The translations under genes were made by a program, and so were the position numbers. The notes under the pieces are model-generated. The model was not told where the DNA came from and ran no database searches. It saw nothing but the letters and a program-made list of their open reading frames with translations. Below, in pieces: positions 1 through 29,191 of a stretch of 29,191 nucleotides of DNA. The DNA is from a virus. Location: positions 1-29,191 of the IMG/VR virus record IMGVR_UViG_3300037135_000030. One strand, given 5' to 3'. Positions within the stretch are counted from its first letter, which is position 1; the number at the start of each line of letters is the position of its first letter.

Positions 1-1033
1 GTAGCTCCTGTATCAGGTCACGCAGCGCCTCGACCTTGGCCGTATGCACTACCTTTACTGGCCGCTTCTTAGTCCATCGCTCTTCTGGATCAGAGTCCAG
101 ATATACTGATCCATTAGCGATTTGGGCACACTTCGACCGGGCGCTGGCTGAGCTTACTAGCGGCTGTGTGAAGAGCGTGCTCAGAAGTGAGTTCTCAATC
201 TTGTCATACTCAGCCCGCACCGCTGGAGGTAGGTCCACCATGTGGTTTTGTTCTATCTCCTTAGGGAGCTTCAAGTAATCACGAGCCTCAAGGCGCATCA
301 CTAAGGGAGCGACAAGCGCGTCAATCTTCTTGTCCGACCCAGGCAGCATCTCCCAAGATCTCATCTGCCACCCACACGGAAAAAAGAAACTGTTTCGGTA
401 GTGCGTCAGGTACTCACCAAGGCGCACGCCTAGGTCTAGTATGAATATTTGCGCGTGCAGATCTAGGTATGACTTTGGGCGCGGCGAACCTGTAAGAATC
501 ACACGGCGCTTGAACGTACGAAGATACTTCCGCAGCGCCCTGAAGCGTACAGAAGTGCTTGATTTCCAGAAACTACTTTCATCTATTACAAGCATGTCCG
601 CACCCAGCAAGTCCATGTTCTTCTTACTGGACGTCAGCCAGGCGATACCTTCTGGGTTTATGACGCAAATCTTATGATCCGGTGTGAGGGCGCGAAGGGT
701 CTTCTCCTTGTCAGACCCGTGTAGAAGCGCTACGTTCATAGTCTTGAAATCTGACCATTCACAGATTTCAGTGGGCCAGACGTCGTAGCAAGCTCGTAGG
801 GGTGCGATCACAAGCGCGCGCTTGATGAGCTTCTTCTGCAATAGCACCTTGATGGCGGCCAAAGAGATCGAGCTCTTACCTAAACCTGGGCTCAGTAGAA
901 GTCCAGCCTGCCCATTCTCCAGAAGGAACTTCAACGCCCGCTGCTGGTATTCATGCGGCTTCCACGATTTTGAGTTAGACCGCCACTCAGCCATTTTCAA
1001 GGCAAGAGACTTCGGTACGAGGTCCTGTGTCAT
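1..1033 (-). CDS. SNF2/DEAD-like helicase, 3' end beyond window
   Basis: An ATG at 1033 opens a frame that stays open to the window edge (344 codons), so the C-terminus is missing. The N-terminus carries the helicase core: a Q-like segment (PHEYQQRALKFL, residues about 26-37), Walker A SPGLGKSS (about 48-55), the Walker B/DExx box LVIDESSFWK (about 148-157) and motif III LTGSPRP (about 179-185). This is the usual make-up of phage SNF2-type ATP-dependent DNA translocases that act in replication or recombination. The start overlaps the stop of the upstream gene (ATGA, 1030-1033), so translation is probably coupled. The C-terminal RecA lobe cannot be seen. Confidence 0.9.
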   Translation of the reverse strand, partial: MTQDLVPKSLALKMAEWRSNSKSWKPHEYQQRALKFLLENGQAGLLLSPGLGKSSISLAAIKVLLQKKLIKRALVIAPLRACYDVWPTEICEWSDFKTMNVALLHGSDKEKTLRALTPDHKICVINPEGIAWLTSSKKNMDLLGADMLVIDESSFWKSSTSVRFRALRKYLRTFKRRVILTGSPRPKSYLDLHAQIFILDLGVRLGEYLTHYRNSFFFPCGWQMRSWEMLPGSDKKIDALVAPLVMRLEARDYLKLPKEIEQNHMVDLPPAVRAEYDKIENSLLSTLFTQPLVSSASARSKCAQIANGSVYLDSDPEERWTKKRPVKVVHTAKVEALRDLIQEL

Positions 1034-1284
1034 ACGCCGCTCTCTCCCTCTCCGAATGGCACCCCGTCACGGACGTCTCGAAGCAATTTCGGCCCGAACT
1101 CTTTGTCCTCGCACACTACGTACTCCTCAACGTTCTTAGCCAGCACAGTTCTGTGCCACGCAGGCCCATACTTGTCAAGCCCCGATGCGCCGCGCTCCAG
1201 GTATACATCGCCATTCAGTGTATTCAGCCCGGCCACACGCCAACTCTCTGCATCGAACTTCACCTTCATCCCAACTTCAAGCAT
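1030..1284 (-). CDS. hypothetical protein, 84 aa
   Basis: I do not recognise this protein. The start is chosen at the ATG at 1284 (MLEVGMKVKFDAESW), because GGAAAGGA lies just upstream and the start overlaps the end of the methyltransferase gene by 8 bases. A longer frame from 1401 would lie inside the methyltransferase. The N-terminal pattern (VGMKVKF...WRVAGL...GDVYLERG) has the alternating hydrophobic look of a small beta-barrel, SH3-like fold. That is inference only. Its stop overlaps the helicase start. Confidence 0.7.
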   Translation of the reverse strand: MLEVGMKVKFDAESWRVAGLNTLNGDVYLERGASGLDKYGPAWHRTVLAKNVEEYVVCEDKEFGPKLLRDVRDGVPFGEGESGV

Positions 1285-1996
1285 TTTCAATCCTTTCCTT
1301 CGCGATTCCGAAATACCTCTGGTCCAGCTCAATTCCGATAAACTTTCGGCCTGTATTCTTGCAGGCCACACCCGTCGTTCCGCTCCCCATGCAGTTATCA
1401 AGTACGATACCGCCTTTGTTCGTGTATGTCCTGATGAGCCACTCCATCAACCCGACGGGCTTCTGGGTGGGGTGCAGTTTGCTTCCGCAGTGAATGCTAT
1501 ACTTTAGTACCGACAACGGAAACCTCTTGCTCGTGTCCTTCGTATTCTGCGTAAAACCACGCCGGTCGCCGTCTGCGCCTACGATGCTGTTGGTGTGACC
1601 TCCTCCAGTTCGTGGAGACTTGTACGGCGTTCCCTCGGTCATCTGTGGGTTGTAGACTGGCTGCTTCTTGTAGAACACCACGATGTCCTCGTGGCTACGC
1701 ATCGGTTGCTTGCCGGATAGAAGCGGGTTGCTGCCCTTACCTTTATCCCAGACCAGTGTGTAGCGAAAATCCTTCAGGTTGGACTGTATCAGCATAGTAG
1801 TGAACGGCTGCATCGCCATCAAGACCACCGGCCCTTTGCAGATTCGGTCATACTGCTGCCACAGCCGGTCCATACGAATGACCTCGTCCCAGAGTAGCGC
1901 TGTTTTGCCGTATGGCGGGTCACACAGCACTAAGTCGACGCTGCCAGCCTTCAACCTCGGCAGCCTAGTAAGGCAGTCGCCGCTAAGAAGCATCAT
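1277..1996 (-). CDS. beta-class DNA adenine methyltransferase
   Basis: This 239-residue protein transfers methyl groups from S-adenosylmethionine to DNA. The catalytic motif IV DPPY is near the N-terminus (about residues 26-29, LVLCDPPYGKT). The SAM-binding motif I comes late (LDNCMGSGTTG, about 198-208) and is followed by KFIGIELD. The order IV then I defines the beta class, and DPPY favours N6-adenine. HPTQKPVGLMEWLI is also typical of the family. It is smaller than many restriction-modification enzymes and no restriction partner is adjacent, so it is probably an orphan methylase protecting phage DNA or regulating it. The recognition site is unknown. Two ATG codons (1996, 1993) compete for the start. 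Confidence 0.93.
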   Translation of the reverse strand: MMLLSGDCLTRLPRLKAGSVDLVLCDPPYGKTALLWDEVIRMDRLWQQYDRICKGPVVLMAMQPFTTMLIQSNLKDFRYTLVWDKGKGSNPLLSGKQPMRSHEDIVVFYKKQPVYNPQMTEGTPYKSPRTGGGHTNSIVGADGDRRGFTQNTKDTSKRFPLSVLKYSIHCGSKLHPTQKPVGLMEWLIRTYTNKGGIVLDNCMGSGTTGVACKNTGRKFIGIELDQRYFGIAKERIENA

Positions 1997-2138
1997 TCCT
2001 TACTTTCTTTCTGAGCAGTAGCAATTCTTCAAGCATAGCAACTAGGTTTGATACGATCACGCGCCCCGTGCCAGACGTCTGCAGGAAGGCAATCATGTCC
2101 TTGATTTCTTCATCTTGGATGGTGCGGTCTTGCGCCAT
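1983..2138 (-). CDS. small protein, 51 aa
   Basis: This short frame (MAQDRTIQDEEIKDMIAFLQ...) is preceded by AGGAG and bridges the VRR-NUC gene and the methyltransferase, overlapping both: it starts 46 bases inside the former and ends in TAG 14 bases inside the latter. The C-terminal half (VSNLVAMLEELLLLRKKV) is predicted to be an amphipathic, perhaps coiled-coil helix. I recognise no family. The fit into an overlapping chain of genes is the main support. Confidence 0.6.
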   Translation of the reverse strand: MAQDRTIQDEEIKDMIAFLQTSGTGRVIVSNLVAMLEELLLLRKKVRNDAS

Positions 2139-2392
2139 AGCTCCTGGAACTCCTCCCATGTATCACAGTGCGCCGTGCAGTAGCCAGCTTCTTTCAACGT
2201 GGTCAAGTACCAGGACTGTAGGGCCTTAGGCACCTCGCCTCTGGCTTTAAACTCAATGATCAACGGCGCGTAAGGTAGGAAGAATATGCGGTCGGGGATG
2301 CCGTCGACCTCCTTCAGTTTGGCAACGACGACACCTTTGAACCGAGCCCACTTCACACAGCGAGCTTCAAGATCTGACTCACGTCGTCCCAT
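2093..2392 (-). CDS. VRR-NUC domain nuclease
   Basis: The 99-residue protein is a minimal VRR-NUC nuclease of the PD-(D/E)XK fold. ESDLEARCVKWA (about residues 5-16) is the first helix with the metal-binding Glu. GIPDRIFF (about 32-39) carries the catalytic Asp, and LIIEFKARG (about 44-52) gives the E-x-K pair. The Gln/Leu-rich helix LQSWYLTTLKEAGY follows. Such stand-alone domains are common in phages and are linked to structure-specific DNA cleavage. The start at 2392 (MGRRESD) is chosen over 2461 because GAGGAGGG lies just upstream and the longer form would run well into the preceding gene. Confidence 0.88.
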   Translation of the reverse strand: MGRRESDLEARCVKWARFKGVVVAKLKEVDGIPDRIFFLPYAPLIIEFKARGEVPKALQSWYLTTLKEAGYCTAHCDTWEEFQELWRKTAPSKMKKSRT

Positions 2393-2819
2393 CGGCTTCC
2401 CTCCTCGCGGCTCGCACGTAGGCTCCATGCAGCCGTTGCAGGCCTGACAGCCAGGTTGCAAGGACGGCAGTATCCACTGGAACGGCGCGGGCCAGTAGGA
2501 ACAAGTCTAACAAAAGTGACGCCGAGCTACGAGCGCTGAGCGGGGCGTAGTCTTTGCTCATACCGCCTCCCTCACAGCAAGGCTCGTGGTGCAGACCGTC
2601 TAGATCTACCGCGAATAGAGTCTTCTTGCATGCACCGCAGTACCAGCACACGAGCATATTACGCAGTTCACCACTGAGTGGAAAAAAATCTATGCTGACT
2701 CTAGTGGAGCGGCAGCCCGGCGGGTTCAGCCACCATAACTTTTGCAGCACTAGCCTCTCCATATCTCTCGCCCAAATCCATACGGCTTCACTCGCAATGA
2801 ACTCCTGGTCCTCGCTCAT
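2379..2819 (-). CDS. hypothetical Cys-rich protein, 146 aa
   Basis: I recognise no family. Cysteines in CWYCGAC (about residues 58-64) and CC (81-82) could bind zinc. The C-terminal part is helical and Ala/Leu-rich. An internal ATG at 2561 (MSKDYAPL) has its own GGGAGGCGGT ribosome site, so a shorter second product or two genes fused in frame are possible. The first ATG at 2819 overlaps the stop of the DUF2130 gene (ATGA), which supports coupled translation. Confidence 0.65.
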   Translation of the reverse strand: MSEDQEFIASEAVWIWARDMERLVLQKLWWLNPPGCRSTRVSIDFFPLSGELRNMLVCWYCGACKKTLFAVDLDGLHHEPCCEGGGMSKDYAPLSARSSASLLLDLFLLARAVPVDTAVLATWLSGLQRLHGAYVRAARREADGTT

Positions 2820-4078
2820 GCCGGCAACTCCAGACCGACTGGTGAGGGCAAGGCACGCCCGGCGATTCCCTGCATGTCGCCAAACAAACCCGCCGTTCCA
2901 GTCAGCATGCGCTCTAGCTGCGTCGACCGCTTAGACCAGGCACGCTGCACAGCTTTCTGCTCAGCGACTAGATCTTCTTGCATGGTGGTAAAGGCCTCTA
3001 CAAGCAACTCCACCCGATGACGGAACTGTGGGCCGGTGACATAGCTATACACCTCTTCAGCCTTCGATTGAGTGCCCTCCTGGGCCTGCTTCGTGGCGTG
3101 CACTCTCAGCAGAGTCTCACGCATGATGATCGCCAAGGGTAGGGCGAACCTCGGCTGAGTAACCCATACGGTCTCCACACAGTCAAACCCCTCTACGTCC
3201 TTGGGCATGGCTTGCGTGACTAGTAGGAGGACATCTGCCTTGGCCGCCCGTCCGTCCTCCCGCAACTTGGCGAGCCAACCTGCGCTGAACGATTTCGTTC
3301 TTTTGCTCTCCCACAATATCACGCCGCATACTGCGCCGCTGGGCGCAACGACCGTCTGCGTAATATCTGCTCCGGTCACGCCTTTTCCTACTTCTGCTAT
3401 CGTATCGAACGGGAACTGGGCACGCAACTGGGTCTCAAGGTCGATCTCTTGCACTTCGCCCTGCAATTGCTGAGAACCTTGTTCCGCTTTTTGTTGCGCC
3501 TCGGCCAACTTCACCTGCATGGATGCGATTGTGCTTTCCAACTCCATGCGCTTCAGCCGGGCGGAGTCCTCAGCCTCCTTGTACGCCGCCCCTCGTGCAG
3601 TGCTAATCGCATCGGTCACACGTCGCTCTACAGTCAAGTCCAGCTCACGCTCACGGTCGGCTAGCCCGCGCTCCTTTCTCAGGGCTTCGGCCTGCGCTGT
3701 CTGGGCCTCAGCCAGCTTTGCGTTGAGCTGCTGCACCTCCGCTGCTACAGCCTCCTTCGCGGCGGTCTCAGCCTGCTCCTGGGCTGCCTGCGCGTAGGCC
3801 ACCTTAGCGTTGAGTCGCCTCAGGTCGCCGTCCACAGAGGCCTTCGCCTCAGCCTCGGCCTGTTCCTTCGCCGCCTCTACGCGCTCCGCTATTTCCTTCT
3901 CAAGCGTGGCGGTTTTGGCCGCAGCGGCTGAGCGTGCGGCAGTAGCGGCCCGATTGGCATCGTCCACCCTGCCTTGCATCTCCGCCCTTGCTGCCTCCAC
4001 CATGGGCGCGGCAAGGCTCTCAGTCAGTTTGATCTCAGTGTTGCACTTTGGGCACTTCACAGTGGGCTCGTTAGACAT
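2816..4078 (-). CDS. DUF2130 protein (zinc ribbon, coiled coil, nuclease-like core)
   Basis: The 420-residue protein has an N-terminal half zinc ribbon (KCPKCNTEI, residues 8-16), then about 200 residues of Ala/Glu/Lys-rich coiled coil. The C-terminal domain has the hallmarks of DUF2130: GVILWESKRTKSF (about residues 256-268, an E-x-K pair like a PD-(D/E)XK active site), WLAKLREDGRAAKAD and the ending LFGDMQGIAGRALP. The biochemical role of DUF2130 is not established. The fold suggests a nuclease or DNA-end binding protein, with the coiled coil for assembly. It lies among nucleases and methyltransferases. GGAGAG precedes the ATG. No stop or shift breaks it. Confidence 0.85.
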   Translation of the reverse strand: MSNEPTVKCPKCNTEIKLTESLAAPMVEAARAEMQGRVDDANRAATAARSAAAAKTATLEKEIAERVEAAKEQAEAEAKASVDGDLRRLNAKVAYAQAAQEQAETAAKEAVAAEVQQLNAKLAEAQTAQAEALRKERGLADRERELDLTVERRVTDAISTARGAAYKEAEDSARLKRMELESTIASMQVKLAEAQQKAEQGSQQLQGEVQEIDLETQLRAQFPFDTIAEVGKGVTGADITQTVVAPSGAVCGVILWESKRTKSFSAGWLAKLREDGRAAKADVLLLVTQAMPKDVEGFDCVETVWVTQPRFALPLAIIMRETLLRVHATKQAQEGTQSKAEEVYSYVTGPQFRHRVELLVEAFTTMQEDLVAEQKAVQRAWSKRSTQLERMLTGTAGLFGDMQGIAGRALPSPVGLELPA

Positions 4079-4101
4079 TCAGCACTCTCCATTCGTGTTC
4101 A

Positions 4102-4293
4102 TCAGTTCCTGGGATAGGCGTATAAGACGGCGTCTGCAGGCGTGGTTACTTCGCGGCCGCACCAGCAGCATGGGTCGCCACCCGGCTCCCTTGCCTCACC
4201 AGTCTCTTCATAGACGCCAAAGTCACTATCACCTGTGTAGTGATAGCAATGGCCGTTCTCATTACCAGGGCACTTCATCACATCCTCGCTCAT
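4102..4293 (-). CDS. small putative zinc-binding protein, 63 aa
   Basis: The protein carries Cys8, Cys16 and a CCWC cluster (about residues 42-45) with His residues, so metal binding is likely. The family is not recognised. Its ATG at 4293 overlaps the stop of the upstream gene (ATGA), which is why the longer of two possible starts is used (the other is Met6). It sits in the operon between a Cas4-like nuclease unit and the DUF2130 gene. Confidence 0.65.
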   Translation of the reverse strand: MSEDVMKCPGNENGHCYHYTGDSDFGVYEETGEAREPGGDPCCWCGREVTTPADAVLYAYPRN

Positions 4294-4508
4294 CGCTTCC
4301 TCTTTCGGTCAAATGCAGTTGCAAAGGCGGGCCTTCGCTTGTTGAGTTTTCTAGTCTGCAGCCAGCGCTTGACCAGCCACCGCTTCAGCATCCAGAATGT
4401 ATCGAACGGTATCCACATCTCGGTCGGTGGTTGGGCGTACACCTCAGTGATCATCGCGTTTATATCCGACAGTATCTGCGCCGGAGTCTTATCTTCCCAG
4501 GTGCTCAT
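4290..4508 (-). CDS. hypothetical protein, 72 aa
   Basis: I do not recognise this protein. It begins MSTWEDKTPAQILSDINAM and ends in a strongly basic tail (KLNKRRPAFATAFDRKRKR), which suggests nucleic-acid binding. The ATG at 4508 overlaps the nuclease stop by 4 bases; ATGs at 4523 and 4562 are possible but would lie deeper in the upstream gene. No strong ribosome site is visible, so it may rely on translational coupling. Confidence 0.6.
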   Translation of the reverse strand: MSTWEDKTPAQILSDINAMITEVYAQPPTEMWIPFDTFWMLKRWLVKRWLQTRKLNKRRPAFATAFDRKRKR

Positions 4509-5278
4509 TGCTGTTCGGGGCATGGTCCACCAGCCGATTTTCTGAATCGGCAATAACGACAATGATAACCAGTCTTAGCCGGATATTTCGTATCGGACAT
4601 CATCTGCTTGATACGGCTGGCCCACTCACGCTTCAACGGATTCAGGTCCTTGAGTGTGAACGTCTCAGTCGCGCTTTGGGTCGTGTCGGTGTAAAGATGC
4701 TCAGCAATAACCTTCACGTCCTTAGCGCCGCCCGCGAGAAGCCCAAGCTCGACTAGCTGTAGCCCACCAAGGGCGTAGAGACTTCGTTGCTGCTTATGCT
4801 CGTCGTAGACTTTTCCGCTCTTCCAATCAGTGATGTGTATCAGCGGCGCAGGCTTCTCCGTCACAGCGCAGACATCGACCTTAATGCGAAGCCAGCAATT
4901 CTTCCAGTCGTCCCACCGCGTTGGCTGAAAGTCCTTGGTGAAAGCCCAATCCTGCTCTACCATCGCCTTCAGCTTTCGGTAGCCGGTAAGGCGCTCCTTC
5001 ACCGCCTTCAGGTCAGGGTGGCTAGCTGTCGGCTTCAGACGGCCGGCAATGTAGTCCTCGGCGAACTTGTGGATGGCGTTTCCCTTGACAAAAGCAGGGT
5101 TCGGTGGCTCCACAATTCGAATACGTTTGATCTTGTCGAAGCACACGGCCATGGGACACTTCAGCCAAGAAGTGTAGACGGAATAGCTCCAAGAAGTAAG
5201 AGGCGCGAGCTTCTGCGGTACTGTGAATGTCGTTGTTGTCTTTCTGACTTCAGGGGCTGGAACTTTCTTAGGTGCCAT
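4505..5278 (-). CDS. PD-(D/E)XK nuclease, Cas4/RecB-like
   Basis: The 257-residue protein has the order typical of PDDEXK_1/Cas4-like exonucleases: SYSVYTSWLKCPMAVCF near residue 31, with the first Cys; GNAIHKFAEDY (about 66-76), with the His of motif I; then LRIKVDVCAV with Asp, ITDWKSGK with the D-x-K pair (about 150-157) and QRSLYALGG (Q/Y motif, about 164-172). The C-terminal CRYCRFRKSAGGPC supplies further cysteines for a possible 4Fe-4S cluster. It probably trims DNA ends in recombination or replication. It starts one base inside the upstream methyltransferase stop (TAATG). Confidence 0.88.
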   Translation of the reverse strand: MAPKKVPAPEVRKTTTTFTVPQKLAPLTSWSYSVYTSWLKCPMAVCFDKIKRIRIVEPPNPAFVKGNAIHKFAEDYIAGRLKPTASHPDLKAVKERLTGYRKLKAMVEQDWAFTKDFQPTRWDDWKNCWLRIKVDVCAVTEKPAPLIHITDWKSGKVYDEHKQQRSLYALGGLQLVELGLLAGGAKDVKVIAEHLYTDTTQSATETFTLKDLNPLKREWASRIKQMMSDTKYPAKTGYHCRYCRFRKSAGGPCPEQQ

Positions 5279-6063
5279 TATGCCTTTCTTGTGGTGGTGC
5301 GGTTGGCGGCTCTAATTCGGTTACGTGCAAGTTCTACGTATTCGGCGCTTACATCTATTCCTATGAACTTACGTCCTTCTTCTACAGACACCTTTCCGGT
5401 TGTTCCACTCCCCATGAACGGGTCTAGAATCGTGTCACCTGCATTACTCCAAGTAGTTACTTGCGTGCGCGCAAGGTCTTCTGGAAACGCCGCTGGATGG
5501 CCTGACTTATCTAGCCCTACTGCATACGAAAATATATTAGAAGCTATCTTGTCTGGCACTGCACTGGAACTAGAATGAGCCGCTGTGAATACTCCATCTC
5601 CAGGTTTCTGGTGGAAGCGCCCTGGCCTAGAATTCGTGCGCTTTGGAATTCTAAGGGGATTGAACGTACGAGGCCTGCCCTTAGACAGTACGAACATATA
5701 TTCAAACGCCTGCTCGTAACGATTATGTGTCAGCGGTACGTAATTCACCTTCTCGTAAATCATAGTGTCGTGTAGATTGAACCCTATGTCCATGAACCCT
5801 AGCGCCTGCCTGAAGCTAGACCCCGACTCACTCCCGTTGACGGTGGCGTCTCCAACTACCCATACAATTACCCCCCCTGGCTTTATTACACGATATAGCT
5901 CCACAGAAGTGTCACTGAAGCTCCAAGCGTAGCCGGTGTACTTTCGAAGGTTATCGTATGGCGGGCTCGTTATAACCAAGTCCACACTAGCCGCAGAAAG
6001 TGCCTTCATCTTCTTCACACAATCACCTTGCATAAGAGTCACGGTCTTGTCTAATCCTTCCAT
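5278..6063 (-). CDS. beta-class DNA methyltransferase (SPPY type)
   Basis: This 261-residue protein is a second SAM-dependent DNA methyltransferase. Motif IV is ITSPPYDNLRKY (about residues 31-42), and motif I comes late (LDPFMGSGTTG, about 215-225) with KFIGIDVS following. S-P-P-Y is most often seen in N4-cytosine enzymes, though some N6-adenine enzymes share it. It is unlike the DPPY enzyme at 1.3-2.0 kb and so probably has another target. No restriction gene is adjacent. The start at 6063 lies 13 bases inside the polymerase gene. Confidence 0.92.
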   Translation of the reverse strand: MEGLDKTVTLMQGDCVKKMKALSAASVDLVITSPPYDNLRKYTGYAWSFSDTSVELYRVIKPGGVIVWVVGDATVNGSESGSSFRQALGFMDIGFNLHDTMIYEKVNYVPLTHNRYEQAFEYMFVLSKGRPRTFNPLRIPKRTNSRPGRFHQKPGDGVFTAAHSSSSAVPDKIASNIFSYAVGLDKSGHPAAFPEDLARTQVTTWSNAGDTILDPFMGSGTTGKVSVEEGRKFIGIDVSAEYVELARNRIRAANRTTTRKA

Positions 6064-7934
6064 TTCTTCAATGACCCCCAGGTCTCGCCCGCTTCCCCTT
6101 CTGATAGCATAGGAATATCTGTTTCTATGCTAAGCATACATTCACGAAGTATCTTCTGCTCTTCCTTCATAGCTTTTGGCGGCGCGCTAAAGTCAATCTC
6201 ATCGTACACAGTGACGATGAATCGACTATTCTTATTCGCTTCGTTATATCGAATCAACGTTTCCTTAGTGACGTCCGCTCCACTTCCTTGGCAGTAATAA
6301 TTTAAGAGCCGGTAATCGAAAGTCATATTCCGGCCGAACCGCTCGCTGTACATTGGCGGCTCGCAATAATACAGTCTTTTTCCCCACGTGCAGATTGGCA
6401 AGCCTTCTCTGGACAAAGCCTTCATCTGGTCATCGAGTTCTTTGATGGAGGGCAGCGCCGTGTTGATCGCCTTCTGAATAATCTGTGCCACGGGCTTTTC
6501 ATCTTCTTCTAGCTGCAACAACTGCATCAGCCCAGGCACACCCTGCCCATACAGTCTGCCAAACACCGCCGCCTTGGCGGTGTCACGATCAAAGCTGTCG
6601 CGCAGCCCAGCCGCTACCAGCTGCCGCTCCGCCTCAGCCCGCACCAACTCATGAATATCATAGTCAGGGTCAGCTAAGTAGCCCGCCATCACGGGTCCCT
6701 CTTCTGCATTGGAAAATAATCTAAGCTCTTGTCCGGAGAAGTCGCGCTTTCCCCATTGATGGCCTTTATCCGGCAAGCAGTAAGACCGCATGAGCGGCAG
6801 TGGTTCAACTTTCAACCAAGCCGGGTGAACGTAGCCCGCGCTGGCCGCCTTCTTCCAAGATTTTGGGACGTTGAGAAAATTCGGTCGGCTGCAAATTATT
6901 CTTCCACTGCGGGCACCGCTGGTGTCGTTGCCGCGCGGGCTTCGTACCTGCGACCAGTTGGGGAAGATCATTCCTTTGCCGGCCGTACCGAGATCTAGCC
7001 AAGGCTCCGCGAACATGTTAATACACGTAGACATCTGGCTTCTGTACTGTAGCGCCTGGAACACCTGCTTATTCTTGAACTTGTTGATGGTGAGCGTCTT
7101 CTTGCTTACGCTGAGGTGACCCTTCGCCGTGCGTTTGAAATCCTGTACAATTCCTTTGTCATACAGAGCCTGCCCTAGCTGCCGGTCGCTGTCGATATTC
7201 TCAATGCCAAGCCGCTTACGCAGCCAGACGTCTGTCTTCTCGACGCCCGCCTTCATCGCCGGTAGATCATCAGCCAGCTTGTCCATATCCAGCCGCATAC
7301 CCACTCTTGCATTCTCAAGAAGGATTGGCATCAACCGGCGCTCTCTGTCGTAGCTTTCCCGCATACCAGCTTCGACGATGCGCGGGTACAGAAGGTTGAA
7401 GAGCTTGATCGTTCTAGTAAGATCGCCTTTCAGATACGGTGAGACAATCTTGAAGGGGCAGCGGCAGATGTAGGCTCCAGCGGTGCTAGGCTTACGCTTT
7501 GCTTCTGGAACATTCGCTATGATCCAGTCCTTCATCTTATCTTGCTCGTCGGGCTTTATACCGAACAGCCGCTCAGCCGTTTCCTTCAACGCCAACGACT
7601 TAGAATGTGGGTCATCAAGGAAAATTAAATAGAGGACATCATGAATTTTCTCCCATGAAGGCACCTTCAGATCAAAGTGGGCTTCGAACACATCGACGTC
7701 AAACGAGGCATTCTGGAAAAGAAGCGGGTACTTCGAATCATACGCGCGCCGCAGTTCGCCGTACGCCTCTTTCTTCGTGCAGTTATTATCTTTCGGATGC
7801 TGCCAAGACATCAGCTTGTACGTAGACTCGTCTGGCCATTTTATTCCAACACTAACAGGGACTGGCGGGTAGTTGGGCCGCGCCTCAATTCCTACGGTCT
7901 CCGCGTCGATGCAGATTACTTTTGGAGCCGCCAT
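6051..7934 (-). CDS. DNA polymerase I-type (family A) with 3'-5' exonuclease
   Basis: The 627-residue replicative polymerase has an N-terminal DnaQ-like proofreading domain: ExoI CIDAETVG (about 8-15), ExoII NASFDVD (about 75-81) and ExoIII YLKGDLTR (about 168-175). The polymerase domain shows motif A KRDFSGQELRLFS (about 406-418), motif B DTAKAAVFGRLYGQG (about 462-476) and motif C VTVYDEID (about 574-581). There is no 5'-nuclease domain, as is usual for phage enzymes. Motif C has Tyr where most family members have His (VHDE). The Phe in AVFG at the nucleotide-selecting position is normal. The gene ends inside the start of the second methyltransferase. Confidence 0.97.
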   Translation of the reverse strand: MAAPKVICIDAETVGIEARPNYPPVPVSVGIKWPDESTYKLMSWQHPKDNNCTKKEAYGELRRAYDSKYPLLFQNASFDVDVFEAHFDLKVPSWEKIHDVLYLIFLDDPHSKSLALKETAERLFGIKPDEQDKMKDWIIANVPEAKRKPSTAGAYICRCPFKIVSPYLKGDLTRTIKLFNLLYPRIVEAGMRESYDRERRLMPILLENARVGMRLDMDKLADDLPAMKAGVEKTDVWLRKRLGIENIDSDRQLGQALYDKGIVQDFKRTAKGHLSVSKKTLTINKFKNKQVFQALQYRSQMSTCINMFAEPWLDLGTAGKGMIFPNWSQVRSPRGNDTSGARSGRIICSRPNFLNVPKSWKKAASAGYVHPAWLKVEPLPLMRSYCLPDKGHQWGKRDFSGQELRLFSNAEEGPVMAGYLADPDYDIHELVRAEAERQLVAAGLRDSFDRDTAKAAVFGRLYGQGVPGLMQLLQLEEDEKPVAQIIQKAINTALPSIKELDDQMKALSREGLPICTWGKRLYYCEPPMYSERFGRNMTFDYRLLNYYCQGSGADVTKETLIRYNEANKNSRFIVTVYDEIDFSAPPKAMKEEQKILRECMLSIETDIPMLSEGEAGETWGSLKKWKD

Positions 7935-8609
7935 TTACAGCGCCCCCGTAATAGCAACCTGGCCCTGGTACTTACCACGGTATGGATCGGTCGGCCCCGT
8001 CAGCTTCGCAAAAATGACGTGAGCGAAGCGCTGGCCAACCGGAACGTGGCTCGACGCGCCGAACTTAGCGATCTCCAGCGTGATGGAGCCGTGAAAGCCA
8101 GCGTCGATCATCGTAGGCGGCAGTATGAAGCCCTTGCGCGCCCAGGTAGAGCGTAGCTGCACGAACGCGCACAGGTCGTTCGGCATTGTGATGATCTCAC
8201 GCGTCCTTCCAAGCGTGAACCCACCTGCGGTTAACATCTCACTCTCGACTTCTGAAACCACCATGTCCACGCCGTTCTGCTGAAACTGGTCGGCGTCTAG
8301 TTCAGGCTCGAACTTCAGGCCGCCGTGAAGAATATACTGCTTTACTGCATCGCCAGATAAAATCAAAACACTCTCCGTTAGTTGGCGTACGTTTCGCACC
8401 CGGTACGCAAGCGGGCTCAAAGAAGCCCACTGCTGCGAACTTATTGGGGGCCGGTGAGGTATCATCTCAAGCGCATTGTCTAGAATCAGCGCTTGCCTTC
8501 CCATTCTCCGTTTGCTTTCCTTACCCCGAATCTTTTTAGCAGACGTTTCACACGCGGTCTGCCAGCGCGTCACCGATAAGGCGAGCAGCCACAGGCGCTC
8601 GCCCATCAT
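7935..8609 (-). CDS. dcd: dCTP deaminase/dUTPase-family protein with N-terminal extension
   Basis: Residues from about 82 on match deoxycytidine triphosphate deaminases: LILSGDAVKQYI at the usual N-terminus, QNGVDM, LRSTWARKGF (Ser/Arg of the active site), IDAGFHGSITLEI with the catalytic Glu, PVGQRFAHVIF and YRGKYQGQ at the end. It should feed dUMP/dTTP synthesis or keep dUTP low. The open frame extends 81 codons upstream to ATG 8609, but a TTG at 8366 with GGAG six bases before it would give a protein of normal length, so the start is uncertain. The extension is unrecognised and basic. Confidence 0.88.
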   Translation of the reverse strand: MMGERLWLLALSVTRWQTACETSAKKIRGKESKRRMGRQALILDNALEMIPHRPPISSQQWASLSPLAYRVRNVRQLTESVLILSGDAVKQYILHGGLKFEPELDADQFQQNGVDMVVSEVESEMLTAGGFTLGRTREIITMPNDLCAFVQLRSTWARKGFILPPTMIDAGFHGSITLEIAKFGASSHVPVGQRFAHVIFAKLTGPTDPYRGKYQGQVAITGAL

Positions 8610-8613
8610 GAAC

Positions 8614-9402
8614 TTACCGCTTCGCTTTCTTGCCGGCGAACTTCGCGTTAGACCGTACGGCGGGCTTCGCTACACGCTCCTGGGGCGCGGCGAACGGCTT
8701 CTGCAGCACGTCCTGGATCTTCAAGAACCGCTTCTCCAGGGCTTGCAGAATGTCGTTGTCCTCGATCAGCTCGACCATCTTGAACTCCAGACGGATCTGC
8801 GTCTTAGGGTCGTCGTAACTTGCAACCTCCGTCACCACGGCCCACGGCGGACGTCCATACTCTTCCTCCAGCAGGTCGGTGTACTTCTTGTAGTGCGTCA
8901 GGTTGGTGGGGCTGATGCCGGCCGTAGCAAGCTCCGCTGTGCCGACACCGTCAGCGTCCTCAGCATCCTTGGCCGTCAACAGACCCAGACGAATGGTGTT
9001 GGCGCACGCCTTTCCGCGCCCTTTCTTAGCTGAGCCGAACACGTTCTTCTCACAGTCGACGCACGTCTCAGACTGCTTGTTTGCAGCCGACGCGCTTGGA
9101 GCCATCTCAGGGTCATCGCTGATGACCGAGAAGGCGTAGCAGTCAGGCGGTTGCCGGTCTGTAGGGTCGTAGTCCGCCTCGTACCACTTGTTAAGAGCGC
9201 AACTGCCAATGATGACGCACTCCAACTTGCCGCCCTTCACAGGCGTGTCACCGACGGTAATGCTACCGCGCCCAAACTTGACGCCGACGCCGCCCGTGCC
9301 GATGTTCTTGGTCTGCTCCTTGGTATCCTTGGCGTACTTCGCAAACTTTTCCGTCCAAGGTACTAGAGCCGTAGTCTTTGCCGCTTTCTTCGCTGGTGCC
9401 AT
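8614..9402 (-). CDS. conserved phage protein, possibly ssDNA-binding
   Basis: The 262-residue protein has a Lys/Ala-rich start and end, a central beta-rich part (CVIIGSCALNKWYEADYD) and a Cys cluster: DCYAF (about 88), CVDCEKNVFGSAKKGRGKAC (about 114-133). The C-x2-C...C spacing within a phage replication operon resembles proteins sometimes annotated as single-strand-binding or replication accessory factors. I cannot confirm this from sequence. The tail beyond residue 205 is helical and basic. AAGGAG precedes the ATG. It lies directly ahead of the dCTP deaminase gene and 99 bases after a small gene. Confidence 0.75.
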   Translation of the reverse strand: MAPAKKAAKTTALVPWTEKFAKYAKDTKEQTKNIGTGGVGVKFGRGSITVGDTPVKGGKLECVIIGSCALNKWYEADYDPTDRQPPDCYAFSVISDDPEMAPSASAANKQSETCVDCEKNVFGSAKKGRGKACANTIRLGLLTAKDAEDADGVGTAELATAGISPTNLTHYKKYTDLLEEEYGRPPWAVVTEVASYDDPKTQIRLEFKMVELIEDNDILQALEKRFLKIQDVLQKPFAAPQERVAKPAVRSNAKFAGKKAKR

Positions 9403-9501
9403 TGTTCTTTCTCCTTGCTACTGGTTGTGGGGCGGCCCGTCTCCGCCCGTCTACGTCGCTTTCTGCGCTTAGTACACAGATGGTAAAATCTTCTCAGCTT
9501 C

Positions 9502-9735
9502 CTACAGCCTCGCTAGTGCGTACCTCCTGCGCCGGTCGCCTGGGTCGTGTATCGCGGCCATCTCATGCAGCAGGTGCAAGCGATTCTCGGACGTTGATGA
9601 CTTCACCAGTTTGCAATCCGACGTAAGGGCTTCGCCCTCTGGCCAGCCGCACCAGGCCAGGTGGTCACCGCGCACATAGGCGACCGTCCATGTCTCTCCC
9701 GAAGGCCCGTGCATCACTACATCTCCAGTGTCCAT
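9502..9735 (-). CDS. small conserved phage protein, 77 aa
   Basis: The N-terminal 50 residues follow a pattern I associate with small conserved phage and bacterial proteins of unknown function: GDVVMHGPSGETWTVAYVRG, then LAWCGWPEGEA and a DCKLV segment. It is beta-rich and probably a small barrel. The last 25 residues are basic. The ATG overlaps the upstream stop by one base (TGATG). The 99 bases downstream contain a weak GC hairpin (about 9432-9450) and no gene. Confidence 0.75.
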   Translation of the reverse strand: MDTGDVVMHGPSGETWTVAYVRGDHLAWCGWPEGEALTSDCKLVKSSTSENRLHLLHEMAAIHDPGDRRRRYALARL

Positions 9736-10145
9736 CAGGTGAGCTCCTCCTGGGCTTGCTTGCGCCTTACCGCGTCGACGGCTTGCACTATCTTCAACAC
9801 ATCGGAATCACCCAGCGTGTAAGTGTACTGCGCAAACTGGTACAGAGCACGCTTCGCCGCCGCTACAGCTTCGGCATCTTTTGTCATCAGCCGATTTGGT
9901 CCTTCGGCTGCAGCCGATGTGTCCTTGACGCCGTGGACTAGCAGCGCCCTATTCACGTCATCGAAGTGAAGGCATTCCTTCAAGTTCGGACTTGGGTCGT
10001 TCGGGCTTGTTGGAGTAATGCGCCCGTTGCAGAAATCATTCCCAGCCGTTGCATCATAGAGAATCCCAACTACAGGGGCTCCGTACGAAGGAATGAGGAT
10101 TACTTTGTCGCCGTTCTTTGCTTCACGTCCATTTTTATAGTGCAT
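9735..10145 (-). CDS. hypothetical protein, 136 aa
   Basis: It starts MHYKNGREAKNGDKVILI, preceded by a clear GAGAGGAAAACTC ribosome site, and the N-terminal half looks like a small beta-barrel. NLKECLHFDDV (about residues 56-66) and a helical C-terminus follow. The frame is also open to an ATG at 10268, which would add 41 residues and uses a weaker AAGTAGG site. I recognise no function. It is coupled to the next gene by TGATG. Confidence 0.7.
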   Translation of the reverse strand: MHYKNGREAKNGDKVILIPSYGAPVVGILYDATAGNDFCNGRITPTSPNDPSPNLKECLHFDDVNRALLVHGVKDTSAAAEGPNRLMTKDAEAVAAAKRALYQFAQYTYTLGDSDVLKIVQAVDAVRRKQAQEELT

Positions 10146-10273
10146 GAGTTTTCCTCTCTTTGGTAGGGCTTCAATAATGTGTCCGACGTAGGCTAGTCTG
10201 TCGATTTCATCTTGCGCTGTCCACGGCTTAGGCCAAAGATGGATGTGGCTTAGATCACTACAGCCCATAGCGC

Positions 10274-10789
10274 CTACTTCCCACTCAACTTTGTGACAGA
10301 AACCTTCTTTGCATGAAACTTAGAAACCCCGGGAACTTGTTTCTTAGCATCCCACCGTTCTTGCACAGCGGCGCGGTTGAGTGCTTTGTTGAGTAGGTCA
10401 AAGTGGCCGGTCTTCTTGATGTGGGCGTACAGCTTAGCCCACCCGTCGGCTGAGACCTCCACTACCGGGATCACGTTCTCCGTCACCTGCACGCGGCTCT
10501 TCAGCCCCTGCACGCCGCTGGACTCACCCACGGCCAGCGTCTGGATGAAGTGTTCCTCCGTGGCCTTGACCGACGGAAGCACGAGGTCATCGAACGGCGC
10601 GGTGAGCGTGTTCAGCATCTTCGTAAGCTGCTTCAGGTCATACAGCGAGTCCGCGATGGAGCCGATGGGCAACTTGTCATAGTCCAACTTCTCCAGCACT
10701 TTGTTCAGACGCTTTACGGCCGGAGCGAGCGCCTTGCTGGCTGCTGTGACCTCAGGTACGATGTCCAGTTTAAGCGTCGGCTGGGCCAT
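10274..10789 (-). CDS. conserved phage protein of unknown function, 171 aa
   Basis: The start MAQPTLKLDIV at 10789 is preceded by GGGAGG and lies 20 bases inside the preceding gene. The N-terminal 90 residues are helical (VTAASKALAPAVKRLNKVLEKL). The C-terminal part (ADGWAKLYAHIKKTGHFDLL, then AVQERWDAKKQVPGVSKF) is the sort of block that recurs in phage replication regions, but I know no assigned role. A gap of 128 bases to the next gene has no better frame than the N-terminal extension noted there. Confidence 0.75.
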   Translation of the reverse strand: MAQPTLKLDIVPEVTAASKALAPAVKRLNKVLEKLDYDKLPIGSIADSLYDLKQLTKMLNTLTAPFDDLVLPSVKATEEHFIQTLAVGESSGVQGLKSRVQVTENVIPVVEVSADGWAKLYAHIKKTGHFDLLNKALNRAAVQERWDAKKQVPGVSKFHAKKVSVTKLSGK

Positions 10790-11105
10790 GAGTGCCTCCC
10801 TTAGTGTAGCGTGTGCCGCACGTACCATCCGGGTAGAATGTAGTTTCTTTGTTGACTTGTCCACCCCGCTCCAGCGCCTGGCGGGCTTCATGCAGCGTCA
10901 TCTTGGCGGCCTGCATCACCAGAGCCTGCTGCCGTGCATCGATCATCTCCATGGCCCGGCGCGCTGTCGTCCAGGTCTCACGCACATGCTTTCCGTTAGA
11001 CAGTAACTCCCACCGCTTTGTCTGCGGATGCTCGAACAGCGTGAAGTGAATACCTTGCCAGTTAGTTATGTAATCTTGACCCTGATGTTTCCACTGCATG
11101 ATCAT
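10770..11105 (-). CDS. hypothetical protein, 111 aa
   Basis: I do not recognise it. The sequence is soluble, with an N-terminal beta part (MQWKHQGQDYITNWQGIHFT) and a helical Ala/Gln-rich middle (ARRAMEMIDARQQALVMQAA). GAGGCG precedes the ATG. It is the first gene behind promoter-like motif 11165-11172, which lies about 60 bases upstream, so it probably starts a transcript reading towards the dCTP deaminase and polymerase genes. Confidence 0.75.
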   Translation of the reverse strand: MIMQWKHQGQDYITNWQGIHFTLFEHPQTKRWELLSNGKHVRETWTTARRAMEMIDARQQALVMQAAKMTLHEARQALERGGQVNKETTFYPDGTCGTRYTKGGTHGPADA

Positions 11106-11164
11106 TGTTTCGCCTCGTGTGATGTTCCTTCTTACTTAGGTCGAAGTTACTTGGATGTTACATT

Positions 11165-11172
11165 TAATTATA
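11165..11172 (-). promoter_or_regulatory. TATAATTA promoter motif A
   Basis: On the minus strand the sequence reads GGGCTTATAATTAAATG, with a perfect TATAAT box. The next start codon in that direction is at 11105. There is no -35 box at the usual distance; instead three 9-bp repeats directly precede the motif. It belongs to a set of eight such motifs in the window, all in the direction of the following gene. Confidence 0.6.
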
Positions 11173-11173
11173 A

Positions 11174-11203
11174 GCCCTAAGCGCCCTAAGCGCCCTAAGC
11201 GCC
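11174..11203. repeat. 3.3 tandem copies of GCCCTAAGC
   Basis: Three perfect 9-bp units and a partial one lie immediately upstream of promoter motif A, where a -35 region would be. They could be an activator-binding array or a slippage-prone tract that tunes expression. The latter is inference. Confidence 0.85.
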
Positions 11204-11210
11204 GTCGGTG

Positions 11211-11432
11211 CTACTTCACCCTGAGTAGGCTGGGGTATTCTGCAAGCTCAACTTGCGACAAGCCTATGGCTACGCCCATGCAATAGGCATCAGAAGCGAC
11301 CGCCTTATAGTCATTAACCTGTATGAGCAGCACACAGGATGCAAATGTCTGGGCTGGTGGCGCTGGTGGCGCTGGCTTAGATGCGCAGCCTATGCAAGCG
11401 AGCAGAAGGAAGCTCGTGGTTCTGGTCTTCAC
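11211..11432 (-). CDS. small proline-rich lipoprotein
   Basis: The 73-residue product starts at a GTG (11432) with a GGGGG ribosome site, overlapping the ligase stop (GTGA). It has a short signal peptide and a lipobox LLAC (Cys13; a second Cys at 16), followed by KPAPPAPPAQ. It should be an outer- or inner-membrane lipoprotein facing the periplasm. Proline-rich phage lipoproteins of this size include Rz1-type spanins and superinfection-exclusion lipoproteins. No inner-membrane spanin partner overlaps it, and it sits in the replication block, so exclusion or host-envelope modification is as likely as lysis. Confidence 0.75.
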   Translation of the reverse strand: MKTRTTSFLLLACIGCASKPAPPAPPAQTFASCVLLIQVNDYKAVASDAYCMGVAIGLSQVELAEYPSLLRVK

Positions 11433-12415
11433 ATATCCCCCTTGTCCCTGAACCCCAGAAAAATTGGAAGTCGAGGTGCGGCCATCGTACCAATCTTCTG
11501 GTACCTGAATTTCACGATCTTACCCGGCAGGTTCTTTCGCTTTGCCCACAGCTCTGCGCGTACTGCGTCTGTGAGTCCTACGCCGGTGCCGATGTTGAAT
11601 GCCTCTGGGTGTCGCAGCCCTGAGGTCACATTGGCCATGAATAACTTCTTGTCCCGCTCGCTCAGTGGGAGGTACATGGAGGCCGGCATTACAGTAAACC
11701 CACCCAGCACGCCCTTCCCTACCTTGCCGGCTTTGTGGGACGATCTTTTGCTGCGTCCAAGTTCGTTCACCGTCTTCTCGTTGGTGTTCTCTTGTTGCTC
11801 ATAGACAGATAGAACTACGGCCTCCGCATCGACAAATCGCTTGACTGCGACTAGGCCTCCTTCCTTCAGCGTAGACCGCCCTTGCTTGTAGAGGCCGTTA
11901 GGGTCACGCCGCATGATGCCCTCATACCCGGCGTCCAGGCAGATGGTTTCAAACTCTTGCACCTGCGCCAAATTCTTACACATCCGGTGACGCAGGACCT
12001 TGATGGTCTGTGCGAAGCACGCACTATCTACTATGACACCTGCGTCGAATAGCCGTTCCTTGAAAGGATCATGGTCGTCGTAGACGTCGAACACATTGAA
12101 CACCGCGCCCTCGGCAGTCTTGTCGCGGGCCATGACGACTGAAGTGGTGCGGTTGAAGCAGTCCTCAGCTGTAGGCGACCCGACAATTATCTCGCCGTCC
12201 AGACCGTCCAGGTCCTCGCGGCCCCACAGCGCCTGCATGGCCTTGTTCGGTATGAGCTTGAGCGCCCGGCTGTAGAGCTTGCCGTTCTGCACGGTAGCAC
12301 GAATACCATCCAGCTTTGGGCTGTACAGCGCTGGGTGCGGTAGCTTGGCTAGTACGGTGTCGACTTCCGCCGGGTCAGGCTTGGTGGCCAACATTGGTTT
12401 CCAGAGGTTAGTCAT
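11429..12415 (-). CDS. ATP-dependent DNA ligase
   Basis: The 328-residue protein has the nucleotidyltransferase motifs in order: motif I SPKLDGIRA with the adenylated Lys (about residue 34), DGLDGEIIVG (about 70-79), FNVFDVYD (motif III), EGIMRRDPNG (motif IV) and LVAVKRF (motif V). A C-terminal OB-fold part follows (VLGGFTVM...IVKFRYQKIG). It seals nicks during replication and repair. It is of the short phage/bacteriophage T7-like size. The start MTNLWKPML at 12415 is chosen because GGAG lies at the correct distance; the open frame to 12532 would overlap the previous gene. Confidence 0.94.
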   Translation of the reverse strand: MTNLWKPMLATKPDPAEVDTVLAKLPHPALYSPKLDGIRATVQNGKLYSRALKLIPNKAMQALWGREDLDGLDGEIIVGSPTAEDCFNRTTSVVMARDKTAEGAVFNVFDVYDDHDPFKERLFDAGVIVDSACFAQTIKVLRHRMCKNLAQVQEFETICLDAGYEGIMRRDPNGLYKQGRSTLKEGGLVAVKRFVDAEAVVLSVYEQQENTNEKTVNELGRSKRSSHKAGKVGKGVLGGFTVMPASMYLPLSERDKKLFMANVTSGLRHPEAFNIGTGVGLTDAVRAELWAKRKNLPGKIVKFRYQKIGTMAAPRLPIFLGFRDKGDM

Positions 12416-12608
12416 TCTTAACTCCGTGTAACTTGTTAGCGATACGACCAAGTAGCGACTTGCTGCGTAAGCGCTCCTGCAGAGTACGCCTATGACGCGG
12501 CTTCTTATCACTCCCACGTAGCTTTCGCACACTGAATAACTGCACTAGTTCATCCTGATAATTCTCGTACTCACTTCGTGTCATTCCATCCAAAGGCGAT
12601 TCACCCAT
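12408..12608 (-). CDS. small basic protein, 66 aa
   Basis: I recognise no family. The start MGESPLDGMTRSEYENYQ has GGGGAAG upstream and follows the stop of the previous gene by one base. The second half is very basic (KLRGSDKKPRHRRTLQERLR), which suggests contact with nucleic acid. It ends 8 bases inside the ligase gene. Confidence 0.65.
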   Translation of the reverse strand: MGESPLDGMTRSEYENYQDELVQLFSVRKLRGSDKKPRHRRTLQERLRSKSLLGRIANKLHGVKND

Positions 12609-12609
12609 A

Positions 12610-12798
12610 TCACTTCCCCTTCTTCGTCCTAGTACGAAACTTCCTCGGTGGAACCTGCTCCGCTGTCCACTTGAACCTGATGCCCTTGCGGTCACGCCGT
12701 TTATACCCGCGCAACACGGTCTGCTTATTTGCATCAGCAGCCTGCGTAATCAACTCCCACTCATCCTTCGGAACGCTCCAACGCCAGAGAGTGGCCAT
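12610..12798 (-). CDS. small basic protein, 62 aa
   Basis: The product begins MATLWRWSVPKDEWELITQA and ends in a basic tail (PPRKFRTRTKKGK). The helical start and charged end suggest a small nucleic-acid-binding factor, without a known family. The start at 12798 overlaps the stop of the micro membrane gene upstream (TGATG). The frame is open to 12939, but the upstream part is read in other frames by two tiny genes. Confidence 0.65.
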   Translation of the reverse strand: MATLWRWSVPKDEWELITQAADANKQTVLRGYKRRDRKGIRFKWTAEQVPPRKFRTRTKKGK

Positions 12799-12878
12799 CA
12801 ACTCGGATCCTCTTCTTTCGGGCGTAACGCTACTACGGCGGCCCCCGCCACAACCAACCAGAATACGATCTCGGTCAT
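12798..12878 (-). CDS. micro membrane protein, 26 aa
   Basis: An ATG behind GGAGCCTGG opens MTEIVFWLVVAGAAVVALRP and a short acidic end. Residues 3-18 form one transmembrane helix. It overlaps the previous micro gene (ATGA) and the following gene (TGATG). Its role is unknown; tiny phage membrane proteins include holins, antiholins and exclusion peptides. Its size makes it easy to miss. Confidence 0.5.
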   Translation of the reverse strand: MTEIVFWLVVAGAAVVALRPKEEDPS

Positions 12879-12970
12879 TTCCAGGCTCCAAAGAAACTTT
12901 CCAGAACCACACATAAGCCGAAGCCGACCAGGAAACCACTGAACCACATTAACAAGAGGGTCTTTCTCAC
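12875..12970 (-). CDS. micro membrane protein, 31 aa
   Basis: A GTG at 12970, overlapping the DHH gene stop (GTGA) and behind GGAGGATCT, opens MRKTLLLMWFSGFLVGFGLC and eleven more residues. Residues 4-22 are hydrophobic, with a positively charged N-terminus, so a single membrane helix is expected. The ribosome site lies within the end of the DHH gene. The function is unknown. Together with the next gene it forms a tandem pair of one-helix proteins. Confidence 0.5.
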   Translation of the reverse strand: MRKTLLLMWFSGFLVGFGLCVVLESFFGAWK

Positions 12971-13887
12971 AGATCCTCCAAACTCTCTACACGGAACCCA
13001 GCCGCTTGCTTGTGACCACCGCCGCCGTACCGCGCCGCCACCTCGCTTACGTCCGCCCCGCCCTCTCTTGACCGAAGGCTAAATACGAAGTCACCGTCGG
13101 CGTCCTGATAGTATGTAGCAGCAAACGGTACACCCTCAGCCATCAGGTTTGCTGCATCGCTGGCCAGCGTGTATGGAAGGTTGGCGCATGGAACCGGGTA
13201 CGTCACGGTCTTGTAGAAGAGCCGGTCGTGCTTCAGCTTCCCGACCAACTCACGAATGTCCTTGTCCTGTTTACGAAGGATGGCCGCACCGCCATTGTAG
13301 ATCGCGCTGTAACCGTCACCCTGCACCTCATCACACAGCCAGTTCCAAGTGTGGAAGTCATAGTCGTAACTGAAGAACGCGGCGTTCATCACTCTGGCGT
13401 CAGGGTAGGCAAACCGCCACAGGTCATGGTCCTCCACCAATCGAACCAGTAAGGGTGGTGGCATGTATGGGTGGAACCATTCCCACGCCAGCCGCGCGCC
13501 GGCCTTGTTCATGTCGAAGTAGATATAAACGTTAGCCTTGGCATCATGCATGGTGTCCAAACCTGCAAGTTCTGCTTCAGCAGACTTATGGTGATCCAGC
13601 ACTACGATGCGCCGCGCCTCCAGTGCCAGCTTCTTCATAACGGCGCGCTTGTAGCTGAAGTCCAGCAGGTATACATCACGACCGGCGCAGTCTGGCGGGT
13701 CCTGGCCGTACACACCCGGCACGAACTCTGTGTCCGGGTACTTCAGCCACATCGCCCATGCTGCGGTGAATCCGTCTAAACATGGGCTGTGGAATATGCA
13801 CAGCGGCCGCCCTCTTCCTTCGTCTACGTGCTCAGTTGCCATCTTCTTCGGGCCAGGGTAGTCTAAGTCGCTTGCTAAGTCTATCAT
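12967..13887 (-). CDS. DHH-family phosphoesterase
   Basis: The protein carries the DHH motif (VVLDHHKSAEAE, about residues 96-107), an earlier metal-binding stretch (FHSPCLDGFTAAWA with Asp, about 32-45; LLDFSYKR, about 74-81) and the C-terminal DHHA1 signature GGGGHKQAAGF. Related enzymes include RecJ exonuclease and oligonucleotide/cyclic-dinucleotide phosphodiesterases. At about 306 residues it is closer to the latter two in length. In a phage it might degrade signalling nucleotides or RNA primers. The start MIDLASDLD at 13887 fits AGGAG; ATGs at 13893 and 13944 are alternatives. Confidence 0.88.
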   Translation of the reverse strand: MIDLASDLDYPGPKKMATEHVDEGRGRPLCIFHSPCLDGFTAAWAMWLKYPDTEFVPGVYGQDPPDCAGRDVYLLDFSYKRAVMKKLALEARRIVVLDHHKSAEAELAGLDTMHDAKANVYIYFDMNKAGARLAWEWFHPYMPPPLLVRLVEDHDLWRFAYPDARVMNAAFFSYDYDFHTWNWLCDEVQGDGYSAIYNGGAAILRKQDKDIRELVGKLKHDRLFYKTVTYPVPCANLPYTLASDAANLMAEGVPFAATYYQDADGDFVFSLRSREGGADVSEVAARYGGGGHKQAAGFRVESLEDL

Positions 13888-13907
13888 TTCCATTCTCCTA
13901 GTAACGC

Positions 13908-14004
13908 TTTGCTGGGGCCTACCGCCACCCATCACCATCGACATCCGGTGGAAAGGGCACCGGGAAACGGTGCGAGACCGGCAGGCTGTGTAGGCCCCAG
14001 CAAA
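13908..14004. repeat. long inverted repeat with nested stems
   Basis: Perfect 15-bp arms (TTTGCTGGGGCCTAC and its complement, 13908-13922 and 13990-14004) enclose two more stems: CCGGT/ACCGG (13945-13949, 13977-13981) and GCACCG/CGGTGC (13957-13962, 13968-13973) with a five-base loop. On the minus strand the structure would lie about 20 bases ahead of the DHH ribosome site. It may be a 5' regulatory RNA, a processing site or a DNA cruciform. It could also partly be coding. Confidence 0.7.
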
Positions 14005-14155
14005 ACGTACCTACGTTGGGCCCGGCAGGTTCGGGTGGCGAATGTCTCAGTGTACCTCGCCCGCACACACAGGAATTTTCTCGTAGGCTATTGACCACCG
14101 CATCTCTAGTCGTCACTAGTGCATAACGATACTTCTGTGTGCAGGCGATGTACAC
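13919..14155 (-). other. uncertain open frame inside the leader of the DHH gene
   Basis: The minus strand is open for 78 codons up to a GTG at 14155, with the ending PFPPDVDGDGWR just before the distal arm of the inverted repeat. CVCGRG and a Pro-rich C-terminus give it a protein-like look, but no ribosome site precedes the GTG. It is in the same frame as the shifted end of the damaged gene upstream. I leave it as undecided between a small gene and a structured leader. Confidence 0.25.
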
Positions 14156-14176
14156 CGTACATCGTACTACGCCGAC

Positions 14177-14385
14177 TTAGTGCACCGCCACAATGCGCAT
14201 GTCCTTCACATCCACACAGGCGTGCCAACCGCGCGCTTTACGATCCGGCTTCCATGGCCCTTCGATCATGGTTCTGCCGGTGACCGCCGCCATTCCCAAG
14301 GTTGGGCTGTAGGCCACGACTGTCTGGCCTGCTGGATTGCTCTGCGTAGCTCTGTCTTGCTAGTGAAGTCGATCGATGCGTACAT
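14177..14385 (-). pseudogene. small phage gene broken by a one-base frameshift
   Basis: An ATG at 14385 behind AAGGAG starts MYASIDFTSKTELRRAIQQA, but this frame ends at 14266 after 39 codons. The -1 frame, open across the same place, continues as TVVAYSPTLGMAAVTGRTMI and ends at 14177 in VKDMRIVAVH. The second part has no ribosome site of its own. Joined by a -1 shift near AGACAG (about 14320) they form one plausible 69-residue protein with a beta-rich end. It may be a true frameshift mutation, a sequencing error or programmed frameshifting. No classic slippery heptamer is present. Confidence 0.5.
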
Positions 14386-14473
14386 TCGTCAAGCTCCTTT
14401 TCAACTCACGAATCGTTAGTACAGCGCTTGTGGCCCTCGGAAGTCTCTCCGCATACTTTCCTGGCTGATGAAC

Positions 14474-14481
14474 TAATTATA
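14474..14481 (-). promoter_or_regulatory. TATAATTA promoter motif B
   Basis: The minus strand reads GGCGTTATAATTAG, 90 bases upstream of the ATG at 14385. A small hairpin (ACGCC-AAA-GGCGT) ends at the motif. No -35 consensus is present. The stretch between motif and start holds no other gene. Confidence 0.6.
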
Positions 14482-14507
14482 ACGCCTTTGGCGTCCGCCT
14501 GCCTACT

Positions 14508-14963
14508 TCACGCCGCCACCTCCGAGCTAAAGTACTCCGGCACGTCGTGCTCTAAGTAAAATTCCACCAACGACGGAAGGTACGCATCTTCGTAGCACAC
14601 GAGCTCTGATGAGCCCCGTAGTATGAAATCGGCCGTGACCATGTGCGCTTGATCAAATATTTTGCAGGTCCACATGGGTTCGCGCCAGACGGCGTCGGTG
14701 TGTCGCAGCAAGGCTGCATAATCATCGATGATTTCCGCGCTGTAGTACTCACGCGTGATCATGGACAGAATAACCACATCCAGCAGCGTCGCCGGGGGAA
14801 GACGCTCAATCTCTAGGGCGGTGCCGGCCATGAGCGCCGTGATCAGCTGGCTTCTTAGGAAGGGACTTCGCTGACACTTAAAGAAGGTCTCCCAATAAGG
14901 CGCGCGGTCTACGTGGGTTGGTACGACGGGGGCGGTTTCAGTTTTCTGTTTTCTCTTGGCCAT
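14508..14963 (-). CDS. hypothetical protein, 151 aa
   Basis: I do not recognise it. After a basic start (MAKRKQKTE) the protein is largely helical, with Leu/Ile-rich segments (LPPATLLDVVILSMITREYY, about residues 55-74) and an acidic C-terminus. The ribosome site AAGGAGG is strong, and promoter motif C lies 48 bases upstream, so it is likely the first gene of its own transcript. No membrane helix is evident. Confidence 0.75.
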   Translation of the reverse strand: MAKRKQKTETAPVVPTHVDRAPYWETFFKCQRSPFLRSQLITALMAGTALEIERLPPATLLDVVILSMITREYYSAEIIDDYAALLRHTDAVWREPMWTCKIFDQAHMVTADFILRGSSELVCYEDAYLPSLVEFYLEHDVPEYFSSEVAA

Positions 14964-15008
14964 GACGCCTCCTTTTTCTTGCGGCTGTGCTTTCCGTAGC
15001 CGCTGAGT

Positions 15009-15016
15009 TAATTATA
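15009..15016 (-). promoter_or_regulatory. TATAATTA promoter motif C
   Basis: The minus strand reads GGCGTTATAATTAAC. The motif is flanked by 7-bp inverted arms (CGCTGAG at 15001-15007 and CTCAGCG at 15031-15037), which could be an operator or a hairpin. The gene starting at 14963 follows. Confidence 0.6.
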
Positions 15017-15031
15017 ACGCCTGCGGGTTTC

Positions 15032-15106
15032 TCAGCGTTTTGGCCAAGACTTCACAGCCATGAGCGCCGCTATGCCTGCAAATAGCCACCAACAAATCAT
15101 CAGCAT
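15032..15106 (-). CDS. micro membrane protein, 24 aa
   Basis: The ATG at 15106 follows GGGAAGG, just before the end of the J-protein gene, and opens MLMICWWLFAGIAALMAVKS plus four residues. One helix with a positively charged end is predicted. It ends at the arm of the inverted repeat around promoter motif C. The role is unknown. Its small size keeps confidence low. Confidence 0.45.
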   Translation of the reverse strand: MLMICWWLFAGIAALMAVKSWPKR

Positions 15107-15411
15107 AACCTTCCCTCTCCCTTGCACTCTTCACATAGTCTGATCTTCCCTTTGAACATCCGAGTCCCTATGACGCCGGAGCCAGCGCACCTATCGCAGA
15201 GCCCGGCTAGCAGCTCCTGACGGTGCGCCCACTCTGAGCGCAGCAATGCTGTCTTGACTGCATTATAGGCCCCTGTGGCTGTAAACCACTCCGTAGCCGC
15301 TTTGCCACCATTACGGTCTGGGTGGTTGACTTCAGCTAGCTTATGGTAGGCCCGTCTGACGACCTCGTCAGGGTCAGTCGGTTTGCACGTCAGAATTGCG
15401 TAGGGCGTCAA
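15100..15411 (-). CDS. J-domain (DnaJ-like) protein with cysteine repeats
   Basis: The 103-residue protein has a short J domain with the HPD motif that stimulates Hsp70 (NHPDRNGG, about residues 29-36) after PYAILTCKPTDPDEVVRRAY. The C-terminal part has two CxxCxGxG zinc repeats (CDRCAGSG, CEECKGEG) of the four found in DnaJ. There is no Gly/Phe or substrate domain. It could recruit the host DnaK to phage replication or assembly complexes. The start is a TTG at 15411 with AAGGAG seven bases upstream, overlapping the stop of the preceding small gene (TTGA). Confidence 0.85.
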   Translation of the reverse strand: MTPYAILTCKPTDPDEVVRRAYHKLAEVNHPDRNGGKAATEWFTATGAYNAVKTALLRSEWAHRQELLAGLCDRCAGSGVIGTRMFKGKIRLCEECKGEGRLC

Positions 15412-15512
15412 AGGCCTGCTCCTTCATACACGGACAGGCGCTCTTCCCACCATCCAGCTGGGTTATGCACAGGAACTACCTTTATGATCATCCCAGCGCC
15501 ATACGTTATCAC
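15408..15512 (-). CDS. small protein, 34 aa
   Basis: A GTG at 15512 behind GAGGAGGAGTT opens MITYGAGMIIKVVPVHNPAG and ends at the TGA that overlaps the J-protein start. The product is short and mixed in composition. The strong ribosome site and the exact coupling to the next gene are the only support. No family is known. Confidence 0.5.
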   Translation of the reverse strand: MITYGAGMIIKVVPVHNPAGWWEERLSVYEGAGL

Positions 15513-15521
15513 AACTCCTCC

Positions 15522-15923
15522 TCACGCCAGTACACGGCGCACAATCGACAGCTCCGACATTATCGCGGCTACAGTCTTGTAAGGTTCCGGCACTTCCACA
15601 TCCCATATTGAGACGAGCGCGCCGTCCACGATTGCCACGACACCGCCAACCGTCCGCACGAAGCTCTTGCAGCACTGGCAGTCATGCTCACGCCGCGTGC
15701 GGAAGATCTCATTGGTGCCTTCCGGCCATGCAGCCTGGTAAGCGCCCCACAAGATGTCCTTTGTTCGCGCAACGCCTGCTTCGCCTGTTTCGAACGGCTC
15801 TGTAGTAAGTCGCACACGGCACAGCGTTTGGTCACTCATGGCCTTGAACTGCGCAGCTACGGCGCTCGAGAACTTGGTGAAGTCCAAGTTCGTGTGCACG
15901 ACCTTCTTCTCAATAGTTTTCAT
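15522..15923 (-). CDS. conserved phage protein of unknown function, 133 aa
   Basis: The second half has a recognisable look: RTRREHDCQCCKSFVRTVGG (about residues 76-95), then VVAIVDGALVSIWDVEVPEP. I associate this block with larger phage proteins of unknown function, so this may be a shortened version, but I cannot verify it. His/Cys in HDCQCC suggest metal binding. The gene follows promoter motif D, and its whole 5' leader is the 9-bp repeat array. Confidence 0.7.
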   Translation of the reverse strand: MKTIEKKVVHTNLDFTKFSSAVAAQFKAMSDQTLCRVRLTTEPFETGEAGVARTKDILWGAYQAAWPEGTNEIFRTRREHDCQCCKSFVRTVGGVVAIVDGALVSIWDVEVPEPYKTVAAIMSELSIVRRVLA

Positions 15924-15951
15924 TCTCGCATCTCCTTGTAAATGCTTACTG

Positions 15952-16050
15952 CTTCACTTCCTTCACTTCCTTCACTTCCTTCGCTTCCTTCACTTCCTTC
16001 ACTTCCTTCGCTTCCTTCACTTCCTTCGCTTCCTTCGCTTCCTTGGCTTG
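15952..16050. repeat. 11-unit 9-bp tandem array (CTTCACTTC/CTTCGCTTC)
   Basis: Eleven contiguous 9-bp units run from 15952 to 16050. Nine are near identical, alternating A/G at one position, and the last (CTTGGCTTG) is diverged. One strand is almost pure pyrimidine, the other purine (GAAGTGAAG). The array lies between promoter motif D and the gene starting at 15923, so it would form most of the 5' leader, with GGAAG resembling a ribosome site many times over. Confidence 0.95.
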
Positions 16051-16052
16051 CC

Positions 16053-16060
16053 TAATTATA
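16053..16060 (-). promoter_or_regulatory. TATAATTA promoter motif D
   Basis: The minus strand reads GGGCGTTATAATTAGG, directly abutting the repeat array. Small inverted arms CTTGC/GCAAG flank it. The next start codon is at 15923. Confidence 0.6.
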
Positions 16061-16092
16061 ACGCCCGCAAGATCCCGCTGTGTTGGACAAAT

Positions 16093-16410
16093 TCAAATCC
16101 AATCATCGAACGCACCCGCGTGTAGTAGCCGCTTCCGTTCCTTTAAGAACCTAGGCCCGTGCTTTGTGTGGTCTTCCCACCCACGAAGGTTTCCTTTTAC
16201 GTGAATCATTTCGTGCATAAGAGTGATGCACGTAGCGAACTCCGGCATACCCTCCTGCACTTCGATTAACTGCGAACCGTCCTCGTATAGAGTCCACAGC
16301 CCCGCCGTCTTCAGTTTAGCAAAGCGCACCTCGACGCCATCCGGCAGCGCCCAGTCGAACCAGTTCCAGTTGAATACGTCATACCTACGACGAAGCCCCT
16401 TGTTCTTCAT
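16093..16410 (-). CDS. SprT-like zinc metalloprotease domain protein
   Basis: The 105-residue protein contains HEMIH (about residues 66-70), the HExxH zinc and catalytic motif, followed by KGNLRGWEDHTKHGPRFLK where His of HGPRF would be the third ligand. This is the pattern of SprT-like proteases, related to eukaryotic Spartan, which acts on DNA-protein crosslinks. There is no DNA-binding extension, so the substrate is unknown. The start at 16410 follows AAAGGAG; the frame's earlier ATG at 16434 lacks a site. Confidence 0.82.
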   Translation of the reverse strand: MKNKGLRRRYDVFNWNWFDWALPDGVEVRFAKLKTAGLWTLYEDGSQLIEVQEGMPEFATCITLMHEMIHVKGNLRGWEDHTKHGPRFLKERKRLLHAGAFDDWI

Positions 16411-16634
16411 CGCTGTCTCCTTTGCTCGGCCCACAAAGCCACGCCGATGTTTGGCGGCTGCCGCGCCCTGGGCCCAGGATAGACCGGCTCCTCATAGTTC
16501 TTAGGGCGTGTAGGTACTTTACCGACTGCGTCAGCCCGTGCCTCGGCTTCGTGTGGGGTGCAGTAGCCCCGCTTGCCAACCTTGCGTGTAGCGGGCTTGC
16601 CACAGATACAACATGTCTTAGGTTCTTCCACCAT
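16407..16634 (-). CDS. small zinc-finger-like protein, 75 aa
   Basis: CCICGKPATRKVGKRGYCTPH (about residues 8-28) combines C-x2-C and C-x2-H, a likely zinc-binding knuckle. The C-terminal half is Pro/Arg-rich. The ATG at 16634 overlaps the stop of the micro membrane gene (TGATG). I recognise no family. Confidence 0.7.
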   Translation of the reverse strand: MVEEPKTCCICGKPATRKVGKRGYCTPHEAEARADAVGKVPTRPKNYEEPVYPGPRARQPPNIGVALWAEQRRQR

Positions 16635-16723
16635 CACTTCGACGACCTTCCCATGATAAAGCCCATTAGCAGGCCGGTGAAGAATGCGGCACAAACTGTG
16701 ATCGTGATCTGGTCTGGGGTCAT
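16634..16723 (-). CDS. micro membrane protein, 29 aa
   Basis: The ATG at 16723 with a strong GGGAGG site opens MTPDQITITVCAAFFTGLLM, and a hydrophobic segment runs to residue 24, followed by a basic end (GRSSK). A single membrane helix with the C-terminus inside is likely. It is coupled to the zinc-finger gene downstream. Function unknown. Confidence 0.55.
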   Translation of the reverse strand: MTPDQITITVCAAFFTGLLMGFIMGRSSK

Positions 16724-16747
16724 CTCAGCCTCCCGGCTGTCCGTAGT

Positions 16748-16987
16748 TCACATCGGCTCCACATTGTGTGGCGGCCGAACCCCAGTGGCTTCCCACATAC
16801 CAAGTGAGACCAACTGAACCGTCACCCTGGCCCAGACCAGCCGCTGCTGTGCGTCGAGCTTCTCCCAAGCGAACTCTGCCCAACCCTGGCGCGTCCGTTC
16901 TTGGCGGTACAGGTCGTAGATGAACTTACCTTGCTGGTCGGTGGGTTGTGGCGTGGGCTTCGTGGTAAATGGTAGGATCCTTATCAT
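16748..16987 (-). CDS. hypothetical protein, 79 aa
   Basis: The start MIRILPFTTKPTPQPTDQQG at 16987 has AAGGAG and overlaps the upstream stop by 4 bases. Residues 20-60 are helical, with aromatic residues (FIYDLYRQERTRQGWAEFAW). No family is recognised. Confidence 0.65.
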   Translation of the reverse strand: MIRILPFTTKPTPQPTDQQGKFIYDLYRQERTRQGWAEFAWEKLDAQQRLVWARVTVQLVSLGMWEATGVRPPHNVEPM

Positions 16988-17292
16988 AGTGTCTCCTTGC
17001 GCTCCAGTAACCACAATTTCCCGCGTGAGGTCAGTGTGAACGACCCACGGCAGGTGCAAGCCGCGCACCCATCGATCAATTTGCGCTTCTTTAGTGACAC
17101 CAACTTAGCATTCACAATCTTCCATGGGATCGGCTTGAACGCATCCACAATATCCCAGCGTGATGCCGTGGCATATGGGTGCTTCTGGGCCGTAATCAGC
17201 AAATTGATTACACGCAGTACGGCGGTCGTGTCGATGTGCTTCGCTTGGAACGCCTTCTTCTTGGTTGGCGCGCTTTTCGTCAGGGCCTCCAT
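16984..17292 (-). CDS. winged-helix-like DNA-binding protein, 102 aa
   Basis: After a basic N-terminus, residues about 23-90 read as a winged helix: VLRVINLLITAQKH, then DIVDAFKPIPWKIVNAKLVS (helix-turn-helix), KKRKLIDG, a beta hairpin with CAACTCRGSFTLT and a last strand KLWLL. Such small proteins regulate phage transcription, though target sites are unknown. The start is ATG 17292 (GTG 17295 also possible) behind GGAGG. Confidence 0.65.
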   Translation of the reverse strand: MEALTKSAPTKKKAFQAKHIDTTAVLRVINLLITAQKHPYATASRWDIVDAFKPIPWKIVNAKLVSLKKRKLIDGCAACTCRGSFTLTSRGKLWLLERKETL

Positions 17293-17531
17293 CACGCGCC
17301 CTCCTCTATGTCAACCATCGATACATCTATCACATTGTGACTGGGCAGCCCAGTCACTGAGTACACAGTGAACATCCGGCGTGAACCGCACAAGCACGTC
17401 GCCATGCCAGACCACGACTTCCCCTGCAGCTCGACAATCCGGCCTGCAATCGCCTTCTCCATGGCGAAGCTCACCTCACAACACTGCGTCCACTCCGGCA
17501 GGTCCTCAATAGCTTTCACGCGGGCTCTCAC
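17292..17531 (-). CDS. hypothetical protein, 79 aa
   Basis: The GTG at 17531 overlaps the upstream stop (GTGA). Cys17-Cys18 and CLC (about residues 46-48) could bind metal. The C-terminus is beta-rich and acidic (VIDVSMVDIEEG). I do not recognise it. Confidence 0.6.
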   Translation of the reverse strand: MRARVKAIEDLPEWTQCCEVSFAMEKAIAGRIVELQGKSWSGMATCLCGSRRMFTVYSVTGLPSHNVIDVSMVDIEEGA

Positions 17532-17800
17532 AGCGCCTTCATTCCATGCAGCTTCGCTCGTGCCACTTCGACTAGTTTCTCATGCTCTACGATGTAAGGG
17601 TGGAAGGCTGCGTACGCGCCACCGATGATGGGCGGCGCGCCATGCAGGACACACATCCAGAAAACCCGATCTGCAGGGAAGTTTGGCTCAGTGAGGTAGA
17701 AAAGACCCTTCTTGATCCACGCCGTCCTGCTGTAGACACCAGTCTCATCCGCAAAACGCAGTTCAATGTTCTCTCCACAGCTTATCATCTCGAATGTCAC
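17528..17800 (-). CDS. hypothetical protein, 90 aa
   Basis: The GTG at 17800 follows AAGGAGG and overlaps the upstream stop (GTGA). The protein is beta-rich in its first half (IELRFADETGVYSRTAWIKK) and helical at the end. The family is unknown. Confidence 0.65.
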   Translation of the reverse strand: MTFEMISCGENIELRFADETGVYSRTAWIKKGLFYLTEPNFPADRVFWMCVLHGAPPIIGGAYAAFHPYIVEHEKLVEVARAKLHGMKAL

Positions 17801-17985
17801 ACTTCCTCCTTCGTAGTGCTGACCGGCTTCCCTCGCTTTGGTCGGTAGAACAGGTCAACCGGCTTACAATTCCGTATCATACTCGCATTTCCGCCGCCCC
17901 GCGCCTCCACGGACGGAGCGAACCGCATAGACTGCTGTGCATCCCGCGCCTCCCTATAGCTAGCTTGTGGCACTTGATACACCAT
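17797..17985 (-). CDS. hypothetical protein, 62 aa
   Basis: The start ATG at 17985 follows AAGGAGG by seven bases; a GTG at 17988 is possible. The protein has a helical beginning (MVYQVPQASYREARDAQQS), Gly-rich centre and basic end. No known family. Confidence 0.55.
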   Translation of the reverse strand: MVYQVPQASYREARDAQQSMRFAPSVEARGGGNASMIRNCKPVDLFYRPKRGKPVSTTKEEV

Positions 17986-18101
17986 CACATCGCCTCCTTG
18001 AACGCCGAAGTAAAGTCGATCTTGCCGAGCATCTCAGCCTGCACAACTTCGTCTGTCAGTTCATTGTACAAACCAGCGCCGCACCACATCATCTTCTTCA
18101 T
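17985..18101 (-). CDS. small protein, 38 aa
   Basis: The ATG at 18101 with GGAGG starts MKKMMWCGAGLYNELTDEVV, which ends at a TGA overlapping the next start (TGATG). The short protein is helical at its C-terminus. The ribosome site and coupling support it. Confidence 0.55.
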   Translation of the reverse strand: MKKMMWCGAGLYNELTDEVVQAEMLGKIDFTSAFKEAM

Positions 18102-18166
18102 ACGACCTCCACATCCATATAGCGCCGCAGTACGACACGCACGCTGGGACCAACGCTCCTTTGCGT

Positions 18167-18811
18167 CTACGATGAACGCGATGGTTCTGTAGAGGGTCGT
18201 GCAGCCTCCCCTAGATGTTTGAGGAAAATTCGCTCATTCGCAGACGCCGCCGCAGACGCCGCCGCAGACCTCGCCGCAGACCTCGCCGCAGACCTCGCCG
18301 CAGACGCCGCAGACGCCGCAGACGCCGCAGACGCCGCCGCAGACCACGCAGACGCCGCAGACCACGCAGACCACGCAGACCACGCCGCAGACTCCGCAGA
18401 CTCCGCAGACCACGCAGACCACGCAGACGCCGCAGACTCCGCCGCAGACCACGCAGACGCCGCAGACGCCGCCGCCGTTTCTACTTCCCTGAGGGTTGCG
18501 TTGCCGTCCAGGTAGTCTGCTGCTACCCGGAGCGCCGCGCGCGGGCGCTTGTCGTCAGGGTACTCGCGTTCGAAGTTTGGGAGCGAGGTCATGGCGAAGT
18601 CAATAGCCATCCGCGCGGCGATCTTCCGAGCATCTACGGTTGTTGCACGTAGAGCCCAAAGTGCGTGATCAAGTCCGTTGACGGTAAGGATGTGAGAGAG
18701 CGGGATGAGCGTGTCCTCTGACTGAGTGGACGGGAGGGACGCGGTGAGCGTCTTGAGGCCGCCAGAGCAGGCGGATTGATTACGGAGTAGAGCGAGGGTG
18801 GTATAAAGCAC
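18167..18811 (-). CDS. Imm-5-like protein with Ala/Ser/Trp repeats
   Basis: The 214-residue product starts at a GTG behind AAAGGAG. Residues 46-62 (GLDHALWALRATTVDAR) and the following ARMAIDFAM, then NATLREVETAAASAASAW, match the style of the Imm-5 immunity family (PF14423), whose members end in Ala/Trp-rich repeats. Here residues about 112-192 are almost only A, S, W, E and R. Immunity proteins neutralise toxins in bacteria; a phage copy might block a host or rival toxin. That is inference. No cognate toxin is nearby. The repeat tract may vary in length between relatives. Confidence 0.6.
   Translation of the reverse strand: MLYTTLALLRNQSACSGGLKTLTASLPSTQSEDTLIPLSHILTVNGLDHALWALRATTVDARKIAARMAIDFAMTSLPNFEREYPDDKRPRAALRVAADYLDGNATLREVETAAASAASAWSAAESAASAWSAWSAESAESAAWSAWSAWSAASAWSAAASAASAASAASAARSAARSAARSAAASAAASANERIFLKHLGEAARPSTEPSRSS
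18240..18475. repeat. coding 6/9-bp tandem repeats (CAGACGCCG and CAGACCACG units)
   Basis: About 230 bp consist of short direct repeats of CAGACGCCG, CAGACCACG, CAGACCTCG and CAGACTCCG in mixed order. They encode the Ala-Ser-Trp tail of the Imm-5-like protein. Units are a multiple of 3, so slippage would change length but keep the frame. Confidence 0.9.
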
Positions 18812-18873
18812 GGTGAGTCTCCTTTGATGTAGTAGTTGGTGAAGCGAACGTGGTCTGACTGCTTTGCAGGTCC

Positions 18874-19128
18874 TTACTGGGCCTCGCCCTTGCCGTCATC
18901 TGCGCCGCCTGTCTGTGGTGGCGGAACAAACTGCGCCTCACCGTAACCACACCGAGATGCAAAGAATGGTAGCAACCCTTGCACACCCCATAGATCGCGA
19001 AGGATCCACTTGAACTCAGAGTAGCCTTGGCTGTACCAAATGAACCGCCGGTCTTGGTACCGGGCACGCTCCTTATCACAATACTCCATGGCGTGTACTA
19101 CCTTCACAAATGCATCGGTGACGTCCAC
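18874..19128 (-). CDS. hypothetical protein, 84 aa
   Basis: The GTG at 19128 is preceded by AAGGAGG at a good distance. The protein has aromatic, charged segments (FIWYSQGYSEFKWILRDLWG) and a Gly/Pro-rich end. I recognise no family. It ends 63 bases before the Imm-5-like gene. Confidence 0.65.
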   Translation of the reverse strand: MDVTDAFVKVVHAMEYCDKERARYQDRRFIWYSQGYSEFKWILRDLWGVQGLLPFFASRCGYGEAQFVPPPQTGGADDGKGEAQ

Positions 19129-19142
19129 ACTTCCTCCTTGAC

Positions 19143-19259
19143 TTACTCAAACAGCCCTTCAACTTTGCCGTGGCGCACGATCTTAGACACCGCGCCCCAG
19201 GTCTCCTTGGATGGCGGAGCAGCTGCGTTCCTTAGCTCACGTTCCTGGTGCGCTTGCAC
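19143..19259 (-). other. open frame after the zinc-finger gene, possible shifted continuation
   Basis: A frame of 38 codons from a GTG at 19259 (VQAHQERELRNAAAPPSKET...) overlaps the end of the zinc-finger frame in the -1 position and ends at TAA 19143. It has no ribosome site. It may be a separate short gene, or the C-terminal part of the upstream protein after a shift. Confidence 0.3.
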
Positions 19260-19375
19260 TTCATACAGCGCCTGGCTGCCCGGCCCACTAGGCTGGATGG
19301 CGCGAATAGCGTGGCCAGCTTCGTCTCACCGCAGCAGGAACATGTGACTAGCTCAAAGCCGTCTTCATCTACCAC
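19232..19375 (-). CDS. small zinc-finger-like protein, 47 aa
   Basis: A GTG at 19375, overlapping the end of the preceding gene, opens MVDEDGFELVTCSCCGETKL and continues to RRCMKCKRTRNVS. The pairs C-x-C-C (residues 12-15) and C-x2-C (37, 40) are a clear zinc-ribbon pattern. Only a weak GGAAG site is present, so the start is unsure and coupling is likely. The last 10 residues are basic. Confidence 0.5.
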   Translation of the reverse strand: MVDEDGFELVTCSCCGETKLATLFAPSSLVGRAARRCMKCKRTRNVS

Positions 19376-19626
19376 ACCAGCAACGCTTCCATCTTCAAGC
19401 GTTCTTCCTTGCCGTGGATGAGCTCAATTGTTTCTAGTGACTCTTTCCAACGCCCAGGGTCCTCGTCAGCACGGTCCACTTTCTTCGCACCCTGCTCAAA
19501 GCCCATCTCATGCTGACAGTACTTCACAGCCTCTTCACGGCTAAGATCATAATTCGTGAAATTATCAGCAGGATCTGCGAACCGCGCGTACTTACCATTA
19601 GGCTGCTTTACTATTCTCCAGGCCAT
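19369..19626 (-). CDS. hypothetical protein, 85 aa
   Basis: The ATG at 19626 follows AAGGAG. The product starts MAWRIVKQPNGKYARFADPA and includes LSREEAVKYCQHEMGF, then a charged helix. It is a small soluble protein without a known family. The frame ends in TAG. Confidence 0.7.
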   Translation of the reverse strand: MAWRIVKQPNGKYARFADPADNFTNYDLSREEAVKYCQHEMGFEQGAKKVDRADEDPGRWKESLETIELIHGKEERLKMEALLVW

Positions 19627-19644
19627 TTATAGGCTCCTTCCTTC

Positions 19645-19830
19645 TCACCACACAAAGAACGTCACTGGTCCGAGCATGACGAGCAATGCTAGCAGGAGGC
19701 TCTCCTCCGCCCAAGAAGCCTCGTCCTGCCAACGGCCCGTGCAGTCCTCCCTGTATCGCACGCCGAAGCGGTACACAACCCAGGCGATAAAGCCGATTCC
19801 TAACCAACAAAACAATACGTCAGATAGCAT
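19645..19830 (-). CDS. small membrane protein with two helices, 61 aa
   Basis: Two hydrophobic segments (about residues 2-22, LSDVLFCWLGIGFIAWVVY, and 44-60, LLLALLVMLGPVTFFVW) flank a charged, soluble loop (RYREDCTGRWQDEASWAEES). Size and topology fit holin-like or exclusion proteins, but it lies in the early block rather than next to a lysin. GAGG precedes the ATG. A TATAATTA motif lies 28 bases upstream, inside the previous gene. Confidence 0.65.
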   Translation of the reverse strand: MLSDVLFCWLGIGFIAWVVYRFGVRYREDCTGRWQDEASWAEESLLLALLVMLGPVTFFVW

Positions 19831-19831
19831 C

Positions 19832-19945
19832 TCAGACCTCTTTCTTGGTGCGTGACCTAATTATAACGCTGGGTGGCTCGCCGTCCTGCCGGGCTACGAT
19901 GTCCACAGCTGCAAGGCGAAGTTCTTTCTCTGTCCATGTCTTCAT
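19832..19945 (-). CDS. small protein, 37 aa
   Basis: The ATG at 19945 follows AAAGGAGAAG and starts MKTWTEKELRLAAVDIVARQ. The codons for Val-Ile-Ile (GTT ATA ATT) coincide with promoter motif E, so the DNA here is both coding and possibly a promoter. The short protein is helical. No family known. Confidence 0.6.
   Translation of the reverse strand: MKTWTEKELRLAAVDIVARQDGEPPSVIIRSRTKKEV
19858..19865 (-). promoter_or_regulatory. TATAATTA promoter motif E
   Basis: The minus strand reads CAGCGTTATAATTAGG inside the end of a small gene, 28 bases ahead of the membrane-protein start at 19830. It matches the other motifs at eleven or more bases. Confidence 0.5.
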
Positions 19946-20070
19946 AGCTTCTCCTTTCCTAGCACGAGGTCCGGCTGAATGGGCGGGGCGCTCAAGTGCA
20001 CTTCCACAGTCACGTAGTCCGACACCCGGATGTAACCAAATATCCGAAGTAACCAAAACGGGATCTTCAT
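19942..20070 (-). CDS. small protein, 42 aa
   Basis: The ATG at 20070 has AAGGAG and lies 27 bases downstream of motif F. The product begins MKIPFWLLRIFGYIRVSDYV and continues with a beta-rich, Pro-containing end. Its stop overlaps the next start (ATGA). It was too short for standard gene calls, but the leader is convincing. Confidence 0.6.
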   Translation of the reverse strand: MKIPFWLLRIFGYIRVSDYVTVEVHLSAPPIQPDLVLGKEKL

Positions 20071-20095
20071 TCTGTATCTCCTTACCAGTGTGATT

Positions 20096-20103
20096 TAATT
20101 ATA
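20096..20103 (-). promoter_or_regulatory. TATAATTA promoter motif F
   Basis: The minus strand reads GGGCCTATAATTAAATC, with the start codon at 20070 just downstream. No -35 box is seen; 33 bases further upstream begins the CA microsatellite. Confidence 0.6.
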
Positions 20104-20134
20104 GGCCCTCTGGCCCACAGTCCATCGTTCGGCG

Positions 20135-20370
<236 letters not shown>

Positions 20371-20391
20371 CTCGCCTCCAGGCCTAGTACC

Positions 20392-20619
20392 TTACGACTC
20401 TAGTTTCAGAGCTTCCTTGATCAGCAGCAAGCCAGACGGTTTCCTCAAAGAAACGGCCCTGCGCAACCCGCTCTTGTTGAATATCCACCGCTCACCTTTG
20501 AAGTCGTCAACTGTCACTTCGCCGGCCAACACAGACCGCACAACGCCGAATATCGCTTGCTGGCCCAGTATTACCTGCACAGCTACCCAATCACCTTCTT
20601 GAAACGGATACTACTTCAT
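20392..20619 (-). pseudogene. small gene with amber codon at position 3
   Basis: A perfect AAGGAGG and ATG at 20619 are followed by AAG and then TAG. After the TAG the same frame runs on for 72 codons (YPFQEGDWVAVQVILG...) to TAA at 20392. The protein-like start of this part and the ideal ribosome site show one gene interrupted by an early stop. The text ATGAAGTAGTATCC looks like ATGAAGTATCC with a tandem GTA duplication. A GTG at 20580 could restart translation. Other genes here end normally in TAG, so a recoded TAG is unlikely. Confidence 0.65.
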
Positions 20620-20692
20620 CTAATCCTCCTTGTATGATTTCTGTAAATTTTCTAGCTAGCCGACCCGCATCGTTCTGAGAACCCGAGGGCCC

Positions 20693-22960
20693 TCACACCA
20701 CTCGCACCTTCGCATCCTTCGCCGCGTACTTCTCAGTGCGCCCGACTTTCTCAGAAGGAGCCAAGAACGGCTTCGGGCGCTCTGCCGTGTACGCCCGCCC
20801 AGCTTCCGCCGCGCCCATCTTCCTGTAACGGTCAACGTTCCTCAGCGCCCACAAGCGTGTTCTAGACCCGTACACCACGGCTCCATTCTGTCCGTTTGCA
20901 ATCTTGAATACGCCTGCGTTAGCCAGCGCCGCAGCCACGCCCTTATGGCCTACGCGATTATGGCGATTTGGCTCGGCTAACTCAAGGGCCTTCAGTAGAT
21001 CCTCCGTTCGAAATAGGTCGTACTTCAAATGATCAGACTTCAGAAATGAAGATGGGTCTCTAACAAGCTCAAACGCCCACTCTTCGATCTCACTTCGTCC
21101 AGCGACAGCCATCTCCTGCTTTGCCAGGGTTACGGGCGCGGGCGCTGTAGGCTCAAACGCTGGCACGTGTACAACGTAGCCTCCGCCTTCGCTCTTCACA
21201 GCGCCAACGGTGCCCTCAGGTACTGCAACTTCTTGGGCTCCCAGGTCTACCTCGTGTTTGAAGTAATGAAACATACGCGCCGCGCCGCCTTCCTCGCGCC
21301 ACCACCTTCTAATGGCTACGTACTCTGGCGGGCTCATTGTTTGCTTTTCCACGTTGTGAATGAAATAACGGCGCGCGTCGTTTTCAATGTAGATTGCATT
21401 CTCACTGTTAGATGTGAAGTAAAAATTAATGCAGTCCCTAACAGTGTACGTCTTACGGTTCTTGATGTCAATTCTAATCGTTCGGCGTGTGATCATCTCC
21501 TTCAGCTTCGTGGCAATTCCACGCTTATCGCCGACGCTTATCTCATCCCCAAGTATGAACTGCTTATTCTCAGCCCATTCCGTAAATGTGCCCATCAACT
21601 GGTCGTGGTTTACAAGGCCGTAGTTACGGCCGTAGACATCTTCCATCAACTCGGCTATGAGCGATTTACCAATTCCCTGCCCCCGCCCCCACACCAGCAT
21701 AGCGGTGTACAGCTTTGTGCCGGGCTTCTGTATTGGGTATGCAAACCACTGGCGCACCCACAGTTGGTGGACCTCTGATAGATCACCGAACACCTGCTTG
21801 AAGAGTCTTTCCCACGGGGCCGTGGACATGATGCGCTTAGCGCCCGAAATAGGGTCAACGAAAGTCTTCATCGGAGTGAGGGGCCAGCGCTGCGCGTGCC
21901 AGGTGTTGTAGGCACCTTCCTCAGTAATCATATTGGCGCTGGTTGGATCATACGCAAGCTTCGTTACGTCGTTACGAAGGCTAAAACTCAGCCATTCTTT
22001 TGCAGCAAACTTCGTGGTCATTTTTCCGTTAGCTTCTAACGTTTCGTTGTACGTACGATTCTTATAGCGTGCTTCGGAGAATGCAGTTGGACTGTACACA
22101 TTTCCGGTGGCTAACTCGATCACCTCGGCCGTACTCTGAATAAACGCCACTTCATTATTAAGGCGGTAAAGTTCCCTTCCAGGCCCTATCTCAGCGGTGT
22201 TCATGAGTAGTTCGCCGAACTTATCCACGCCTGTAGAGAAATCCATCGCTTCGGGCTTCGACCCACGCTTCTCAGGCTTCGCGAAGGAGTAGACAAAGTC
22301 GTCCACACCTTGCTTACTTCCGTCTTCAGCGGGCGGAAGCTGTATCCATCGAACTAAGGCTCCCCGCTTGCCGAGAACATACGCCAGCCTAGACGCCGCC
22401 ATTCTAACCATGGGGTTTGTCTTGCTATCACTATCAAAGCTCAGCCCCACGTCACGTGGAGACCACTCGAAGGCGTCTAAAATTGGTAGTAGGTCCTGAC
22501 CTTCGCGAGCGGAGCGCCAGTTGTACACGCCGCCCAGACCGATTGTAGCGCCCAGACCGAGCTTACAGGCGCACGCCGCTTTCAGCTCACCCTCCGTAAT
22601 AATCACAGGTATCTTCGGGTCCTTGGCTATCTGGGCCCATGTTTTATCCAGTAACGGTGGAAGGTACACGCCGCACTGCGTCCCTCCTGGCTGGGTGTAA
22701 CGGCGGGGTTTCTTTTCAGGCTCAGTAACGGCGGCCCATCCTTTGGGGTCTTGTAGTATACGAAAGCGAAAGATTTTGTCGTCCACCTTACCATCCAGCT
22801 TGAAGTAAGGTATTCTGAATCCTGCGAGCCCAGCCGGATATATCTCTAGTTCATGCCCCTCTTCATACGGTTCGAACTGTAAGGTCTTAACGTCCTGCAC
22901 GGTCAGACAACTTGTGGCTGCCTTGGCCAGCATCTTTTCGCGTACGTCCTTTAACGTCAA
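20693..22960 (-). CDS. primase-helicase (Toprim-like DUF3854 plus SF3 helicase)
   Basis: The large protein (up to 755 residues) has a Toprim-type primase part with IITEGELKAACACKLG (about 119-134) and LSFDSDSKTN (about 174-183), the Glu and Asp-x-Asp pair expected for metal binding. A superfamily 3/D5-like helicase follows, with Walker A WGRGQGIGKSL (about 426-436), Walker B FILGDEI (about 472-478) and TSNSENAIYIENDARRYF as motif C region. It would prime and unwind DNA for the polymerase. The start is unsettled: TTG 22960 or ATG 22933, both inside the previous gene. Confidence 0.92.
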   Translation of the reverse strand: MTLKDVREKMLAKAATSCLTVQDVKTLQFEPYEEGHELEIYPAGLAGFRIPYFKLDGKVDDKIFRFRILQDPKGWAAVTEPEKKPRRYTQPGGTQCGVYLPPLLDKTWAQIAKDPKIPVIITEGELKAACACKLGLGATIGLGGVYNWRSAREGQDLLPILDAFEWSPRDVGLSFDSDSKTNPMVRMAASRLAYVLGKRGALVRWIQLPPAEDGSKQGVDDFVYSFAKPEKRGSKPEAMDFSTGVDKFGELLMNTAEIGPGRELYRLNNEVAFIQSTAEVIELATGNVYSPTAFSEARYKNRTYNETLEANGKMTTKFAAKEWLSFSLRNDVTKLAYDPTSANMITEEGAYNTWHAQRWPLTPMKTFVDPISGAKRIMSTAPWERLFKQVFGDLSEVHQLWVRQWFAYPIQKPGTKLYTAMLVWGRGQGIGKSLIAELMEDVYGRNYGLVNHDQLMGTFTEWAENKQFILGDEISVGDKRGIATKLKEMITRRTIRIDIKNRKTYTVRDCINFYFTSNSENAIYIENDARRYFIHNVEKQTMSPPEYVAIRRWWREEGGAARMFHYFKHEVDLGAQEVAVPEGTVGAVKSEGGGYVVHVPAFEPTAPAPVTLAKQEMAVAGRSEIEEWAFELVRDPSSFLKSDHLKYDLFRTEDLLKALELAEPNRHNRVGHKGVAAALANAGVFKIANGQNGAVVYGSRTRLWALRNVDRYRKMGAAEAGRAYTAERPKPFLAPSEKVGRTEKYAAKDAKVRVV

Positions 22961-23480
22961 AGCTCACAGACCTTTCCTTTATGTTGGTACCACGTTCTTC
23001 GCTCTTGCTGCCTAGCTTCGACGGTGCGCCCGCCAGAGTGCTTAGTGCTATAGTCAGCAACGCGTCTACTATCCGACTGGAGTTAACAGTCATAGGGCGG
23101 TTTCGCTGGCCTTTTCCCCGACGGCGCTTATTTGCCGCCTGGCGGCGCTTTAGCTCAAGTATGATAGCCGCTTGATTCGGCTCACGCTGTGAAAGACGAA
23201 ACAGCGTAGCCCGGTCCAGGAGTCTTTCATTGTCTTTGAAGTTCCACGCCCCGGCGGGTTTCTTAGGCTGGGGCCGAAACATACTGTACAGATATTCATA
23301 ATCCGAAGGTGCGAGGTTTCCGTCGTCTAGCTGCATAGGCTCTTCGCTCTTCGGCTGCTCAGGATAGATTAGTTTCAGTATGAGTTGCATGTCCGGGTCT
23401 TGTAGGGGGGTGACTAACAGCCTATCTACTGCCACTGAGTTCTCCGGGCTAAGGGTGAACGCCCGCATTAATCGTGCCAA
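22887..23480 (-). CDS. hypothetical protein next to putative origin, 197 aa
   Basis: This is the first gene of the leftward block. It starts at a TTG (23480, AGGAGG five bases upstream) or ATG 23468. The middle (LDRATLFRLSQREPNQAAII then LELKRRQAANKRRRGKG) is helical and strongly basic, which would suit DNA binding. Its position beside the origin-like region, directly ahead of the primase-helicase, makes an initiator or loader role possible. No family is recognised. The last 25 codons overlap the primase gene. Confidence 0.7.
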   Translation of the reverse strand: MARLMRAFTLSPENSVAVDRLLVTPLQDPDMQLILKLIYPEQPKSEEPMQLDDGNLAPSDYEYLYSMFRPQPKKPAGAWNFKDNERLLDRATLFRLSQREPNQAAIILELKRRQAANKRRRGKGQRNRPMTVNSSRIVDALLTIALSTLAGAPSKLGSKSEERGTNIKERSVSFDVKGRTRKDAGQGSHKLSDRAGR

Positions 23481-23505
23481 GTTAACCTCCTTGTGTGTAA
23501 CTAGT

Positions 23506-23511
23506 TTATAT
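23506..23511 (-). promoter_or_regulatory. possible promoter of the leftward block
   Basis: The minus strand reads ATCATATAAACTAG, with TATAAA as a -10-like box 25 bases upstream of the first leftward start. The 17-base spaced -35 position holds TGGAAC, a weak match. It differs from the TATAATTA class and may be the early promoter. Confidence 0.35.
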
Positions 23512-23619
23512 GATTTTAGTTAATCGCGTTCCACTGGAGCTAAGGCGAAAGGTTTAGAGAGGCTTGGAGCCCAGGGCGTGCAGCTTCGCTCTCGGGTCTC
23601 TAGAGGTGATTTTAGGCCG

Positions 23620-23645
23620 CGCGCTCGATTCATGAATCGAGCGCG
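23620..23645. repeat. 26-bp perfect palindrome
   Basis: The 26 bases from 23620 are identical to their reverse complement, with TCGATTCATGAATCGA at the centre, followed by TTTT on the plus strand. It can act as a bidirectional terminator stem or as a binding site for a dimeric initiator. Its core recurs in variant form (TCAATCATGATCGA) at 23845-23858. Confidence 0.9.
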
Positions 23646-23679
23646 TTTTGACTAAGTGGCTGAGAACGTTGGGGTTAAG

Positions 23680-23885
23680 CTCCCTCGATAAAGTCGCTCG
23701 ATTCACCTGTCCGACCCTATATATATATAATCTATACACCATATATAGTATATACATGTAATACATTATATTTATAAACAGTTTAAGTTAAAAAGAATTG
23801 AGGGATGAGTAGTTTACTCAGGCCGGTGTTGAAGAGATGATCCCTCAATCATGATCGAGGGACCCATTGAGGGATCGAGGGGTTT
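23680..23885. other. putative replication origin: AT-rich stretch with iteron-like motifs
   Basis: An AT-rich run from about 23718 to 23800 is flanked by copies of TTGAGGGAT or ATCGAGGG: inverted at 23681-23690, direct at 23798-23806, inverted at 23840-23848, direct at 23854-23862, 23867-23875 and 23874-23881. Two repeats of TAAGTGGCTGA (23653 and 23891) lie outside. No gene is convincing here on either strand. AT-rich unwinding element plus iterons between divergent gene blocks is the classic layout of a phage or plasmid origin. Confidence 0.55.
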
Positions 23886-24022
23886 CATGGTAAGTGGCTG
23901 ATTTTAGGGTGGTTAGTATCCTTCGATTCTTTATTTTGATTTCGCAGGTAACCTCTGGGCCGTTCGGGGCTATACTGAAGTCACTGAGTCAAAGTGAGAG
24001 TGGTGTGGCCCGTGGTTACGCT

Positions 24023-24071
24023 CTGATCGGCGGACACGGATAACTTCCCGGCGCGGGAAAACGTCGATCAG
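24023..24071 (+). promoter_or_regulatory. nested hairpin in the rightward leader
   Basis: Outer arms CTGATCG/CGATCAG (24023-24029, 24065-24071) enclose a 6-bp stem TTCCCG-GCG-CGGGAA (24045-24059). It lies 14 bases ahead of the TTG of the first rightward gene and could control its translation or transcription. Confidence 0.5.
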
Positions 24072-24084
24072 GCACGAGGGATAC

Positions 24085-24372
24085 TTGTCCAGAGAAATAT
24101 GCGTGTTGAGCTTGGAAGAAACTGGGCGGCTAGAGAATTACGGGGTCTGGCCGGTGTGTCGGAATCATAGACATGTTCCAAAGCGCGACGCCGTGAAAGC
24201 GGTGGAAGCGGAGGAGTTCAGATTCGTGGGAGGTCCGGACACGGCGGTTGCATTTGTTTCCGCCATCGTTCCTGTGAATACTTCCGGTATGTGGGTGCCG
24301 GTCCAATGCCACGACTATGACGGTCGAAAGATTCAGGGTTTCAGGACGTGGGGAATTGCGCCGACGGGCTGA
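24085..24372 (+). CDS. hypothetical protein, 95 aa
   Basis: The first rightward gene starts at TTG 24085 behind GAGGG. The N-terminal half (EICVLSLEETGRLENYGVWP, VCRNHRHVPKRDAVKAV) looks like a small regulator or adaptor, with Cys/His residues in VCRNHRH. The second half is beta-rich. The TGA lies in the first unit of a 22-bp repeat. I do not recognise the family. Confidence 0.7.
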   Translation: MSREICVLSLEETGRLENYGVWPVCRNHRHVPKRDAVKAVEAEEFRFVGGPDTAVAFVSAIVPVNTSGMWVPVQCHDYDGRKIQGFRTWGIAPTG

Positions 24373-24438
24373 GGTCGTTGGGAGTGTGGGCTGACGTCGT
24401 TGGGAGTGTGGGCTGGGCTGAGGTCGTTGGGAGTGTGG
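24366..24438. repeat. three copies of a 22-bp direct repeat
   Basis: Three copies of GGCTGAGGTCGTTGGGAGTG (with one C/G change in the second and a short GGGCTG insertion before the third) run behind the hypothetical gene and end 28 bases ahead of promoter motif G. They could bind a regulator of the rightward transcripts. Confidence 0.85.
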
Positions 24439-24465
24439 CAGCGGGCTGATGAGGCCGCAAAGGTT

Positions 24466-24473
24466 TATAATTA
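24466..24473 (+). promoter_or_regulatory. TATAATTA promoter motif G
   Basis: The plus strand reads AAGGTTTATAATTAAAGC. Downstream follow a hairpin, a micro membrane gene, the tRNA and the terminase genes. No -35 box is visible; the 22-bp repeats occupy the upstream side. Confidence 0.6.
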
Positions 24474-24507
24474 AAGCAGCGGCCCGTGGTCGGCTGTGTA
24501 TGAGAAG

Positions 24508-24527
24508 AGGCCCAGATCATCGGGCCT
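24508..24527 (+). terminator. hairpin in the leader after promoter G
   Basis: AGGCCC-AGATCATC-GGGCCT is followed by TGCTTCCTTT, a weak T-rich tail. It lies 37 bases downstream of promoter G and could be an attenuator or a weak terminator. Confidence 0.4.
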
Positions 24528-24555
24528 TGCTTCCTTTGTATCTGAGGTATCCAAG

Positions 24556-24663
24556 ATGCTTCGAAAGTTTATTGAGTACACACTGGCCGCTTGCATCTGT
24601 ATCATCATCTACTACGTCACGGCCTGGGTGCTGTGGTTTTCGTGGCTGGTGTGGGGTTTGAAG

Positions 24664-24669
<6 letters not shown>
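24556..24669 (+). CDS. micro membrane protein, 37 aa
   Basis: An ATG at 24556 behind GAGGTATCC opens MLRKFIEYTLAACICIIIYY and continues with VTAWVLWFSWLVWGLKR. Residues 9-33 are hydrophobic and aromatic, flanked by basic residues. Its TGA lies in the acceptor stem of the tRNA gene (24664), so processing of the tRNA would cut the message just at its end. Function unknown. Confidence 0.5.
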
Positions 24670-24740
<71 letters not shown>

Positions 24741-24769
24741 AGTTTACGTGAGTGACGCACGTGCATCCC

Positions 24770-24787
24770 GCTAGTTCAAGAACTAGC
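24770..24787 (+). promoter_or_regulatory. short palindromic hairpin after the tRNA
   Basis: GCTAGTTC-AA-GAACTAGC is a perfect 8-bp inverted pair with a two-base centre. It may protect or process the tRNA 3' side, or bind a protein dimer. Confidence 0.5.
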
Positions 24788-24818
24788 AACACATGAAAGA
24801 TGCGAATCAGTCACAGCA

Positions 24819-24847
24819 GGGCCTCCAGCGATAGTGTGGAGGCCCTT
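24819..24847 (+). terminator. GC-rich hairpin before the terminase genes
   Basis: A 9-bp stem GGGCCTCCA/TGGAGGCCC with a nine-base loop is followed by only TTACC. The stem is strong enough for termination, but the T tract is poor; it may instead stabilise an mRNA end. It lies about 30 bases ahead of the terminase start. Confidence 0.5.
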
Positions 24848-24877
24848 ACCTATCTGTAGCACAGGAGAATTCACCGC

Positions 24878-25612
24878 ATGGCACCCAAGAAGAAGCAGTC
24901 GGCCACCGCGCCCGCTGTTTCGGTGCCGGTGAAGCGATCCACAAAGAGTAAGAAGGCCGTGCCGGTTGCTGAGGTGAAGAACCCGCGCAGGCCTGGAAGC
25001 AAGAAGGCCGGGCTGCCAACTAAGGCGGAGCGGTCGGTGGCGAATAAAGCCGCATACCACTCAGCCCGCGCCATAGTAGTTAAGCTGGAGCACGAGGTTC
25101 AAGCCACTGTAGCCGCAGAGCGTAAGATTGGGCGGCCACCTGGTCCAGAGTTTCCGTGGACTGCTGAACTCGGTGAAAGCCTGTTCGTACTACTAGCCAC
25201 AGGGTCTTCCATGCGTGATATTTCCAACATCGAAGGAAATCCAAGCCTGTACCAACTACTGAAATGGGTCTACGATAAGGACCATCCCTTCAGCAAAATT
25301 CGCGAGCGCGCGAAGGAAATGCTCGTACCGCTATTCGAGGACGACGCAAGGGCCTTAACTCAGGTGCCTACGAGCTATTCCATTGTGACGCACAAGCAAG
25401 TATTAACGCGGGACGGAGACGTTGAAGACCTCGTCGAGCAGCGCACTGTAGACAACGTTGAGCGCGCTAAGCTAGCGTTCCAGGGTCTGCAGTGGACGCT
25501 AGCCCACCTGATGCCGAAGAAGCACGGACGGAGCCCTGACACCGGCGCACAAGGCCCTAACGAGCAACTAGAGGGTCTCTTCGCCGCGCTGAAGCAAGGG
25601 CCTGCCAAGTGA
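24878..25612 (+). CDS. terS: terminase small subunit
   Basis: The 244-residue protein starts with a basic, disordered tail (KKKQ, KRSTKSKK, NPRRPGSKK). A helix-turn-helix-like block follows: FPWTAELGESLFVLLATGSS (about 92-111), MRDISNIEGNPSLYQLLKWV, then PFSKIRERAKEM, as in phage small terminases that bind the packaging site. A coiled region leads to a C-terminus that should contact the large subunit. The gene overlaps the large subunit (GTGA). GGAG lies 11 bases ahead of the ATG. Confidence 0.85.
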   Translation: MAPKKKQSATAPAVSVPVKRSTKSKKAVPVAEVKNPRRPGSKKAGLPTKAERSVANKAAYHSARAIVVKLEHEVQATVAAERKIGRPPGPEFPWTAELGESLFVLLATGSSMRDISNIEGNPSLYQLLKWVYDKDHPFSKIRERAKEMLVPLFEDDARALTQVPTSYSIVTHKQVLTRDGDVEDLVEQRTVDNVERAKLAFQGLQWTLAHLMPKKHGRSPDTGAQGPNEQLEGLFAALKQGPAK

Positions 25613-26898
25613 GCGACACCGAACTTCTCATCAAGCCGTTCGGCCGTAAGAGTCAAGACTTCATCATGCGTGACCCGGTCGAGGATAAGCGCTACACCAT
25701 CCTGATCGGCACTGTCCGCTCGTCGAAGACCTTTACGCTGAACGCAAAGCAGATCGTTCAGTTGTGCCGCTATAAGATCCCACCCAACGCTAAGCGGCTG
25801 ATGACCGGGGCCACGAAGCAAACGCTCTACCGCAACGTGCTCATTGACCTATTCACGATAGTAGGCAAGGATAACTACTCCTACAACTCCTCCACCGGCG
25901 AACTTTGGTTATTCGGAACTCAGTGGTTCTGCATGGGCGCGAAGGACGAAGCGTCTTACCGCCAGATTCTGGGTATGACGGTCGGCGTAGTCATAGGTGA
26001 CGAAGTTGTTGAGTACCCCAAGAGCTTCCTGGCGCAGCTCTTTTTGCGTATGTCCCCAGCCGGGGCGCGCGCCTACTTCAGTACCAACACCGGCAACCCG
26101 TACTGCTATCTGAAGGCTGAAGTAATCGACGCACCCGCCTTTGCTGATAACCTGCAAGTCATCAACTTCAGCCTTGATGACAACCCTAATATAGATGAGG
26201 TCTCAAAGCGGGCCATCATCGCCTCGCAGACCGGCGTATTCTATAGACGCTACATTCTAGCAGAATGGTGCGTGGCGGAGGGGAGCGTATACCGTGATAG
26301 CTTCTCAGAGCTTGCGAACCTGTTCGATGGGGTAGTTACGGTCGACGGTAAGCAGGTACAGCTTCAGGATGAGCCTATAGGCCTGCGCAACGCGGGTGGC
26401 TACGTTGATCACTGGTTCAGCGTCGACCCAGGAGTAGATCACGTACAATCGCATCTTGAGTACTATGATGACGGCGACGTTATATGGTGCGTCTCAGAAC
26501 AGCGGTGGGACAGCCGAAAAGAAATGCGAATGAAAACTGATGGCCAGTACGTGGACGACCTTATCGCGTTCGGCGCTGAGAAACATCAGATCATAGTACC
26601 GCCCGAAGCCGCATCATTCAAGCAGGAGCTTATACAGCGAGGGCTGTGGGTCACGGACGCGAATAATAGTGTGAAAGAGGGCATTCACACAGTCGCCACC
26701 CTGTTTGCACGCCGAAAGCTGCGCATCAGCAAGCGTGGCTGCCCAGAGCTTGCAAAGCGCATTCCTAATTATGCGTGGGACGACGATGCCGCAAAAAGAG
26801 GAATCGAACAGCCCAGGAAAACGGAAGATGACGACTGCGATTCTCTTAGATACGGGGTCCATGGAAAGATACCTCAGTGGAGGGTGTCCGTTGGCTAA
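25609..26898 (+). CDS. terL: terminase large subunit
   Basis: The 429-residue packaging motor starts at a GTG inside the small-subunit stop. ATPase motifs are Walker A-like IGTVRSSKTF (about 33-42), Walker B VVIGDEVVEY (about 126-135) and a coupling STNTGNP. The nuclease domain has SVDPGVDH (Asp, about 270-277), IIVPPEAASFKQEL (about 325-338) and a final DDDCDSLRYGVHG cluster. It cuts concatemeric DNA and pumps it into the prohead. Confidence 0.94.
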   Translation: MSDTELLIKPFGRKSQDFIMRDPVEDKRYTILIGTVRSSKTFTLNAKQIVQLCRYKIPPNAKRLMTGATKQTLYRNVLIDLFTIVGKDNYSYNSSTGELWLFGTQWFCMGAKDEASYRQILGMTVGVVIGDEVVEYPKSFLAQLFLRMSPAGARAYFSTNTGNPYCYLKAEVIDAPAFADNLQVINFSLDDNPNIDEVSKRAIIASQTGVFYRRYILAEWCVAEGSVYRDSFSELANLFDGVVTVDGKQVQLQDEPIGLRNAGGYVDHWFSVDPGVDHVQSHLEYYDDGDVIWCVSEQRWDSRKEMRMKTDGQYVDDLIAFGAEKHQIIVPPEAASFKQELIQRGLWVTDANNSVKEGIHTVATLFARRKLRISKRGCPELAKRIPNYAWDDDAAKRGIEQPRKTEDDDCDSLRYGVHGKIPQWRVSVG

Positions 26899-27208
26899 CC
26901 TCCATGTGTCTAAGAAGAAAGTCTTGGCCCGCTTCGGCGGCAAGTGCGCATACTGCGAAGTCCCATTGACTCTAAGAACAATGCAACGTGACCACGTGCT
27001 TCCGATCGTCAGATGGAAGAATGTGCGCTACTCGTTCTCAGGCCGTCACGGGTGCTCCCACCCCGAGAATCACAATCTCGAGAACATTGTCGCGGCCTGT
27101 AAGAAGTGCAACTTGGACAAAGGTTCGATGGACCTAGCCACGTGGCGCAACAGTCTCAAATGGCCAAAGCCTGTGATTTTCTACTTCGAGAAAGTGGCGA
27201 CAAAGTGA
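26891..27208 (+). CDS. HNH endonuclease
   Basis: The protein has the zinc knuckles CAYC (about residues 19-22) and CKKC, with the ββα-metal core QRDHVLPIVRW (about 36-46) and NHNLENIVAACKKCNLDKGS (about 67-86). HNH enzymes adjacent to terminase genes often assist packaging-site cleavage. The start is put at TTG 26891, because GGAGGG lies six bases upstream and it overlaps the TerL stop; ATG 26861 lacks such a site. Confidence 0.88.
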   Translation: MANLHVSKKKVLARFGGKCAYCEVPLTLRTMQRDHVLPIVRWKNVRYSFSGRHGCSHPENHNLENIVAACKKCNLDKGSMDLATWRNSLKWPKPVIFYFEKVATK

Positions 27209-27381
27209 CAAAGGACGACGCCAAGCTGGCCCACCAGGCCACGATCAGAGAGCTAGTCGTGTTCGCAATGGCCGGCATAGAGCTGACTGTCGGCGTCACG
27301 TTTAAAGAACGTCAGGCCCGCATTGAGTGCGAAAAGCACGGCGTATGCAGGTGCAAAGATACCATAAAGAAAAAGCTGTAG
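27205..27381 (+). CDS. hypothetical protein, 58 aa
   Basis: A GTG at 27205 overlaps the HNH stop (GTGA) and opens MTKDDAKLAHQATIRELVVF. The end has CEKHGVCRCKD, a possible metal-binding cluster. No family is known. Ribosome binding seems weak, so coupling is likely. Confidence 0.6.
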   Translation: MTKDDAKLAHQATIRELVVFAMAGIELTVGVTFKERQARIECEKHGVCRCKDTIKKKL

Positions 27382-27404
27382 CTTCTTGCAAGGAGGCTTG
27401 TGAA

Positions 27405-27521
27405 ATGAAGTACGTAGGAAAGGTGTTGTACGGAGCTTTCATCGTCGTGTCCTGGGTCACCTTCAAGGCGGAGTGGCGCACCATTCAACTGCAGTACTTG
27501 TACGCAAAGGCGACCGCGTGA
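27405..27521 (+). CDS. small membrane protein, 38 aa
   Basis: The ATG at 27405 follows GGAGG by eight bases and starts MKYVGKVLYGAFIVVSWVTF, a single hydrophobic helix after a basic start. The remainder is amphipathic (KAEWRTIQLQYLYAKATA). It overlaps the next gene by GTGA. The role is unknown. Confidence 0.6.
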   Translation: MKYVGKVLYGAFIVVSWVTFKAEWRTIQLQYLYAKATA

Positions 27522-27829
27522 ACGCTGCAGAGCAAGAGGCCCCCATCGAGGCCCCCATCGAGGGGCCGAAGCCAATCAGCGTGTCTATATCGGCGAATGA
27601 CATTCGCATGTTGTTCGCCTGCGGCACAAACCCGGACGCCTACAACCAACTGCTGCTCGCCGCACTAAAAGATGCAGGCGGCCCAGTTGAGGGGATTCTG
27701 CACTTACGCCTGGCGCATGGCAAGCTCTGCAAGCTGAAGGACAAAGCCCTTGAGCCGCAGGATGCCTTCACATACGTCTGGCTTCCAGAGGCATACGTTG
27801 CAGCGATTGCACAAGGCGGCAACGCGTGA
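27518..27829 (+). CDS. hypothetical protein, 103 aa
   Basis: It begins with GTG at 27518 (VNAAEQEAPIEAPIEGPKPI) behind AAAGG. The N-terminus has a short APIE repeat; DNA there shows a 12-bp duplication (GAGGCCCCCATC). The rest is helical (DAYNQLLLAALKDAGGPVEG) with a basic stretch. No family known. Confidence 0.65.
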   Translation: MNAAEQEAPIEAPIEGPKPISVSISANDIRMLFACGTNPDAYNQLLLAALKDAGGPVEGILHLRLAHGKLCKLKDKALEPQDAFTYVWLPEAYVAAIAQGGNA

Positions 27830-27854
27830 AGCACCTGCTTCTAAGCCTCTGGCG

Positions 27855-28022
27855 ATGGTGGACAGGATGGACGGCATGAACGGCCTGAAGCACGAAGTCT
27901 TGCAGTGCGCCAAGGATAAGATTGACGCGGCAAAAGCTGCGAAGCAGCACGGTCAATATGACGAAGCCATTCGGCTGTCAAGAGAAGCAAGCGATCTAGC
28001 TGACCTTGTTCAAGGCTGGTAA
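27855..28022 (+). CDS. small helical protein, 55 aa
   Basis: The product (MVDRMDGMNGLKHEVLQCAK...) forms two amphipathic helices with YDEAIRLSREASDLADLVQG, like a TPR or MIT hairpin. ATGs at 27867 and 27876 compete for the start. A 17-codon frame (27826-27879, GTG, Trp-rich) overlaps the previous stop and may be a tiny leader. Confidence 0.5.
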   Translation: MVDRMDGMNGLKHEVLQCAKDKIDAAKAAKQHGQYDEAIRLSREASDLADLVQGW

Positions 28023-28054
28023 CACATGGATCAGTTGATAGAAGAGGCGTCAAA

Positions 28055-28360
28055 TTGTTAAGCAGCATTGCAGCACGGCCACTCGTGCCCATCACTTCAG
28101 TACGCGCCGAGACGCCAAGCTGGGCCACCCCAGAAGTCTTCCACCAGCAACTACTGGCGTATGAGGACTACGAAGTGTCGGCCAGGGTCGTGCCCGGTAC
28201 CATCGTCGCGCCGACGGCTCGAATGACCGACCGCCCAGCCAGTGAAGAGGGGCGTATAATGGTGTCATGTGCTGAGGCCGTGGAACTAAGCAAGCAGGTC
28301 GGTGTGCGTATCCACTGGCGTCCCAACGGTTCGAAGGATAAGGCCGAAGTACTGGCGTAA
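28055..28360 (+). CDS. hypothetical protein, 101 aa
   Basis: A TTG at 28055 behind AGAGG starts LLSSIAARPLVPITSVRAET. A leader frame of 11 codons (28026-28061) overlaps it, which may couple translation. The protein has mixed secondary structure and a basic end. I recognise no family. A hairpin terminator follows. Confidence 0.6.
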   Translation: MLSSIAARPLVPITSVRAETPSWATPEVFHQQLLAYEDYEVSARVVPGTIVAPTARMTDRPASEEGRIMVSCAEAVELSKQVGVRIHWRPNGSKDKAEVLA

Positions 28361-28361
28361 C

Positions 28362-28406
28362 AAGTTTCTCCGACCCTGTCATCTGTGATGGGTGGCAGGG
28401 TATTTT
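28362..28406 (+). terminator. terminator with upstream AAGTTTCTCCGACCC element
   Basis: The stem ACCCTG-T-CATC-TGT-GATG-GGTGG-CAGGGT (28373-28401) is followed by ATTTTA. The 15 bases AAGTTTCTCCGACCC overlap its left arm, and the same 15 bases precede the other terminator at 29071. A new gene begins 16 bases later. Confidence 0.65.
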
Positions 28407-28421
28407 AGGATGGAGTGTGAG

Positions 28422-28514
28422 ATGGCTGAAACGTACACAGATAAAAATGGCACCGTGCTCTTAGGAAGCGGCCCGGTGGAGTTGTCAACTGGATGCTACC
28501 GGAGCTTGACGTAG
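28422..28514 (+). CDS. small protein, 30 aa
   Basis: The ATG at 28422 with GGAGTGTGAG starts MAETYTDKNGTVLLGSGPVE and ends in TAG. Its position after a terminator and ribosome site equals that of the partial gene at 29136. The content is too short for a family call. Confidence 0.5.
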   Translation: MAETYTDKNGTVLLGSGPVELSTGCYRSLT

Positions 28515-28559
28515 CCGAGGTGCTGTGAGCTCCTTAAGTTAGTGGAGGCCTCCTTAGCT

Positions 28560-28567
28560 TATAATTA
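28560..28567 (+). promoter_or_regulatory. TATAATTA promoter motif H
   Basis: The plus strand reads TTAGCTTATAATTAAGG, 33 bases ahead of the AAGGAGCC ATG at 28600. A palindrome GGAGGCCTCC lies just upstream. It is one of the clearest members of the class, and the gene behind it is probably strongly expressed. Confidence 0.65.
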
Positions 28568-28599
28568 AGGCTAGGGCACCTCACCCTAACGAAGGAGCC

Positions 28600-29046
28600 A
28601 TGTTCATGTGTTTAGAACTGGCACGCGAACTACGAGAGCTGCTACGCTGGCTCTTGTGTCACAGAAATCATCACGACAACGTTACAGGCGGATTCATCTC
28701 GCAAGGAGATACACCCATGGTTACAATCACTCCCGGCAACACCCCGAAGTTCCAAGTCACCCCGGCGTTCAGCGGCGCGGCGTTCACGCTCGAAGCAGCG
28801 CAGGCCTCAATCACGTCCTCGGACCCGGTCAACTTCCCAGTTGAGCTGGACCCGACCGACACGACCGGTACCACGTTCGAAGCGGCAATCCCCGCAACGG
28901 CGGTGATTCCTACCGGCGGAGAGGCCATCACTATCACTTGGACGTACACTAACCTTGACGGCACCAATGCCGACGTTACCGGCACCGTGACGGAGCTCGG
29001 GATCGTGGACGACGTTACCGGTGGTACGTTTGCGCAAGTAGTTTGA
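28600..29046 (+). CDS. Ig-like structural protein with two in-frame starts
   Basis: The longer product has 148 residues; an internal ATG at 28717 gives 109. Both starts have AAGGAG at the right distance. The common part (MVTITPGNTPKFQVTPAFSG, then ITITWTYTNLDGTNADVTGT) is Thr/Val-rich, strand-based and free of Cys, as in Ig-like capsid decoration or tail proteins. The N-terminal extension is Leu/Arg/His-rich and helical. Promoter H directly upstream and a strong terminator downstream support high expression. Confidence 0.75.
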   Translation: MFMCLELARELRELLRWLLCHRNHHDNVTGGFISQGDTPMVTITPGNTPKFQVTPAFSGAAFTLEAAQASITSSDPVNFPVELDPTDTTGTTFEAAIPATAVIPTGGEAITITWTYTNLDGTNADVTGTVTELGIVDDVTGGTFAQVV

Positions 29047-29070
29047 TTGGCTTGGTCACTTAGAAGATAA

Positions 29071-29119
29071 AAGTTTCTCCGACCCCTCGGCTGTCACGCA
29101 CAGCGGCCGAGGGCTTTTT
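29071..29119 (+). terminator. Rho-independent terminator with AAGTTTCTCCGACCC element
   Basis: The stem CCCTCGGC (29084-29091) and GCCGAGGG (29106-29113), with TGT/ACA also able to pair inside, is followed by CTTTTT. It ends the transcript of the Ig-like gene. The 15-base element at 29071-29085 is identical to the one at 28362-28376. Confidence 0.9.
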
Positions 29120-29135
29120 ACGTGTGGAGGGTGAA

Positions 29136-29191
29136 GTGGCGAAGATGACGATATTGAAGGACGGCCCTGGAACTACGGCAGACCGCAAGGC
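29136..29191 (+). CDS. start of a gene cut by the window edge
   Basis: A GTG at 29136 behind GGAGG opens MAKMTILKDGPGTTADRK, running off the window. Eighteen codons are not enough for a function. It probably continues the structural module. Confidence 0.6.
   Translation, partial: MAKMTILKDGPGTTADRK

Follow-up and report, generated by a model that had tools for sequence, protein, structure and literature searches.

Putative replication origin between two divergent gene blocks

The gap from which the replication genes run leftward and the structural genes run rightward was read as the iteron-type origin at which a circularly mapping phage genome of some 100 kb would begin its replication, with a probability of roughly 85% as judged from the sequence and its relatives. 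The window analysed here was a whole stretch of 29,191 nucleotides (positions 1 to 29,191 of IMG/VR record IMGVR_UViG_3300037135_000030). The original prediction of an origin combined with a transcription switch held for the gene layout, the AT maximum and the array that was colinear in a relative, but not for GC skew as proof or for the neighbouring 197-residue protein (p197) as initiator. For an uncultured phage group with genomes near 100 kb, these results settle on a likely origin, a likely initiator and a likely genome layout, and a matching site is indicated in the cultured phages AXL3 and PW916, which are open to direct testing.

From the observed anatomy, conservation, AT maximum, gene layout and predicted fold of the helicase half, we infer binding, melting, a bidirectional start and the pairing of protein with repeats as follows. 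The origin would lie at the parting of the leftward replication genes and the rightward structural genes, and the primase-helicase would bind the YGAGGG iterons on either side via a C-terminal winged helix. Guided by the two iteron sets, a pair of hexamers would flank the AT-rich core; the core would then melt, and each hexamer would load, unwind and prime. Two opposite forks, each co-directional with transcription, would run until they converge about half-way round the genome.

Gene layout of the window and its relatives

A 49,876-base record (G001) contained a nearly identical copy of the window, and searches that used the primase, terL and orf95 as queries yielded ten further lineages, among them records of 100-105 kb (G002, G011 and G016). 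The ends of the G002 and G011 records overlapped, and these are therefore probably near-complete, circularly mapping genomes. The group consists of uncultured phages that have genomes near 100 kb and encode their own DNA polymerase. The leftward block of the window included p197, the primase-helicase and the DNA polymerase, while the rightward block ran, in order from the gap, through orf95, tRNA-Pro, terS and terL. Both the gene beginning at 23480 and the primase-helicase, on which the original prediction had relied, were real ORFs (Table 1). Wherever the record of a lineage extended to both flanks, the primase-helicase and an ORF resembling p197 pointed leftward, and orf95-terS-terL rightward. 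The gap between these divergent blocks measured 520-700 bp in the lineages reaching both sides (592 bp in G011), and in the window it was bounded by p197 and orf95. A role as regulator or loading factor is proposed for p197.

According to the gene tables, the two blocks converged at about 50% of the way round in G002, 46% in G011 and 50% in G016. Convergence was also found about 50% round in AXL3, PW916 and ctUtU524, with a range over all six records of about 46-51%. The half-way convergence fits the two equal arms of a bidirectional origin, and it also fits two similar-sized blocks by chance.

The orf95 protein had 20 invariant columns across lineages, including C6, C25, H28, H30 and several W, produced no match in Pfam or in the phage collection and is perhaps a small metal-binding regulator. 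A scan of genome contigs with orf95 returned zero relatives, and therefore no host or prophage was indicated. The tRNA was the sole match of an Rfam scan. Directly after orf95 in G002 (L083:6428-7156, G002 86428-87156) a GIY-YIG nuclease was matched weakly, with a score under the Pfam cut-off, and is likely a homing endonuclease. In addition, one protein of G002 (L079:7103-8149) was 92.5% identical to its G011 counterpart (9049-10095 of the reverse-complemented record); the other proteins of these two lineages were mostly 45-78% identical. This protein may be a strongly constrained virion protein or the result of a recent exchange.

Elements of the proposed origin core

All of the sequence elements that the original prediction had placed in the gap were present: a 26-bp perfect palindrome, an AT-rich run of about 80 bp, six repeats in both orientations and a variant of the palindrome core (TCCCTCAATCATGATCGAGGGA, 23841-23862) close to the iterons (Table 1). 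The AT content of positions 23718-23797 was 85%, the top 80-bp value of the window, and the next best value elsewhere was 65%. ATYGAGGG occurred seven times in the window, whereas shuffling gave an expectation of 1.56 and reached 7 in 1 of 100 cases; six of the seven were located in the gap at 23682 (-), 23797 (+), 23842 (-), 23854 (+), 23866 (+) and 23874 (+). GAGGGAT alone was not enriched window-wide (4 copies against 2.8 expected), and its signal is one of clustering and not of window-wide count. Repeated 9-mers of the gap amounted to 24 pairs compared to 0.99 in shuffles. DnaA boxes (TTATNCACA, at most one mismatch) were not enriched in the ten gaps searched, with 10 sites against a mean of 6.0 and a maximum of 13 in shuffles.

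Two features had been overlooked in the first reading. Both halves of the palindrome are themselves iteron variants (CGAGCG), and a second repeat, AAGTGGCTGA, stands with one copy on either side of the array. In strain L049, a G to A change at 23687 turns CGAGGG into TGAGGG and stays within the YGAGGG consensus. The palindrome was also considered as a terminator and rejected, as it was not called by the scan and the full palindrome was missing from G011.

Table 1. Coordinates of the features of the window
Feature	Position	Strand	Remark
Primase-helicase	20693..22960	-	DUF3854 + DUF5906, SF3/D5-type; proposed initiator
Predicted winged-helix segment of primase-helicase	20846..21016	-	Residues ~649-705; proposed iteron reader
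p197	22887..23480	-	197 aa, heads leftward operon; very divergent; upstream of primase wherever the record reaches
Proposed origin core	23620..23902	.	~280 bp: left iteron set, AT-rich candidate unwinding element, right iteron set; colinear in G011
26-bp perfect palindrome CGCGCTCGATTCATGAATCGAGCGCG	23620..23645	.	100% complementary
Flanking element AAGTGGCTGA, left copy	23654..23663	+	
Iteron ATCGAGGGA (TCCCTCGAT on +)	23681..23689	-	
Iteron variant ATCGAGCG	23695..23702	-	Counterpart iteron in G011 (85062)
AT-rich run, candidate DNA-unwinding element	23711..23796	.	
Iteron ATTGAGGGAT	23797..23806	+	
Iteron ATTGAGGGAT	23840..23849	-	
Iteron ATCGAGGGA	23854..23862	+	Pairs with the 23840..23849 iteron in near-palindrome 23841-23862
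Iteron ATTGAGGGAT	23866..23875	+	
Iteron ATCGAGGG	23874..23881	+	
Flanking element AAGTGGCTGA, right copy	23892..23901	+	
orf95	24085..24372	+	First rightward gene; present in all lineages; without family match
terS	24878-25612	+	Begins rightward structural block with terL; ~1 kb right of gap
terL	25609-26898	+	Begins rightward structural block with terS

GC skew

The cumulative GC-skew check suggested in the original prediction placed the minimum at the locus, at 23252 in the window, although skew at four-fold degenerate sites by arm was weak and mixed. The minimum lay inside the gap or no more than about 1 kb leftward of it in the window, G001, G002, G003, G008, G011, G013, G015, G016 and G017, and it was at or near the locus in all three records of about 100 kb. 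G010 was an exception, with its global minimum elsewhere in the contig (47109). The minimum is neither proof of an origin nor independent support for one because of the weak and mixed four-fold-site skew; the switch mostly reflects gene direction, and GC skew was dropped as origin proof since it follows coding direction.

Conservation across lineages

The 80-bp AT maximum of the whole record was located within the gap in all 11 lineages, including the three records of 100-105 kb, and with 120-bp windows the same result was obtained for 10 of the 11 (exception G002). Iteron conservation in relatives, the other comparison suggested at the outset, was clearest in G011, of which the primase was 58.6% identical to that of the window and p197 about 32-34%. 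Neither outcome that the original prediction had named as refuting, a skew minimum elsewhere or iterons not conserved in relatives, was observed. YGAGGGA occurred 8 times in the 592-bp gap of G011 compared to 3 times in the other 99.7 kb (0.02 expected in the gap), and 6 times in the gap of the window compared to 3 times elsewhere. When YGAGNG and AAGTGG sites were listed in order (window 23638-23892, G011 85002-85261), the arrays matched one-for-one in order and orientation over ten elements, despite p197 being 34% identical. The start-to-start spacings (window/G011) were 16/18, 28/28, 13/14, 104/107, 43/42, 14/14, 12/12, 8/8 and 16/16, differences of 0-3 bp. Identity between the two arrays was 73% in the iteron columns compared to 41% in the spacers between them. 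The perfect palindrome and its left half were not conserved in G011, where only the right half corresponded to an iteron (85002) in position and orientation.

Other lineages carried other words at the same site. The top gap-enriched words relative to the rest of the record were CCGCTA in G002 (7 copies) and ACTCAAA in G008 (5 copies), ATACGG was gap-enriched with 6-7 copies in G015, L140 and L138, and GTTGAAAA was confined to the gap in G010, G016, G017 and G019. In the held-out lineage L137, which was obtained later, GTTGAAAA again occurred twice in the gap and nowhere else. Iteron enrichment by word count was weak or absent in G010, G013, G016, G017, G019 and L137. A motif search over ten gaps showed AAGTNGYTGA-like sites in most lineages, with 8 exact sites against 0.19 expected from genome rates, a count that is optimistic because the gaps in which it was counted had also served to define the motif. 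No exact AAGTNGYTGA match was present in the gaps of the held-out L137, L138 and L140.

Candidate initiator and alternative readings

A contrast of three lineages was used for the question of which protein reads the iterons, as the window and G011 share iterons and the window and G002 do not. In the N-terminal half of the primase-helicase (residues 1-330), G011 and G002 were equally close to the window (42 and 44 discriminating sites), whereas in the C-terminal half (331-755) 96 sites favoured G011 and 29 favoured G002 (Fisher p=3.5e-5). The median identity difference (G011 minus G002) over 22 shared proteins was -0.9 points, and p197 showed no excess similarity (window-G011 about 32-34%, window-G002 about 33-35%). 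The N-terminal half and p197 map between the C-terminal half and the gap, and therefore transfer as one block does not explain the pattern. In this one contrast, iteron type appeared to track the C-terminal half of the primase-helicase and not p197, a covariation that counts as support and not as proof because it comes from three lineages. The model of the C-terminal half (pLDDT 90.9) predicted an SF3/D5 helicase with two helices and short wing strands C-terminal to it. The best structure matches were NrS-1 (Z 21.8, rmsd 5.3, 269 aligned), SaPI5 (Z 15.2, rmsd 3.8, 234 aligned) and PriRep1 with dsDNA (Z 13.4, rmsd 4.6, 267 aligned). The initiator is probably the C-terminal half of the primase-helicase, which is favoured by both the sequence contrast and the model, and the original choice of p197 is less likely.

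A division of labour as with lambda O, in which the gap is the origin and p197 is the iteron-binding initiator that recruits the primase-helicase, is unlikely. It would suit a fast-evolving protein encoded by the first gene beside the gap in every lineage reaching it. However, lineages that share iterons had no more similar p197 proteins than those that do not, family searches gave neither a recognisable DNA-binding domain nor an O-like match, and the structure model was of low confidence (pLDDT 62, pTM 0.31). A split ribbon-helix-helix in p197 (N-terminal strand-helix plus C-terminal helix) was possible but unsupported, as the joined termini gave no RHH family and the p197 model was poor. Another, doubtful possibility is that the origin holds two codes: the site would stay fixed, YGAGGG, CCGCTA, ACTCAAA, ATACGG or GTTGAAAA would be swapped wholesale together with the C-terminal helicase half, and the shared AAGTNGYTGA would be read by another factor such as p197. 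If true, this would set replicon compatibility between related phages. Iteron exchange at a fixed site among related lineages offers a natural set for elucidating origin reading by D5-type helicases.

Two further readings place the start of replication elsewhere or give the gap another function. The repeats could be operators of a bidirectional promoter region through which a regulator, perhaps p197, balances the two blocks. Transcription does diverge on either side, -10-like boxes recur by eye near p197 and near orf95 in the gaps, a promoter-like match (23702-23731, +) overlaps the AT-rich run, and p197 is short and stands at the operon head. An iteron-flanked, melting-prone core of 80 bp that is the AT maximum of every record nevertheless exceeds what promoters need, the promoters called in the region were near chance (2 against 1.0), and iteron type goes with the C-terminal half of the primase-helicase and not with p197, which together leave the operator reading improbable. 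It is very unlikely that the gap is a pac or cos packaging site recognised by the small terminase subunit, whose gene lies about 1 kb rightward, even though terS and terL stand to the right in all lineages and many short contigs start in or near the gap. In most lineages contigs cross the gap unbroken, which argues against fixed cos ends; iteron type does not go with terS (window-G011 46%, window-G002 61%), pac sites have no need of an AT maximum, and several contigs break off within the AT-rich run, at which a loss of coverage would be expected. The contigs beginning in or near the gap ran rightward only (L046 at window position 23711, L049 at 23647, L056, L096, L102, L109, L139 and L142); they are probably due to strain variation or to poor coverage of the AT-rich core, and a packaging start is less likely.

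Comparison with known origins

An AT core flanked by iterons appears by analogy to belong with the origins described for phage satellites. In PICI origins, an AT-rich region always stands between two iteron sets (PMC6092414), and in both SaPI Rep and SCCmec Cch2 iteron binding resides in the C-terminal domain of the helicase (PMC7581432). PICI/SaPI origins are the closest known in anatomy, with two iteron sets and an AT-rich core. The PICI origin lies 3' of rep, whereas in all lineages the present gap is found on the 5' side of p197 and the primase-helicase, and unlike PICI origins it stands at a divergent transcription switch of a phage of about 100 kb with its own DNA polymerase. Given its place 5' of the putative initiator operon and at a transcription switch, the gap was therefore filed under the broad iteron-origin kind and not as a PICI origin. 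SCCmec Cch2 is a D5-type helicase of which the C-terminal domain binds short intergenic repeats (AAGTG direct repeats; PMC7581432). The flanking element found here begins AAGTG/AAGTN as the Cch2 repeats do, which may be chance. Cch2 differs in its separate primase subunit, its staphylococcal island and a putative origin downstream of the helicase. The C-terminal helicase of NrS-1 polymerase (PDB 6k9c) was the best match of the helicase half in both sequence and structure, but NrS-1 has a Prim/Pol N-terminus.

In phage P4 the repeats stand in both orientations, and two separate sites, ori and crr, are used; unlike in P4, both iteron sets are located in one gap here. By its description, P4 alpha resembles the proposed initiator in uniting a Toprim-type primase with helicase and origin-binding functions on a single polypeptide (PMC4234260). 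The gap does not correspond to a lambda-type origin, as the lambda iterons lie inside the initiator gene (O) and the present iterons are intergenic.

The nearest records of the phage collection were PW916, AXL3 and ctUtU524 (primase 32-33%, DNA polymerase 39-41%), and all three share the primase/terminase divergence. The AT-richest 80 bp were located at the divergent locus in PW916 (18969) and AXL3 (47450), and one gene over, between a small gene and terS, in ctUtU524. These phages differ from the present group in their genomes of 48-56 kb, and a long inverted repeat, as read from the sequence, takes the place of YGAGGG iterons on either side of the AT core in PW916 and AXL3. The AXL3 paper does not mention an origin of replication.

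Other repeats

Tandem repeats were also observed outside the gap. A 22-27-bp unit (GGGCTGAGGTCGTTGGGAGTGT), a possible pac candidate, was present three times in tandem between orf95 and tRNA-Pro (24366-24438), and tandem CGTTCACAAATAGC-type repeats were present just left of the gap in L137 (L137:1-230). Strong tandem repeats of the window were found at 18239-18472 (CGCCGCAGA-type), 15952-16044 (CTTCACTTC x10) and 20136-20184 (CA x24), all within the region at about 14-20.7 kb, which is poor in long ORFs.
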